From NCBI RefSeq assembly GCF_026786305.1, contig NZ_JAJAYI010000064.1:48032-112031 (forward strand): a stretch of DNA of 64,000 nucleotides. Reading direction: 5' to 3'. Source of the DNA: Cryobacterium sp. GTDB taxonomy: Bacteria; Actinomycetota; Actinomycetes; Actinomycetales; Microbacteriaceae. Under the pieces are notes generated by a model that worked only from the letters and a program-made list of their open reading frames with translations, searched no databases and was not told where the DNA came from. The position numbers and the translations under genes are program-made. Every line of letters starts with the position of its first letter. The first letter of the stretch is position 1. Shown here piece by piece: positions 1-64,000 of the stretch.

Positions 1-433
1 GGGAGTCGCTGTAATACAGCGACGCGTAGCGCAGAGTGAACAGGGTGTGCACGAGAACCCAGGACAGGGCAACGCTCGCAATGGCCACCCCGGCCAGCAG
101 CCCGCGCTGCGACCCCGAGGTCGCGGGGGTGCCGAGCAGCAATACGACGATCGCACCCAGGCTTGCAAGCCCGGCGAAAAGAATGAGAAATTCCGAGGCG
201 CCCCGCGACGGATCTTCGCGGATCGCGTGACTGGCCGTCGAGTCCGCATCCTGACGGCCGATGACGATCCAGACCCAGCCGATGTAGGTCACGCAGGCGG
301 CCGCCCAACCGAGGATCACCGCGAGGGCCCAGTCACCCGGTAGCCCTGCCGCCACACCCACGACTATCCCGACCACGAGCATGACGACGAGCCGGGTGCT
401 GTACCGGTGCAGGTGTGCAAGTGGAATGGTCAC
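1..433 (-). CDS. DUF1345 family membrane protein (3' part cut off by window edge)
   Basis: The minus strand is open from a GTG at 433 to the window edge and gives about 144 residues starting VTIPLAHLHR. Three hydrophobic segments are visible, near residues 17-30, 36-58 and 83-101, with a fourth near 110-130. The last residues, LRYASLYYSDS, match the conserved LRYAxLYYSD block of DUF1345, an uncharacterised inner-membrane family normally a little over 200 residues long, so roughly the last third is missing. A second in-frame GTG at 451 is an alternative start. The gene is divergent from the J-domain gene. Function is unknown; the family call rests on that block and the hydrophobic pattern. Confidence 0.7.
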   Translation of the reverse strand, partial: MTIPLAHLHRYSTRLVVMLVVGIVVGVAAGLPGDWALAVILGWAAACVTYIGWVWIVIGRQDADSTASHAIREDPSRGASEFLILFAGLASLGAIVVLLLGTPATSGSQRGLLAGVAIASVALSWVLVHTLFTLRYASLYYSDS

Positions 434-566
434 AGGCCGATCGTGGCACACAATGGTCCGGTCAACCGCAGCAGGAACCGTCGGCCCGGTAACAGAATCG
501 CGCGGTAATGTTGATGTCCAATCGATTTCGCACCGATTACCCGAACACGGAAAGGTCCCGCCCAGG

Positions 567-1502
567 ATGCAAGACAGCCCGGCCGCATCCACCCCCTACG
601 AGGTTCTTGGCGTGAGTCCAACCGCGACCGACGATGAGCTGCGTCGCGCTTACCGGTTGCTCTTGCGCCAAACCCACCCTGATGTCGGCGGCACCGCGAC
701 CGAATTTCACGCCGTGCAGCTCGCTTGGGAGCGCATTGGCAGCCCCGAAAGTCGGGCCGCCTACGATCATCGACGCTTTGATAACCCCGAGCAGACTGCC
801 CCAGGGGATGCCTACGCCGCCCCCTCCGCCAGCGGCCCGGCCACGAAATCCAGCCTGAAAACCCGCATGCACGGTCACCCTGGCGGCCAGGCGAGGCTGA
901 GATACCTCGATTTAGTGCGCGAATGGGCCGGCCGCGGTACGGTCATCGACGACCCGTACGCCCCCGCCCTCATCCGCAGCGCCCCGCGACTCGTGCGCCA
1001 CTGCCTCGCCAAGGCTTTCGCCGAAGAGGCCACCGCCCAGCTCGTGGCGAACCTCGGCATCGGTTTCACCGCCTGGCATGACGTTGACACCGGCGGCCAG
1101 ACCGACAAAATCGACCACATCGTTCTCGGCCCGGCTGGACTGTTCGGCATTCTCTCCGAGGACTGGGGCGGCCCGGTTCAGCTGCTCCGCGGGGAGCTGG
1201 TCGGCGACGAGCTGCCCGAGGAGGACCGACCGATCCGCCAGTTCGACGACGCCGCCCGAATGATCACCCGGGCCTTCAAGGTGCGCTTCACCGCGCTCAT
1301 CGTCGTACTACCCGACCGGGCGCTCGACGCCCCCGTGTCGCTGCCCAAACGCGGTCGGCGACCGATGATCATCGTCATCCCGCGGTCACGCCTCGTCGGA
1401 GTGCTGCGCGACGGATTGGCCGGCATGGAACGCGGCAGCTTCGAGAAGGTCTTCGAGCTGCGCAGCACCCTCCAGAACGGCATCCGCTTCGTCAACACCT
1501 AA
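567..1502 (+). CDS. J-domain protein with C-terminal NERD-like domain
   Basis: A 311-residue protein. Residues about 8-68 form a J domain (PYEVLGVSPTATDDELRRAY, then the HPD motif in THPDVGG), the module that stimulates Hsp70 ATPase. There is no G/F-rich segment, Cys-rich zinc domain or DnaJ C-terminal substrate domain. After a low-complexity linker, residues about 110-290 contain a block resembling NERD (nuclease-related domain): TDKIDHIVLGPAGLFGILS followed by a beta-rich stretch. The ATG at 567 is chosen because the J domain begins right after it; the frame is open back to 381 but that part looks non-coding. The stop lies 4 bp from the convergent HAD gene. The J domain is secure; the NERD assignment is a motif-level judgement. 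Confidence 0.8.
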   Translation: MQDSPAASTPYEVLGVSPTATDDELRRAYRLLLRQTHPDVGGTATEFHAVQLAWERIGSPESRAAYDHRRFDNPEQTAPGDAYAAPSASGPATKSSLKTRMHGHPGGQARLRYLDLVREWAGRGTVIDDPYAPALIRSAPRLVRHCLAKAFAEEATAQLVANLGIGFTAWHDVDTGGQTDKIDHIVLGPAGLFGILSEDWGGPVQLLRGELVGDELPEEDRPIRQFDDAARMITRAFKVRFTALIVVLPDRALDAPVSLPKRGRRPMIIVIPRSRLVGVLRDGLAGMERGSFEKVFELRSTLQNGIRFVNT

Positions 1503-1506
1503 ACGG

Positions 1507-2385
1507 TCAGTCGGGCAGCGCCAGTTTCTCGACCCAATAGTGCAGGAACGTAGCCCCGGCCTCATCGTGAATCTGGTCGCCGATCACGATGACCGGGTAC
1601 GGTCGGTCCAGAATTCCATCAGACGGCCGCACGTCCACATGAGACACGTCGTAGCCGGCTTCATGCAGGTGGTCAGCCATACGGTAGTCGCTGCGGGAAT
1701 CGCCCACCGAACGCCACAGCCGGGGCAGCGGACCGCTCTGCGCGAAGTAGGCGAGCGCGCGTTTCGCGGCATGGTCCTTATCGAGCGTGACCGATTCAAT
1801 ATCGGTCGAGATGATCGTGGCATCCAACCGAAACGGAATCTCGCCCCACCTATCGGTAGCCTCCTGATCGTCGAAGCGAACGCCGAGCCCGTGTTTGACC
1901 AGGATGGCGAATGCGGCGGCGTTGAATTCGGGTTGGCGGGCGAGAAAGTCCTCATGGCTGACGTCGGTGCGCTGCTCGACCGAGATCATTGCCTGCTTGG
2001 TCTCGTCGAAGAACATTTCGTTCGCAAACGACTCCGTGACCACCTTGCGCACCTCCTCGATGACAGCCGTCGGCAGGGCGACGGCCCGGTCGACCATCAC
2101 CTCACCCATTCCGCCCGGCCCGATCGGAAACCACACCGCGCCCTTCTCACAGACGCCGTACATGCGAAAGGTCTCGGGAAGCCCGACCGCCACGAGCGGG
2201 GCAACGACCTGCTCGCGAATGAAGTCGGCTGACCGTCCGGTGATGAAGGCGATCGGCACGTGTCCGGCCGCGAGGGTGATCAGGTCGCTCAGAATGCTTG
2301 GCGTAGCAATAGTGCGAGTGACCGGGCTGGCAAGCGGACCGTCAACGTCGAGGAGCAGTCCGAGCGGGGACACAGGCGTAGGCAT
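1507..2385 (-). CDS. HAD superfamily hydrolase
   Basis: A 292-residue protein with HAD motif I near the N-terminus (LLLDVDGPL, nucleophile Asp in DVD), motif II-like FITGRS, and a late motif IV-like segment (VGDSRSDYRMADHL) that supplies acidic Mg2+ ligands. The long insert between motifs II and IV suggests a type II cap, as in sugar or trehalose phosphatases and Cof-type enzymes. The substrate cannot be read from sequence. Start is the ATG at 2385, just before the motif I strand; the frame extends to 2451 but that part overlaps the divergent promoter region. Divergent from the small zinc-ribbon gene. Confidence 0.75.
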   Translation of the reverse strand: MPTPVSPLGLLLDVDGPLASPVTRTIATPSILSDLITLAAGHVPIAFITGRSADFIREQVVAPLVAVGLPETFRMYGVCEKGAVWFPIGPGGMGEVMVDRAVALPTAVIEEVRKVVTESFANEMFFDETKQAMISVEQRTDVSHEDFLARQPEFNAAAFAILVKHGLGVRFDDQEATDRWGEIPFRLDATIISTDIESVTLDKDHAAKRALAYFAQSGPLPRLWRSVGDSRSDYRMADHLHEAGYDVSHVDVRPSDGILDRPYPVIVIGDQIHDEAGATFLHYWVEKLALPD

Positions 2386-2478
2386 TTCGCTATTGTCCCA
2401 TAACGGTCGGCGCCGAATCAGGCGGTGACGGCCAGCGGAGGCTACGGCCAACTACGCAAACGCCTATCGTTGTCTGAG

Positions 2479-2859
2479 ATGATTACGCGACGAGAAGCAG
2501 CACTACGCCTGGACATTCCGCTGGAAATGGCGGCACGCCACGGAATTCCCTCGCGCCTCAGCGAGGGACAGCTCGCCAAACTCGAGGCGGAACCGCCGGT
2601 CTGGCTGGTGCAGTCGCGCGCTAATCGCACCGGTACGAAGCCCGTCTGGGTTCAGCTCACCTGCACGATCTGTGGCTATACCGAAGCCGTCCGCCCGAAA
2701 AAGTGGTGGCCGAAGTTCACCTATATCAGTTGCTCAAATCATGGCTTCGACGAGCTGCCCGAGCCGGCCGCCGGTTTCGGCCGCACCGAGTGCGACGGCA
2801 TCGGCAGCCAGTTCATCGGCATCACCGACGAGGGTACAGTCCAGAGCGCACCCGCCTGA
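2479..2859 (+). CDS. Small protein with N-terminal DUF5997-like segment and zinc ribbon
   Basis: A 126-residue soluble protein. The N-terminal half (AALRLDIPLE..., LSEGQLAKLEAEPPVWL, KPVW) resembles the actinobacterial DUF5997 pattern from memory. The second half has CTICGY and, after a basic aromatic stretch (RPKKWWPKF), CSNHGF, a plausible zinc-binding ribbon with three Cys and a His. No enzyme motif is visible. A TATCGT box ends 8 nt before the ATG at 2479, consistent with leaderless expression; a GTG at 2425 would add 18 residues. Cellular role unknown. Confidence 0.6.
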   Translation: MITRREAALRLDIPLEMAARHGIPSRLSEGQLAKLEAEPPVWLVQSRANRTGTKPVWVQLTCTICGYTEAVRPKKWWPKFTYISCSNHGFDELPEPAAGFGRTECDGIGSQFIGITDEGTVQSAPA

Positions 2860-2959
2860 CGACCGTTGCGGTACCTGAAAATACACTGATCTCGCAGCTG
2901 GCGAGCACCCTGGGGGCGTACGATCACAGTATGAATCTGACTGCAAGAGGTCGTTGAAC

Positions 2960-4126
2960 ATGTCTCATAATTCTGTGAAATGGCTTCCCGCCTTCCTCGT
3001 ACCGGCGGTCGTCGTCGCCGCGGTGATCGCCGTGCCTCTTCAGGCCGGCGCCGCCGTCGATCTGCCCGACAAAACACCCGAGCAGGTTCTCCTCCTGGTG
3101 AACGACAGCACCGTGTCGACCTTCTCCGGAACGGTCGTTCAATCCTCTGATCTCGGACTCCCCCCACTGGACGTCAGCCCGGGTATGACTGAATCTATGC
3201 AAAAATCCATGACGGAAGGTGCGCCGAAAGGCACGACCGACGGCGCGACCGCGGTGTCGTCCACCGGCGCGCTGACCACGGCACTCGACTTGCTCAGTGG
3301 CTCCCACGAGTTTCGAGTGTTTATCGGCGGCCAGGACCAGTCCCGCGTGCAGGTCAAGGACCGCCTGGCTGAACGCGACGTCGTGCATAACGGCAGCGAT
3401 GTCTGGCTGTACGACTCAAGCAGCAACGCGGCGAACCATCTGAGCCTTCCGACCGATCTCGCCGCTAGCGCCCAAGCGAAATTCACCGAGCTGGAATCGC
3501 AACTGCCCACTGACCTTTCAACGCCTTCCCAGCTCGCCGAACGCTTCCTGAGCGAACTCGACCCGAGCACGACGGTGTCGGTCGGGACCGACGCCCGGGT
3601 TGCCGGGCGCAGCGTGTACCAGTTGGTGCTGAAACCGAAAACGGCTGACACTCTCGTCGCATCCGTTTCTATCGCTGTCGACTCCGAGACCGGCCTGCCC
3701 CTGCAGGTGACCGTGCTTGCGGAGGGCCAGAGCGCGCCGGCTCTGCAGGTTGGCTTTACCGCCATCAACTTCGCAGCTCCGAACACCGACCTGTTTGACT
3801 TCGTGCCGCCCGCCGGCGCCACGGTGACGGAGCAAGCCCTTCCGGCGATGCCCGACGGCGCTACCGCTGATCACGCGGGCGGCCGCAGCACGGCAGCGGG
3901 TGAGGTTCCGGTCGTCACGGGAACCGGTTGGTCCAGCATCGTCGAGGTGCCCGCGGCCGCCGTACCAGCCGAACTGAGCAAGAACCTCATGGTCGAACAG
4001 GTCACCACGGCTGTCGGCGGCGGTCGGGCCCTGACAACGTCCCTCGTGACGGTCTTCTTGGCCACCGACGGTCGCGTTTTCGCCGGCGCTGTTCCGCTCG
4101 CCAGGCTCCAGGCAGCCGCCGAGTGA
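2960..4126 (+). CDS. LolA/RseB-like exported protein
   Basis: A 388-residue protein with an N-terminal export signal (hydrophobic residues about 10-27, ending PLQAGAA, no lipobox Cys). The body has short beta-strand-like blocks typical of the LolA/LppX fold family: TVSTFSGTVVQ, FRVFIGGQDQSRVQ, DVWLYDSSSN, VAGRSVYQLVLKPK and DSETGLPLQVTV. In actinobacteria such proteins often sit directly upstream of an ABC exporter, as here, and may bind a lipid or lipoprotein outside the membrane or sense envelope state. Start is the ATG at 2960, 9 nt after AAGAGG; a TTG at 2954 is in frame but too close to that ribosome site. Confidence 0.7.
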   Translation: MSHNSVKWLPAFLVPAVVVAAVIAVPLQAGAAVDLPDKTPEQVLLLVNDSTVSTFSGTVVQSSDLGLPPLDVSPGMTESMQKSMTEGAPKGTTDGATAVSSTGALTTALDLLSGSHEFRVFIGGQDQSRVQVKDRLAERDVVHNGSDVWLYDSSSNAANHLSLPTDLAASAQAKFTELESQLPTDLSTPSQLAERFLSELDPSTTVSVGTDARVAGRSVYQLVLKPKTADTLVASVSIAVDSETGLPLQVTVLAEGQSAPALQVGFTAINFAAPNTDLFDFVPPAGATVTEQALPAMPDGATADHAGGRSTAAGEVPVVTGTGWSSIVEVPAAAVPAELSKNLMVEQVTTAVGGGRALTTSLVTVFLATDGRVFAGAVPLARLQAAAE

Positions 4127-4154
4127 TCTCTATCGCAGTGCGTCGCGCCACACT

Positions 4155-5123
4155 GTGACCGGTCAACCCCCGGCTCTCGACCTCGCAATCGAGACCCGGG
4201 GTCTGACGAAGCGGTTTGGCACGCAGACCGCAGTGAACGGCATTGACCTTGCGGTTCCCCGCGGATCGGTCTTTGGCTTTCTGGGTCCAAACGGTTCGGG
4301 CAAGACCACGAGCATTCGCATGCTGCTGGCACTCACCCAGGCAACGAGCGGCACCATCGCCGTACTCGGCCAGAGCATGCCAACCCGACTGCATGAGGTG
4401 CTGCCCCACGTGGGTGCCCTCGTCGAAGGCCCGGCGTTCTATCCCTTTCTCTCAGGTTTGGCGAACCTCTGGCGGCTCGACACCGCTGATCGGCATGCAC
4501 CGAGCGGTACCCGCCGGGCACGGGTGCAGCTAGCCCTGGAGCGGGTGGGCCTCTCCCATGCGGCCGACAAGAAAGTGCACGCGTATTCGCTCGGAATGAA
4601 GCAGCGACTCGGCCTAGCCAACGCCCTGCTGCTGCCGCGGGAGCTGCTCATACTCGATGAGCCCACGAACGGCCTCGACCCCCAGGGCACCCGGGAGGTG
4701 CGCAGCCTCGTGCGCTCCCTGGCCGCCGAGGGAACGACCGTGTTCGTCTCCAGCCATCTGCTCGCCGAGGTCGAGCAGATGTGCACGCACGCCGCCGTGA
4801 TGAGCGTCGGTAGCATCGTCGCCCAGGGCACGTTGGCCGCGCTGCGGCAGGTCGGTGAGACCCGGGTCCTCGTGCGCACACCGGACGCCGCAGGCGCCAT
4901 GCGCGTGCTCACCCATCTCGGGCTGGAGCCGGCACGCAGGGCGATCGATGCTGCTGACCCGGTCGTCGTCGCGCCGCTCATCAGCACCCGCTGGCAGCCG
5001 GAGGCCATCGTGACGGCCCTCGTGGCCGGTGGGGTGCGCATTCGCGGTTTCGCCATCGAAGAGCCGAGCTTGGAAGAACGTTTCGTCGCACTGACCGGGG
5101 AGGGTTTTGATGTCGTCCAGTGA
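4155..5123 (+). CDS. ABC transporter ATP-binding protein
   Basis: A 322-residue ATPase with Walker A GPNGSGKTT (about residue 42), a signature region YSLGMKQRLGLA, Walker B LLILDEPTNGLD and a switch His in VFVSSHLLAEVE. The CcmA/DrrA-type ATPase plus the C-terminal DUF4162-like tail (GETRVLVRTPD...) indicates an exporter subunit. Starts at GTG 4155, 28 nt after the LolA-like gene, and overlaps the permease by 14 nt, so the three genes are probably one operon. Substrate unknown. Confidence 0.9.
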   Translation: MTGQPPALDLAIETRGLTKRFGTQTAVNGIDLAVPRGSVFGFLGPNGSGKTTSIRMLLALTQATSGTIAVLGQSMPTRLHEVLPHVGALVEGPAFYPFLSGLANLWRLDTADRHAPSGTRRARVQLALERVGLSHAADKKVHAYSLGMKQRLGLANALLLPRELLILDEPTNGLDPQGTREVRSLVRSLAAEGTTVFVSSHLLAEVEQMCTHAAVMSVGSIVAQGTLAALRQVGETRVLVRTPDAAGAMRVLTHLGLEPARRAIDAADPVVVAPLISTRWQPEAIVTALVAGGVRIRGFAIEEPSLEERFVALTGEGFDVVQ

Positions 5124-5985
5124 AGTTCTGCCCTCGGTGCCGGGCAGCGTGAACCCCGCGCGCCGCGGAGGAGGATGGGACCTGCTCGGTTCCGAGATTT
5201 CGGTGCTATTTCGCCGCCGACGTACCTGGGCCATGCTGGTCGCCGTCGCGCTCATCCCGATCCTGCTCGCCGTTGCGGTGCGTTTGTCGTCGTCGACGCT
5301 CGCGCCGGGGGAGGGCCCGCCATTTCTTGACCGAGTGACACAGAATGGTCTATTTGTCGGCTTCACCGCGATGGTCGTCGCCATCCCGCTGTTTCTGCCA
5401 CTCACCATCGGTGTGGTCGCCGGAGACACCATTGCCGGGGAAGCCGGCCTCGGTACTCTACGCTACCTTCTGGTGGCACCAGCCGGCCGGGTGCGGCTGC
5501 TGCTGGTCAAGTACGTCGGTGCCGCCCTGTTCTGCCTGGTGGCAACGTTGACTCTTACGGTGTCCGGAGCGCTCATCGGCGCCGCCCTTTTCCCGGTCGG
5601 CCCGGTCACCCTGCTGTCTGGCGACACCATCAGTGTGACCGAGTCCCTGTTACGCTCACTGCTGGTGGCCGCCTATGTCACCGTGTCTCTGCTGGGCCTG
5701 TCCATGATTGGGCTCTTCATCTCCACGCTCACCGATGTTCCCGTCGGGGCGATGGCGGCGACAATCGTGGTGTCGGTAGTAGCGCAGATCCTCGACGTCA
5801 TTCCGCAACTGTCGTGGCTACACCCGTGGCTGTTCAGCCATTACTGGCTCGGATTTGCCGACCTGCTGCGGCAGCCCCTCGATCTGGGCTCGTTTGGCCA
5901 GAACGCGATCGTTCAGCTCTGCTACCTGGCCGTTTTCGGTGCCTTGGCCTACAGCAGGTTCGTGACCAAGGATATTTTGTCCTGA
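5110..5985 (+). CDS. ABC transporter permease (ABC-2 type)
   Basis: A 291-residue membrane protein with about six hydrophobic segments (near residues 38-56, 79-101, 128-155, 180-200, 205-225 and 262-280). It follows the ABC-2/DrrB plan: an initial basic segment (RRRRTWAM), a long loop, then paired helices and a glycine-rich core (GEAGLGTLRYLL). The ATG at 5110 is preceded by GGGGAGGG at 5097-5104 and overlaps the ATPase gene, which implies coupled translation of a two-component exporter. Substrate unknown. Confidence 0.85.
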   Translation: MSSSEVLPSVPGSVNPARRGGGWDLLGSEISVLFRRRRTWAMLVAVALIPILLAVAVRLSSSTLAPGEGPPFLDRVTQNGLFVGFTAMVVAIPLFLPLTIGVVAGDTIAGEAGLGTLRYLLVAPAGRVRLLLVKYVGAALFCLVATLTLTVSGALIGAALFPVGPVTLLSGDTISVTESLLRSLLVAAYVTVSLLGLSMIGLFISTLTDVPVGAMAATIVVSVVAQILDVIPQLSWLHPWLFSHYWLGFADLLRQPLDLGSFGQNAIVQLCYLAVFGALAYSRFVTKDILS

Positions 5986-6034
5986 AATCATTACCCGGCC
6001 AATGGTGCCGTCACTATCGAATCGGATTAACGAG

Positions 6035-6065
6035 ACAGGGCCGGATCCCTGGGATCCGGCCCTGT
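6035..6065. terminator. Perfect 14-bp hairpin between exporter operon and tRNA-Leu
   Basis: Arms at 6035-6048 and 6052-6065 are exact inverted complements (ACAGGGCCGGATCC) with a 3-nt loop. It lies between two convergent transcription units, so it may end both. No T tract follows on either strand, so Rho-independent termination is inferred from stem strength and position only. Confidence 0.6.
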
Positions 6066-6111
6066 GAACTGTCTCAACCAGTCCTCGTTGATCTCCCGAA
6101 AGAAATCTCCG

Positions 6112-6196
6112 TGTCCGAGATGGGAATTGAACCCACACGCCCTTAACGGGCACTGGCACCTCAAGCCAGCGCGTCTACCAATTCCGCCACCCGGAC
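6112..6196 (-). tRNA. tRNA-Leu (anticodon GAG)
   Basis: The reverse complement folds as an 85-nt class II tRNA. Acceptor arms GTCCGGG and CTCGGAC pair with one G-T; the D arm contains GGCGGAATTGGTAGAC; the anticodon stem is CTGGC/GCCAG with loop TTGAGGT, so the anticodon is GAG. A long variable arm (TGCCCGTTAAGGGCG) and the T loop GTTCAAT follow. The discriminator is A, as expected for Leu. CCA is not encoded. It decodes CUC and CUU. Confidence 0.95.
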
Positions 6197-6299
6197 TGGG
6201 TGAAGGCCTCCGGACGAACCGGCTGCCGAGGTAATAACTTAGCATGGATTAGAACCCCGGTTGTGTCACTGTGCCCGTGACGACGGGTAGCGTTTGATC

Positions 6300-7667
6300 A
6301 TGGCTTCCTCCCCGAACGTGCCCACGGCAGCTAGTCCCGCTGATACAGCGGGTACGTCGCCCACAGATGCCCCACAGAAACTCGACCTGACCGCCGAAAT
6401 CGCGCGTGATCTCATTCGGTTTGACACCACGAACTATGGTGGGGGCCGTTCCAACGGCGAAACGGATGCGGCCGAGTACGTTGCCGAGAAGCTGCGAGCC
6501 CTCGGCTTGAAGCCCGAGCTGTTCGATTCCGAACCGGGCCGGACCAGTGTTGTGGCGCGGGTGACGGGACGCGGTCCGTCCCGGGACGCCCTGGTCGTGC
6601 ACGGTCACCTCGATGTCGTGCCGGCTGACGCGGCCAATTGGAGCGTCGACCCCTTCGCCGGCGTCATCAAGGACGGCCTGCTGTGGGGCCGTGGCGCGGT
6701 CGACATGAAAAACATGGACGCAATGATCCTGGCATCCCTGCAGGACGTGATCTGCGCCAACGGTGCGCCCCAACGCGACCTCGTCATCGCCTTCTTCGCC
6801 GACGAAGAGGCTGGAGGCGTGCTCGGCTCGCACTTTCTCGTGAATGATCACGCCCACCTGTTCGACGGCGCGACCGAAGCGATCAGCGAGGTCGGCGGAT
6901 ACTCGATCATGCTCGGCGGCAAACGCGCCTATCTGCTGCAAACCGGAGAGAAGGCGCTCATCTGGGTCAAGCTCGTCGCCCGCGGGGACGCGGGGCACGG
7001 CTCCCGCATGCACCCGGCCAATGCCATCACACGGCTCGCCGAGGCCGTGGCCAAACTGGGCCGCCACGAATGGCCGATTCGGCTGACCGACACGACCGAG
7101 CAGCTCCTGGGCGAGATTGCTCGCATTCTCGACGTTGATCCGCAGCGCGTCGGCCCCGACGAACTCGCCCTGGCCACCGGAACCGCTTCTGGCTTCATCC
7201 AGGCCAGCCTGCGGACAACGGCCAACCCGACAGGCCTGACCGCCGGGTACAAGCACAACGTCATCCCCGACACGGCCGAAGCGCTCATCGACATCCGTTC
7301 ACTGCCGGGGGAGGAAGACCTCGTACTCGCCCAGATTCAGCAGCTTGTCGGTTCCGACATCGAGATCGTGACCATGCACCGCGACATCGGTCTGGAGACC
7401 GAATTCAGCGGACCGCTGATCGAGGCCGTTGTGAGCACACTGGAGCGCCATGACCCCGGCGCACCGGTTCTGCCCTACCTGTTGTCGGCGGGAACCGACA
7501 ACAAAGCGCTCAGCACTCTCGGGATCAAGGGTTATGGTTTTGCGCCCCTTCGACTCCCGAATGACTTGGACTTTCCTGCAATGTTCCACGGAGTGGACGA
7601 ACGGGTGCCGCTGGACGCATTAGTGTTTGGCAGGCAGGTTTTGACTGATCTGCTATCAAAATATTGA
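6300..7667 (+). CDS. M20/M25/M40 family metallopeptidase
   Basis: A 455-residue cytoplasmic metallohydrolase. The di-zinc site is visible: HGHLDVVP, the bridging Asp in LLWGRGAVDMK, the catalytic Glu pair in FFADEEAGG, and a late SAGTDNK...FHGVDE stretch that supplies the last His. A dimerisation lid (VKLVARGDAGHGSRMHPANAITRL) sits in the middle. Members cleave N-acyl amino acids or dipeptides; the substrate cannot be assigned. ATG at 6300 is preferred to the TTG at 6294. It opens a run of genes that, as I recall, follows the order of M. tuberculosis Rv2141c, uppP, mshC and the Rv2125 PAC2 gene. Confidence 0.9.
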   Translation: MASSPNVPTAASPADTAGTSPTDAPQKLDLTAEIARDLIRFDTTNYGGGRSNGETDAAEYVAEKLRALGLKPELFDSEPGRTSVVARVTGRGPSRDALVVHGHLDVVPADAANWSVDPFAGVIKDGLLWGRGAVDMKNMDAMILASLQDVICANGAPQRDLVIAFFADEEAGGVLGSHFLVNDHAHLFDGATEAISEVGGYSIMLGGKRAYLLQTGEKALIWVKLVARGDAGHGSRMHPANAITRLAEAVAKLGRHEWPIRLTDTTEQLLGEIARILDVDPQRVGPDELALATGTASGFIQASLRTTANPTGLTAGYKHNVIPDTAEALIDIRSLPGEEDLVLAQIQQLVGSDIEIVTMHRDIGLETEFSGPLIEAVVSTLERHDPGAPVLPYLLSAGTDNKALSTLGIKGYGFAPLRLPNDLDFPAMFHGVDERVPLDALVFGRQVLTDLLSKY

Positions 7668-7727
7668 CGCTGTGAGCACCGCGCTCGACCCTGGTTGGTG
7701 TGGGCTCTTTCCAAGAAAGCGAAGCCT

Positions 7728-8582
7728 GTGGACTATCTGAATGCGATCATTCTGGGCCTGGTTCAGGGATTGACCGAGTTTCTTCCGGTGTCGTCGAGTG
7801 CTCACATCGCCATCGTTGGCCAGTTTCTGGGTACCGGTGAAGACCCAGGGGCTCGGTTCACGGCCATCACCCAGATTGGCACCGAAGCGGCCGTGGTTAT
7901 ATTCTTCTGGCGCGACATCGTACGCATCATCGGCCAGTGGGCGAAATCGCTCAGCGGCCAGGTCTCTCGGAAGGATCCGGATGCCCGCATGGGCTGGCTG
8001 ATCATTCTGGGTTCGCTGCCCATCATCATTCTCGGCCTGCTGTTCCAGGACCAGATCGAAACCGTGCTGCGCTCGCTCTGGCTCACCGCCACCATGCTCA
8101 TCGTCTTCGGCATCCTGCTCGGTATTGCCGACCGCGTCGGCGCTAAACGACGCCAACTACAAGACATCACTGTCGGCCACGGCGCGATCTTCGGGTTCGC
8201 ACAAGCGCTCGCGCTGATCCCCGGAGTGTCACGGTCGGGCGGCACCATCACTGCCGGGTTGTTCCTGGGCTACGAGCGCGCCGCAGCCGCCCGCTATGCC
8301 TTCCTGCTGGCGATTCCCGCTGTACTTGGCAGCGGCTTTTACCAAATGTACAAATCCATTGCCGAGCCGTGTGTGGCCGGCGCAACGACCTGTACTCCTG
8401 AAATATTCGGACCGCTCGAAACGCTCCTGGCGACGGTCATCGCCTTCGTCGTAGCCCTCGGCGTGATCGCCTTCTTCATGAATTACATTTCCAAGCGCAG
8501 TTTTCTGCCATTCGTGATCTATCGCATCGTCCTCGGTATCGTGCTGTTCGTGCTCCTCGGCACAAACGTCATCTCCGCGTAG
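7728..8582 (+). CDS. uppP: Undecaprenyl-diphosphatase UppP
   Basis: A 284-residue integral membrane phosphatase that converts undecaprenyl diphosphate to the monophosphate, recycling the carrier used for peptidoglycan. Family signatures are intact: [10 protein letters not shown] with its acidic and His residues near the N-terminus, and [10 protein letters not shown] near residue 165, the phosphate-binding Arg/Ser loop. About eight hydrophobic segments are seen. GTG 7728 is chosen because the protein then starts [14 protein letters not shown] like other UppP proteins and a purine-rich AAGAAAGCGAAG precedes it; the frame is open to a TTG at 7695. Confidence 0.93.
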
Positions 8583-8625
8583 GCGGCTCGCGAAGCAGGT
8601 GCCCCAGCAAAGCTAGGCTTGCTCC

Positions 8626-9936
8626 ATGCGTGCATGGAAACGACCCGATATTGTCTCTGTCCCCGGCGAGTCGAGTGCACCGTGGCTCCATGACACGAAA
8701 ACCGACAGCCTGGTGCTGGCCCGGCCTCGCGATGCGGCTCGCCTCTACGTGTGCGGCATCACCCCCTACGACGCGACCCACCTCGGCCACGCCAACACGT
8801 ATCTCGCCTTCGACACCCTGCAACGCGTCTGGATCGACGCCGGTTTTCGCGTGCACTACGCCCAGAATGTGACGGACATCGACGACCCGCTCCTCGAGCG
8901 GGCGACCGCCACCGGCGTGGACTGGCGTGACCTGGCCGAATCGCAGGTTGAGCTATTTCGCGCCGACATGGAGGCGCTCGGCATCATTCCGCCGAATGAC
9001 TTCGTCGCCGTGACCGAGGTTATCGACGAGGTCGCCGCTGCCGTCGCGCTGCTCCGGGATGCGGGATTGGCCTACCCAGTGCCCACGGACGATGCCATTG
9101 GCGGCGCCGACGGAACGATCGCCGCTGACCTGTATTTCGATATTCGTGCCGCGGAGGCCAGTACCGACTGGACGCTCGGCGAGGAGAGCAATCTCGACCC
9201 CGTCAGTATGCTCCGCCTGTTCGCCGAGCGCGGGGGAGACCCCGACCGCGCGGGCAAGCGTGACCGCCTCGACCCGCTGTTGTGGAGGGCCGCGCGCGCG
9301 GGGGAACCGGCGTGGGAATCGGCAGTCGGCGCCGGGCGACCCGGCTGGCATATCGAGTGTTCGGTCATCGCGCTCAAGGAACTCGGCACCGACTTCACCG
9401 TGCAGGGGGGTGGGTCAGATCTGATCTTTCCGCACCACGACATGAGTGCCGGGCACGCGCAAGCGCTGTCAGGGCATCCGCTCGCCGGGGTCTACAGCCA
9501 CACCGGCATGGTCGCCTATCGTGGCGAGAAGATGAGCAAGTCGCTCGGCAACCTGGTTCTGGTCTCGGGACTACGCGCCCACAATGTAGACCCGCGCGCC
9601 ATTCGACTGGCCCTGCTCGCCCGCCACTACCGCACCGACTGGGAATGGACGACAGCTCTTCTAGACGAAGCCGTCGAGCGACTGTCCGTGTGGGCGGCGG
9701 CCTTCGGCACCGCGGTCGTGACTGGAACATCGAGGGCGACGAACCTCGGTACTGCCAATATTGCAGGTACGACCCGCACAGCGGCCTCGATCGTGCAATC
9801 TGTGCGGCTGGCACTTCGCCATGACCTCGACACGCCTCAAGCCATGCAACTCATCGATGCCGCTGCCGCGGGGCCACTCGATGACCCGGCACTACTAAAT
9901 CGTGCCATCAGCGCGCTGCTTGGCGTCGCCTTGTAA
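8626..9936 (+). CDS. mshC: Mycothiol cysteine ligase MshC
   Basis: A 436-residue cytosolic ligase joining L-cysteine to GlcN-inositol with ATP, the penultimate step of mycothiol synthesis. It is a class I cysteinyl-tRNA synthetase homologue without the tRNA-binding domain. Visible are the zinc/cysteine-site CGITPYD, the HIGH-like HLGHANTY, the WHIECS region of the active site (GWHIECSVIA), HHDMSAGHAQAL, and KMSKS near residue 300. YVCGITPYDATHLGHA and NVTDIDDPLLERA separate MshC from true CysS. A TAGGCT box ends 6 nt before the ATG, so it may be leaderless. Mycothiol genes imply an actinobacterium. Confidence 0.95.
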   Translation: MRAWKRPDIVSVPGESSAPWLHDTKTDSLVLARPRDAARLYVCGITPYDATHLGHANTYLAFDTLQRVWIDAGFRVHYAQNVTDIDDPLLERATATGVDWRDLAESQVELFRADMEALGIIPPNDFVAVTEVIDEVAAAVALLRDAGLAYPVPTDDAIGGADGTIAADLYFDIRAAEASTDWTLGEESNLDPVSMLRLFAERGGDPDRAGKRDRLDPLLWRAARAGEPAWESAVGAGRPGWHIECSVIALKELGTDFTVQGGGSDLIFPHHDMSAGHAQALSGHPLAGVYSHTGMVAYRGEKMSKSLGNLVLVSGLRAHNVDPRAIRLALLARHYRTDWEWTTALLDEAVERLSVWAAAFGTAVVTGTSRATNLGTANIAGTTRTAASIVQSVRLALRHDLDTPQAMQLIDAAAAGPLDDPALLNRAISALLGVAL

Positions 9937-10022
9937 CGCGCGATGCCGCACGGTTGAGTTGCGTCGTGTCGTGTCGTTCGGCTGCCTGCCTGGTGCCGAT
10001 GCCCCCCCAGTACAGAGGGTGT

Positions 10023-10991
10023 CTAGTGCCGAGGCCCGTCCGGCCTGCTGCCTGGGCCATCCGGTCTGCCATCGGGTCGCCCATCTGCGCGTCCCTCTCG
10101 CCCGTCGGTTCCGCGCTTGCGCAGGTATTTCTCGAATTCCTGGGCGATCGCCTCGCCGCTCGCCTCCGGCGAATCGACGGTGTCGCGGGCTTGCTCGAGC
10201 TGGGCAATGTACGCGGCCATTTCCTCGTCTTCACCGGCCAGAACATCGATACCGGTCTCCCATTCGGCCGCCTCCGTCACGAGCGCGCCCCGGGGGATCA
10301 CAACGTCGATGACCTCCTCGAGCTTGTCGATCAACGCGAGCATCGCCTTGGGCGACGGTGCATTATGCACATAGTGGGGAACGGATGCCCAGATCGACAG
10401 TGTCGAAATTCCCATCGTCTCGGCGGCATCCGACAATACGCTGAGAATCCCCACCGGGCCTTCATAATTGCTGCGTTCGATTTGCAGTTCGGCGCGCACC
10501 TGCGCGTTGTCGCTCGACACGAAGATGGAAATGGGACGGGTGTGCGGAACGTCGGCGAGCATCGCGCCCAGGAACACCACGCCGCTCACGTCGGCGGCGA
10601 GGGCCGCGTCGAGAATCTCGGCGGCAAAGCTCTTCCAACTCCGCGATGGTTCCGTGCCGATCAGCAGGTAGATGTTGCCCGCATTCGTCCCGCTGACCCG
10701 CAACTCGGCATCTTCGGCCAGCGGAACGGTGACAACGCCGGGCGTCGTCGGCCCATACATGATCGCGCCCGGCCAACCGATGGTGCGCACGCCGTCCTCG
10801 TTGGTCGATACGGTGGGTCGGTTGAATTGGTAGTCGAAGTACAACTCCGGATCGACCTCAGTGATCATTTCCACGTCGAGCAAATCTTTGAGCGCGCGAA
10901 CCGCGCCCGTCGCGGCCTCGCCGGCATCGTTCCAGCCTTCGAAAGCGACGACGAGAAGCCGTCCGCCCAGGAACCCATTACCGTCAGTCAC
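10023..10991 (-). CDS. PAC2 family protein
   Basis: A protein of about 322 residues. The N-terminus RLLVVAFEGWNDAGEAA is the hallmark of PAC2-family proteins, named for similarity to proteasome assembly chaperone 2; the bacterial role is unresolved. The core has PGAIMYGPTT, SVPHYVHNAPSPKAMLALI and an acidic helical C-terminal half. The last 25 residues are a low-complexity tail of RPDG-like repeats. GTG 10991 has GAGGG 8 nt upstream; a TTG at 11006 would add five residues. It converges with mshC and is divergent from the HAD gene. A second PAC2 paralogue lies at 59514-60437. Confidence 0.82.
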   Translation of the reverse strand: MTDGNGFLGGRLLVVAFEGWNDAGEAATGAVRALKDLLDVEMITEVDPELYFDYQFNRPTVSTNEDGVRTIGWPGAIMYGPTTPGVVTVPLAEDAELRVSGTNAGNIYLLIGTEPSRSWKSFAAEILDAALAADVSGVVFLGAMLADVPHTRPISIFVSSDNAQVRAELQIERSNYEGPVGILSVLSDAAETMGISTLSIWASVPHYVHNAPSPKAMLALIDKLEEVIDVVIPRGALVTEAAEWETGIDVLAGEDEEMAAYIAQLEQARDTVDSPEASGEAIAQEFEKYLRKRGTDGREGRADGRPDGRPDGPGSRPDGPRH

Positions 10992-11071
10992 CGTGTACGC
11001 CCTCAATTCCTGCAGCCTCCCGCGTGGAGGGCCTCAGTCAAGGATAGGCGGTGGCCCTACACTTGAACCCC

Positions 11072-11839
11072 GTGAATGTTTTTCCTCTGCCGCTCCCCGC
11101 GCCCGCCTCCCTGCCCGCCGCCGTTCTGTGGGATATGGACGGCACCATCGTTGACACTGAACCGTACTGGATGCGCGCCGAAACCGAGCTCGTGGCCGAG
11201 TTCGGCGGTGTCTGGACTCAAGACGACGGCATGTTGCTGGTCGGATCCGGACTGTGGAATTCCGCGGCGATTCTGCAATCCCGCGGTGTGGAGCTCACCC
11301 CGAATGCCATCGTGGCTCGCCTCACCGACCGCGTGCAGGAGCAGCTGGCCGAACACGGGATTCCCTGGCGCCCCGGATCCCGCGAGCTCCTCCAGGCATT
11401 GAAAGCCGCCGGCGTACCAACCGCACTGGTGACCATGTCGGTGGAGCGCATGGCCCGCCAGATCATCGACCTCATTGATTTTCCCGCCTTCGATGTTGTC
11501 ATCGCCGGCGATATGGTCGCCAACAGTAAGCCGCATCCCGATCCGTACCTGGTTGCCGCCGACCGTCTAGGTGTCGATCCGCGGCTGTGCATCGCGATTG
11601 AGGATTCCGTTCCGGGCGTCGCTTCCGCTGTCGCCGCCGGGACCATTACCATCGCCGTTCCCCACCAGATCGACCTACCGGAGAGTATGTCCTACACCCG
11701 CTGGCCGACGCTCGTCGGGCGCACCCTCCTCGATATTTCGGCGCTGTATCAATTCTCGAACCCAACCGATTCAGCGGATCCCGTTAGTCCTCCCGCCCCC
11801 ACCGGCTTCGCCCGCAACGAAAGCGCACCACTCGCATGA
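11072..11839 (+). CDS. HAD-IA family phosphatase
   Basis: A 255-residue haloacid-dehalogenase-type phosphatase. Motif I is LWDMDGTIVDTEP, motif II VTMS, motif III the Lys in NSKPHPDPY, motif IV IEDSVPGVASAVAAG. The cap is helical (type C1), as in phosphoglycolate phosphatase and beta-phosphoglucomutase-like enzymes. Substrate unknown. TACACT lies 8 nt before the GTG at 11072, so a leaderless mRNA is likely; a GTG at 11051 would put that box inside the gene. Its stop overlaps the trmI start by 4 nt (ATGA), so the two are translationally coupled. Confidence 0.85.
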   Translation: MNVFPLPLPAPASLPAAVLWDMDGTIVDTEPYWMRAETELVAEFGGVWTQDDGMLLVGSGLWNSAAILQSRGVELTPNAIVARLTDRVQEQLAEHGIPWRPGSRELLQALKAAGVPTALVTMSVERMARQIIDLIDFPAFDVVIAGDMVANSKPHPDPYLVAADRLGVDPRLCIAIEDSVPGVASAVAAGTITIAVPHQIDLPESMSYTRWPTLVGRTLLDISALYQFSNPTDSADPVSPPAPTGFARNESAPLA

Positions 11840-12837
11840 GCAACAACCAGGTCATTCAAAATAGTGGACGATTTCGCATCGGCGACCGGGTGCAACTCAC
11901 CGGGCCGAAGGGGCGGATGAACACCATCACCCTGCAGGAAGGCCTGACGTTTCACACCCACCGCGGCATCCTCGCACACGACGACATCATCGGGCAGCCC
12001 GACGGCTCGGTCGTCACTAATAACGTCGGCGTCGAGCACCTTGCGCTGCGGCCGCTTCTCGTCGACTTCGTGATGAGCATGCCGCGCGGTGCCGCCATCA
12101 TCTATCCCAAGGATGCGGCCCAAATTCTGGGACAGGCCGATATCTTCCCCGGCGCAACGGTCGTGGAGGCCGGCGTCGGATCGGGCGCGCTGTCGCTCTG
12201 GCTACTGCGCGCAATCGGACCGGCCGGCCGCCTCGCATCCTTCGAACGTCGCGAGGAATTCGCCGACGTCGCCCGGGACAATATCGCCACCTTCCTCGGG
12301 AGCGATCCACAGAACTGGACCATCACCCTCGGCGACCTCGCCGAGACGCTACCCGCAACTATGCCGGCGCAGAGCGTCGACCGAGTCGTCCTTGACATGC
12401 TGGCACCGTGGGAATGCCTCGGCGCCGTCTCCGATGCTCTCAAGCCGGGGGGCGTGCTGCTCTGCTATGTCGCCACGGTGACGCAACTCTCCCGCGTGGC
12501 CGAGGCCATCCGCGGCACCGGGTTTTACACCAACCCGGATTCCAACGAAACGATGATCCGAGGCTGGCATGTGGAGGGACTCGCCGTGCGGCCCGACCAC
12601 CGCATGATCGGCCACACCGGCTTTCTGATCACCGCCCGCCGTCTGGCCCCCAGCACGATCCTGCCCGAACTGAAGCGACGTCCGTCCAAAACGGACTTCA
12701 GCGACGCCGATGTCGAAGCCTGGACCCCGGGAGCGCTCGGGGAACGTAACGTGAGCGCCAAGGTCATGCGCAAGCGCGTGCGTGCCGCCGGTACCAGCGC
12801 CGAGCTTTCCAAGGCTCGAGACCTCGACGCCGGTTAG
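11836..12837 (+). CDS. trmI: tRNA (adenine-58-N1)-methyltransferase TrmI
   Basis: A 333-residue class I SAM methyltransferase that makes m1A58 in the tRNA T loop. An N-terminal small beta-barrel (FRIGDRVQLTGPKGR, LTFHTHRGILAHDDIIG) precedes the Rossmann core with motif I VVEAGVGSGALSLWLL, the acidic motif II FERREEF, and DRVVLDMLAPWE. RGWHVEGLAVRP near residue 238 is typical of bacterial TrmI. Coupled to the upstream HAD gene by ATGA. In mycobacteria trmI precedes the mpa-dop-pup-proteasome cluster; here the next gene is the FKBP lipoprotein. Confidence 0.93.
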   Translation: MSNNQVIQNSGRFRIGDRVQLTGPKGRMNTITLQEGLTFHTHRGILAHDDIIGQPDGSVVTNNVGVEHLALRPLLVDFVMSMPRGAAIIYPKDAAQILGQADIFPGATVVEAGVGSGALSLWLLRAIGPAGRLASFERREEFADVARDNIATFLGSDPQNWTITLGDLAETLPATMPAQSVDRVVLDMLAPWECLGAVSDALKPGGVLLCYVATVTQLSRVAEAIRGTGFYTNPDSNETMIRGWHVEGLAVRPDHRMIGHTGFLITARRLAPSTILPELKRRPSKTDFSDADVEAWTPGALGERNVSAKVMRKRVRAAGTSAELSKARDLDAG

Positions 12838-12968
12838 GATGGTTTCCGGCCCGTTTCGGTTGTACTGCGCCGAAACCGCAGCCGTCTGACCCCCGGAGCA
12901 CCCGCACCACCCCTCACACCCGCGCAGCAGATCCGTGCTGCAGCAAACCCGTACCGAAAGAAGGACTC

Positions 12969-13934
12969 GTGCGCAAAGCATCCGCGCTGATCGTCACCGC
13001 CGGCCTCGTGATGACGGCATTGACCGCGTGCGCCAGCCCCGGCATATCCCAGGCGTCGTGTGATGCGCCGGTCACCACGGGTGCGGCCTCCGAGCTGGTG
13101 TCCGCCTCCGGGAACTTCGGCTCGGCGCCAGACGTGACGTTTCCGACCCCGCTGAAGACGACGTCAACGCAGCGCACCGAGATTATCTCCGGTTCGGGCA
13201 CACAGGCCGTGGCAGGCCAGCAACTCAACGTCGAACTCAACGTGTACAACGGAACGACCGGCAAGGTCATCCAGCAGGCTGCCTACGACGGTAAGAATTT
13301 CATTCCGGTTGTGCTGAATGGCGCGGGCGTCAAGGGCCTCACCGATGGTCTGCTCTGCGCGCAGGTCGGCGAACGTGTCGCGATCGTCGTGGCACCCGAA
13401 GACGCCTTCGGCGCAGCGGGCAACGATCAGTTTGGCGTCGCACCGACGGATTCCCTCGTCGTCGTCGCCGATGTTGTCACGGCGTTCCTGCCCCGTGCTA
13501 ACGGTGTGGATCAGACGGTCGCGAACGGCCTCCCGGCCGTGGTCCTCGATGAGAACGGCGTCCCGGGCGTCGTCATTCCAAACGGCGACGCTCCCACCAT
13601 GCTCGAAGTCGGGGTGTTGAAGAAGGGTGCCGGCGAGAAGGTCACGGAGGGTTCGACCGTCACGGTGAACTATTCCGGCATCCTGTGGAAAGAGAAGACC
13701 GTCTTCGACTCCAGCTGGGCCAACGGATCGCCGGTCCCGCTCGTCGCCGCCGTCGGATCCGCAACCCAGCCGGGCGTGATTGCCGGCATGTCCACGGCGC
13801 TCATCGGTCAGACAGTCGGATCCCAGATCGTCATGGTCATTCCGCCCAGCCTGGGCTATGGCGGCGCAGCGTCCGCCGCGATTCCGGCCGACTCGACCCT
13901 CATTTTCGTGGTCGACATTTTGGGCATCAACTGA
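12969..13934 (+). CDS. FKBP-type peptidyl-prolyl isomerase lipoprotein
   Basis: A 321-residue secreted lipoprotein. The lipobox LTAC ends at Cys19 after a hydrophobic core. Residues about 215-320 are an FKBP domain: GEKVTEGSTVTVNYSG, FDSSW, VIAGMSTALIGQTVGSQ, and the IPPSLGYGG loop. The first half contains a degenerate copy (VLNGAGVKGLTDGLLCAQVGERVAIVVAPEDAFGAAG), so this is probably a two-domain folding factor at the outer membrane face. GTG 12969 has GAAGGA 4 nt upstream. It precedes pafBC, an arrangement found near proteasome-associated genes in other actinobacteria. Lnt at 20088 would N-acylate lipoproteins of this kind. Confidence 0.9.
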   Translation: MRKASALIVTAGLVMTALTACASPGISQASCDAPVTTGAASELVSASGNFGSAPDVTFPTPLKTTSTQRTEIISGSGTQAVAGQQLNVELNVYNGTTGKVIQQAAYDGKNFIPVVLNGAGVKGLTDGLLCAQVGERVAIVVAPEDAFGAAGNDQFGVAPTDSLVVVADVVTAFLPRANGVDQTVANGLPAVVLDENGVPGVVIPNGDAPTMLEVGVLKKGAGEKVTEGSTVTVNYSGILWKEKTVFDSSWANGSPVPLVAAVGSATQPGVIAGMSTALIGQTVGSQIVMVIPPSLGYGGAASAAIPADSTLIFVVDILGIN

Positions 13935-14033
13935 CACTGGTCGCGCCCTCGGGTCACGGGTGCCCGGCACCGATCACGTCGCACATCTCGGGTGGCCGGC
14001 TCGCTCGGGCAGCTCGGGCGATAAGATCACAGC

Positions 14034-16190
14034 GTGATAGCGATGCCTGCCCAGCCTGACCCGAAGCGTGAACCGGCCGCGGGCGTGGGTGCGTCCAAAC
14101 CCCGATCGGTCCCCGCTCCTGAGCGCTTATTCAGTCTGGTGCTGGCTCTGGTGGCGACGGAATCCGGCCTGACCAAGGCCGACATTCTCGCCAACGTGCA
14201 GGGTTACCGCCAGAGGTACTCGTCCGCCGGCCTGAACGACAGCCTCGAGCGTCAATTTGAACGCGACAAGGACGACATCCGTGAATTGGGTATTCCGCTC
14301 GAAACAATTGAGTCCCCAGATGATCCGGGCAGCAACCATTTTCTGCGCTATCGCATTCCGAAGGGTCTCTACGACCTGCCTGCCGACGTGACCTTCACGC
14401 CCGACGAGGTGTCCCTGCTGAAACTCGCCGGCACGGTCTGGCGGGAAGGATCGCTGTCCGGAGAATCCCGCCGGGCCCTGATGAAGTTGAACTCCCTCGG
14501 TGTCGAATCGAGCGAACCGGTCCTCGGCTACGCACCCCTGCTGCGCACGAAAGACCAGAGCTTCGAACCCCTGAGCAAGGCTCTTGACCGCGCGCAGGTC
14601 GTGGCCTTTCTTTACCTCAAACCGGGGGAGACCAACCCGGCCCGTCGAGTGGTTGCACCTCGCGCGCTCGTGCAACACGAAGGCCGCTGGCACCTGTACG
14701 CCACGGATGAGGTCGCTCACGCACCGCGCACTTTCCTCCTGGCCCGCATCGCCGGCACGGTAGCGGTGGTACCCAACGCGATTCCCGCTCCGATCAGCGC
14801 TGGCGCACCGCACAATGCAACCGACAGCGCACAAGCTCTCGCCGAGCTCGATGACCTGTGGACCAGCAATATCGCCCGCATCGTCGTGGTGCCAGGGTCC
14901 GACGCCGCCGTGCGGCTCGGTGCGCGTCAGGCGGCGCAACACCCCGCACCTCGGGTTGGCCCTTCCACGGAACTCGAGCGCACCCTGCACTTCACCGACC
15001 TGAACGTCCTCGCTGACGAACTGGCTGGATTCGGCCCGGAAGTTTTTATCCAGAGTCCGCTCGCCCTGCGCGACGCCGTGCAGAAACGACTGGTCGCTGC
15101 CCGTGACGCTCATGCCAGCGCCCTCCCGGTCATCCCTCCGGGGCGTACGCCGCTTCGCCGGGCAACCCCGCCACACGCGCAGACGACCAAAGTCGCCACC
15201 CAGCCCCGAGTGGCTGGCGACCAGCTCACCCTCTTACTCTCCCTCGTTCCGTACCTCATCGATCAGGGGCGAGTCACCGTCACCGAGGTGGCCGAGCACT
15301 TCGGACTGTCAGCGGAGCGGGTGCGCGCCTTGGTCAGCCTCATCGCCCTGTCCGGCATCCCAGGCGAAACACGCCAGTACCTGCACGGCGACTTGTTTGA
15401 CATCCTCTGGGACGAGTTTGAAACCAACGATCGGATTGTGCTCACCCATCAGGTCGCCATCGACGACTCACCGCGGTTCTCCGCCCGCGAGGCTGCGGCG
15501 CTCATCGCCGGCCTGCAGTACCTGTCAGCTCTGCCCAACAACGCCGACACCGATGCCATCTCGTCGTTGATGGCCAAACTGACCAGGGGGGCATCGGCGC
15601 CGCCAACCCAACTCGCAGTCGCGCAGCGCGATGCCGGCACGACCCGCGGCATCGTGCAGGCGGCGTTGATCACCGGGATGCAAATCGAGTTCGACTACCT
15701 CAATGCGCGCGGCAGTCAGGTGCACCGCCTCGTCGACCCGCTGCGCATTGAATCCGTCGACAGTGACTGGTATCTCCGTGGCTGGTGCCATCTTCGAGAG
15801 GCGGTGCGAACCTTCCGTCTGGACCGCATGAGCAACCCGCGCGTCACCGTCGTGCCGCTCAGCACGCACCCGGCAGACCTGCTGCTGCCCGACACCCTAT
15901 TCCAGGCGTCCTCCGACGACGTCGACGTTCGACTTGAGCTCGCGACTGCGGCGCTGCCGTTGCTGGCCGACTACCGGCCCGAAGGTTCGGAGCCTGTCGG
16001 CTCGGGGGTTCGCACCCGCACGACCCTGCGCGTCGCCCATACCCATGCGCTCAAACGCCTCGTCACCGGCCTGGCCGGCATCGTGACCGTGCTCGAACCG
16101 GCCGAATCACGCCAGGTTGTGTTCGACTGGGCCGCAGCCGGACTTGCGCAGTATGCCCCGGACGAACAGTCCCAGACGGAAATGGACTAG
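14034..16190 (+). CDS. pafBC: PafBC, fused WYL-domain transcriptional activator
   Basis: A 718-residue protein that is PafB and PafC in one chain. First half: winged HTH (PERLFSLVLALVATESGLTKADIL..., about residues 24-90) and a WYL domain (about 180-245). Second half: another HTH (LLSLVPYLIDQGRVTVTEVAEHFGLSAERV, about 395-440) and a WYL domain with WYLRGWCHLREAVRTFRLDRM. PafBC activates the LexA-independent mitomycin response in mycobacteria; separate subunits occur there, while a natural fusion is known in Arthrobacter. A TAAGAT box ends 6 nt before GTG 14034, indicating a leaderless transcript; an ATG at 14043 is the alternative. No pup, dop, prcBA or pafA lies beside it. Confidence 0.92.
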   Translation: MIAMPAQPDPKREPAAGVGASKPRSVPAPERLFSLVLALVATESGLTKADILANVQGYRQRYSSAGLNDSLERQFERDKDDIRELGIPLETIESPDDPGSNHFLRYRIPKGLYDLPADVTFTPDEVSLLKLAGTVWREGSLSGESRRALMKLNSLGVESSEPVLGYAPLLRTKDQSFEPLSKALDRAQVVAFLYLKPGETNPARRVVAPRALVQHEGRWHLYATDEVAHAPRTFLLARIAGTVAVVPNAIPAPISAGAPHNATDSAQALAELDDLWTSNIARIVVVPGSDAAVRLGARQAAQHPAPRVGPSTELERTLHFTDLNVLADELAGFGPEVFIQSPLALRDAVQKRLVAARDAHASALPVIPPGRTPLRRATPPHAQTTKVATQPRVAGDQLTLLLSLVPYLIDQGRVTVTEVAEHFGLSAERVRALVSLIALSGIPGETRQYLHGDLFDILWDEFETNDRIVLTHQVAIDDSPRFSAREAAALIAGLQYLSALPNNADTDAISSLMAKLTRGASAPPTQLAVAQRDAGTTRGIVQAALITGMQIEFDYLNARGSQVHRLVDPLRIESVDSDWYLRGWCHLREAVRTFRLDRMSNPRVTVVPLSTHPADLLLPDTLFQASSDDVDVRLELATAALPLLADYRPEGSEPVGSGVRTRTTLRVAHTHALKRLVTGLAGIVTVLEPAESRQVVFDWAAAGLAQYAPDEQSQTEMD

Positions 16191-16193
16191 CCG

Positions 16194-16508
16194 ATGCCGT
16201 GGTGGTCGTGGGCACTCATCTGGACTGGGCTTGCATTAATTCTGCTCGCTGTCCTCGGCTGGTTCGCTGTGGCGCTGTACCGCAAGTCGCTCGGCACCCT
16301 GAGCGCGGTAGTAGCCCTCAGCGATCGGGTCTCCTCGGTGGATCTCGATCTGCCTCTCGGGTCCGCTCCGTTCACCGCCGCCGTGTTCGCCGATTCGGCC
16401 GAGTTGGTCCGTAAAGTCGAGCAGCATCGAGTAGAACGCACCCACAGGCGCCAGCTGCGTCGCGATGCGCGAATCATGCGGGGTAAACTTATTCCAAACG
16501 CCCGCTAA
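16194..16508 (+). CDS. Small single-pass membrane protein
   Basis: A 104-residue protein with one N-terminal membrane helix (WALIWTGLALILLAVLGWFAVALY, residues about 6-29) and a hydrophilic basic C-terminal tail ending VERTHRRQLRRDARIMRG. Starts 3 nt after pafBC and is followed 18 nt later by tatA, so it is co-transcribed. I do not recognise the family; the topology (short N-in or N-out segment, large cytoplasmic tail) is a guess from charge. The position suggests a small partner of the envelope or translocation genes downstream. Confidence 0.6.
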   Translation: MPWWSWALIWTGLALILLAVLGWFAVALYRKSLGTLSAVVALSDRVSSVDLDLPLGSAPFTAAVFADSAELVRKVEQHRVERTHRRQLRRDARIMRGKLIPNAR

Positions 16509-16526
16509 TCCAGAGGACACACCGTC

Positions 16527-16784
16527 ATGCTGCAAAACCTGACCGGATGGCACTTCCTGATCATCCTCGTCGTCGTACTGCTCCTCTTCGGTGCGCCTAA
16601 GCTCCCCGGACTCGCTCGCAGCCTCGGCCAGTCAATGAAAATCTTCAAGAGCGAGATCAAGAGCGACACTGTCGACGCTGATCCCAACGCCCCGGCCCAG
16701 CCGACCACGCGCACGGGTCACGACGCATCGACGCCGTCCGGCCCGACGTCGGCCGGCCCCGCCGATCCCGCCTCGAAGCCCTAG
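16527..16784 (+). CDS. tatA: Twin-arginine translocase subunit TatA
   Basis: An 85-residue protein with the TatA layout: a short N-terminus (MLQNLTGWH), one membrane helix (FLIILVVVLLLFGAPKLPGLAR), the FGAPKLP hinge, then an amphipathic helix (SLGQSMKIFKSEIKSD) and a Pro/Ala/Thr-rich tail. It oligomerises to form the protein-conducting element of the Tat pathway for folded proteins. GAGGA at 16512-16516 precedes the ATG. No tatB is in the window; TatA alone may serve with TatC, or tatB lies elsewhere. Confidence 0.95.
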   Translation: MLQNLTGWHFLIILVVVLLLFGAPKLPGLARSLGQSMKIFKSEIKSDTVDADPNAPAQPTTRTGHDASTPSGPTSAGPADPASKP

Positions 16785-16788
16785 CCCC

Positions 16789-17586
16789 GTGGCGGTCCGC
16801 GCTCGACGAAGTGCGACCGAAGCGGGAAAGATGTCGCTGGGTCAGCATCTGATCGAACTGCGCAAGCGCCTCTATCTGGCCGCCGCCGGCCTTCTCATCG
16901 GTGCCATTGCAGGTTGGTTCCTCTCCGATTTCGTCTGGGATCAGTTGCGCGAACCGATTTACGCCATCATCAATGCGCAGCATCGCAACGCGCAGATCAA
17001 CTACCCCGACATCACGAGCGCCTTCGACCTCAAACTGAAGATCTCGCTGTACGTCGGCCTGATTGTTTCGAGCCCGGTGTGGCTGTATCAGGTGTTCGCC
17101 TTTCTGGTTCCCGGACTTACCCGCACCGAGAAGAAATACACGTTTGGATTTCTTCTCACGGCCATTCCCTTGTTCCTGGCCGGCTGCGCGGCGGGTTGGA
17201 TCGTATTGCCACACGTGGTCGAGCTCATGACGAGTTTCGCTCCCACCGAGGATTCGGCGTTCATCAACGCGCAAGGCTACTTTGACTTCGTGCTCAAGCT
17301 CGTCGTTGCGATCGGTATTGCATTCGTGCTGCCCGTATTCATCGTGCTGCTCAACTTCGCTGGCGTCATAAGTGCTACATCGATCATCAAGTCCTGGCGG
17401 ATCGCCATTTTGGTCATCGTGCTCTTCACGGCAATCGCCACCCCGGCGGCCGACGTGGTTTCCATGTTCCTGTTGGCCGTTCCCATGGTCATGTTGTACT
17501 TTGCCGCCTACGGCATCGCCTGGCTGCACGACCGCCGAGCGGCCAGAAAAGCGCTCGCCTTCGAAAAAGAACTCGCCCTGAAGTAG
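16789..17586 (+). CDS. tatC: Twin-arginine translocase subunit TatC
   Basis: A 265-residue six-helix membrane protein, the twin-arginine signal receptor. SLGQHLIELRKRLYLAA is the signature N-terminal cytoplasmic segment; FDLKLKISLYVGLIVSSPVWLYQVFAFLVPGL holds the conserved Pro/Phe-rich loop region; FDFVLKLVVAIGIAFVLPVFIVLLNFAG is the central block; ATPAADVVSM the conserved late one. GTG 16789 is 4 nt after tatA. The locus continues to helY, as in mycobacteria. Confidence 0.95.
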   Translation: MAVRARRSATEAGKMSLGQHLIELRKRLYLAAAGLLIGAIAGWFLSDFVWDQLREPIYAIINAQHRNAQINYPDITSAFDLKLKISLYVGLIVSSPVWLYQVFAFLVPGLTRTEKKYTFGFLLTAIPLFLAGCAAGWIVLPHVVELMTSFAPTEDSAFINAQGYFDFVLKLVVAIGIAFVLPVFIVLLNFAGVISATSIIKSWRIAILVIVLFTAIATPAADVVSMFLLAVPMVMLYFAAYGIAWLHDRRAARKALAFEKELALK

Positions 17587-17620
17587 TGAGACCCGGATCT
17601 AGCAATTTGTGAAGGATCAC

Positions 17621-20080
17621 GTGACGCACACGCAATCACCGGCCGAACGGTATTCGGCCGCGCGCATCCGGGCCAGCCAGCCGAAGCTGCTGGCTTTCGA
17701 GAGCAGGCTCAAATTCGACCTCGACCAGTTTCAGCGGGAGGCCTGTGCCTGCCTGGAAGCCGGCAATAGTGTGCTCGTTGCAGCCCCAACCGGAGCCGGC
17801 AAGACCATCGTGGCCGAATTTGCCATTTATCTGGCGATGCAGCAGTCCAGAGCGAAAGTGTTCTACACCGCGCCAATGAAGGCGCTCAGCAATCAGAAAT
17901 TTCAGGAATTCGTCGGTGAGTACGGTGCGGACCAGGTCGGGTTGCTCACCGGAGACAGCAATGTCAACCCGAAAGCACGCATCGTGGTCATGACGACCGA
18001 GGTGCTGCGCAACATGCTGTACGCCGATTCGGATCTGCTTACCGACCTGGCCTTCGTGGTGATGGACGAGGTGCACTACCTCGCCGATCGTTTTCGCGGG
18101 GCAGTGTGGGAAGAAGTGATCATTCATTTGCCGCAGCCGGTGCGCATGGTGTCGCTCAGTGCCACCGTGTCGAACGCGGAAGAATTCGGAGATTGGTTGC
18201 AGGCTGTCCGCGGCGAAACAGACGTGATTGTATCTGAGGAACGGCCGGTCCCGCTCGAGCAGCATGTGCTCGTCAAGAACAATATGCTCGACCTGTTCGA
18301 TTCCACCGGGTTGATCGGCACTCATCGGGTGAACCCCGAGCTCGTTCGTCTGGCGCACGCCGGCGGGCGCTCGGCCGGCGGCCGCGGCCGCGGTCCCGGC
18401 CGCCAGGGCGGCTCCTCCGGGGGCTACCGGGGACACGACAAGCAACGCCCGCAGTTCGACGCCGGCAGAATGGATCGCGGCGACATCGTGCGCATGCTCG
18501 ACGGCAAACATCTGCTACCGGCCATTTTCTTCATCTTCAGCCGGGTCGGCTGTGACCAGGCCGTGCGGCAGGTGCTCCGCTCCGGGGTGCGTCTGACACA
18601 AGAACACGAGCGTGACGAAATTCGCCAGATCGTCGACGACCGATGCCGCACCCTGCTCGACGAAGATCTCGGCGTGCTCGGCTACTTCGAGTGGCTCGAC
18701 GGTCTCGAACGCGGTGTCGCCGCCCACCACGCCGGTCTGCTGCCGGCGTTCAAGGAGGTCGTCGAGGAGCTGTTTCAAAAGAAATTGGTCAAGGCCGTGT
18801 TTGCCACCGAGACGCTTGCCCTCGGCATCAACATGCCGGCCCGCACGGTCGTTCTCGACAAGCTGGAGAAGTTCAACGGGGAGGCTCGCGTGCCGATCAC
18901 CCCGGGGGAGTACACCCAGCTCACCGGTCGTGCCGGTCGCCGCGGAATCGACACCCTCGGCCACTCCGTGATTCAGTGGGCACAAGGACTGGATCCACAG
19001 GCCGTGGCCTCGCTCGCCTCCCGGCGCACCTATCCTCTGAATTCGAGTTTCAAGCCGACCTACAACATGGCCGTCAACCTCATCGACCAGTTCGGGGTCG
19101 CGCGCACGCGCGGCGTGTTGGAATCGTCGTTCGCCCAATTCCAGGCCGATCGCGCTGTCGTCGACCTGGCCCGCTCGGTGCGTCAGCACGAGGAGTCCCT
19201 AGCAGGCTTCCAGACCAGCATGACCTGCCACCTCGGCAATTTCGAGGAGTATTCGTCCATTCGGCGGCGTCTCACCGAGCTGGAACGTGAGGGCGCCAAA
19301 GCCGACAATTCCCTGCGCGGTGAGCGTGACAAACGCCAGCGTGAGGTGGCCAGCCTGCGCAAACAGATGCGCGCCCACGGCTGCCACCACTGTCCCGACC
19401 GCGAGGCGCACTCCCGGTGGGCAGAACGCTGGTTCAAACTCAAGCGCCAAACGGATGCCCTCAACCAGCAGATCTCCCAGCGCACCGGAGCCATCGCCCG
19501 GGTATTCGACCGGGTCACCGACGTTCTTCTCGGCTACGGCTACCTCGAATCCGATGCGGGCGGCACGATCGCGCTCAGCGAGAGTGGACGCATCCTGCGC
19601 CGCATCTACGCCGAGCGGGACCTGCTCGTCGCCGAGTCCCTGCGCCGAGGCCTGTGGAAGGACCTCGATGCTGCGAGCCTGGCCGCGATGGCGTGCGCGC
19701 TCGTCTTTGAACCACGCCGCGAAGAGGGGCTCATCGATGCCCGCTACCTGCCCAAGGGACCGTTCCGACCGGCCCTCGATGAAACCGAGGACCTGTGGAG
19801 CCGCATCGACGACCTCGAACGCGACCACCAACTGCCCGGCAGTAACCCACTCGCTGTCGGCCTCAGCCTGGCAATGTGGAAGTGGGCTCGCGGCGCGTCA
19901 CTGAGCGACGTGCTCTACGAGGCGGAGATGGCGGCCGGGGATTTCGTGCGCTGGACCAAACAGACCATTGACCTGCTCGACCAACTCTCCAGTGCCGGCG
20001 ACGGGCAGGTCGGGCCGACCGCTCGGGCGGCCATGGACGCGATCCGTCGCGGCATCGTCGCGTATTCCTCGGTAGCCTGA
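17621..20080 (+). CDS. helY: DEAD/DEAH-box helicase HelY (Ski2/Mtr4-like)
   Basis: A protein of about 819 residues in the Ski2-like superfamily 2. Walker A APTGAGKT (residue about 52), DEVH in VVMDEVHYLAD, SAT in VSLSATVSN, motif VI TGRAGRRGIDTLG. A C-terminal DSHCT-type helical domain follows. Residues about 247-275 form an Arg/Gly-rich insert (GGRGRGPGRQGG), which is unusual. The family is expected to unwind RNA or RNA-DNA; no substrate is inferred here. GTG 17621 is preferred because GAAGGA ends 4 nt before it; a GTG at 17609 would add four residues. It overlaps nothing but is 7 nt from lnt. Confidence 0.9.
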   Translation: MTHTQSPAERYSAARIRASQPKLLAFESRLKFDLDQFQREACACLEAGNSVLVAAPTGAGKTIVAEFAIYLAMQQSRAKVFYTAPMKALSNQKFQEFVGEYGADQVGLLTGDSNVNPKARIVVMTTEVLRNMLYADSDLLTDLAFVVMDEVHYLADRFRGAVWEEVIIHLPQPVRMVSLSATVSNAEEFGDWLQAVRGETDVIVSEERPVPLEQHVLVKNNMLDLFDSTGLIGTHRVNPELVRLAHAGGRSAGGRGRGPGRQGGSSGGYRGHDKQRPQFDAGRMDRGDIVRMLDGKHLLPAIFFIFSRVGCDQAVRQVLRSGVRLTQEHERDEIRQIVDDRCRTLLDEDLGVLGYFEWLDGLERGVAAHHAGLLPAFKEVVEELFQKKLVKAVFATETLALGINMPARTVVLDKLEKFNGEARVPITPGEYTQLTGRAGRRGIDTLGHSVIQWAQGLDPQAVASLASRRTYPLNSSFKPTYNMAVNLIDQFGVARTRGVLESSFAQFQADRAVVDLARSVRQHEESLAGFQTSMTCHLGNFEEYSSIRRRLTELEREGAKADNSLRGERDKRQREVASLRKQMRAHGCHHCPDREAHSRWAERWFKLKRQTDALNQQISQRTGAIARVFDRVTDVLLGYGYLESDAGGTIALSESGRILRRIYAERDLLVAESLRRGLWKDLDAASLAAMACALVFEPRREEGLIDARYLPKGPFRPALDETEDLWSRIDDLERDHQLPGSNPLAVGLSLAMWKWARGASLSDVLYEAEMAAGDFVRWTKQTIDLLDQLSSAGDGQVGPTARAAMDAIRRGIVAYSSVA

Positions 20081-20087
20081 ACCAGCC

Positions 20088-21614
20088 ATGTGGGGGAGTG
20101 AGCGCACGTTCAGTCTGCCGCTGTGGGCATCCGTTCTCGTCGCAGCCGGTGCCGGAGTGGTTCTTGATGCCGGTTTTCCGGATCGAGACTGGTGGTTTCT
20201 CGCGCCGGTCGGTATAGCTCTGATGCTTGTCGCCCTGCTCGGTCGCAGCTTCGGCACCGGAGTGCTCGTGGGACTGACCGCCGGACTGTCATTCTGGTTG
20301 ACCCATATTTTCTGGATCACGCTGTACCTCGGCCTCGTTCCGTGGTTTGCGCTCGGAGGGCTGGAAAGCCTGTTCTTTGCCGTGGGACTCGGTTTCATTG
20401 CCGTCGTGTTGCGCTACGGTCCCCGGGTGTGGCCGAGCGTCTGGGCCCGTCTCGGGGTCGTGCCGGTGATCATCGCCGGCCTGTGGACGGCGCGCGAAGC
20501 GATCAGCGCTGTCTGGCCTTACGGCGGCTTCGCCTGGGGACGAGTTGCCCTGTCGCAATCGGAGAGTCCGTTCGGACCGCTCGTGGCCTGGGTGGGCATG
20601 TCCGGGCTGAGCTTCATGATGGTCTGGCTGAGCGCTCTCGCCGTGCAACTGGCCCGCGAACCCGATCTGGCGCGAACGCTGCGTACGGGCGTTGGCCTCG
20701 GCGCCGTCGCCGTGATCCTCGTCGTCCCGGCCTGGCCGACCATCGAGAGCGGCACGGCCCGCCTCGCCGCCGTGCAGGGTAACGCGGATGCCGGACTGTT
20801 CGCCGAGTACTCGCCGGGCCAAATTTTGCAGGACCACACCTCGGCCACCCTGCCGTTGATCGGCGAGAAGGTTGATTTTGTGGTCTGGCCGGAAAACGCG
20901 AGCGACATCGACCCGACCCGGTCAACGGCCGCTGCGCAGGTGCTCGACTACATCAGCACCGAAATGAATGTCCCGCTCATTACCGGCACCATCACCAAGC
21001 CCGAAAACACCTATTACAACAGCTCCCTGCTCTGGGAGGCCGGCCGTGGCGCCGTTGACGTCTACGACAAGGTGCATCCGGTTCCCTTTGCGGAATACAT
21101 GCCGGATCGGGCCTTCTGGCGACCATTCGCCCCAGAACTGATCGACCTCATCGGCCGGGACTACGGCATCGGCACTCGGGACAACATCTTCGACATCAAC
21201 GGGGTTCTGGCCGGTATCGCGATTTGCTTCGACATCGCCGACGATCAGCTCGTGCACGAGATGATCGACGACAAAGCGGAGATTATTCTCGCCCAAACCA
21301 ACAATGCCGATTTCGGGCACACCGACGAGAGCGTGCAACAGCTCGCCATCGCCCGGCTGCGCGCGGTGGAGACAGGACGCACGGTGGTGAATATCTCCAC
21401 CGTCGGATCGAGCGCCATCATCACTCCGGACGGACAGACCCTCGACAGCCTGCCGACCTTCACGGCGGGGGCCATGGTCCGAACGGTGCCGCTGAGCGAT
21501 ACCATCACACCAGCGATGATGGCCGGCCGGGGCATCGAATGGCTCGTGTCGGGGCTGGGTCTGGCCGGTCTGGCCCTCTGCGCCGGTGCCGCCCGGCGCC
21601 CACGATGCCGCTAG
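20088..21614 (+). CDS. lnt: Apolipoprotein N-acyltransferase Lnt
   Basis: A 508-residue membrane enzyme that attaches the third acyl chain to lipoproteins. Six or seven hydrophobic segments occupy residues 1-215. The periplasmic nitrilase-type domain carries the Glu-Lys-Cys triad: Glu in VVWPENASDID, Lys in YDKVHPVPFAEYMP, Cys in GIAICFDIADD. A last helix (GRGIEWLVSGLGLAGLALCAGAA) ends it. It starts 7 nt after helY. Two lipoproteins in this window (FKBP and CtaC) are plausible clients. No separate dolichol-phosphate mannose synthase domain is fused, unlike in some actinobacteria. Confidence 0.92.
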   Translation: MWGSERTFSLPLWASVLVAAGAGVVLDAGFPDRDWWFLAPVGIALMLVALLGRSFGTGVLVGLTAGLSFWLTHIFWITLYLGLVPWFALGGLESLFFAVGLGFIAVVLRYGPRVWPSVWARLGVVPVIIAGLWTAREAISAVWPYGGFAWGRVALSQSESPFGPLVAWVGMSGLSFMMVWLSALAVQLAREPDLARTLRTGVGLGAVAVILVVPAWPTIESGTARLAAVQGNADAGLFAEYSPGQILQDHTSATLPLIGEKVDFVVWPENASDIDPTRSTAAAQVLDYISTEMNVPLITGTITKPENTYYNSSLLWEAGRGAVDVYDKVHPVPFAEYMPDRAFWRPFAPELIDLIGRDYGIGTRDNIFDINGVLAGIAICFDIADDQLVHEMIDDKAEIILAQTNNADFGHTDESVQQLAIARLRAVETGRTVVNISTVGSSAIITPDGQTLDSLPTFTAGAMVRTVPLSDTITPAMMAGRGIEWLVSGLGLAGLALCAGAARRPRCR

Positions 21615-21636
21615 TCGTGTCGCCCGCCGGTTAACC

Positions 21637-21669
21637 AACGACAACCCCGCCACGAGGTGCGGGGTCGTT
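21637..21669. terminator. Bidirectional hairpin between lnt and rbpA
   Basis: The arms CCCCGC (21645-21650) and GCGGGG (21659-21664) are flanked by an outer ACGA/TCGT pair with a short bulge. It lies between the convergent lnt and rbpA ends. Thymines flank only weakly. Confidence 0.5.
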
Positions 21670-21686
21670 AGCGGTGCAATCGGCGG

Positions 21687-22055
21687 TTAAGCGCCGATCT
21701 TCTGCTGGCCGCCACGGCGAAGACGCAACACGGAAAGGCGCTCTTCAAGCAACTCTTCGAGTTCGTCCCTGGTGCGACGTTCCAGCAGCATGTCCCAGTG
21801 GGTCCGCGGAATCTTCTCGTCGGAGTGGTCAACAATTACCGGCAGGGAGTCCACGAGTCTGGTCGCTGTCCGTGCGCAATACTTGCATTCCCACTCGTCC
21901 GGAGCCTCAGCTTCGGCTGAAAAAATCATAACCGTCTCACGCCCGCACGTTTCACACCGGTAGGTGTGAGCGACCCGGGGAGAGAAGGTGACGCCTTCTT
22001 CGCTCTGTAGGCTTTGTGCGCCTAATCTCATGCCACGCAAACTACGGTCAGCCAT
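21687..22055 (-). CDS. rbpA: RNA polymerase-binding protein RbpA
   Basis: A 122-residue actinobacterial transcription factor that contacts the beta subunit and the principal sigma factor and stabilises open complexes. MADRSLRGMRLGAQSLQSEEGV is the N-terminal tail; CETCGRETVMIFSAEAEAPDEWECKYC is the zinc-knuckle-like core; THWDMLLERRTRDELEELLEERL is the C-terminal sigma-interaction helix. The ATG at 22055 follows GAGGAGACC. The sigma factor partner (SigA) is encoded at 56623-57915. Confidence 0.95.
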   Translation of the reverse strand: MADRSLRGMRLGAQSLQSEEGVTFSPRVAHTYRCETCGRETVMIFSAEAEAPDEWECKYCARTATRLVDSLPVIVDHSDEKIPRTHWDMLLERRTRDELEELLEERLSVLRLRRGGQQKIGA

Positions 22056-22135
22056 CGTGTGGTCTCCTCTCGATCGCGATCACAGTTCGATCACGATGCC
22101 TTCACAGTTGTAAACCATCAAGCTGGGCGTTAACC

Positions 22136-22158
22136 TTCCCAGACCCGCGTTCTGGGAG
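22136..22158 (-). terminator. Hairpin downstream of gdpD-like gene
   Basis: TTCCCAGA and TCTGGGAG pair (CCCAGA/TCTGGG plus wobble) 8 bp beyond the phosphodiesterase stop on the minus strand. No T run follows on that strand, so a terminator role is tentative; it could also sit in an rbpA leader. Confidence 0.35.
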
Positions 22159-22165
22159 GTAACTC

Positions 22166-22930
22166 TCAGGTTCGGCGAGTACTGGCGATCACAGCAAGAT
22201 CGGTGCGATCCGTGACAAGGCCGTCAACACCCAGGTCGAGGAGTCGAATCATGTCGACCGGGTCATTAATGGTCCACACGTGCACCTCAACGTCCACTCG
22301 GTGCATCATGTCAATGAAACGGGGAGTGACGATTCGAACGGGCCCGGCCCGTTGGGGCACCTGCACTGCGACGCAGCCCTGCAGGGCGCGTCGAACGGCG
22401 GCTGTGAGGCCCAGATTCGTCGCGGCTACGGCCCGGGCCACTAACAATGAGGAGGCCGACGAGACCACGCCGGGCAGCAGGCCAACCACGCGTCGACGGC
22501 GCGGTTCGTTGAACGAGGTCACGAGCACCCGAGCTGTTGCTCGCTGGTCCCGTATCGCGCGGGCGGTCGGCTCGGCTGCGGCATCCGTTTTGATATCAAT
22601 ATTGAACCGTGCGGAAGGAAACGCCTCGAGGGCCTCGGCCAGGGACGTCAACGACTGCCCGTAGCCCAGGTTGATGCGTTTCAGTTCGGTCAGGGTCAGC
22701 TGGTCGATGCGTACGTCCTGTCCCAGCCCCGTGAGGTCGCGGTCGTGGCTGATGACGGCCACACCGTCGCGGGACACGTGCACGTCGGTCTCGAGGTGGG
22801 TCGCCCCGCCCGCGAGGGCCTTCACAAAGGCCAGAAGGGTATTTTCCGGCGCCTCTTGGGCGAGACCGCGGTGGGCGAGTATCCGTGGATACGGTGCGGT
22901 CAGAAATAGTGACTGTGCGCTCTCGGCCAC
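22166..22930 (-). CDS. Glycerophosphodiester phosphodiesterase family protein
   Basis: A 254-residue TIM-barrel enzyme that would hydrolyse glycerophosphodiesters to glycerol 3-phosphate and an alcohol. LAHRGLAQEAPENTLLAF carries the first catalytic His and Glu; HLETDVHVSRDGVAVISHDRDL carries the metal-binding Glu/Asp and second His. VHVWTINDPVDMIRLLDLGVDGLVTDRTDL is the C-terminal barrel closing block. No signal peptide is visible, so it is probably cytoplasmic. GTG 22930 is 3 nt after the SPFH gene, so both are likely in one transcript. Confidence 0.9.
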   Translation of the reverse strand: MAESAQSLFLTAPYPRILAHRGLAQEAPENTLLAFVKALAGGATHLETDVHVSRDGVAVISHDRDLTGLGQDVRIDQLTLTELKRINLGYGQSLTSLAEALEAFPSARFNIDIKTDAAAEPTARAIRDQRATARVLVTSFNEPRRRRVVGLLPGVVSSASSLLVARAVAATNLGLTAAVRRALQGCVAVQVPQRAGPVRIVTPRFIDMMHRVDVEVHVWTINDPVDMIRLLDLGVDGLVTDRTDLAVIASTRRT

Positions 22931-22933
22931 CCG

Positions 22934-23905
22934 CTACACCTGCGGCGCTGCGGGTGTAGCGGATGCTGACGGTGCCGCTGGGGCGGACGGCGCCGTCCCC
23001 GGGTTCTGGACATTCGCACCAAACGCGCTGCCGATACCCTTCATCGCTTCGGTCAGTTCGCTCGGCACAATCCAGAGTTTATTGGCGCTGCCCTCGGCGA
23101 GCTTGGGCAGGGTGAGCAGGTATTGGTAAGCGAGCAGCTTCGGGTCGGGATCACCGTCGTGTATGGCCCGGAACACGGTCGTGATTGCCTCGGCCTCGCC
23201 CTGCGCGCGCAGAACCGCCGCTTTGGCATCGCCCTCTGCTTCGAGGATTGCCGCCTGGCGTGCTCCCTCAGCGGTGAGAATGGCGGACTGTTTGGTGCCT
23301 TCGGCGGTCAGGATCAAGGCGCGACGATCACGTTCTGCACGCATCTGCTTTTCCATGGAATCCTGGATGGAGTGGGGTGGTTCGATCGCCTTGAGCTCGA
23401 CTCGGCCCACGCGAATGCCCCATTTGCCGGTGGCTTCGTCGAGCACGATGCGCAACTGGCTGTTGATGTTGTCACGGCTGGTGAGCGCCTCTTCAAGGTT
23501 CAATCCGCCGACCACGTTGCGCAGGGTGGTCGTGGTGAGCTGTTCGACCGCGCCGAGGTAGTTGTTGATTTCGTACGTCGCGGCCCGGGCATCCGTCACC
23601 TGAAAGTAGACGACGGTATCGATGGAGACAACCAGGTTGTCCTCGGTGATCACCGGTTGCGGGGGGAACGATACGACCTGCTCGCGAATGTCGAGGAGCG
23701 GCCGCACCCGGTCGACGAACGGCACCAGCAGGTTCAGACCCGGCAGCAGCGTCTTATGATATTTGCCGAGGCGTTCCACCACCCCGGCGTTGCCCTGCGG
23801 AATGATGCGAATGGCGCGCAAGAGAATAACGATGACGAACACCGCCAACACGGCGAGCAGGGCGATCACGAAGATCTGACCGATGAAAGCTGCGGGGTCA
23901 AGCAT
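22934..23905 (-). CDS. SPFH/Band 7 (stomatin-like) membrane protein
   Basis: A 323-residue protein. N-terminal membrane helix (FIGQIFVIALLAVLAVFVIVILLRA), then the Band 7 domain: IIPQGNAGVVERLGKYHKTLLPGLNLLVPFVDRV and DNLVVSIDTVVYFQV. NVVGGLNLEEALTSRDNINSQL and an Ala-rich coiled coil (TAEGARQAAILEAEGDAKAAVLRAQGEAEA) support oligomerisation into membrane rings. Tail Pro/Ala-rich. The ATG at 23905 overlaps the nfeD-like stop by 8 nt. SPFH-NfeD pairs are common; such proteins organise membrane microdomains and proteases. Confidence 0.9.
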   Translation of the reverse strand: MLDPAAFIGQIFVIALLAVLAVFVIVILLRAIRIIPQGNAGVVERLGKYHKTLLPGLNLLVPFVDRVRPLLDIREQVVSFPPQPVITEDNLVVSIDTVVYFQVTDARAATYEINNYLGAVEQLTTTTLRNVVGGLNLEEALTSRDNINSQLRIVLDEATGKWGIRVGRVELKAIEPPHSIQDSMEKQMRAERDRRALILTAEGTKQSAILTAEGARQAAILEAEGDAKAAVLRAQGEAEAITTVFRAIHDGDPDPKLLAYQYLLTLPKLAEGSANKLWIVPSELTEAMKGIGSAFGANVQNPGTAPSAPAAPSASATPAAPQV

Positions 23906-24401
23906 TGTTCTGAGTCCTTTCGGCAGAAATGACGACGGCGGTGGAGCCTTGGATGAGATGCACGGTGACCGGCTGGCCGGGCTCAACACTGACCCGAAAA
24001 CTGGTGTCGTCGCTGGCGTTGCCGGGGCCGTCTGGCTGAAGACGAGCCGTCCAGGTCTCACCGTTGGCCAGTTTCACCAGCCCACCGGTGTCTGTGACCG
24101 TCGAGACGACCCGGCCGGTCATTCCGATCAGGGCGTCAATGTTGCTGAGCGCCGGATCGCCGCCCTTGCGTAATGCCCGCAGTAAGAAGGGGCGGATCGT
24201 CAGGAGCAGCAGCACCGAAAGTCCGGCGGCAACCACGATCTGCAACCACCAGTCCAGGCCGAGTAGATTGGCTCCCAAACCCCCGAGACTGCCGATGGAA
24301 ATCATGAGAAATGTAAATTCCAGGCTCAGCAGTTCGATGGTGATGGCCACGAGAATGAATACGAGCCACAAAATCCAGAGATAGTCGGTTAGGTCGACCA
24401 T
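23898..24401 (-). CDS. NfeD-like membrane protein
   Basis: A 167-residue protein with three hydrophobic segments (residues about 5-30, 33-50, 52-75) and a C-terminal OB-fold-like beta domain (LIGMTGRVVSTVTDTGGLVKLANGETWTA..., PGQPVTVHLIQGSTAVV), the NfeD pattern. Partner of the adjacent SPFH protein. ATG 24401 is chosen because GGAAGG lies 8 nt upstream; ATG 24419 lacks such a site. An inverted repeat GTTTCA-CGT-TGAAAC at 24423-24437 sits just upstream of the gene and may be an operator. Confidence 0.85.
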   Translation of the reverse strand: MVDLTDYLWILWLVFILVAITIELLSLEFTFLMISIGSLGGLGANLLGLDWWLQIVVAAGLSVLLLLTIRPFLLRALRKGGDPALSNIDALIGMTGRVVSTVTDTGGLVKLANGETWTARLQPDGPGNASDDTSFRVSVEPGQPVTVHLIQGSTAVVISAERTQNNA

Positions 24402-24422
24402 GTGTGACACCTTCCACATTTC

Positions 24423-24437
24423 GTTTCACGTTGAAAC
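24423..24437 (-). promoter_or_regulatory. Inverted repeat upstream of nfeD-like gene
   Basis: GTTTCA and TGAAAC flank a 3-nt centre, 21 bp upstream of the nfeD-like ATG, in the 167-bp divergent region shared with the SDR gene. Two exact 6-bp half-sites suggest a dimeric regulator, but nothing identifies it. Confidence 0.35.
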
Positions 24438-24568
24438 TAGCAGGTGCTGGGGACAATACGCCGGGGGAGTGACCGGGGCTTGTTGATAAGGTCGGAAGCG
24501 ACGTTGGCACCGCACTGTTTCGCCACCTTTTTCGCAGCATAAATTTCACTGAATTTAGAGGAGCACGC

Positions 24569-25333
24569 GTGACCAATCCACTTGCAACAGGTTCACTCGA
24601 GGGCAAGCGCGTACTCGTCACCGGCTCGTCCCGCGGGATCGGCGCCGACACGGTCAATTATTTCGCCGAAGCCGGCGCGCGCGTCGTGATCAATTACCGT
24701 AATAAAGAAGCGCGGGCTAACAAACTTGCCGAGGCCATTCGTGCTGCGGGCGGAGAAGCGATCACCGTCGGTGCCGACCTGACCGATCCTTCACACGTTG
24801 CCTTGATGTGCGAGACCATTCGTGCCAAATTCGGCGGCCTCGACATTCTCGTAATGAACGCGTCGGGTGGCATGGAAAGCGGAATGGCAGAGGACTACGC
24901 CATGACCCTGAACCGCGATGCCCAGGTAAACCTGCTCAACGAGGCCATCCCCCTACTCGGCGACAACTCCCGGGTCGTTTTCGTGACCAGCCACCAGGCG
25001 CACTTCATCAAGACCACACCGACCATGCCGGAGTATGAGCCGGTCGCCCGCAGCAAGCGGGCCGGCGAAGACGCTTTGCGCGCCGTCATACCGCAGCTCG
25101 AAGAAGCCGGCATCGGATTCGTGGTCGTCTCCGGCGACATGATCGAGGGCACTATCACCGCAACACTGCTCGAGCGGTCGAATCCGGGCGCCCTGAGTGC
25201 CCGCAAAGAGGCGGCCGGTCGCCTCTATAACGTCAGCGAGTTCGCCGCGGAGATCGTCACGGCCGCCATCGAGCCGGTTCCGGTCGGCAACACCCGCTAC
25301 GTCGGCGATACGGCCGGGTTCACGGGCGAATAA
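24569..25333 (+). CDS. SDR family oxidoreductase-like protein
   Basis: A 254-residue Rossmann-fold protein. The cofactor motif TGSSRGIGADT and Arg in VINYRNK fit NADP(H) binding, and NASGGMESG is the NAG-type motif. At the catalytic site Ser is present (VTSH), but four residues before the Lys (VARSKRAGE) there is Val, where classical SDRs carry Tyr (YxxxK); a Tyr stands three residues further upstream (MPEYEPV). It may be a divergent SDR with an altered mechanism or a non-catalytic binder. GTG 24569 follows GAGGAGCAC. The next gene begins 14 nt after its stop. Confidence 0.85.
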   Translation: MTNPLATGSLEGKRVLVTGSSRGIGADTVNYFAEAGARVVINYRNKEARANKLAEAIRAAGGEAITVGADLTDPSHVALMCETIRAKFGGLDILVMNASGGMESGMAEDYAMTLNRDAQVNLLNEAIPLLGDNSRVVFVTSHQAHFIKTTPTMPEYEPVARSKRAGEDALRAVIPQLEEAGIGFVVVSGDMIEGTITATLLERSNPGALSARKEAAGRLYNVSEFAAEIVTAAIEPVPVGNTRYVGDTAGFTGE

Positions 25334-27472
25334 GAAACGAGTAGCCGATGAAGGCCGCCGATCTGCCGCTGCTCGCACTGGTAGCCCAACCGACGATCCA
25401 TCCCGACGGCTCGCGGGCCGTGTTTTCGAGGACACACGCCGATTTTGCAGCGGATGACTATGTCGGCCAGCTCTGGACCGTCGCGCTCGTCGGCGAACCG
25501 GCGCCGCGCCGCATCACACGGGGATTTCGGGATTCGGCGCCCCGGTTCTCCCCGGACGGTACCCTGATCGGGTTTCTTCGGGCGAGTGCCGGTGGTACGC
25601 CGCAGCTGCACGTTGTCGACGCGGCCGGCGGCGAGCCGGTGGTGATGACCGACGCGGCCCTGGGTGTGACCGACTTTCGCTGGCATCCGAGCGGCGACAC
25701 GATCGCTTTTGTGGCCCGGGTTCCCGAGCAGGGACGGTACGGCACGGTGGCTGGCTTGTCAGCGGACTCCGAGCCGGCCCGCCGCATCCTTACCCTGCGA
25801 TACCGGTCGAACGGGGTCGGCTACACCATCGATCGCCGCACGCACGTGTTCTTGGCAGTGGTTCCCAATGTCTGGGCTGAACCGACCCCGGCTCCCGCGC
25901 CCTCCGCGGCCACTGTGACTTCCACGGTGTCCGGCACCGGGCACGGCGCAGATCTCGCCGTGCCCGCCGTTCTGCCGTCCGGGCTTCCGATCGCCCGCCA
26001 GCTGACCGACGGGGTCTTCGATCATTCCGGGCTGGCTTTCTCGCCCGATGGATCCCGTCTCCTCACAATCTCGGCCCGCCACGCGGGGCGAGACAACGAT
26101 CTGCGCAGCGAAATCGTCGAACTCGACCTTGAAATCGACCACACCGATGGCGCCCAAACGATCGCTCAGGCTCGCGCCGTGCTGCGGTCCGCCGCGAACC
26201 TGAGCGTATCGGCCCTTGCCTGCGCCGATGACGGCACACTCTGGCTGCTCGCCAGCGACGTGGGCGCCACCGGTCGTGACTTCGTCGGCCGCGCTACCGC
26301 GCTCTACCGCGTCGGCGCTCCGTTTGACGGTTCAGGTCCGATCCGCGTGACCGACCCGGACCAGACCGATACTGACCGCCTCGACCTGGATGCCTCCGGG
26401 GGCATCACGCCGCTGCCGGACGGCTCCGTGTTTGCCCTTGGCAACAGCCGGGGAAAGGTCGAGTTGATTCGGGTGCGCGGCCAGGGACAGGTCGAGGCAG
26501 TCGAGTGCGGCGCGGCTGTCGTCTCCGCCGTGAATGCGCGGGGCGCAACGGTTGTCGTCGCGGTCCAGTCCGCCGGCACGTCCGGTGACCTCGTTCTCGT
26601 TCACACGGACCTTGCCAGCACGCACGCGCAGGACACTGCACCGAAGCGCCTGACCGATTTTTGCGCGGCGCTACGCGCCACCGGTCTCGTGACGGGCCTT
26701 GAGTACACGGTCACCGCACGAGACGGCTACCCGGTGCACGGCTGGGTGCATATTCCGCACGGACCGGGTCCGCATCCGGTGCTACTGACCATTCATGGCG
26801 GCCCGTTCGCGCAGTACACCAGCGCGCTGCTCGATGAGACCCAGGTGTACGTCGACGCTGGCTATGCCGTTGTGATGTGCAACCCACGCGGGTCATCCGG
26901 TTATGGCGAAGCGCATGGGCGTGCCATCCGCCAGCGGATGGGCACACTCGACCTGGCCGATGTGGTGGACTTCCTCGACGGCGCGCTCCAGGCTGAGCCC
27001 GCTCTCGACGCACACCGGGTCGGCATCATGGGCGGTTCCTACGGTGGCTACCTGACCGCGTGGACGATCGCGCACGAGCACCGATTTGCGGCGGCCATCG
27101 TGGAACGCGGCTTTCTCGACCCCGACGCATTCGTCGGCACGAGCGATATTGGGGACTACTTCGGTGACGAATATGTCGGTACGGATGCCGACCTGCTGGG
27201 GTCGCAAAGTCCCCAGTTCATGGTCGGTCGGGTGAGAACCCCGACCCTCGTGCTGCACTCGGCGCAGGACCTGCGCTGCCCACTATCGCAGGGGGAGCGC
27301 TACTATGCGGCACTCAAACGCGGGGGAGTCCCGACCGAACTGGTGATTTTTCCGGGGGAGAATCACGACCTCAGCCGCACCGGTCGCCCACGGCACCGAT
27401 TGCAACGGTTCGAGATTATTCTGGACTGGTGGGCCCGCCACCTGCCCGCCGCCTCACATCACAGGAGGTTCG

Positions 27473-29902
<2,430 letters not shown>

Positions 29903-30312
29903 CCGGCCGTCGCCGACCCGCGACAAGTTTTTCACCCCCTCTCGGCACCACGGGCTCATGACCGATAATGTACATTATGTCAAGAGATACCTCAGAGTCG
30001 ACAGTCAGCATTCAGCGTGACCACCTGCACCGCCCACGTTATGGCCGTCGCCGTCTCCAACATTCTCGCCTGCTACTCGCTGAGCCATCGTCAAACTTGG
30101 TATCTCAATTCAGAAGCTCCATTCAGACATCCGACCGGATACCGTCGTCGAGCCGGATCGGGCTGCTCTCAACGTGTTTTTTCGGACCAGGCTCAATGAC
30201 CGCAGCCACTTGCCTGTCGCAGACCGGGGCGACGGACCGGTGGGCACTCGGGTGCTCTTCGCGCTGTTCTGGTGCGTGGGGGCTTTGTGAGCGTGCGGGC
30301 CGCAGGAACGAG
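29903..30312. other. 410-bp gene-poor gap with a possible decayed reading frame
   Basis: No credible intact gene is seen. A plus frame is open at 29968-30504 but overlaps a conserved gene on the other strand and is low-complexity. A different plus frame, open from about 30087 to a stop at about 30288, reads SIQKLHSDIRPDTVVEPDRA and then NVFFRTRLNDRSHLPVADRG without a start codon; it looks like part of an eroded gene. AT content rises around 29960-30000 and at the palindrome 29965-29978. This is the only long non-coding gap in the window. Confidence 0.45.
29965..29978. promoter_or_regulatory. Perfect 14-bp palindrome
   Basis: ATAATGTACATTAT equals its own reverse complement. It sits 62 bp after the UvrA-like stop, in an AT-rich patch. 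The size and symmetry fit a dimeric repressor operator of TetR or MarR type, but no regulator gene is nearby and the downstream gene, if any, is unclear. Confidence 0.4.
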
Positions 30313-30534
30313 TCAGGCCTTCGTTCGGTGAATCACCATGCCAAATTCATTGACGGGTTCGAAGGCGTCGCGGTCCCAGGCCCCGGGGTGTGGGACCGGA
30401 CAGTTGACCACGGTATTTCGGGACGCATGATCGATCGTGTGTTCGCGCATGGCATGACCGCAAATAGGGCAGGCCCGCACATCGGTGGCGCCACGCTCCT
30501 CTGAACCGCTTGAGGTACTCCTGTACTGAATCAT
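30313..30534 (-). CDS. Small zinc-ribbon-like conserved protein
   Basis: A 73-residue protein starting MIQYRSTSSG. It contains CPICGHAMREH and later NCPVPHPGAW, so one CxxC pair and a further Cys could bind zinc. No enzyme motif. ATG 30534 is chosen because TATCGT lies 7 nt upstream on this strand, fitting leaderless expression; the frame is open to 30603. It is 79 bp downstream of dhaM but has its own putative promoter. The compositionally neat coding supports a real gene; function unknown. Confidence 0.55.
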   Translation of the reverse strand: MIQYRSTSSGSEERGATDVRACPICGHAMREHTIDHASRNTVVNCPVPHPGAWDRDAFEPVNEFGMVIHRTKA

Positions 30535-30612
30535 GCCCAATACGATACGCCGGATTGGACAAAATAGCGCGGAACTGCTAGGACAATTCGCCGGTTGATC
30601 CAATCGACCCGG

Positions 30613-31332
30613 CTACTCCTCGTCGAAGCCGGACTCCAGCAGGTTCGCGAGCGCATTGATTGCCGGTCCGGCCGACGGGTCGGGTGAAGCGAGCTGCACG
30701 CTACTCCCCCGAACGAGACCGAGCGACATTATGCTCAGCAGGCTCCTCGCATCGGTTCCATTCACGGTTATTGGAACCGAAAAGCTGCTCGCCAGATTCA
30801 CAAATTCTGCGGCCGGGCGGGCATGAAGGCCGTCTTTGTTGATGAGTGTTACGGTGCGTGAGATCGCCCCCGCAGCCAAAGTAGCGGTGACCACCTGGGG
30901 GGCATCGCCTGCCGGGAAGGCTGTTGAGCTGTTCGTACGGAGCGCCGTCTGCGCGGCGGCCACGACCGCGTTGAGGTCTCCCCCGGTTTCTGCGGCCACC
31001 GCGGCCGCCACCCCGCCCTCCACGAGCGGGGCGTCAACGATCCGCACGCGGTGCCGTTCGGACTCTGCGAGAAAGTCATGGGCTGTTTCCGCGGTCAGAA
31101 TTGCCGAGCCGAGATCACAGAGAATCACCACGCCGCCGCCGGTGTTCGCCTGAACGATTGCGTCGCTGATCTTCTCGAAGCTCGTGCCGATCCCGCCGGA
31201 GTCCGTGCCGCCTGCCGCAATGAGATGAACGGTCGGTGCCATTTGTCGCGCGAGGTCAACCAGACCGGTCGAGATCTTCTCACTGTGCGAGACGAAGACG
31301 AGCCCGACGCGGTCAGCGGGTGCCGCCGCCAT
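30613..31332 (-). CDS. dhaM: Dihydroxyacetone kinase phosphotransfer subunit DhaM (EIIA-HPr)
   Basis: A 239-residue protein with an EIIA(man)-like domain (VGLVFVSHSEKISTGLVDLARQM with His, GGTDSGGIGTS, VVILCDLGSA) and an HPr domain at residues about 155-239 (LINKDGLHARPAAEFVNLA, phospho-His in GLHARPA). It accepts phosphate from the PTS and passes it to DhaL-bound ADP. The truncated EI domain that E. coli DhaM carries is absent, so phosphate must come from EI elsewhere. Its ATG overlaps the dhaL stop (TGATG), coupling translation. Confidence 0.93.
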   Translation of the reverse strand: MAAAPADRVGLVFVSHSEKISTGLVDLARQMAPTVHLIAAGGTDSGGIGTSFEKISDAIVQANTGGGVVILCDLGSAILTAETAHDFLAESERHRVRIVDAPLVEGGVAAAVAAETGGDLNAVVAAAQTALRTNSSTAFPAGDAPQVVTATLAAGAISRTVTLINKDGLHARPAAEFVNLASSFSVPITVNGTDARSLLSIMSLGLVRGSSVQLASPDPSAGPAINALANLLESGFDEE

Positions 31333-32018
31333 CACTCGGTCGCCAAGGCCGTGTCGGCCGCGGCGCGCAGCAGCAGCGCGGTCGACTGTGCGCCCGGATC
31401 ACGGTGGCCGACCGCGCGCTCGCCGAGATAGCTTGCCCGTCCCTTGCGCGCGACGAGCGGATCCGTGGCCTGCGCGCCCCCCGATGCGGCATCCGCTGCG
31501 GCGAGCAACACAGCGCCCACCCCCGAACCGGCCGCGTGCGCAGATGCCCCCGCGTTCACCGCCGGGGTCCAGGCATCGATCATGGTTTTGTCGCCGCTCT
31601 CGGCTTTGCCGCGCAGCACGATACCGTCGCGAGCCGCCGTCATCAGGGCCACCAGCGCGGCCGCATCCAACGATTCAACTGACCCGACCGCACCGGAGGC
31701 CTTGAGAAAGGCCGTGCCGTACAGCGGCCCGGCGGCGCCTCCCACAGTGGAGATCAGTGTCGTGGCGAGGAGCTTGAGCACGGCACCGGGCGTTGTCTCG
31801 ACGGCCAGGCCCTCAAGCTTGGGCAGGATCGCTTGGAAGCCTCGATCCATGTTCTCGCCATGATCACCATCTCCGATGTCTCGGTCGAGCGTATTGAGCG
31901 CGGTGCGGTTGGCCGCCAGCACCTCAGCGCTCTGCCGAATCCACCGCACGATCCAAGCGGTGTCCAACGTGATCAGTGCGTCGGTTGGGGCTGCGTCGGG
32001 TTGCTCGTTCAGGGTCAT
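31332..32018 (-). CDS. dhaL: Dihydroxyacetone kinase ADP-binding subunit DhaL
   Basis: A 228-residue subunit that holds ADP and is re-phosphorylated by DhaM. The Mg-ADP Asp cluster is intact in LDRDIGDGDHGENMDRGF. LLATTLISTVGGAAGPLYGTAFLKA, KAESGDKTMIDAWTPA and RKGRASYLGERAVGHRDPGAQS are the DhaL blocks. ATG 32018 has GAAGGAG 5 nt upstream. Preceded by dhaK with an 11-nt gap and followed by dhaM. Together they phosphorylate dihydroxyacetone at the cost of PEP. Confidence 0.94.
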   Translation of the reverse strand: MTLNEQPDAAPTDALITLDTAWIVRWIRQSAEVLAANRTALNTLDRDIGDGDHGENMDRGFQAILPKLEGLAVETTPGAVLKLLATTLISTVGGAAGPLYGTAFLKASGAVGSVESLDAAALVALMTAARDGIVLRGKAESGDKTMIDAWTPAVNAGASAHAAGSGVGAVLLAAADAASGGAQATDPLVARKGRASYLGERAVGHRDPGAQSTALLLRAAADTALATE

Positions 32019-32029
32019 CTCGTCTCCTT

Positions 32030-33031
32030 CTACCGTCCCCACCGTAGCGCCGCCGTCTGAACCGGGGCGTCCCACAGGCTCGTGAGTTCATCATCGAGCT
32101 TCAGAACTGAAATGGACGTTCCTGCCATTTCGAGGCTCGTCGTGTAATTTCCGACCAGGCTGCGGGTGACCGTGATGCCTTGCTGTTTCAGCACTTCGGC
32201 AGCCCGGCGGAACACGATATAGAGCTCAACCTGCGGTGTGCCACCCATACCGTTGACGAACAAGAGCACCTTGTCGCCGCTGACGAACGGCAGGTCTTCG
32301 AGAATGGGAGCGAGCAGCCGGTCGACGATGGCATCGGCGGGTTCAAGTTTGATTCGCTCCCGCCCGGGCTCGCCGTGGATTCCGATGCCAATCTCGATCT
32401 CATCATCGGCGAGCACGAAGCTCGGCTCCCCGGCGTGCGGCACAACGCACGGGGTCAGCGCGACGCCCATGGTGCGCACGCGGGAGTTCACCTTCTCGGC
32501 CACGGCGACGACGGCATCGAGGTCGTCGCCGCGCTCGGCTGCGGCCCCGGTGATCTTTTCGACGAGGACCGTTCCCGCCACACCGCGGCGCCCGGCCGTG
32601 TAGAGCGAGTCCTTCACGGCCACATCGTCGTTGATGATGACCGCGCGCACTTCGATTCCCTCAGCGGATGCCAGGTCGGCCGCCGTCTCAAAGTTCAGCA
32701 CGTCCCCAGTGTAGTTTTTCACGATGTGAAGTACGCCGGCGCCACCATCTACGGCCTGGGTCGCCGCCAGGATCGGGTCGGGCGTTGGTGACGTGAAAAC
32801 GGGTCCCGGCACCGCCGCGTCCAGCATGCCGTACCCGACGAAACCACCGTGGAGCGGTTCATGGCCGCTTCCGCCACCGCTGACGATTCCTACCTTGCCG
32901 TGAATGGGAGCATCGCTTCGTACGATAAAGATCGGATCGTGCGAGACCCGAACAATGTCAGCGTGCGCCTCCGCAAATCCGGCGACGGCCTCATTGACCA
33001 CGTTCTTGGGATCGTTGATGAGCTTCTTCAT
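32030..33031 (-). CDS. dhaK: Dihydroxyacetone kinase substrate-binding subunit DhaK
   Basis: A 333-residue subunit, the usual length, which binds dihydroxyacetone covalently through a His. [15 protein letters not shown] is the typical N-terminus; [19 protein letters not shown] contains the substrate-binding His; [13 protein letters not shown] and [10 protein letters not shown] are conserved. ATG 33031 is chosen over ATG 33037 because MKKLIND is the family start; the frame is open to 33418, overlapping the divergent glpF. Divergent from glpF with a 250-bp control region, so glycerol and dihydroxyacetone genes may share a regulator. Confidence 0.94.
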
Positions 33032-33281
33032 GACCATCCATTCACTCGGTGATTCCACGGTTCGAAACTGGGTGCCACGGCGGGGTCGGGCCGGCACTGC
33101 CCCACGAGAGCTCTTTGCCCACGGTAAATATACGCGCTGTGCCCGCGCTCGGTAAAGGTCGCTACTGAACTGCGTCCGCCTATTCCCCTCGATGACACCG
33201 CACGCTATGTTGTTGCCAACCGCCAACCGCTCACCGCAGAGGGGTAGCTTCGGCATCACCGGCCTGATCAGAAAGGTTCTC

Positions 33282-34049
33282 GTGGAAAATATCGGAGCTG
33301 TATTCGTCTCGGAGGTCGTGGGCACAGCCATGCTGATCCTCCTCGGAACCGGCGTCGTCGCCAACGTCGCTTTGGCCAAGAATAAGGGCCTCGGGGGTGG
33401 GTTCCTCATGGTGACCATCGGCTGGGGCTTCGCGGTGTTCTCTGGCGTCGTTGTCGCCTACCGGTCGGGAGCGCATCTCAATCCGGCCGTCACCCTCGGC
33501 CTCGTCGCCAACGGTGCCACGGAGTTCGGAATGGGCGTCCCGGTCAACGCGGTCTCCGTGCTCGCCTATATCGGCGCCCAGTTGATTGGAGCCATCCTCG
33601 GCGCAATCGCCTGCTGGCTCGCTTACAAGCAACACTTCGACGCCGAACCTGACCCGGCCAACAAACTCGGTGTCTTCTCCACCGGGCCGGCCATCCGCTC
33701 CTACGGCTGGAACCTCGTCACTGAAATCATCGGCACCTTCGTGCTGGTCTTCGTCGTCATCGCGTTCGGTGGTAACCGGCAGGGCGAATCCGGAGGCCTA
33801 GCTTCTCTTGGAGCCCTCCCCGTGGCCCTCCTCGTCATCGTCATCGGCACGTCGCTCGGTGGACCGACCGGGTACGCCATCAACCCGGCCCGTGACCTCG
33901 GTCCGCGTATCGCCCACTTCATCCTGCCGATCAAGGGCAAGGGCGGCTCCGACTGGGCCTACTCCTGGGTCCCCGTCGTCGGCCCCATCATCGGCGGCCT
34001 ACTCGCCGGCTGGGCCGCGCTGATCCTGCTGCCGCTGCTCACCACCTGA
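33282..34049 (+). CDS. glpF: Glycerol uptake facilitator (MIP family)
   Basis: A 255-residue six-helix channel. The two pore motifs are HLNPAVT (Asn67) and [11 protein letters not shown] (Asn201); Asp after NPAR marks the glycerol-permeating aquaglyceroporin class. GTG 33282 has GAAAGG 5 nt upstream; an ATG at 33192 would add 30 residues with no membrane helix. It is followed by glpK, so the pair imports and phosphorylates glycerol. The 250 bp between this start and dhaK must hold both promoters. Confidence 0.93.
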
Positions 34050-34054
34050 CCCGA

Positions 34055-34092
34055 ACGAACGGGCCGGTTCCCCAACGGACCGGTCCGTTCGT
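34055..34092 (+). terminator. Strong 14-bp hairpin between glpF and glpK
   Basis: ACGAACGGGCCGGT (34055-34068) pairs with ACCGGTCCGTTCGT (34079-34092) with one G-T, around a 10-nt loop. No T tract follows. It is in the middle of the glpF-glpK unit, so it may be an attenuator or an mRNA-processing or stability element instead of a full terminator. It starts 6 nt after the glpF stop. Confidence 0.5.
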
Positions 34093-34140
34093 GCGACCGC
34101 AACTGTATTTCATGCACACCCAATAGGAGGACACGCACCA

Positions 34141-35655
34141 ATGACTGACTACATTCTCGCCATCGACCAGGGAACGACCAGTTCTCGGGCCATCATCTTC
34201 GACAAGGCCGGCTCGATCGTGTCGACCGGGCAACTCGAACACGAGCAGATCTTTCCCCAGGCAGGCTGGGTCGAGCACGACCCGAAAGAAATCTGGGACA
34301 ACACCCGCGAAGTGATCGGGCAGGCACTGTCCAAGGCCAACCTCACCCGGCACGACATCAAGGCCATCGGAATCACCAACCAGCGTGAAACCGCCGTGGT
34401 CTGGGACAAGACGACCGGTGTTGCGGTCTACAACGCAATCGTCTGGCAGGACACCCGCACCCAGCCCATCGTGGACCGCCTCGCCGCTGATGGAGGCGTC
34501 GAACGGTTCAAAAAGAAGGTCGGGTTGCCCCTGGCCACCTACTTCTCCGGCACGAAGATCGTCTGGATCCTGGAAAACGTCGAGGGGGCCCGGGCCAGGG
34601 CCGCGGCCGGCGACCTGCTCTTTGGAACAACGGACTCCTGGGTGCTCTGGAACCTGACCGGCGGAGTCGACGGCGGCGTGCACGCGACCGACGTCACCAA
34701 CGCAAGCCGCACCATGTTCATGGACCTCGAGACGCTGCAGTGGGACGACGAGATTCTGGCCATCTTCGACGTGCCCAAGTCGATGCTGCCCGAGATCAAG
34801 TCGTCGTCTGAGGTCTACGGCATCGCCAGCGAGCACAGCCTGCTTCGTGAGGTTCCCGTCGCCGGTATCCTCGGTGACCAGCAGGCCGCTACTTTTGGTC
34901 AGGCGGCGTTTGACCAGGGCGAAGCCAAGAACACCTACGGCACCGGAAACTTCTTAATTTTCAACACCGGAACGGAGATTGTGCACTCCAAGAACGGCCT
35001 GCTGACCACCGTGGGGTACAAGCTCGGCAATGCGGCCCCGCACTACGCCCTGGAAGGGTCCATCGCGGTAACCGGAGCCCTGGTGCAGTGGATGCGCGAC
35101 AACCTCGGCATGATCAGCTCGGCCTCTGAGATTGAGAGCCTGGCGAAAACGGTGGATGACAACGGCGGAGCCTATTTCGTACCGGCGTTTTCGGGTCTGT
35201 TCGCACCCTACTGGCGTTCCGACGCCCGCGGCGCCCTGGTCGGACTCACCCGATTCGTCAATAAGGGCCATATTGCCCGAGCGGCACTCGAGGCGACGGC
35301 ATTTCAGACTCGGGAGGTCATCGACGCGGTGAACGCCGACTCGGGTGTTCCCCTCACCGAGATCAAGGTCGACGGCGGCATGATCGCGAACAACCTACTC
35401 ATGCAATTTCAGGCGGACATACTCGGTGTGCCGGTGGTTCGGCCGGTCGTCGCGGAGACGACCGCGCTGGGTGCCGCCTACGCCGCTGGCCTCGCGGTCG
35501 GATTCTGGAGCGACCTCGACGAACTGCGCACCAACTGGCAGGAAGACAGCCGGTGGACGCCGCAAATGAACGAGGAGGAACGCAGCCGCCAAATGCGCAA
35601 CTGGAAGAAGGCCGTAACGAAGACCTTCGGGTGGGTTGACGAGGACGTTCTCTAG
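34141..35655 (+). CDS. glpK: Glycerol kinase
   Basis: A 504-residue FGGY-family kinase making sn-glycerol 3-phosphate. [18 protein letters not shown] is the ATP-site start; [25 protein letters not shown] and [10 protein letters not shown] are substrate-site blocks; [23 protein letters not shown] and [21 protein letters not shown] close the nucleotide pocket. Length is normal. GGAGG at 34126-34130 precedes the ATG. No glycerol-3-phosphate dehydrogenase is in the window. Confidence 0.96.
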
Positions 35656-35681
35656 CGCGCGAACGCAAGGCGCCCTCTCAG

Positions 35682-36734
35682 TCAGACCTGAGTCGCCGCA
35701 ATCCACGCCGACAATTTGGCCGTGGCCGCGCCGGAATCGATGGCTTCGGCGGCTACGGTCATCTTGTCGCGAAAACGGTCAAGAATGGCCACCTGCACCT
35801 GTGACGCGTCGTTGGCCAGGTCGAAGGCGACGAGCCCTGCAGCGGCATTGAGCAACACGATGTCGCGAATCGGCCCGGGCTCGCTGGCGAGCACGGAGTG
35901 CACGACATCCGCGTTGTGTTGCGGCGAGCCGCCGACCAGGTCACTGATTTGCGCGCGCTTGATGCCGAGATCACGGGGGTCGATGTCGTGCTCGGTGACC
36001 AGGCCACGCGACACCTCCCAGACGTGACTGTGCCCTGTCGTCGTCAGTTCGTCGAGCCCATCGTCTCCACGAAAGACGAGGGCCGTAGCACCCCGCGTTT
36101 GAAAGACTCCCACAAACAAAGGCACGCGGTCGAGGCTGGCCACTCCGACAGCGGATGCCTCCGGCCGAGCCGGATTGCACAGCGGGCCGAGGTAATTGAA
36201 AACGGTCGGAATGCCCAACTCCTTGCGGGTGAGCGCCGCATGCCGAAATCCGGGGTGAAAAGCTGCTGCGAAAGCAAAGGTGATCCCGGTCTCCGAGAAC
36301 ACCTGCGCCACGCGCGTCGCATCGCGCGACAGGTCGATTCCTAACGCACCCAAAACGTCGGATGATCCGGAGCCTGAGCTGGCCGCACGATTGCCGTGCT
36401 TGACGACTGGCACCCCGGCAGCCGCGCACACGATCGACGCCATTGTGGAGATATTCACCGTCCCGAATTGATCACCACCGGTTCCGACGATGTCAAGGGC
36501 CATCGGATCAACCGGCAGGACAACAGCCTGCTCGAGGATCGCGTCCCGGAAACCCACGATCTCGTCCACGGTCTCCCCCTTGGCACGAAGTGCCACCAGG
36601 AAAGCCCCAAGTTGGGAGGGGGAGGCCTCACCGAGCATGATTCGTTCCATGCTCCAGGCGGCATCCGCCACACTCAGGTCCCGTCCGTCAAGAAGGGAAT
36701 TTAATATTTTCGGCCAGGACTGCGATTCGAGCAT
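35682..36734 (-). CDS. trpD: Anthranilate phosphoribosyltransferase TrpD
   Basis: A 350-residue enzyme joining anthranilate to PRPP in tryptophan synthesis. DIVGTGGDQFGTVNISTMAS is the PRPP-binding loop; KHGNRAASSGSGSSDVLGALG contains the KHGNR and SSGSD motifs; FNYLGPLCNPARP is a further block. A consensus-like TATGAT lies 7 nt before ATG 36734, so the transcript may be leaderless; ATG 36746 is in frame. It stands alone, not with other trp genes, and diverges from ctaE, the position it also has in mycobacteria as I recall. Confidence 0.95.
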   Translation of the reverse strand: MLESQSWPKILNSLLDGRDLSVADAAWSMERIMLGEASPSQLGAFLVALRAKGETVDEIVGFRDAILEQAVVLPVDPMALDIVGTGGDQFGTVNISTMASIVCAAAGVPVVKHGNRAASSGSGSSDVLGALGIDLSRDATRVAQVFSETGITFAFAAAFHPGFRHAALTRKELGIPTVFNYLGPLCNPARPEASAVGVASLDRVPLFVGVFQTRGATALVFRGDDGLDELTTTGHSHVWEVSRGLVTEHDIDPRDLGIKRAQISDLVGGSPQHNADVVHSVLASEPGPIRDIVLLNAAAGLVAFDLANDASQVQVAILDRFRDKMTVAAEAIDSGAATAKLSAWIAATQV

Positions 36735-36877
36735 GATTCCGATCATAGGAGAACGGGCCGAACTCCCCCGAATTCACGCTGTTCGCGTGGCCAGATAGCC
36801 CACCCCAATCGGGTAGAAACTCTCACTTGCATGCGCAATTGAGAAAAAGCTGTGGAAATATCGGCCATAATAGAGGG

Positions 36878-37507
36878 GTGACCAGCACCTCAATTACTCA
36901 GACGGCGAGTGCGCCCGTCGTGAACCGGCCCAACAGCGTAGCTGTGGGCACCATTGTGTGGTTGGGCAGCGAGGTGATGTTTTTCGCGGGTCTCTTCGCA
37001 ATCTATTTCACGCTGCGTTCAACCTCCCCCGAGCTGTGGCTCTTCGAGGCCGACAAGCACAACGTGGCCTTCGCGACGATCAATACGCTGATCCTGGTGA
37101 CATCCTCGGTGACCTGCCAATTCGGAGTGTTCGCGGCCGAACGGCTGCAGGCGCGCTCGACCGGCTGGAAGCCGAGCGAGTGGGGCATGGTGGAGTGGTT
37201 CTTCCTCACCTACGCCCTCGGCGCAATCTTCGTCACTGGTCAGGTGTTCGAATACGCGACCCTGGTGTCGGAGGGAGTTTCACTCTCCTCCAACGCTTAT
37301 GGTTCTGCGTTCTACATTACGACCGGCTTTCACGGTATCCACGTCACCGCCGGGCTGCTCGCCTTCCTTCTTGTGATTGGGCGTGGTTTCGCGGTCAAGA
37401 ACTTCGGCCATAAGGAAGCCACCAGCGCGATTGTAGTTTCCTACTACTGGCATTTCGTCGACGTCGTCTGGATCGGGCTCTTCCTGGTCATCTACGTTCT
37501 CAAATAG
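36878..37507 (+). CDS. ctaE: Cytochrome c oxidase subunit III
   Basis: A 209-residue membrane protein with five helices. [20 protein letters not shown] is the first, with Glu as in subunit [19 protein letters not shown] and [21 protein letters not shown] are the conserved His-containing last helices. Subunit III stabilises the aa3 oxidase. GTG 36878 follows CATAAT by 6 nt, so the gene is probably leaderless. It opens the ctaE-qcrCAB operon; trpD diverges from it. Confidence 0.93.
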
Positions 37508-37530
37508 AAACAGGAGCGGACACCTTCAGC

Positions 37531-38343
37531 ATGACCACGATCAAAACCCCTCGCGCACGCCGGGCACGCAAAACCGGACGTCGCCATCCTCTCGCCAGTA
37601 TCGCTCTCATCGCCATCGGATTGCTCTTTACCGGAGGCGCCTACGCGGCCTTCAGCACAAGCACAGCCGTTGCAACGACGGATGCATCCTCTCAGCAGAC
37701 CATCGCTCAGGGTGAAAAGCTCTTTGCGGCGAACTGCGCTACCTGCCATGGGCTGAGCGCCCAGGGCTCGTCCGAAGGACCCAGCCTGATTGGAGTCGGC
37801 GCAGCCTCGGTCGACTTCCAGGTCGGCACCGGTCGTATGCCGATGCAGATGCAGGGTCCACAAGCGCAGAAGAAGCCGGTGCAGTTCACGGCCGAGCAAA
37901 CCGCAGCACTGGCCGCCTACGTGGCTTCACTCGCTCCCGGCCCTGGTATCCCCGCCGCCGCGCTGCTCGACGCTGCCGGCGATGCTGCGACCGGTGCTGA
38001 ATTGTTCCGCATTAACTGCGCCATGTGCCACAATGTCGCCGGTGCTGGCGGCGCGCTGACCGAGGGAAAGTTCGCCCCCGCCATCGAGAACGTGTCGGCC
38101 CAGCACATCTACGAAGCCATGATCACCGGCCCACAAAACATGCCGGTCTTCAACGACATGAACATCGCGCCCGAAGACAAGCGCGACATCATCACCTACC
38201 TCAAATACGTCGAGGACAACCCGTCCCCGGGCGGATTAGCTCTCGGTTCCCTGGGGCCGGTCGCTGAAGGACTCTTTATCTGGATCTTCGGACTGGGTGC
38301 ACTCGTGGCCCTCACCGTGTGGATCACCGCCAAATCAAACTAA
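37531..38343 (+). CDS. qcrC: Diheme cytochrome c subunit QcrC of menaquinol-cytochrome c reductase
   Basis: A 270-residue protein with two heme c sites: NCATCHG (first Cys residue 69) and NCAMCHN (first Cys residue 163). An N-terminal helix (LASIALIAIGLLFTGGAYAAF) and a C-terminal helix (GLFIWIFGLGALVALTVWI) anchor it. In actinobacteria this protein passes electrons directly to the Cu-A site of CtaC, so no soluble cytochrome c is needed. It starts 23 nt after ctaE. Confidence 0.95.
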   Translation: MTTIKTPRARRARKTGRRHPLASIALIAIGLLFTGGAYAAFSTSTAVATTDASSQQTIAQGEKLFAANCATCHGLSAQGSSEGPSLIGVGAASVDFQVGTGRMPMQMQGPQAQKKPVQFTAEQTAALAAYVASLAPGPGIPAAALLDAAGDAATGAELFRINCAMCHNVAGAGGALTEGKFAPAIENVSAQHIYEAMITGPQNMPVFNDMNIAPEDKRDIITYLKYVEDNPSPGGLALGSLGPVAEGLFIWIFGLGALVALTVWITAKSN

Positions 38344-38437
38344 GCCGGGTATCCGGTCTTGACACGACCCTCGGAACCGATCGACTGTCGCGCAGCACCA
38401 CGGTGCAGAGCATTTATACAGCCCACAAAGGAGAACA

Positions 38438-39511
38438 ATGGCCAAGGACGATAACGGCGCGGAGCACGTAACCGCCGCCGACTCGCCTGGCGCGCAGCTC
38501 GCGACATCCGCCGCAAGCACAGCCGTCGTTACACGGGATGCCCTGGTCAACCCAGGATTCCCACCGCACCGTCCACGCATCACCGACCTTGACCACAAGG
38601 AAGAGCGCAAGGCGGAGCGCGCCGTTTTCTCGCTGTTCTACGTGTCAATCGTGGGTAGCGTTTTTGCCATCGCAGCGTACATGGCCTTTCCGATCGTTGC
38701 CGAAGATCCGGGTTCCGTTCGTCTGAACAACCTCTTCATCGGCCTCGGCCTCAGCCTCGCGTTGCTCGCCATCGGTATCGGCGCTGTGCACTGGGGCAAG
38801 GCCCTCATGAGCGATCATGAAGGTGTCGACGAACGCCACCCCGTGCGTGGAACCGAGCCCGTGCGAGCCCGCGCCGTGGAGATCTTTCAGCAGGCCAATG
38901 AGGAATCCGGCTTCGGTCGCCGGACGCTCATTCGCAACAGCCTGATCGGCGCCCTCGTCGTCTTCCCCCTGCCGGCGGTCGTCTTGTTTCGTGGCCTCGG
39001 CCCGATGGACCAGAACCCGGTGGCCCTCCTCAATGGGACCATGTGGAAAAAGGGAATTCGACTCACCATGGACCCGAGTGGAACCCCGATCAAGGCGGCG
39101 GACGTCACGCTCGGATCGTCCTTCCACGTTATTCCCGAGGGCCTGTCCGAAATGGGCCACGGTCGTTTGGAAGAGAAGGCGAAAGCCGCTGTTCTACTCA
39201 TTCGGATGGATCCCAAGGACCTGATCGAAGAAGAGGGCCGCAAGTCTTGGTCGTATGATGGCATCGTGGCATATTCTAAGATATGCACCCACGTCGGGTG
39301 CCCAGTGGCTCTCTATGAACAACACACGCACCATCTGCTATGCCCGTGCCACCAGTCGCAGTTCGACGTTGAGAACCACTGCAAGGTCATCTTCGGACCG
39401 GCCGCGCGGCCACTACCCCAGCTCCCGATCGCCGTGGACGCTGAGGGCTACCTGATCGCGCAGAGCGATTTCACTGAACCAGTCGGCCCAAGTTTCTGGG
39501 AGCGAGCATGA
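38438..39511 (+). CDS. qcrA: Rieske iron-sulfur subunit QcrA
   Basis: A 357-residue protein with three hydrophobic segments (near residues 70-88, 95-118 and 170-190). The 2Fe-2S ligands are in CTHVGC (residues about 283-288) and CPCHQSQFD (about 302-310). It transfers electrons from menaquinol to QcrC. AAAGGAG precedes the ATG by 4-5 nt. The 94-bp gap after qcrC contains TTGACA at about 38357 and could hold an extra promoter. Overlaps qcrB by 4 nt (ATGA). Confidence 0.95.
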   Translation: MAKDDNGAEHVTAADSPGAQLATSAASTAVVTRDALVNPGFPPHRPRITDLDHKEERKAERAVFSLFYVSIVGSVFAIAAYMAFPIVAEDPGSVRLNNLFIGLGLSLALLAIGIGAVHWGKALMSDHEGVDERHPVRGTEPVRARAVEIFQQANEESGFGRRTLIRNSLIGALVVFPLPAVVLFRGLGPMDQNPVALLNGTMWKKGIRLTMDPSGTPIKAADVTLGSSFHVIPEGLSEMGHGRLEEKAKAAVLLIRMDPKDLIEEEGRKSWSYDGIVAYSKICTHVGCPVALYEQHTHHLLCPCHQSQFDVENHCKVIFGPAARPLPQLPIAVDAEGYLIAQSDFTEPVGPSFWERA

Positions 39512-41157
39512 CAACGATAACCACCCGCGAACCCGCTGAGGATCACGCTGTCGGGATGAAGAAGTCCGGTGGCTTCACCGCCTCCGCCGCCAACTACATT
39601 GACGAACGCACGAGCATCTCTGGCGCGGTCAAAGAGCTCGGTCGCAAGATCTTCCCCGACCACTGGTCGTTCCTACTCGGCGAGGTGGCGCTGTACAGCT
39701 TCGTCATCATTCTGCTGTCGGGCTCGTTCCTCACCTTCTTCTTCCAGGCATCGATGGCCGAAGTCGTCTACGACGGTTCCTACGCCCCGCTCAAGGGAAT
39801 CCCGATGTCCGCGGCGATGTCATCGACGATGGACATCTCCTTTGACATTCGCGGTGGCCTCCTCATGCGCCAGGTACACCACTGGGCAGCCCTGCTATTC
39901 GTGGCGGCCATTGGCCTGCACATGCTGCGCATCTACTTCACGGGTGCGTTCCGCAAGCCGCGCGAGCTCAACTGGGTCATCGGCTTCATCCTGTTCATCC
40001 TGGCCATGGCCGAAGGCTTCACGGGCTATTCCCTCCCCGACGACCTGCTCTCCGGTAACGGCCTGCGCATCATCGACGGTCTGATCAAGGGCATTCCGGT
40101 CTTGGGCACTTGGGTTTCCTTCCTTCTCTTCGGTGGCGAATTCCCCGGTAATGACATCGTCGGCCGGTTGTACTCGCTGCATATTCTGTTGCTGCCGGCC
40201 ATCATCGTTGCGCTGATTGCGATGCACCTTCTGTTCGTCGTTGTGCACAAGCACACCCAGTACCCGGCCGCCGGTCACACCAACCAGAACGTGGTTGGTT
40301 ACCCGGTTCTCCCGGTGTACGCCGCCAAGGCAGGTGGGTTCTTCTTCATCGTGTTCGGTGTCGTCATGCTCATCGCATCGTTGTTCACGATCAACCCGAT
40401 CTGGAATTACGGACCGTACGACCCCTCACCGGTATCCGCCGGAACCCAGCCCGACTGGTACATCGGCTTCGCCGACGGCGCCATGCGGCTGATTCCGACC
40501 GGCTGGGAGTTCGTCTTGCTGAACCACACCTACTCGCTCAACATCCTCGTAGTGCTGACCGTGGTCGGACTGTTCATCGTGACCGTCATGATGTACCCAT
40601 TCATCGAAGCGTGGATCACCGGCGACAAGCGTGAACACCACGTACTCGACCGTCCGCGCAACGCCCCCACCCGCACCGCCATCGGCGCGGCCGGCGTCAC
40701 GTTCTACGCTTCGCTCTGGGCAGCAGCATCGTCGGACATCATGGCGACGCACTTCCACCTCACCATGGAAGGTGTCATCCACACGCTCCAGGCGACCACG
40801 TTGCTCGGCCCGATCCTCGCCTTCTTCATCGCCAAGCGAGTCTGCCTGGCCCTGCAGAAGAAGGACCGCGAGATCGTGCTACACGGCTACGAGTCAGGCC
40901 GCATCGTTCGCCTCCCCGGTGGCGAATTCGTCGAGGTTCACCAGCCCGTTGACGAATACGAGCGCTGGAAGCTGGTCAGCTACAGCGACTTCAAGCCGCT
41001 CATGCTGCGTCCCAACGCTCAGGGCAAGATCGGTCCCGCTGAGAAGGTTCGCGCCGGCCTGTCCCGCTGGTTCTTCGAGGACCGGATCACTCCGGTCGCG
41101 CAGTCAGAGCTGAACCGGGCCCACGGCGATCACCCCGCGGAGATCACCGGTAAATAG
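39508..41157 (+). CDS. qcrB: Cytochrome b subunit QcrB
   Basis: A 549-residue membrane protein, the quinol-oxidising core. RQVHHWAALLFVAAIGLHMLRIYF contains one heme b His pair and ILLLPAIIVALIAMHLLFVVVHKHTQYP another. NWVIGFILFILAMAEGFTGYSLPDDLLSGNGLRI is the Qo-side region, and the PDW form (QPDWYIGFADGAMRL) replaces the usual PEWY. A long C-terminal part is typical of actinobacteria. QcrB is the target of drugs such as telacebec in mycobacteria. Translationally coupled to qcrA by ATGA. Confidence 0.95.
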   Translation: MTTITTREPAEDHAVGMKKSGGFTASAANYIDERTSISGAVKELGRKIFPDHWSFLLGEVALYSFVIILLSGSFLTFFFQASMAEVVYDGSYAPLKGIPMSAAMSSTMDISFDIRGGLLMRQVHHWAALLFVAAIGLHMLRIYFTGAFRKPRELNWVIGFILFILAMAEGFTGYSLPDDLLSGNGLRIIDGLIKGIPVLGTWVSFLLFGGEFPGNDIVGRLYSLHILLLPAIIVALIAMHLLFVVVHKHTQYPAAGHTNQNVVGYPVLPVYAAKAGGFFFIVFGVVMLIASLFTINPIWNYGPYDPSPVSAGTQPDWYIGFADGAMRLIPTGWEFVLLNHTYSLNILVVLTVVGLFIVTVMMYPFIEAWITGDKREHHVLDRPRNAPTRTAIGAAGVTFYASLWAAASSDIMATHFHLTMEGVIHTLQATTLLGPILAFFIAKRVCLALQKKDREIVLHGYESGRIVRLPGGEFVEVHQPVDEYERWKLVSYSDFKPLMLRPNAQGKIGPAEKVRAGLSRWFFEDRITPVAQSELNRAHGDHPAEITGK

Positions 41158-41181
41158 CAGCACCCAACAGATCGGGCATCG

Positions 41182-42006
41182 GTGTCACTCCAGACGTTAT
41201 CGGAGTGGCTTCGGTGCCCGAACTGTTTGCTGCCCCTCCATCCCAGCGGCGGGCTGCTGCTGGGATGTGAGCGCGGGCATTCCTTCGACGTGAACAAGCG
41301 GGGCTTCGTCAACCTGCTCACCGGACAGCGCAAGTTCATCGGCGACAGTGCGACAATGCTCGACGCCCGCGATCGATTTCTCGGCGCCGGGTGGTTCGAA
41401 CCCCTCCGCAACGCCGTGCGCACCATCGTCACCGGCGAGTTCCCCCGGCGCATCCTAGACGTGGGTTGCGGCACTGGCTACTACCTGGGGGCGGCGCTGC
41501 CCCCAGGAGACGACGTACGCGCGCTGGGCATGGACCTCTCCCCCACTGCCGTGGGCCGCACCATCCACTCGCACAATCGCATTGACGGGCTGGTAGCGGA
41601 TGTCTGGTCGCCGCTTCCCCTGCTCGGCGGCGGCATTGACGTTATTCTGAACGTCTTTGCACCGCGCAATCCCGCCGAATTCCATCGTGTGCTGCGGCCC
41701 AACGGCCTGCTGCTGGTCGTTGTGCCGCAGTCGACGCACCTGCGACAGCTGCGAGAGTCGGGCTTGGCCGTGGAGATTCAGGCCGACAAGGCTGTGCATC
41801 TGACGACCAGTCTCGCTGCCGGGTTCAGCCTCGAATCACACGAGCGACTCAACCGCACCGTGCAGTTGTCGCCGTCCGATGTGGCTTCGCTCATCGGCAT
41901 GGGCCCGTCTTCTCACCATTCCGGCGCCGCAGGCGACGATGATGTGGCAGACCTCGCTCGGGACGTCACGGTCGCCTTCGACATCTTTGGTTTCCGCCGC
42001 CGCTGA
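41182..42006 (+). CDS. rlmA: 23S rRNA (guanine-N1)-methyltransferase RlmA family
   Basis: A 274-residue methyltransferase with an N-terminal zinc knuckle (LRCPNCLLPL, CERGHSFDVNKRGFVNLL) followed by a SAM core (RILDVGCGTGYYLGAALP). NVFAPRNPAEFHRVLRPNGLL is the class motif. The RlmA family methylates G745 or G748 of 23S rRNA; G748 methylation in Gram-positives (TlrB-like) affects tylosin sensitivity, and which base is modified here is not decided. GTG 41182 is 24 nt after qcrB. It converges with ctaF. Confidence 0.85.
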   Translation: MSLQTLSEWLRCPNCLLPLHPSGGLLLGCERGHSFDVNKRGFVNLLTGQRKFIGDSATMLDARDRFLGAGWFEPLRNAVRTIVTGEFPRRILDVGCGTGYYLGAALPPGDDVRALGMDLSPTAVGRTIHSHNRIDGLVADVWSPLPLLGGGIDVILNVFAPRNPAEFHRVLRPNGLLLVVVPQSTHLRQLRESGLAVEIQADKAVHLTTSLAAGFSLESHERLNRTVQLSPSDVASLIGMGPSSHHSGAAGDDDVADLARDVTVAFDIFGFRRR

Positions 42007-42052
42007 CCTCATGGTTGGGCACTGAATCGGCACTGTTTGTCCATTAAACGAC

Positions 42053-42084
42053 GATACCGACCTCCCGTGAGGAAGATCGGTATC
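42053..42084. terminator. Hairpin between rlmA and ctaF
   Basis: GATACCGA (42053-42060) and TCGGTATC (42077-42084) pair exactly, and the loop has an inner CCTC/GAGG. It lies in the 93-bp gap between convergent rlmA and ctaF, so it can stop both. No T run is obvious. Confidence 0.55.
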
Positions 42085-42099
42085 ACACGGGACGTGCGC

Positions 42100-42522
42100 T
42101 TAGCGGGCGAACAGGCCCCGGTAATACTCGTATACCCAGCCGGTCAGGGCAACGAGGCCGAGCCCCAGTCCGATGAAGCAGATCCAGAAACCGACGGCCA
42201 GGCCGAGGAAGAGCAGCGCTGCTGATGCGGCCAGGAAGATCGGCCACCAGCTCCACGGGCTGAAGAAACCCATTTCAGGATCCCCGTCATCGATGTTGCC
42301 ATCGAGACGGTCCTCGGGCAGCTCTCCGCCCTGGGCGCCGTGCACCTTGTCGAGGTAGAACGCTATGAACGCCACGAGCAGGGTCGTGAGGGCCAGCATG
42401 AAGGTACCAGCCCATTCCACCCGACCGTGGGCGGGGTCGAGCAGGCTCCACGTGACATAAACGACCGTTACGATTCCGAAAAAGGTGGTGAGGACCCAGA
42501 GTATGTTGACGTTGGTCTTCAT
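42100..42522 (-). CDS. ctaF: Cytochrome c oxidase subunit IV (CtaF)
   Basis: A 140-residue actinobacterial small subunit of the aa3 oxidase with four hydrophobic segments. It begins MKTNVNILWVLTTFFGIVTVVYVTW and has GGELPEDRLDGNIDDGDPEMGFFSPWSWWPIFLA, an actinobacterial CtaF hallmark. The start codon immediately follows the ctaD stop, so it is translated from the same mRNA. Confidence 0.92.
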   Translation of the reverse strand: MKTNVNILWVLTTFFGIVTVVYVTWSLLDPAHGRVEWAGTFMLALTTLLVAFIAFYLDKVHGAQGGELPEDRLDGNIDDGDPEMGFFSPWSWWPIFLAASAALLFLGLAVGFWICFIGLGLGLVALTGWVYEYYRGLFAR

Positions 42523-44253
42523 TTATTTAACCTGATTCGAATCGATGTCGTAGACCGCAACGTCGGGCGCATCCTTGCCCGGACCGATGCCGACGGGCAT
42601 ACCGGCCTCGGGGTGGTTCAGGTCGAAGGCCGGACGCTCAGAGCGGATTCGCGGAATAGACGTGAAGTTGTGCCGCGGCGGCGGGCACGACGTCGCCCAC
42701 TCGAGGGAAGAACCGTAACCCCACGGGTCGTTCACGGTGACCAGCGGCGCCTTGCGGGCTGTGATGTACACGTTCAGGAAGAATGGAATCATCGATACGG
42801 CGAGAATCATGGCGCCGATGGTGGACACCTGGTTCATCCAGGTGAATCCGTCTTCCGGGGAATACGTCGCGTACCGACGCGGCATACCCATAACGCCGAG
42901 CCAATGCTGGATCAGGAACGTCGTGTGGAAGCCGATGAACAGGAGCCAGAAGTGCCACTTGCCGAGACTCTCGTTGAGCATCTTGCCGGTCCATTTGGGC
43001 CACCAGAAGTAGAATCCGCTGAACATTGCGAACACGACGGTGCCGAAGACGACGTAGTGGAAGTGCGCGACGACGAAGTAGGTGTCGGACACGTGGAAGT
43101 CGAGCGGCGGCGAAGCCAGGATGACACCCGTCAGGCCACCGAAGGTGAACGTGATGAGAAAGCCGATGGCCCAGATCATGGGGGTTTCAAAGGTTATGGA
43201 CCCTCGCCACATGGTACCGATCCAGTTGAAGATCTTCACCCCGGTGGGTACCGCGATGAGCATGGTCATGAGCGAGAAGAACGGCAGCAGCACCGAACCG
43301 GTGACGTACATGTGGTGCGCCCAGACCGAGATCGACAGCGCGGCGATCGAGATGGTCGCATAGATCAGTGTCTTATAGCCGAACATCGGCTTGCGGCTGA
43401 AGACCGGGAACACCTCGGAGACGATGCCGAAGAACGGCAGGGCGATGATGTACACCTCCGGGTGGCCGAAGAACCAGAACAGGTGTTGCCAGAGGATCGC
43501 ACCGCCGTTGGCCGGATCGTAGATGTGCGAACCGAAGATGCGGTCGGAGGCTGCGGCAAGCATGGCGGCGGCCAGTACCGGGAAGACCATGAGAGCGAGC
43601 AGTGACGTGATGAGCGAGTTCCAGGTGAAGACCGGCATCCGCCACATTGTCATGCCCGGCGCACGCATCGTGATGATCGTGGTGATGAAGTTCACCGAAC
43701 CGAGAATGGTGCCGAAACCGGAGAGGCCGAGTCCGACCATCCAGAGGTTGCCGCCGACTCCCGGTGAGAAAGTTGTGCTCGCGAGCGGCTGATAGGCAAA
43801 CCAACCAAAAGACGCCGCCCCTTGCGGGGTGAGGAACCCGGCGACGGCGATGAGGCTGCCGAAGTTGAAGAACCAGTAGGCGAGTGCGTTCAGCCGTGGG
43901 AAGGCGACGTCGGGAGCGCCGATTTGAAGCGGAACCAGAAAGTTGGCGAAGCCGAAGAAGAGCGGCGTTGCAAACATCAAGAGCATGATCGTGCCGTGCA
44001 TCGTGAAGAGCTGGTTGTACTGCTCCTTGGTCGCTACCACGTCCAGGCCCGGAGCGAACAGTTGGGCACGAATGATCAGCGCCATGACGCCGCCCAGGCA
44101 GAAGTAGAGGAACGAGGTGATCAGGTACATGTACCCGATGACTTTGTGGTCGGTGGAAGTGATCCACCGAACGAGAACGTTGCCCTTGCGTTCGGCCGAG
44201 GTCGAGACCGGCTCTGCCGGGCGTGACTCAACGGGTGCGATGGTCGTGGTCAT
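42523..44253 (-). CDS. ctaD: Cytochrome c oxidase subunit I
   Basis: A 576-residue, 12-helix catalytic subunit with heme a and the heme a3/Cu-B centre. Recognisable blocks are [52 protein letters not shown] (Cu-B His and the Tyr crosslink region), VWAHHMY (Cu-B His pair), [11 protein letters not shown] and [12 protein letters not shown] (heme His pair). Reduces O2 to water and pumps protons. It lies 3 nt after ctaC and directly precedes ctaF. Confidence 0.96.
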
Positions 44254-44256
44254 GGC

Positions 44257-45147
44257 TTATTTTCCCTCCGGAGCCGTTGGGGCACTCGTGCCCGGCTGAT
44301 TCTGACGGCGGTCGAACTCATTGTCGAGCTGACCGACGTTACCCGCGGTGCGCAGCGATTGAATGTACGTGTCGTAGTCAGCCTGAGAGACGACCTTGAC
44401 GTTGAAGAGCATGAGGGAGTGGTACTGGCCGCAGAGCTCGGCGCACTTGCCCGCGTAGGTTCCGATGCGCTGTGGGGTGACCGACATGTAATTGGTCTTG
44501 CCCGGGATGACATCTTTCTTGTACAGAAAGTCGATGACCCAGAACGAGTGGATGACGTCGCGAGATTCCAGTGCGATCTCAATGGTCTTGTCGACCGGGA
44601 GCACGAGCACGGGAAGTTCCGACTCGACGAGCGAACCGGTGGCGCCAGCGGGATCAGGCTGGCCCTGGATTCCGGGCGAGTACACGTCTTCATCGACATA
44701 GTTGAAGTCCCACGCCCACTGCTTGGCCTGCACTTCGATCGACACGTCGGGGTTGTCGTAGCGAGTTTCAATGGCGATCTGGTCACGCACGGTGAAGGCG
44801 AAAAAGCCAACGACGAGAATGAGAGGAACGACAGTGTAAAAGATCTCGATCGGCATGTTGTAGCGCAGTTGAACGGGAAGTCCGGTCTGGCCCTTGCGAC
44901 GTCGGTACACGACGATTGTCCAAATGATGAGGCCCCACGTGATGAGACCGACAGTGAGGAGCACGATCCAGGACGTGGTCCACAGACCGGCAATGCGATC
45001 GGTGTGGTTGGTCACCGCCTTTTGGCCCTCTTCTTCAAAACCGGGCAGGAAACCATGGAGCTGGGCTTGCGTGCATCCGGCCAGTACAACGGCTAACGTC
45101 GCTGCGAGCGGAACAGCAGCCCAACGCAGGCGGTGATTATTGCGCAC
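44257..45147 (-). CDS. ctaC: Cytochrome c oxidase subunit II (lipoprotein)
   Basis: A 296-residue membrane-anchored lipoprotein. Lipobox LAGC ends at Cys25 (VVLAGC). Two membrane helices follow (WIVLLTVGLITWGLIIWTIVVY and FYTVVPLILVVGFFAFTV). The Cu-A ligands are in CAELCGQYH (first Cys residue 235) and M in the following MLFNVKV; VQAKQWAWDFNY is the electron-entry aromatic patch. GTG 45147 has GAAAGG 6-7 nt upstream. First gene of ctaC-ctaD-ctaF. Confidence 0.95.
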   Translation of the reverse strand: MRNNHRLRWAAVPLAATLAVVLAGCTQAQLHGFLPGFEEEGQKAVTNHTDRIAGLWTTSWIVLLTVGLITWGLIIWTIVVYRRRKGQTGLPVQLRYNMPIEIFYTVVPLILVVGFFAFTVRDQIAIETRYDNPDVSIEVQAKQWAWDFNYVDEDVYSPGIQGQPDPAGATGSLVESELPVLVLPVDKTIEIALESRDVIHSFWVIDFLYKKDVIPGKTNYMSVTPQRIGTYAGKCAELCGQYHSLMLFNVKVVSQADYDTYIQSLRTAGNVGQLDNEFDRRQNQPGTSAPTAPEGK

Positions 45148-45321
45148 CGGGGACCTTTCGGGAGATTCGAGGACACTTCTCAGGAAGTGTTTTGATCGAT
45201 TTCCAGCTTACTCTGCGAGAGCGCATACGAAGTGCACTCCGAGTCGGGTGGCACACTTATTTGGGCGACTCCACCCCTGCTGAAGATGCACACGCGGGCG
45301 AATCGGACGCAATCCGGGCAG

Positions 45322-45360
45322 AAAAAAACGGGGACACCATCGAAGTGATGATGTCCCCGT
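45322..45360 (-). terminator. Rho-independent terminator of erpA
   Basis: Arms ACGGGGACA (45328-45336) and TGTCCCCGT (45352-45360) are exact complements; inner CATC/GATG extends the stem. On the minus strand the stem is followed by seven T (45322-45328). This is the clearest intrinsic terminator in the window. Confidence 0.9.
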
Positions 45361-45403
45361 CATTCGTGCTTGAAAATTTGAGTGCTGGGGCGAGCGTGCG
45401 GAG

Positions 45404-45790
45404 CTAGTGGAACGAATCTCCACACGCGCAGCTGCCGCCGGCGTTCGGATTGTCAATGGTGAAACCCTGCTTCTCGATCGTGTCCTCAAAATTGATCGTG
45501 GCGCCATCGAGGTAGGCAACGCTCATCTTGTCGACGACGACCCCGACGCCATCGAAATCGACGAGGGCGTCGCCGTCGAGGACGCGCTCGTCGAAGTAGA
45601 GCTGGTATATCAGACCAGAGCAGCCGCCAGGCTGCACGGCGACGCGCAGCCGAAGGTCCTCGCGGCCTTCCTGGGTCAACAGGCTGCGTACCTTGAGCGC
45701 GGCAGCCTCGGTGAGTCCGATGCCATGGGCAGCGGCCGGGGCGTGTGCGGTGTCAGAAGTGCTGACGGTTTCGGTCATGGTGTCGGTCAT
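45404..45790 (-). CDS. erpA: Iron-sulfur cluster insertion protein ErpA/HesB-IscA family
   Basis: A 128-residue A-type Fe-S carrier. The three conserved Cys are in VQPGGCSGLIY and at the C-terminus in GGSCACGDSFH. An N-terminal 20-residue Ala/Thr extension precedes the domain (GIGLTEAAALKVRSLL). It would deliver clusters to apo-proteins such as the Rieske subunit. GAGGAG lies 4-5 nt before ATG 45790. A direct repeat at 45822-45848 lies in its upstream region. It is downstream of the M20 gene on the same strand. Confidence 0.92.
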   Translation of the reverse strand: MTDTMTETVSTSDTAHAPAAAHGIGLTEAAALKVRSLLTQEGREDLRLRVAVQPGGCSGLIYQLYFDERVLDGDALVDFDGVGVVVDKMSVAYLDGATINFEDTIEKQGFTIDNPNAGGSCACGDSFH

Positions 45791-45821
45791 GCTTCTCCTC
45801 GGTTCACGCAGTAACGCACAG

Positions 45822-45848
45822 TTGCGATCTCATTGATTGCGATCTCAT
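45822..45848 (-). repeat. Two 12-bp direct repeats upstream of erpA
   Basis: TTGCGATCTCAT occurs at 45822-45833 and again at 45837-45848, a 15-bp period, 31 bp upstream of the erpA start. The exact repetition on one face of the helix suggests a binding site for a tandem or dimeric regulator; a TAGAAT box lies a few bases further upstream on the minus strand. Confidence 0.5.
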
Positions 45849-45953
45849 AAATTCTACCTGCGACAACCAAAAAGTCGACGGGGGCTTTACTACCGTCTCA
45901 CATTTCTTCGACCGTGGGCAGTTAATGGGATGTCTGGTTTGTGGCTGGGTGGT

Positions 45954-47462
45954 TCAGTGGCCGGTGCGCTCGTTCAAACTGCCGAGCAGGAACGCTTCGC
46001 TCAGTACGGCACGTTTGAAGACGCCGAGGTGCAGGGACTCATTCGGGCTGTGGGCCCGGGAATCGGGGTCTTCCACTCCGGTCACCAGAATCTGGGCGGC
46101 CGGAAAGACGCGAACCAGGTCGGCGATGAACGGGATAGACCCACCGACACCGATATCGACCGGCGGCACGCCCCAGGCATCCGTCATGGCGGATCGAGCC
46201 TCGGTCACTGCCCAGCCGCTGGTATCCACGAGGAAGGGCTCACCGGTATCCACATCGTCGATCTCAAGAACCGCACCGAACGGCGCGTTCTCGCGCAGGT
46301 GCGTCTCGATGGCCACGGCGGCGTCAACCGCGGACTGCCCGGGGGCAATGCGAGTGCTGATCCGAACGGTCACCGTCGGGGTGAGAGTGTTGGAGGCATT
46401 GTCGACGGTCGGCGCATCAATACCGGTCACGGTCAGGGCGGGCTGCGACCAGATCCGGCTCAGAATGGAGCCGTGGCCGATCGGGGTGACTCCGGGCAGG
46501 AGACCGGTTTCCGCCCGCAGCTGCTCCTCGGAGTAGTCAGGAGTGGGGACGTCGATGCTGGTGAGGCCGGCGACGGCCACGGAGCCATCGTCGTGATACA
46601 GAGTGGCCAGCAGCCTGATCGTGGCGAGCATGGCATCGGGCACCGCTCCCCCGAACATTCCGGAGTGTGAGGCGTGCGCGAGGGTGCGCACAGTGAGTCG
46701 CAGGGTGACGTTGCCACGCAGGGCCGTCGTGATGGCCGGAGTGTTGATATCCCAGTTGTTGGAATCGGCCACGACGATCACGTCACCGCGCAGAGCCTCC
46801 CGGTTCTCGTCGAGGAAGGTCGCGAAGGATCGGCTGCCGAATTCCTCCTCGCCCTCGATGAACAGGGCGAGCCCCAGGTCAAAGTCGGGGCCAACGGCCG
46901 CGACAAGGGCGCGAATGGATGCGACGTGCGCCATGACGCCGGCCTTGTCGTCGGCGGCGCCACGCCCGTAGAGGCGGTCGCCGCGAACGGTCGGGGTGAA
47001 CGGATCGGACTCCCAGTCCTCGTCCTTGCCGGGAGGCTGTACATCGTGGTGGGCATAGAGCAAGACGGTTGGGCGGCCGTTGCGGGCTGGTCGAGACGCC
47101 AGAATCGCCGGCTGACCCAGTTCGGTGCCGCCGGGAATACCGGCCTGAACGGTCTCGACCGACTCGAATACGTCGAGCTCGCGCACGAGCGTCGCGACGG
47201 CGTCGGCGCTGGCCGCGACCTGCGCACGGTCGAAGGCGGCCCACGATACCGAGGGGATGCGCACCAAGGCGCACAGGTCGGCGATCGTGGTGGGGAGGCC
47301 CAGTTCGACCGCCGTGCGCAGGGCGGACTGTGCCCCCGGATCGACCGCCGGATCGACCCCCGGATCGACCGCCGGATCGACCGCCGAATCGACCGCCGAA
47401 TCGGTGGCGGAGCGGGACGTCGAGCCGGTTGCGTGGGAATTTGTCTGTGGGTTGCCAGTCAT
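45954..47462 (-). CDS. M20 family dipeptidase
   Basis: A 502-residue zinc peptidase. Visible: LLYAHHDVQPPG (first metal His and Asp), DRLYGRGAADDKAGVMAH (bridging Asp), FIEGEEEFGSRSF (catalytic Glu and metal Glu), and SHSGMFGGAVPDAM, typical of M20 dipeptidases such as PepV or carnosinase-like enzymes. VGGSIPFIADLVRVFPAAQILVTGVEDP is the last metal-binding region. The N-terminal 45 residues are a Val-Asp-Pro-Ala/Gly repeat tail from 12-bp tandem repeats. ATG 47462 follows TAAGAT by 7 nt, so expression may be leaderless; divergent from DUF3043. Confidence 0.88.
   Translation of the reverse strand: MTGNPQTNSHATGSTSRSATDSAVDSAVDPAVDPGVDPAVDPGAQSALRTAVELGLPTTIADLCALVRIPSVSWAAFDRAQVAASADAVATLVRELDVFESVETVQAGIPGGTELGQPAILASRPARNGRPTVLLYAHHDVQPPGKDEDWESDPFTPTVRGDRLYGRGAADDKAGVMAHVASIRALVAAVGPDFDLGLALFIEGEEEFGSRSFATFLDENREALRGDVIVVADSNNWDINTPAITTALRGNVTLRLTVRTLAHASHSGMFGGAVPDAMLATIRLLATLYHDDGSVAVAGLTSIDVPTPDYSEEQLRAETGLLPGVTPIGHGSILSRIWSQPALTVTGIDAPTVDNASNTLTPTVTVRISTRIAPGQSAVDAAVAIETHLRENAPFGAVLEIDDVDTGEPFLVDTSGWAVTEARSAMTDAWGVPPVDIGVGGSIPFIADLVRVFPAAQILVTGVEDPDSRAHSPNESLHLGVFKRAVLSEAFLLGSLNERTGH
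47339..47410. repeat. 12-bp tandem repeat in the 5' end of the M20 dipeptidase gene
   Basis: Six units of about GATCGACCGCCG run without interruption from 47339 to 47410, with small changes in some copies. They lie inside the coding region and encode a flexible VDPA-like tail, in frame with 12-bp steps, so copy number can vary without frameshift. Confidence 0.85.
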
Positions 47463-47500
47463 ACGGGTAATCTTAAGGCACCCGATTGCAAGGATTTGAT

Positions 47501-48094
47501 GTGGCCAAGCCTCCCGTACACCCCGACGCCCAGCCGTCGATTGAAAGCTCCGACGAGACCGCAGCGCGCCTCGGTCTCACACCCAACGCGGGCAAGGGTC
47601 AGGCGACCCCCACTCGCAAGCAGCAGGAAGCGGCCAACAAGCGCCCGCTGGTTCCGGACGACCGCAAGCTCGCTGCGAAGCAGGCGCGCGCCAAGTCAAG
47701 CGCCGCGCGCGACGTGGCCCGGGTCGGCATGGCCGCCGGTGTCGACAAGTACCTGCCGCTGCGTGAACGCGGTCCCCAGAAACGGTACGCCCGCGACTAT
47801 GTCGACGCACGGTTCAACGTGGGCGAGTTGATGATCCCGATAATGTTTCTGGTCATCCTGCTCACCACGATTCCCAGCGTTGACGTGTACGCGATCTTTG
47901 CGCTCTGGGCCTTCTTCATCCTCGCGGTCATCGACTGCGTCGTGCTCGGCTTCATCCTGACGAAGAAGATCGAGGCCAAGTTCGGCGCCGACAAGGCCGA
48001 ACGCGTCCGCTGGTACGCGGCCATGCGCGCTCTCCAGCTGCGCCCCATGCGTTTGCCCAAGCCGCAGGTCAAGCGCCGCCAGTACCCGATCTAG
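47501..48094 (+). CDS. DUF3043 family membrane protein
   Basis: A 197-residue actinobacterial protein. The first 90 residues are charged (TRKQQEAANKRPLVPDDRKLAAKQARAK), followed by RDYVDARFNVGELMIPIMFLVILL, the DUF3043 hallmark, and two membrane helices (residues about 113-133 and 138-157), then a basic tail (VRWYAAMRALQLRPMRLPKPQVKRRQYP). GTG 47501 has AAGGA about 6 nt upstream. It is 38 bp from the divergent M20 dipeptidase. Function unknown. Confidence 0.85.
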   Translation: MAKPPVHPDAQPSIESSDETAARLGLTPNAGKGQATPTRKQQEAANKRPLVPDDRKLAAKQARAKSSAARDVARVGMAAGVDKYLPLRERGPQKRYARDYVDARFNVGELMIPIMFLVILLTTIPSVDVYAIFALWAFFILAVIDCVVLGFILTKKIEAKFGADKAERVRWYAAMRALQLRPMRLPKPQVKRRQYPI

Positions 48095-48131
48095 TCGCTC
48101 GGGCACCGTTCTGACCGTTCGGCGGCGCGAG

Positions 48132-49277
48132 CTATCGTGCGAAGGCGCCCGCGCGGATAAACGGTACACGGACTTCCTCATCGGTCAGCGAGCCGTGCTG
48201 CCCGATCATTCCGCGGGCCTTCTGGTTCGCCGGTCGGGAGTCGTAATAGGCGATCGACTTGCGGGCGGCCACGAGCACATCGCCGATGCGCGGCAACACT
48301 TCGTCGGCCACCCGGCCGTACAGTCCGGCCGCCACGGCTTCGGCGCGGGTGTAGACCCAGGCGCGGTCACCCTGGGACGCTCGCCAGGCATCCGCCAGTG
48401 TGTCAGCGGTCACCGTGGACTGCCGCGGCTCGAGATAGAGCTGCACGCAGCGTGGGTCCCCCGCGACGTGGCGCACGCCGGCAACCAACGCGGGCTCGGT
48501 GTCGAACAACACGTGTTTGGTGCTCGGTACATCGATCACTCCGTGATCGGCAGTGAGCAGCAGACCCTCGTCGGAGCGGAGCGTCGCCGCAAAACGGGTG
48601 ACCTCGGAGTCGAGGTTCTCGAGCTCGGCCAGCCACCGGTCGGATTCCCAACCGTGAGTGTGCGCGGCGACGTCGAGCTCGGCCACGTAGAGGTAGATCA
48701 GCGCGGTCGGGTTGTCGGTGAGGATGCTGCGCGCGGCGGCGAAGCGATCGGCCACCTTCTCGGCGGGAACGTACCGGGCGCCGCGCAGCACCGCCTGCGT
48801 GAAGCCGGAGGCCACGAAGCGTTTAGGGCCGATGGCGAAGCTCGGCACGTTCTCGTCGGCGGCTCGGTCGAAGATGGTGCGGGCGCGCTGCCAGGTGGCC
48901 GGCTGCATGCCGTCATCCCAGCCGGTAAGCTGGTTCACCACCCGGTCGCGGGCCCCATCGAGCACCTGGTATCCGACCAGGCCATGTTGGCCCGGTTCTA
49001 CCCCGGTGGTCAGGGTCGCGATTCCCGCGGCCGTCGTGGCCGGGAACACCCCGTCGATGATGCTGGACTTGTTGAGACGACCCGACAGGAACCGGGCATG
49101 TCCGGCGCGGGCCCGGATCGAACTGACGCCGAGTCCGTCGGCCAGAATCACGACCGCCTTGCGCACCGCGGGCAGGCCCAGCGGATTCGGCCTGGCGCAG
49201 ACAGCATCGAGGGAACTGGTGAGAACATCGGCAAGGCGCAAAGCACTGAATTGGCGGGCCGGTAGCATGGTGGGCAT
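48132..49277 (-). CDS. Alkaline phosphatase-superfamily (nucleotide pyrophosphatase-like) protein
   Basis: A 381-residue protein. The metal sites of the alkaline phosphatase/NPP superfamily are suggested by [13 protein letters not shown] (Asp), the nucleophile-like Thr in [27 protein letters not shown], Asp and His in [15 protein letters not shown], and [10 protein letters not shown] (Asp-His). This matches type I phosphodiesterase/nucleotide pyrophosphatase enzymes. No signal peptide, so the enzyme is likely cytoplasmic. ATG 49277 or ATG 49268 is the start. Divergent from parC. Confidence 0.8.
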
Positions 49278-49399
49278 CGGGTCTCATTCTTTCACAGGGA
49301 GGAGCCCGAGCCCTCCAGCGCTCTCGCGAGCGCTCCCTACCCAGTGCAGCGGTGGCCGGTTCGATCGGTTGCCGCCGCACGCTTGAAGCAGAATTCACA

Positions 49400-51889
<2,490 letters not shown>

Positions 51890-51938
51890 CGTAGATCGTG
51901 CAGAAACCGGCTGAGCGCAGCGCGCGCACCGCAAAGGG

Positions 51939-54017
51939 TTAGACGTCGATGCGGTCTCGGGAGAGTTTGTCGGAGCTGTCGATGATGAACTCCTTGCGCG
52001 GGGCGACGTCGTTGCCCATGAGTAACTCGAACACCCTTCCAGCGGCTTCGGCATCGTCGACGCGCACTCGCCGCAGCGTGCGGTGGGCCCGCTCCATGGT
52101 TGTGGTCGCGAGCTGGTCGGCATCCATTTCACCGAGGCCCTTATAGCGCTGGATCGGGTCCTGGTAGCGCCGGTTCTTCTTCTCCAGCGCACCCAGCACC
52201 GAGTGCAGTTCGGTCTCGGAGTAGGTGTAGATGGTCTCATTGGGTTTGCTGCCGGGATTCATCACGACGACCCGGTGCAGCGGCGGAACGGCAGCGAAAA
52301 CGCGGCCCTCGGTGATCATCGGCCGCATGTAGCGGAAGAACAGCGTGAGGAGCAGGGTGCGAATGTGGGCGCCGTCGACGTCGGCGTCGCTCATGATGAT
52401 CACCTTGCCGTAGCGTGCCGCCGACAGGTCGAAGCTGCGACCAGAACCGGCCCCGATCACTTGGATGATTGAGGCACACTCGGTGTTGGAGAGCATGTCG
52501 GCGACGGACGCCTTCTGCACGTTCAGGATTTTGCCGCGGATCGGCAGCAGCGCCTGGTGCTCGCTGTCGCGGGCGAGCTTGGCGGTGCCGAGGGCCGAGT
52601 CACCCTCAACGATGAACAGTTCACTCGTTGACACGTCATTGCTGCGGCAGTCGACCAACTTCGCCGGTAGTGACGAACTTTCCAGGGCATTTTTGCGACG
52701 CTGGGTTTCCTTGTGCGCCCGGGCGGAGATGCGCGACTTCATCTCGGCGACGATCTTGTCAAGCAGCAGCGCTGACTGGGTCTTATCGTCGCGTTTCGGC
52801 GAGGCGTATCTCTCGGCCATGGCCGTCGCGACGACGTTCGCGACGATCGCCCGCACCGCGGGGGTGCCGAGCACTTCCTTGGTCTGACCCTCGAACTGTG
52901 GTTCGGGCAGGCGTACGGTGAGCACGGCGGTGAGGCCTGCCATGACATCGTCCTTGTCAAGCTTGTCGCTGCCCACCTTGAGCCTCCGGGCGTTCAGGTC
53001 AACCTGGCCGCGCAGAAATTTGAGCAGCCCGGCGTCGAAGCCGGCCTGGTGGGTGCCGCCCTTGGGCGTGGCGATGATGTTGACGAAGCTCTGCACGATC
53101 GTGTCGTAGCCGGTCCCCCAGCGCAGGGCGATATCCACCTGGCAGTCGCGCACGAGCTCGGTCGGCACCATGGCGCCCTTCTCGGTGAGCACGGGCACCG
53201 TCTCGCTGAAGGATCCGCTGCCGGTCAGTCTCCAGGTGTCGGTGATCGGGGCATCCGTGGCGAGGTGTTCGACGAATTCGGAGATGCCGCCGTCGAACTG
53301 GAACAGGCTCGTCACCGGTTCATCGGTGCGTCGGTCGGCGACCTCGATGGCGAGCCCGGGAACGAGGAAAGCCGTCTGGCGGGCCCGGTTGAGCACCTCG
53401 TCGGTGTGGAACGTGGCGCCCTTGGTGAAGATCTGCCGGTCGGCCCAGTAGCGAATCCGAGTTCCCGTGACACCCCGCTTGACCTTGCCAATCACCCGGA
53501 GTTCACTGCGATTCTCGAACGGGCTGAACGGGGCATCGGGGCTTTTCTCGCCCGAATCGGCAAACAGGCCCGGTTCGCCGCGGTGAAACGACATGGCCCA
53601 GGTCTTGCCGTCGCGGTCGACCTCGACGTCGAGGCGCTCAGAGAGGGCGTTGACAACGGATGCTCCCACGCCGTGCAGGCCGCCCGACGCGGCATAGGAT
53701 CCGCTGCCGAACTTTCCGCCCGCGTGCAGCTTGGTGAACACGACCTCGACGCCGGTCAGGCCGGTCTTGGGTTCGATATCGACTGGTATTCCGCGGGCCG
53801 TGTCACACACCTCGACGCTGTGGTCGGGGTGTAACTCAATGCTGATGCTGGCACCGTGCCCACCCAGGGCCTCATCGACGGAATTGTCGATGATCTCCCA
53901 CAGGCAGTGCATCAGTCCACGCGAGTCGGTGGAACCGATGTACATGCCGGGGCGTTTACGCACTGCCTCCAGACCCTCAAGGACCGACAGGTGGCGCGCG
54001 GAATAGTCAGAGCTCAC
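51939..54017 (-). CDS. parE: DNA topoisomerase IV subunit B (ParE-like type IIA)
   Basis: A 692-residue GHKL ATPase plus TOPRIM protein. RKRPGMYIGSTDSRGLMHCLWEIIDNSVDEAL is the ATP-lid start; GGKFGSGSYAASGGLHGVGASVVNALSERL the nucleotide loop; EGDSALGTAKLARDSEHQALLPIRGKILNVQKA the TOPRIM Glu; IIMSDADVDGAHIRTLLLTLFFRYM the DxDxD. GTG 54017 is preferred because TATTCT lies 8 nt upstream; a TTG at 54026 is in frame. It converges on parC with a 49-bp gap. Paired enzymes decatenate chromosomes; gyrase should be elsewhere. Confidence 0.9.
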   Translation of the reverse strand: MSSDYSARHLSVLEGLEAVRKRPGMYIGSTDSRGLMHCLWEIIDNSVDEALGGHGASISIELHPDHSVEVCDTARGIPVDIEPKTGLTGVEVVFTKLHAGGKFGSGSYAASGGLHGVGASVVNALSERLDVEVDRDGKTWAMSFHRGEPGLFADSGEKSPDAPFSPFENRSELRVIGKVKRGVTGTRIRYWADRQIFTKGATFHTDEVLNRARQTAFLVPGLAIEVADRRTDEPVTSLFQFDGGISEFVEHLATDAPITDTWRLTGSGSFSETVPVLTEKGAMVPTELVRDCQVDIALRWGTGYDTIVQSFVNIIATPKGGTHQAGFDAGLLKFLRGQVDLNARRLKVGSDKLDKDDVMAGLTAVLTVRLPEPQFEGQTKEVLGTPAVRAIVANVVATAMAERYASPKRDDKTQSALLLDKIVAEMKSRISARAHKETQRRKNALESSSLPAKLVDCRSNDVSTSELFIVEGDSALGTAKLARDSEHQALLPIRGKILNVQKASVADMLSNTECASIIQVIGAGSGRSFDLSAARYGKVIIMSDADVDGAHIRTLLLTLFFRYMRPMITEGRVFAAVPPLHRVVVMNPGSKPNETIYTYSETELHSVLGALEKKNRRYQDPIQRYKGLGEMDADQLATTTMERAHRTLRRVRVDDAEAAGRVFELLMGNDVAPRKEFIIDSSDKLSRDRIDV

Positions 54018-54201
54018 AACAATCAAGAATACCGGCCCCGACCGGCAATCTTTCGCGCCGGGCTGCCCGGTGGCGGCTCAGAGCCCGGCATGACGCGTCT
54101 ACGCGGTAAGCGAAATACCGGCCGTTCATCTCGTCTTTGACCCCTTGGCGTGCTTACATTAGCAACGAGGGTTCATGCAATTAACTCTGGAGGAGGAGAA
54201 T

Positions 54202-54438
54202 ATGTCCCAGATCGCCACCGGAAATGGTGCTGTAGATAACCAGGGCGCCCCCCACCAGCTCACCGCAGCCGACCGCTGCGACGCTTGCGGCGCCCAGGCT
54301 TACATTCGCGTCGTCGTGAAGAACAGCGAACTGCTGTTCTGCGCCCACCACGGCCGAAAGCACCAAGAGAAGCTCGCGAGCATTGCCGAAAGCTGGCACG
54401 ACGAGTCAAGTCGTCTGCTGGAAGATCAGCGTTCCTAG
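54202..54438 (+). CDS. DUF7455 small zinc-binding protein
   Basis: A 78-residue protein. ADRCDACGAQAYIRVVVKNSELLFCAHH carries CxxC and CAHH, a likely zinc site, followed by a charged helix (GRKHQEKLASIAESW). Resembles the actinobacterial DUF7455 proteins, of unknown role. ATG 54202 has GGAGGAGGAGAA directly upstream, an unusually strong ribosome site, suggesting high expression. It has its own terminator at 54473-54517. Confidence 0.75.
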   Translation: MSQIATGNGAVDNQGAPHQLTAADRCDACGAQAYIRVVVKNSELLFCAHHGRKHQEKLASIAESWHDESSRLLEDQRS

Positions 54439-54472
54439 CTGATCCGGACTTCGAGCCGAACGAGAACGAACG

Positions 54473-54517
54473 CCGCGCAGGCGGCTGGCGGAGGCCAGCT
54501 TCCTGCGCGGTTTTCTT
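54473..54517 (+). terminator. Rho-independent terminator of the DUF7455 gene
   Basis: CCGCGCAGG (54473-54481) pairs with CCTGCGCGG (54502-54510), with an inner GGCTGG/CCAGC stem, followed by TTTTCTT. It also lies 28 bp from the end of the convergent gatD-like gene. Confidence 0.85.
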
Positions 54518-54545
54518 GGCTCACGCACATCGTCATCCGGGCACG

Positions 54546-55304
54546 TTATTCCACCGGTTGCCCCAAGCGCGCGGCCACCTGGTTGCGTGCGGCCTGCGCG
54601 GTCTCATCAACGAATTCCGCCCTGGCACCTCGCGCATACTCGAGTCCGTGGCGGGTGAACGCAGCCCGCAGCAGGTGGTCCGCGAGTGCGGGATTGCGCG
54701 CGAGAACCGGGCCGTGCAGGTGGGTGCAGAACACCTCTCCCATGGTCAGTCCCTCGATCAGCGGACCGGACGCTCGGTAACCGTTTCCGGTCCCGTAGAG
54801 CACACGTCCGAGCGGGCTGGCTTCGGCGCCGATGTAGTCACGGGCGTGGTTCTCGAACCCGATCAACCTGCCATATTTTGAGGCGACAATGATGTCGTCG
54901 GTGGCGCGAGCCGCCCGCGGCGCGGCCTGACCGGCCACGAGCCCGAGGCCCTCAATAACGGTGCCGTCGGCACGGTCGATGCCCCAGCTCAGCAGTTCCC
55001 AGCCGGTACCGACGGCCAGCACGGGCACTTTGGAGTTGGACCAGACTCGAAGCTCCTGGACCAGGGTACGCAGCGCGTCGCGGGCCGGCAGGATCGCAGC
55101 ATCCGTTCCCGAACCGATCGACACAGCGTCGACCTGTTCGGGCAGGTCGGCACGGCAGTGCACGTCGACGACCTGCGCGTCGTGGCCGCCCCAGCGAATC
55201 CGTTGCGCGAGCACCCGGGCATTGCCGGCATCTCCATTGGTGTCGAGCAGGCGGGGCAGCAGCGATACGACAGTGAACGGCCGCTGAAGCGAAGTGGCGG
55301 TCAT
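54546..55304 (-). CDS. GatD-like glutamine amidotransferase lacking the catalytic Cys
   Basis: A 252-residue protein of the CobB/CobQ-type class I glutaminase fold, as in GatD, the partner of MurT. Fold marks: LLDTNGDAGNARVLAQRIRWGG, GFENHARDYIG, and THLHGPVLARNP with the catalytic-type His197. Where GatD has AxCGGYQ, this protein has AVGTGWELLS, so Gly99 stands in place of the nucleophile Cys. The canonical oxyanion-side GGGQD is GSGTD here. Glutaminase activity is therefore unlikely. It follows the murT-like gene with the stop and start codons touching, so the two are translated together and probably form a complex. Confidence 0.85.
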   Translation of the reverse strand: MTATSLQRPFTVVSLLPRLLDTNGDAGNARVLAQRIRWGGHDAQVVDVHCRADLPEQVDAVSIGSGTDAAILPARDALRTLVQELRVWSNSKVPVLAVGTGWELLSWGIDRADGTVIEGLGLVAGQAAPRAARATDDIIVASKYGRLIGFENHARDYIGAEASPLGRVLYGTGNGYRASGPLIEGLTMGEVFCTHLHGPVLARNPALADHLLRAAFTRHGLEYARGARAEFVDETAQAARNQVAARLGQPVE

Positions 55305-56579
55305 TTACGATTCCTCAGCATTGGAGACGAGGCCGAGGTGGGCGCGGGTGCGCCGCATACCGTCGGCGGAGAAGATAATGGTTTTCACCCCGGATGCGGG
55401 ATCAGGCAGCGCCAGGAACGCGTCGAGGGCAGTCGGGACATCGGGTTCGATGCGGTCGACCTGCACATTGTCATAGGCGAGCTGCAGGGCGATGTCGTGC
55501 GCCTTGAGCCCCGAGGCGATGAGCACGTGGCGGAGCCCGGAGGTGTCCACCGGCCAGAAATAGGACGGGTCGCGCACATCGGATCCGATGATCACCAGAA
55601 TCTGCTCGGTGTCGGCCTCGAGGCTGTCGACGTTGAGCTGAAAGCTTGACGGGTTTTGCACGAGTACGAACTCGATGGTCTTTCCGCCAACGGTGACGAC
55701 CTCGCCGCGACCGAAGACGGCCGGCATGGCCGACAGCGAGGCACAGGCGACGGTGGGATCGAAACGTTCCCCCAGCGTCGCCTGGGCCGTGCACAATGCG
55801 GTCAGTGCGTCGACGGCATAGTGAATGCCGCGGGCCGGTAAGCGGATGCTGTGCCCGTCCGTGCCAAATTCCACGGCAGCGTCCCGGCCGACCACGCGTG
55901 TCAGCTGCAGCCCGATACCGGTGGGCAGGCGATTCGGTGTGGTCTCGGCGTAGCCGAGTCCGCGGGGATACTGGCCGAGAACGGCGGGGGTCACGCCGTA
56001 ACGGGCAACCCGCACGGTCGGTTCGAGGGCCGAGCCGAGCTCGGCCAGATAGCGGTCATCGGCGTTGAGCACCACGGTTTCCGTGGCCCGAGTGGCGATT
56101 TTCGCGAGCAGGGCAGCGACCATCTCGGAGTCGTGAAAGCGATCGATCTGATCGACCATGACGTTGGTGAGGGCGACAACTCGCGGGTTCAACGACCCGG
56201 CGATGAACGCGCCGTGGCCTTCGTCCATTTCGAGCACGGCCACATCCCCGGCGATTCGCCCGGACAGGCCGACCCGTTCCAGGAGGGCGCTGGTCAACCC
56301 CTGGCTGATGTTCGCCGTTGACTGGTTGGTGAACACGGTCAGGCCGTGGGCCCGCAGAACGGCGACGAGCATCTTTGTCGCCGTTGATTTGCCGCTGGAC
56401 CCGGTCACGATCACCAGCCCGAGGGGGAAGCCGTTGAGCGTCGCGGCCAAGAAGCCCGGGGCGATGCGGTTGACCACGACCCCGGGGATGGCTGAGCCAC
56501 CGCCCGGCTTGCGCCAGCGGGCCAACACTCGAACGGCTCGACCGACCAAAATTGCGGGGGCATACCGAAGGGAACTCAC
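55305..56579 (-). CDS. MurT-like Mur ligase without zinc ribbon
   Basis: A 424-residue Mur-ligase-family protein. P-loop TGSSGKST at residues 59-66; EMDEGHGAF; NVMVDQIDRFHD (residues 139-150); LNADD (171-175); LVQNPSSFQL (306-315) and DVRDPSYFWPVD (334-345), which hold the MurT ATP and Asp blocks. The middle region (about 190-240) has no Cys4 zinc ribbon of the type found in canonical MurT; the only Cys are 263 and 279. MurT with GatD amidates the D-Glu alpha-carboxyl of lipid II in other Gram-positives. GTG 56579 is 43 bp after sigA; the frame is open further upstream into sigA. Confidence 0.85.
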   Translation of the reverse strand: MSSLRYAPAILVGRAVRVLARWRKPGGGSAIPGVVVNRIAPGFLAATLNGFPLGLVIVTGSSGKSTATKMLVAVLRAHGLTVFTNQSTANISQGLTSALLERVGLSGRIAGDVAVLEMDEGHGAFIAGSLNPRVVALTNVMVDQIDRFHDSEMVAALLAKIATRATETVVLNADDRYLAELGSALEPTVRVARYGVTPAVLGQYPRGLGYAETTPNRLPTGIGLQLTRVVGRDAAVEFGTDGHSIRLPARGIHYAVDALTALCTAQATLGERFDPTVACASLSAMPAVFGRGEVVTVGGKTIEFVLVQNPSSFQLNVDSLEADTEQILVIIGSDVRDPSYFWPVDTSGLRHVLIASGLKAHDIALQLAYDNVQVDRIEPDVPTALDAFLALPDPASGVKTIIFSADGMRRTRAHLGLVSNAEES

Positions 56580-56622
56580 GAAATCGAATTCGAAAGCCGG
56601 GGGGACCCTGTCACTGACACGT

Positions 56623-57915
56623 TTACTCGAGGTAGTCGCGCAGGGACTGCGACCTGGACGGGTGACGAAGCTTAGCCATCGTCTTGGACTCGATCTGGCG
56701 AATGCGCTCGCGCGTGACACCGAAGGTGTCACCGATCTGGTCGAGGGTCTTCGGCATGCCGTCGCCGAGGCCGAAGCGCATGCGGATCACACCGGCTTCG
56801 CGCTCCGAGAGCGAGTCGAGCAGGCTTTCCAGCTGCTTCTGCAGCATGGTGAAGCCCACGGCATCCGCTGGTACAACGGCCTCGGTGTCTTCGATGAGGT
56901 CACCGAATTCGCTGTCGCCGTCTTCACCCAGCGGGGTGTGCAGGGAGATCGGTTCGCGCCCGTACTTCTGCACCTCGACGACCTTTTCGGGCGTCATGTC
57001 GAGTTCGCGGCTCAGCTCTTCCGGCGTGGGTTCGCGACCGAGGTCCTGCAGCATCTGGCGCTGTACCCGGGCGAGCTTGTTGATGACCTCGACCATGTGC
57101 ACCGGAATGCGGATCGTGCGGGCCTGGTCGGCCATGGCGCGGGTGATCGCTTGGCGAATCCACCAGGTGGCATAGGTGCTGAATTTGAAGCCCTTGGTGT
57201 AGTCGAACTTCTCCACCGCACGAATGAGGCCGAGGTTGCCCTCCTGGATCAGGTCGAGGAACTGCATGCCACGGCCGGTATACCGCTTGGCGAGCGACAC
57301 GACGAGACGCAGGTTGGCGCCGAGGAGGTGGCTCTTGGCCCGGGCACCGTCTTTGGCAACCCACTGCAGCTCGCGGCCGAGGGAATTCTTCTTCTCGACG
57401 TCGGTCATCTCCGACAGCTTGTCTTCCGCGAACAGCCCGGCTTCGATCCGCATCGCCAACTCGACCTCTTCAGCCGCGTTGAGCAACGCGACCTTACCGA
57501 TCTGCTTAAGGTAGTCCTTGACCGGGTCAGCCGTGGCGCCGGTGATGGCGCTGGAGTACACCGGAACCTCGTCGTCGTCGTCGACGAGCGAGAGCACGAG
57601 GGCCCCGCTGGGAAGCGGTTCCGTTGACGCCGTGCGCTTGGTGCTGTCGTCGTCTGCCTCTTCTTCGTCGGCCTCGGAACCGCCATCAACGTCGGCGTCG
57701 TCGTCTTTCTTGACGGATTTCGCCTTGGTGACGCGCTTCTTCGGCGCCGGCTTGTCGGCGACCGCTTCAAGAGCCGCGGACTTCTTCGTCGCTGCGGCCT
57801 CGGCGGCAGCGGCTTTCGCAGCTGCAGCCTTGGTGACGGTCTTCTTGACCGGCGGTACTACTACGGGAGTCGTGACGGACTCGTCGGTCACCTCGGTCTT
57901 GACGGTGGTTGCCAT
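56623..57915 (-). CDS. sigA: Principal RNA polymerase sigma factor (SigA/HrdB type)
   Basis: A 430-residue group 1 sigma factor. The N-terminal 110 residues are Ala/Lys- and then Asp/Glu-rich, followed by [25 protein letters not shown] (region 1.2), [57 protein letters not shown] (regions 2.2-2.4), [19 protein letters not shown] (3) and [44 protein letters not shown] (4.2). ATG 57915 has AGAGG 7 nt upstream. A TTGACA on the minus strand at 57999-58004 may be part of the promoter, with no good -10 seen. RbpA at 21687 is its partner. Confidence 0.96.
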
Positions 57916-58115
57916 TCGAACACCTCTCATGCGGAGTCTTACCTGCTTCTGTTGGCCGAAAAGGAGCCAGAAGCGTTTTTGGGCAGAACTTGGACCCATG
58001 TCAAGTCCCGGGATACCCATGCCAAAATGATGTCAGCATGCCCCGGACCAGAACGGGTCCTAAAGACAATTATTGCACGGATTGTCTGGACGACAAGCCA
58101 CGACACGTACTACGA

Positions 58116-59444
58116 TCATCGGTTACGACGTTTCCAGGAGCGTGATAATGCAACCCAAATCGGTGCGACCTCTATTCCCTCATCGCGGGAGAGCTGGCGC
58201 CGGGTGCGTACCCGGGCGTGTACCAGAAAACCGACACCAATTCCGATGACGAGATATTGCACCGAAAACGCCACCCGGAACGCGTCGAGCGCGTATAAGT
58301 CACGCGCTCCTCCCCCGGCGACGCGCCATCCGTCCTGCAGGTCGAGCAGTAAACCGATCAGGTACATCATGACGAAGCTCGCGGTGAACCCACCGACATT
58401 GACAACACCGTTGGCCGAGCCGAGGCTGCGCTGCGGGTTAAAGGTGCGCGCGAAGTCGAAACCGATGAGGGAGCCGGGGCCGCCGATGCCGAGTACCACC
58501 AACAACAACACGATCGTCCAGAGTGGCGGAACGCCGGGCCAGAGCAGCACGATCGCCCACGCGCACGCGATGCCCGTCACGATGCCGAGCACGATGTTGC
58601 TGCGGCGCAACGGGTGGCGGGCCGTCAGTAGGCCGAGGATCGGTCCGAAGACGAGCCCGGCGCCGACCAACACCGTGAGCATTCCCGCGGCGAAGGCCGG
58701 TTCATAGCCGAGACCGTAGACCATGAACGGATAGCCCCAGAGCAGGCTGAACACGGTCCCGGATGACTGCGTCACATAGTGCGACCAGAATCCGAGCTGG
58801 GTACCCGGGCGCCGAAAGCTGTGCCGCAGCTGGGTCAGCGCGATGCCGAGGCTGTTGGCGCGCACGTGTTCCGCGACGTCTCTGGGCCGGTCCTGCACGA
58901 ATATGATGACCACGATCAAGGCAACCACGGCCACGGAAGCTGCCGAGAGAAAGGCCGGAGTCCAGCCGCTCGTGTCCAACAACCACGCCAGGGGAACCGC
59001 GGAGAGCACCTGGCCGAGCTGGCCGATGTTACCCATCCACTGCGATAACAGAGGAACGACGCGACCGCTGAACCAGGAACTGATCAGGCGGATCATCGAG
59101 ATGAAGATGGTCGCATCGCCGGCGCCGACGAGAATGCGGCCGATGACGGCGACCGTGATATCCGGCGCCAGTGCCAGCGTGATCTGGCCGGTCACCATGA
59201 GCGTCGTACCGGTGATCATGAGCACCCGCGGGCCGTACCGGTCGATCAACACGCCAACCGGAATCTGCGCGGCAGCATAGACGATGAGCTGCACCACGGC
59301 CAGGCTCGAGAGGATGGCTGCCGAGCCGCCGAATCTCTCCGTGGCGGCGACCCCGGCGATTCCCATCGAGGTGCGCTGCAGCACGGCCGACAGGTACGCG
59401 AACGACCCGATGATAAAGATCAGAATGGATCGTCGAGAGTTCAC
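58116..59444 (-). CDS. MFS transporter
   Basis: A 442-residue protein with twelve hydrophobic segments. VGVLIDRYGPRVL is the loop 2-3 motif A (GxxxDRxG-like), and RILVGAGDATIFISMIRLISSWF is motif B/C-like. SLIGFDFARTFNPQRSLGSANGVVNVGGF in the second half is a recurring block in actinobacterial transporters. No drug or sugar specificity can be inferred. GTG 59444 is preceded by TAGGTT with 7 nt between, so a leaderless start is plausible. It follows the sigA promoter region and converges on nothing. Confidence 0.85.
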   Translation of the reverse strand: MNSRRSILIFIIGSFAYLSAVLQRTSMGIAGVAATERFGGSAAILSSLAVVQLIVYAAAQIPVGVLIDRYGPRVLMITGTTLMVTGQITLALAPDITVAVIGRILVGAGDATIFISMIRLISSWFSGRVVPLLSQWMGNIGQLGQVLSAVPLAWLLDTSGWTPAFLSAASVAVVALIVVIIFVQDRPRDVAEHVRANSLGIALTQLRHSFRRPGTQLGFWSHYVTQSSGTVFSLLWGYPFMVYGLGYEPAFAAGMLTVLVGAGLVFGPILGLLTARHPLRRSNIVLGIVTGIACAWAIVLLWPGVPPLWTIVLLLVVLGIGGPGSLIGFDFARTFNPQRSLGSANGVVNVGGFTASFVMMYLIGLLLDLQDGWRVAGGGARDLYALDAFRVAFSVQYLVIGIGVGFLVHARVRTRRQLSRDEGIEVAPIWVALSRSWKRRNR

Positions 59445-59513
59445 TCGATCTAACCTATCCCGTTCACCCGACCGGCAACTTTGGCCGCGGCCGCTGGCGT
59501 CTTTCAGCTGCGC

Positions 59514-60437
59514 CTAGCTGACGGCCCCGTCGTCTCGGCTGCGGCGCAGGGCGAGAAAGTTCTCGAGTTCCGCTGCGATTTCATCGGCCGACGGAAGTTC
59601 GCCGTCTTCGTCGGTGAGGGGCGACCGGAGTGGACTGCCTTCCATGTAGGCGTCGTAGCGTTGCTCGAGGGTGCCCACGAGCTTGGCCAGCTCGGGATTG
59701 TCTCGCACCTGATCGTCGATGCGCGCGACGAATTCGCGATTGGCTTCACGCAGCCGATCGGTCGGGAAGATCAGACCGGTCGACGCGCTCGTGCTCTCGA
59801 GAGCGCTCAGGGCTGCGGCGGGAAACTCGGTATCGCCCAAATAGTGCGGAATGAGTAACACGTACCCGACGGTCGAGGCGCCACGTTCCTGTAGGCGCAA
59901 TTCCAGCAGGTGCAGGGCGTTGGCCGCGACCTGGGTGTGCGGACGCCAGACCGATCGGTTCTCGATGAGGTCGGAGCGATTACCGCTGACCGTCACGCCG
60001 ATCGGACGGGTGTGTGGAACGGGCATCGGGATGGCGTGCACCCAGGTCGTCGAGGCGACCGTGAATCGTTCGACGAGCTGCAGCATGGCGGCGGTGAACT
60101 GCTCCCACCGGAAGTCCGGTTCGAAGCCGGTCAGGAACAGGAACGGTTGGCCGATCTCGTCGCGGACCAGGTACAGCCGCAGCGCTGGCGGCTGGTAGTT
60201 GGTGAGGTGATCCTGGTCGAAGTAAATGATCGGGCGCCGGGCGCGGTAGTCGAGCAGGGTGTCCGTGTCGAACGACGCCACCACGGTGTGCTCCAGTGTG
60301 GTCAGGAGGTAGTCGGTGAACTGCGCGACCGCGCCACCGGCATCCGCGAAGCCGGTCAGGCCCATGATCAGGTGTAATCCTTCCGGGACGCCATCGGCGT
60401 CTGCGGTGAGTTCGTACAGATCCTCGGGGTCTAACAT
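59514..60437 (-). CDS. PAC2 family protein (second copy)
   Basis: A 307-residue protein. LIMGLTGFADAGGAVAQFTDYLL is the PAC2 start block; VHAIPMPVPHTRPIGVTVSGNRSD and GYVLLIPHYLGDTEFPAAALSALESTS are core blocks; the C-terminus is acidic and helical. It differs clearly from the copy at 10023-10991, so it is a paralogue. A TAGAGT box lies 6 nt before ATG 60437, indicating leaderless expression. Divergent from pepA, with 104 bp between starts. Role unknown. Confidence 0.85.
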   Translation of the reverse strand: MLDPEDLYELTADADGVPEGLHLIMGLTGFADAGGAVAQFTDYLLTTLEHTVVASFDTDTLLDYRARRPIIYFDQDHLTNYQPPALRLYLVRDEIGQPFLFLTGFEPDFRWEQFTAAMLQLVERFTVASTTWVHAIPMPVPHTRPIGVTVSGNRSDLIENRSVWRPHTQVAANALHLLELRLQERGASTVGYVLLIPHYLGDTEFPAAALSALESTSASTGLIFPTDRLREANREFVARIDDQVRDNPELAKLVGTLEQRYDAYMEGSPLRSPLTDEDGELPSADEIAAELENFLALRRSRDDGAVS

Positions 60438-60541
60438 TTCTTAACTCTAATCCGGGGACCTCATTTCCGCTGTGTTTCGGGGCTTTCACCATCGTGCCCA
60501 GAGCGAACAGCCACGACTCGTGCCACGGTTACCATCGAGGT

Positions 60542-62035
60542 ATGACTGTTCCCACACTGTCCCTGTCCACCGAGTCCGCGCGGGGCTCCACCGCCGACAT
60601 TCTCATCCTGGCGTGCCTCCAAACGGATGATGGGGCGCGGCTGCTCGCGGATGCCACGCTCGGCGACGATCTGATCGCCTCGGTGACGGCTCACCTGCCG
60701 CTCCTCAGCGTGACCGGCGCCCGCGACGAGGTCGTGCGCCTGGTGGTCACTGTCGGTACGCCGCGCAGCATCGCCGTTGTCGGGCTCGGACGTGTGGCCA
60801 GCACCGACGCCCTTCGCCACGCAGCCGGTGCAGCAGTGCGCCAGCTCACCGGTGCGGCCTCGGTCGCCTTCGCCCTCCCCCTGCGTGACGCCGAGCAGGT
60901 CGAAGCAGTCCTCGAGGGTGCGGCCCTCGGCGGCTATTCGTACACGACGTACCGGCACAGTTCACTGGCAGCCGCCAAGGTACCGGCCCACACCGTCGTG
61001 GTGCACACCGAGACGCCGGCGGCATCCGCGGTGCAACGGGCAGAGGTCAGCGCCGAGGCGATCCGCCTGGTCAAGGACCTCGTGAACATGCCACCGCTCG
61101 ACCTCTACCCGGCCTCACTCGCCGACCTGGCGATCGAGGCCGCGAACGGCCTACCACTCGACGTGACGGTTTGGGACGAACAGCAGCTCGTAGCCGACGG
61201 GTTTGGCGGCATCGCCGGCGTCGGTGCCGGTTCAACCCGCCCGCCGCGCCTGGTCAAGCTCAGCTACACGCCGAGCGAAGCCAGCAAGCATCTCGCCCTC
61301 GTCGGCAAGGGGATCACCTTTGACACCGGCGGCCTCTCGCTCAAGCAGCCGGCATCGATGGTCGGTATGAAGTACGACATGACCGGTGCCGCCACGGTAC
61401 TTGCCGTGGTGGTCGCCGCCGCCAGACTCCAGCTGCCAGTGCGCATCACCGCGTGGATGTGTATCGCCGAAAACATGCCGTCGGGTTCAGCGATTCGCCC
61501 CAACGACGTGCTGCACCTGCGCGGCGGACGCACCGTCGAAGTGCTCAACACGGATGCCGAGGGTCGCCTCGTGCTCGCCGACGGGCTCGTCGCTGCGGCC
61601 GAAGAACACCCCGACGCCATAATCGACGTCGCCACCCTCACCGGCGCCGCCGTGGTTGCCCTGGGCAACCGCTATTTCGGCGCGATGGGAGACGATGCTC
61701 TCGTGCAGCACGTGCTCGCAGCCAGCGCCGCGGTCGGCGAGACGGCTTGGCCGATGCCGTTTCCGGACGAGTTGCGCGCCACCCTCAATTCCGACGTCGC
61801 CGACATCGCCAACGCGAAGATCGGCAGCACGGCCGGAGGAATGCTGCTCGCCGGGGTCTTCTTGCAGGAATTCATCGGAACGGATGCGGCCGGCCAGACG
61901 ATTCCCTGGGCTCACCTCGACATTGCCGGACCGGCCCAGAATTCCGGACCCGGCTGGGGATTCACAGCCGCCGGACCGACCGGGGTGTCCGTTCGGACGC
62001 TTCTCCGACTGGCCGAGGACTTTTCACGCCCGTAG
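60542..62035 (+). CDS. pepA: Leucyl aminopeptidase (M17)
   Basis: A 497-residue cytosolic metalloaminopeptidase. The Zn/Mn site is intact: LVGKGITFDTGGLSLKQ (Lys and Asp), KYDMTGAATV (Lys), NTDAEGRLVLADGL (NTDAEGR hallmark). It releases N-terminal residues from peptides. ATG 60542 is chosen because TACCAT lies 6 nt upstream, consistent with a leaderless start; an ATG at 60494 would add 16 residues. It precedes lpdA, and the hairpin at 62074-62101 lies between. Confidence 0.93.
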   Translation: MTVPTLSLSTESARGSTADILILACLQTDDGARLLADATLGDDLIASVTAHLPLLSVTGARDEVVRLVVTVGTPRSIAVVGLGRVASTDALRHAAGAAVRQLTGAASVAFALPLRDAEQVEAVLEGAALGGYSYTTYRHSSLAAAKVPAHTVVVHTETPAASAVQRAEVSAEAIRLVKDLVNMPPLDLYPASLADLAIEAANGLPLDVTVWDEQQLVADGFGGIAGVGAGSTRPPRLVKLSYTPSEASKHLALVGKGITFDTGGLSLKQPASMVGMKYDMTGAATVLAVVVAAARLQLPVRITAWMCIAENMPSGSAIRPNDVLHLRGGRTVEVLNTDAEGRLVLADGLVAAAEEHPDAIIDVATLTGAAVVALGNRYFGAMGDDALVQHVLAASAAVGETAWPMPFPDELRATLNSDVADIANAKIGSTAGGMLLAGVFLQEFIGTDAAGQTIPWAHLDIAGPAQNSGPGWGFTAAGPTGVSVRTLLRLAEDFSRP

Positions 62036-62073
62036 TACAGTCGTAGGGGCAAGAAAAAGCTTGTCAATCCACG

Positions 62074-62101
62074 CGGCCGATCAGCACGATCTTGTCGGCC
62101 G
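62074..62101 (+). terminator. Hairpin between pepA and lpdA
   Basis: CGGCCGA (62074-62080) pairs exactly with TCGGCCG (62095-62101) around a 14-nt loop, 38 bp after pepA. No T run follows. A CATAAT box about 15 bp later may be the lpdA -10. Confidence 0.4.
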
Positions 62102-62136
62102 TCGTGACAAAGCATAATGCGCGAGGGAGTAGCTGA

Positions 62137-63510
62137 GTGTCGGAACAGAATTTTGACATTGTCGTTCTCGGTGGCGGAAGCGGTGGTTACGCAGCAGCGC
62201 TGCGTGCCGTGCAGCTGGGATTCACCGTTGGTCTGATCGAGAAGGGCAAACTCGGCGGCACCTGCCTGCACGTCGGTTGCATTCCGACCAAGGCCCTCCT
62301 GCACTCGGCCGAGGTCGCCGACGTCAGCCGTGAAGCCGCCAAATACGGCGTCAAGACCGCGTTCGAGGGCATCGATATCGCTGCCGTCACCGCGTTCCGC
62401 GAGGGCATCGTCGCGAGCAAGTACAAGGGGCTTCAGGGCCTGATCAAGGCGCGCGGCATCACCGTGGTCGAGGGCGAAGGCCGTTTGGTCTCCCCCACGA
62501 CCGTACAGGTCGGCGACGACACGATCGTCGGCAAGAACGTCATTCTGGCCACGGGTTCCTATTCCCGTTCGCTGCCCGGCCTCGAAATCGGCGGGCGCGT
62601 CATCACGAGCGAGATCGCTCTCGCCCTGGAATACGTTCCCAAGAAGGTCGCCGTGCTCGGCGGCGGCGTCATCGGCGTCGAGTTCGCGAGCATCTGGAAG
62701 TCTTTCGGCGCCGACGTCACGATCATCGAAGCATTGCCGCACCTCGTGCCCAACGAGGAAGAGTCGATCTCCAAGCAGTTGGAGCGCGCGTTCCGCAAGC
62801 GCGGTATCGAGTATTCTCTCGGCATCCGCTTTCAGAGCGTCACGCAGTCCGACTCGGGCGTTGTCGTCACGCTCGAGAACGGTGCAACCGTTGAGGCCGA
62901 TCTTCTGCTCGTGGCCGTCGGCCGTGGCCCGGTCACCGCGGGTCTCGGTTTCGACGAAGTCGGCGTCACCATGGACCGTGGGTTCGTCATCACCGACGAG
63001 CGCCTCGCCACCAGCATCCCCGGTGTCTACGCGGTGGGCGACATCGTTCCCGGCCTGCAGCTCGCCCACCGCGGCTTTCAACAGGGTATCTTCGTCGCTG
63101 AAGAAATCGCCGGAATGAACCCGATCATCGTCGAGGATCTCAACATCCCCAAGGTCACCTACTCTGACCCCGAAGTTGCGTCTGTCGGGTACAGCGAAGC
63201 CAAAGCCGCCGACAAGTTCGGTGCCGACCAGATTGCCACCTACGAGTACAACCTCGGTGGAAACGGCAAGAGCTCCATTCTCGGCACTGCCGGGTCGGTC
63301 AAGCTTGTGCGAGTCAAGGATGGCCCCATCGTGGGTATTCACATGATCGGCGCCCGCGTCGGTGAGCTCATCGGCGAAGGCCAGCTCGTTGTTAACTGGG
63401 AAGCGTACCCGGAGGATGTTGCTCCTTTCTTGCACGCTCACCCGACGCAGAGTGAAGCGATGGGTGAGGCCTTCCTGGCGCTCGCCGGTAAACCGCTTCA
63501 CGCGATGTAG
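62137..63510 (+). CDS. lpdA: Dihydrolipoyl dehydrogenase (E3)
   Basis: A 457-residue FAD/NAD flavoprotein. FAD fold VVLGGGSGGYAAALRAVQLG; redox disulfide GGTCLHVGCIPTKALLHSAE; NAD fold VAVLGGGVIGVEFASIWKSFG; ANGTIYAVGDI-like IPGVYAVGDIVPG; C-terminal His-Glu LHAHPTQSEA. It regenerates lipoyl groups of 2-oxoacid dehydrogenases. GTG 62137 has GAGGGAG 8 nt upstream. The E2 gene follows 62 bp later, so the two probably serve one complex. Confidence 0.96.
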   Translation: MSEQNFDIVVLGGGSGGYAAALRAVQLGFTVGLIEKGKLGGTCLHVGCIPTKALLHSAEVADVSREAAKYGVKTAFEGIDIAAVTAFREGIVASKYKGLQGLIKARGITVVEGEGRLVSPTTVQVGDDTIVGKNVILATGSYSRSLPGLEIGGRVITSEIALALEYVPKKVAVLGGGVIGVEFASIWKSFGADVTIIEALPHLVPNEEESISKQLERAFRKRGIEYSLGIRFQSVTQSDSGVVVTLENGATVEADLLLVAVGRGPVTAGLGFDEVGVTMDRGFVITDERLATSIPGVYAVGDIVPGLQLAHRGFQQGIFVAEEIAGMNPIIVEDLNIPKVTYSDPEVASVGYSEAKAADKFGADQIATYEYNLGGNGKSSILGTAGSVKLVRVKDGPIVGIHMIGARVGELIGEGQLVVNWEAYPEDVAPFLHAHPTQSEAMGEAFLALAGKPLHAM

Positions 63511-63572
63511 TCGGTTTTCACCATTTTCATCCAATTTATAGATAAAAAAACGGTTTTGAAGGAGACATGCGC

Positions 63573-64000
63573 ATGAGCGAATCCGTCAGCCTCCCGGCAC
63601 TCGGTGAGAGTGTTACAGAGGGCACGGTCACCCGCTGGCTCAAAAACCTGGGCGACCGCGTGGAGGTCGACGAGCCGTTGCTCGAGGTATCGACCGACAA
63701 GGTGGACACGGAAATTCCGTCCCCGGTCGCCGGCATCATTGAAGCCATCCTGGTGCAGGAAGACGAGACCGTCGAGGTCGGAACTCCTCTCGTCACGATC
63801 GGCGATGGATCCGGCGCTGCCGCGCCCGTAGCTGAGGCGCCCGTGGCTGAGGTGGCCGCCCCGGTTGCCGCGCCCGAGCCCGTTGCGGCTCCGGTCGCCA
63901 CGCCCGAGCCCGTTGCGGCTCCGGTCGCCACGCCCGAGCCCGTTGCGGCTCCGGTCGCCACGCCCGAGCCCGTTGCGGCTCCGGTCGCCACGCCCGAGCC
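63573..64000 (+). CDS. sucB: 2-oxoacid dehydrogenase E2 acyltransferase (partial, runs off the edge)
   Basis: The first 142 residues of an E2. A lipoyl domain ([18 protein letters not shown]; lipoyl-Lys in STDKVDTE) is followed by a Pro/Ala-rich hinge of [10 protein letters not shown] repeats. The acyltransferase domain lies beyond the window. ATG 63573 is preferred because GGAG ends 8 nt before it; ATG 63567 is only 2 nt from it. The [14 protein letters not shown] block fits succinyl- or pyruvate-dehydrogenase E2; actinobacteria often share a single such E2. The exact complex is not settled. Confidence 0.85.
63870..64000 (+). repeat. 30-bp tandem repeat encoding the E2 hinge
   Basis: Units start at 63870 (one base different), 63900, 63930 and 63960, with 11 bp of a fifth unit at the edge. 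The 30-bp copies after the first are identical. They encode [10 protein letters not shown] and lie between the lipoyl domain and the rest of E2. The true copy number cannot be read here because the array reaches the window end. Confidence 0.95.

Follow-up and report, generated by a model that had tools for sequence, protein, structure and literature searches.

The closest described system to the gene pair analysed here is MurT/GatD, the lipid II isoglutaminyl synthase of S. aureus, S. pneumoniae and M. tuberculosis, with which the pair has gene order, tight coupling and domains in common. Chemistry like that proposed below is carried out by a different protein family, CofE, the coenzyme F420-0:gamma-glutamyl ligase (PF01996), in which an activated carboxyl is joined to an amino acid. 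The pair belongs to the Microbacteriaceae, a family of largely environmental bacteria. Type-B peptidoglycan, found also in Erysipelothrix and Acetobacterium, has been a chemotaxonomic hallmark for decades, and we know of no enzyme that attaches the type-B bridge to D-Glu. Among the matches listed in the open-access literature on this attachment, no enzyme appeared, and no open-access paper was found that joins MurT, GatD and Microbacteriaceae, or “type B peptidoglycan” and MurT. The present analysis names candidate enzymes for this step and describes what is likely to be an amidotransferase that has become an amino-acid ligase while retaining its glutaminase pocket. In archaea, the pseudomurein peptide ligases pMurC and pMurE and the archaeal MurT-GatD are relatives of the Mur ligases that have adapted to different wall peptides; the pair has weak profile similarity to these systems (NF053645), and the portion of PMC11915815 consulted on the archaeal systems does not treat a Cys-less GatD.

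The window, a stretch of 64,000 nucleotides from a Cryobacterium genome, carries the pair between sigA and parE, with the following features:

gatD-like gene, 54546..55304, minus strand: 252 aa; class I glutamine amidotransferase fold with Gly99 at the position of the nucleophile Cys; both His197 and Arg133 present.
murT-like gene, 55305..56579, minus strand: 424 aa; Mur_ligase_M and MurT_C, P-loop TGSSGKST, Glu117 and triad Asp present, without Cys4 ribbon.
sigA, principal sigma-70 factor, 56623..57915, minus strand: Pfam Sigma70 regions 1.2, 2, 3 and 4; upstream flank of the swap site.
Small DUF7455 (PF24254) gene, 54202..54438, plus strand: convergent; often the downstream boundary of the sigA-parE site.
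parE, gyrB-type topoisomerase subunit B, 51939..54026, minus strand: downstream flank of the swap site, by synteny.
parC, topoisomerase IV subunit A, 49400..51889, plus strand: outer flank, by synteny.

The GTG at 56579 was taken as the start of the murT-like gene (the ORF list favours an earlier GTG at 56732, within sigA), and the sigA start at 57915 is that of the gene finder (the ORF list puts it at 58020). The TAA stop of the murT-like gene abuts the ATG of the gatD-like gene, and 43 bases lie between the sigA stop and the murT-like start. In this window the site holds the ligase pair alone, and no Rfam match at the gathering score was obtained between 49000 and 61000. In the complete assembly (3.06 Mb, 109 contigs, scored 100% complete), we found one MurT_C match and one MurT-like gene at E ≤ 1e-40; a second canonical murT-gatD pair, which the preliminary description had named as a counter-indication, was not seen in this genome. 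The GatD-like protein is 83-85% identical to GatD of two Cryobacterium genomes, and in the MurT tree same-genus genomes of the window's host group together with one Cryobacterium genome, both of which point to a Cryobacterium-like host. Against four close relatives, dN/dS was 0.12-0.15 for GatD and 0.07-0.11 for MurT, and against two more distant relatives it was 0.26-0.34. Both genes are under strong purifying selection and, as had been proposed from the letters, are intact and coupled. Random decay into a pseudogene is ruled out by these values together with conservation across the Microbacteriaceae.

In S. aureus GatD, glutaminase activity requires each of R128, C94 and H189, glutamine was found bonded to R128, and the C94G and C94S variants are inactive in lipid II amidation, according to excerpts of PMC6113224 and PMC5871853. 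In a phmmer search against the PDB (5n9m/6gs2, E 5e-20), with the S. aureus GatD numbering counted from the printed alignment, Gly99 of the GatD-like protein aligns with Cys94, His197 with His189 and Arg133 with Arg128. This bears out the earlier reading of a Gly at the nucleophile position with the His in place. The nucleophile elbow reads AVGTGWELL for TICGGYQF, and across the aligned family no other Cys of the fold stands in for the nucleophile, an outcome that the preliminary description had named as refuting its reading. The predicted structure (pLDDT 93.3) has 6gs2_A as its best PDB match by E-value (TM 0.82, Foldseek). In the MurT-like protein, an alignment that includes 5n9m and 7q8e shows the P-loop, an Asp corresponding to D349 (RDPSYFW / RDTSWIY) and a Glu corresponding to E108, and the P-loop Gly and Lys, Glu117 and other MurT positions are invariant in all 33 aligned rows of types. 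The pair thus has in common with the isoglutaminyl synthase the P-loop, the equivalents of E108, D349, H189 and R128, and the GatD fold. It differs in having no Cys nucleophile, in its place after sigA and in its position far below the equivalog cut-offs: Pfam finds GATase_3 in the GatD-like protein and Mur_ligase_M and MurT_C in the MurT-like protein (45.9, 52.6 and 30.6 bits, all over cut-off), and the NCBIfam equivalogs NF045635, NF045636, NF052463 and NF052464 are not reached, at 84.8, 73.9, 92.9 and 64.2 bits against 800, 400, 450 and 800. Because the same Cys-to-Gly change inactivates S. aureus GatD in the excerpts cited above, the GatD-like protein is very probably dead as a glutaminase, with the substrate-holding Arg retained, and no glutamine-dependent amidation of the D-Glu alpha-carboxyl by the pair is predicted from this change.

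The MurT-like protein has two Cys in total, 16 residues apart, and no CxxC pair, in agreement with the earlier statement that it keeps the P-loop and lacks the Cys4 ribbon. The preliminary description went on to treat this “parallel loss in both subunits” as evidence of repurposing, an argument that has to be abandoned. By a pattern test, the ribbon is absent from 41/48 order-level pairs outside the family and from 14/38 class-level loci, and Noldeke et al. place it in only a subset of bacteria (PMC6113224, in the part consulted). Since most of the Cys-bearing order-level relatives read are also without it, ribbon absence is not peculiar to the pair, and with Cys-bearing actinobacterial pairs so often ribbonless, its loss is ruled out as a sign of repurposing.

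A MurT-like match at E ≤ 1e-80 was present in 121 of 150 Microbacteriaceae genomes (a fragment in G099 included) and missing from 29. Among the 115 genomes read, 97 have Cys-less pairs only, 14 have Cys-type pairs only, three have both and one was unreadable. At the sigA site, over all sets, Cys occurs in 0 of 121 readable distinct family pairs (123 found), the nucleophile position being occupied by G in 84, A in 18, H in 9, N in 4, S in 3, T in 2 and Q in 1. Arg133 is present in 111 of these 121 pairs and the His197 equivalent in 68, the latter being replaced in 49 and falling in a gap in 4 more. Away from the sigA site, Cys is found in 21/30 family pairs; of the nine that lack it, L112 ends at a contig end, L012, L020 and L027 show no sigA in a short flank, and the other five (L057, L058, L059, L121 and L356) are either second copies or of a distant type. 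The comparison of residue 99 across and beyond the family, which the preliminary description had suggested, thus sets these sigA-site pairs against Cys in 82/84 readable pairs outside the Microbacteriaceae over all sets. At order level, the outside pairs carry Cys in 47/47 readable of 48 read, of which 6 come from outgroup genomes and 42 were taken from 65 order-level matches. In other orders of the class it is present in 35/37 readable loci (38 loci read of 95 matches), and the two exceptions, L397 and L399 from one genus, have Asp at the nucleophile position of GatD. In a MurT tree of 99 rows built with a quick method, the window's type groups with a sister type in one Cys-less clade (SH-aLRT 99), next to which stands a Cys-type clade (86). 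The second Cys-less type, which mostly has the ribbon and carries a THNALEVLG-like loop, forms a separate clade (SH-aLRT 97), and the main members of this clade likewise follow sigA; its exact place is unsure because the program warns of long branches there.

To describe the site itself, we used an independent sample of sigA loci in which the 80 matches listed to the SigA C-terminus gave at least 61 Microbacteriaceae-like loci, three of them oddly labelled (a Stenotrophomonas contig, a Cellulomonadaceae MAG and an Actinomycetes MAG). Of the 61 listed loci, 33 carry Cys-less MurT-GatD, 25 a CofE-like gene, 3 neither (all Leucobacter) and 0 both; the nucleophile position is non-Cys in 33/33 MurT-type loci among the matches listed. 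The stretch covered for L231, L236, L246, L249 and L270 stops short of parE, and in L231 (Naasia) ~7 kb separates gatD from murT. By Pfam the CofE-like gene is over the cut-off (50 bits), and it is far below TIGR01916 (28 vs 181 bits), which makes it a divergent CofE relative. Around it are an ATP-grasp gene (PF14397), present in 23/25 CofE-type loci among the matches listed and missing in L251 and L275, and often a tandem pair of alanine-racemase-like genes. Among the matches listed, CofE-type loci comprise most Microbacterium, two Salinibacterium, Microcella alkaliphila, Yonghaparkia, Pseudolysinimonas and Gulosibacter. MurT-type loci, again among the matches listed, comprise Cryobacterium, Curtobacterium, Rathayibacter, Leifsonia, Agromyces, Agreia, Herbiconiux, Galbitalea, Amnibacterium, Glaciihabitans, Pseudoclavibacter, Microcella putealis, Salinibacterium soli, Microbacterium aurantiacum and others. 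Each of the genus labels Salinibacterium, Microcella and Microbacterium therefore covers both ligase types, and in Microbacterium both systems sit in one frame, sigA-[X]-Alr-Alr-DUF7455-parE.

In the 150 genomes, both states occur within seven genera. CofE is found in 24 genomes: 21 of the 29 MurT-less ones (no MurT-like match at E ≤ 1e-80) and 3 of the 121 others; in two of these three, G053 and G123, it accompanies a distant MurT-GatD type, and in G147 it is a weak match elsewhere. Neither ligase is found in 8/150 genomes. sigA was located in 28 of the 29 MurT-less genomes and is followed by the CofE-like gene (PF01996) in 19/28; in the remaining loci sigA is followed by a gene for an ATP-binding transporter, by no gene or by the end of the contig. 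G094 has nothing between sigA and parE and carries its CofE gene on another contig, and in G044 the contig stops at the site. MurT at E ≤ 1e-40 was found in 0/13 CofE-type genomes searched whole (of the 25 among the matches listed). The sigA-parE interval is a swap site for alternative ligases, a new observation in which unrelated ligase genes replace one another at a single place in the chromosome, even among genomes that share a genus label. We infer that the CofE-like system and the Cys-less pair have a shared function. Exchange counts are inflated by shared ancestry, and within-genus swaps are better evidence for exchange than association counts across genomes.

An Alr-like pair is present at the site in 13/33 MurT-type and 16/25 CofE-type loci, among the matches listed. 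At least one further Alr match lies elsewhere in 10/10 of the genomes with such a pair that were searched, which makes a housekeeping role for the pair unlikely. An EctB-type diaminobutyrate aminotransferase gene lies in four intervals (L205, L212, L249 and L286) and accompanies CofE in two loci of the MurT-less genomes, the L205 protein scoring 603 bits against a cut-off of 552 (NCBIfam TIGR02407). Thus, a genomic link of the site with bridge amino-acid supply or an alternative ligase is present at family level. A general link with EctB is unsupported and rests on these four intervals, EctB being over cut-off in 3/26 genomes searched, one of which is Paeniglutamicibacter, outside the family. 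A search at E ≤ 1e-60 found no EctB in the window's own genome or in those genomes of Cryobacterium, Rathayibacter and Leifsonia that it covered. The own genome has a single Alr match; one Alr match and no EctB found do not account for its supply of D-DAB, which counts against the reading proposed below.

According to the portions of the papers cited here, group B peptidoglycan is given for the Microbacteriaceae (PMC10978784), and Cryobacterium has DAB and B2gamma as its genus-level chemotype (PMC7033078 Table 3), with one species reported to contain DAB and ornithine (PMC12113805). In the same partial sources, Subtercola and Agreia are B2gamma and Frondihabitans B2beta (PMC5945732), Microbacterium has D-Orn, L-Lys or DAB by clade (PMC10757982), and Clavibacter, B2gamma, has a single-residue D-DAB bridge from D-Glu to D-Ala (PMC9603630). 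On these excerpts, the ligase type does not simply track the bridge diamino acid: the M. testaceum clade, mostly D-Orn (PMC10757982), is CofE-type in the sigA-locus sample, and Agreia, apparently with D-Orn beside L-DAB in a flattened table (PMC5945732), is MurT-type. Leucobacter is type B with DAB, in the part of PMC4804768 consulted, and in 3/3 genomes its sigA-parE interval is empty and one Cys-type pair lies elsewhere. The pair is therefore not a universal type-B enzyme, and a rule equating type B with Cys-less GatD is ruled out by Leucobacter and the 14/115 Cys-only genomes. Together with the 8/150 genomes that have neither ligase, these indicate that other solutions exist.

We propose that the pair is a MurT-GatD complex without glutamine hydrolysis, turned amino-acid ligase for the type-B interpeptide bridge, a reading that we hold to be probable. 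The MurT-like protein would bind the peptidoglycan precursor and phosphorylate the D-Glu alpha-carboxyl with ATP, as suggested by the conserved P-loop and Glu117 and by known MurT chemistry. No ammonia would come from the GatD-like protein, its nucleophile Cys being absent; its former glutamine pocket, with Arg133, would instead accommodate an amino acid of about the same size as the amine donor. This is most likely the diamino acid of the bridge, which would be D-DAB in a Cryobacterium-like host. In Curtobacterium, whose bridge contains D-Orn, the donor would be D-Orn. The donor amine would attack the acyl phosphate in place of ammonia, and the bridge would later be joined to the D-Ala of the neighbouring stem, as is known for type-B chemistry. 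In relatives, a CofE-like ligase at the same site, mostly with ATP-grasp, would do the same job. MurT homology points to the D-Glu alpha-carboxyl of the wall precursor as acceptor, the retention of Arg133 suggests continued binding of an amino acid in the GatD pocket, and the swap for a CofE-like amide ligase, with racemase-like genes alongside, points to an amino acid as the joined substrate; we infer substrate, activity and pocket use in this way from sequence. The preliminary description had the pair join an amino acid or diamine to D-Glu. That idea gains from the dead glutaminase, the retained MurT site, the type-B family (on a partial source), the CofE exchange and the racemase-like and EctB neighbours, but it fails as a general rule on Leucobacter, type B in the excerpt cited, and on the 14/115 Cys-only genomes. 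A wider proposal, to which we give an even chance, is that the type-B wall of most Microbacteriaceae is built via the sigA-parE site with interchangeable, partly unrelated bridge ligases, either Cys-less MurT-GatD (arisen at least twice, with a dead glutaminase pocket holding a D-diamino acid) or CofE-like with ATP-grasp, often with dedicated racemases.

The retained MurT active site would also suit an amidase fed by free ammonia, in which the MurT-like protein amidates the D-Glu alpha-carboxyl or the carboxyl of the bridge diamino acid and the GatD-like protein is a scaffold; the GatD stretch after the His (GPxLxxNP) is indeed kept even where the His is lost. A pure scaffold, however, would not need the glutamine-binding Arg133 seen in 111/121 pairs, and a CofE-like amide ligase at the same site, with racemase-like or EctB genes beside either ligase, argues for an amino-acid substrate, and we consider such an amidase quite unlikely. 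Unlikely, too, is an amino-acid ligase with another role, one that would attach Gly or some other amino acid to D-Glu, or would work on another wall precursor, without itself supplying the cross-linking residue. Many Microbacterium bridges consist of Gly and a diamino acid, so that ligation of a first residue would be possible, and ligase type does not follow the diamino acid in the partial sources. In a B2gamma host, however, a single-residue D-DAB bridge such as that of Clavibacter (PMC9603630, in the part consulted) leaves little else for the alpha-carboxyl. As for a pseudo-enzyme or regulatory complex, in which a dead relative would serve to bind lipid II or other proteins of the wall, the replacement of the His in 49/121 pairs and the gap in 4 more would fit; the invariance of the P-loop Gly and Lys, Glu117 and other MurT positions in the 33 aligned rows, the strong purifying selection (dN/dS) and the exchange with an enzyme family at the sigA-parE site make it very improbable.

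A bridge amino-acid ligase, the reading that we favour, could be matched to bridge length. A literature chemotype was not found for M. aurantiacum, MurT-type, which would serve the Lys versus Orn comparison within Microbacterium, nor for the sequenced strains, for the comparison of one- and two-residue bridges. It is attractive to suppose that one-residue bridges go with the Cys-less MurT type and two-residue bridges, of Gly and a diamino acid, with CofE and ATP-grasp; L251 and L275 have CofE without ATP-grasp.

At the sigA-parE interval, the position of murT-gatD is taken in part of the family by a CofE-like putative ligase (PF01996; loci among L189-L212 and L228-L288), whose protein scores far under the TIGR01916 cut-off and whose gene is accompanied by an ATP-grasp gene (PF14397) in most such intervals. 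One sigA-CofE-ATP-grasp-parE locus, L262, lies on a contig labelled Stenotrophomonas maltophilia P13; because the locus is Microbacterium-like, this contig is apparently either a contaminant or wrongly labelled.

Neither a MurT-like nor a CofE-like gene was found in family genomes G019, G022, G049, G051, G062, G119, G121 and G146. Between sigA and parE, loci L207 and L208 hold genes resembling an amino-acid ABC transporter, and in L209 and L210 no gene was called. In Leucobacter, a type-B genus, the interval is likewise without a ligase (L269, L274, L288) and a Cys-type MurT-GatD sits away from it (L344, L339, L345). The Leucobacter bridge ligase must be some other enzyme.

Further genes and arrangements recorded were:
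Window 54202-54438, + strand: small DUF7455 protein (PF24254), convergent, between gatD and parE
L192, 2650-4700: tandem alanine-racemase-like genes; likewise in L217, L223, L226 and others
L231 (Naasia lichenicola), near 11554: MurT, Cys-less type
L231, 19789-20493: GatD, Cys-less type

Many relatives carry the DUF7455 gene at the same site. In the L192 tandem, the first gene gives a partial N-terminal domain match and the second a partial C-terminal one; such pairs possibly form a heterodimeric racemase acting on bridge diamino acids.

A second Cys-less GatD type, forming a separate clade, occupies the same sigA site (L049-L056, L127, L243); its loop is THNALEVLG-like, its His is gone, and most of its MurT partners have the Cys4 ribbon. 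Outside Microbacteriaceae, in genus g172 of another family (L397, L399), the GatD nucleophile position is Asp (AVVFAVDAGM), a further independent Cys loss. Finally, about 7 kb separate murT and gatD in Naasia lichenicola, while elsewhere the two adjoin.
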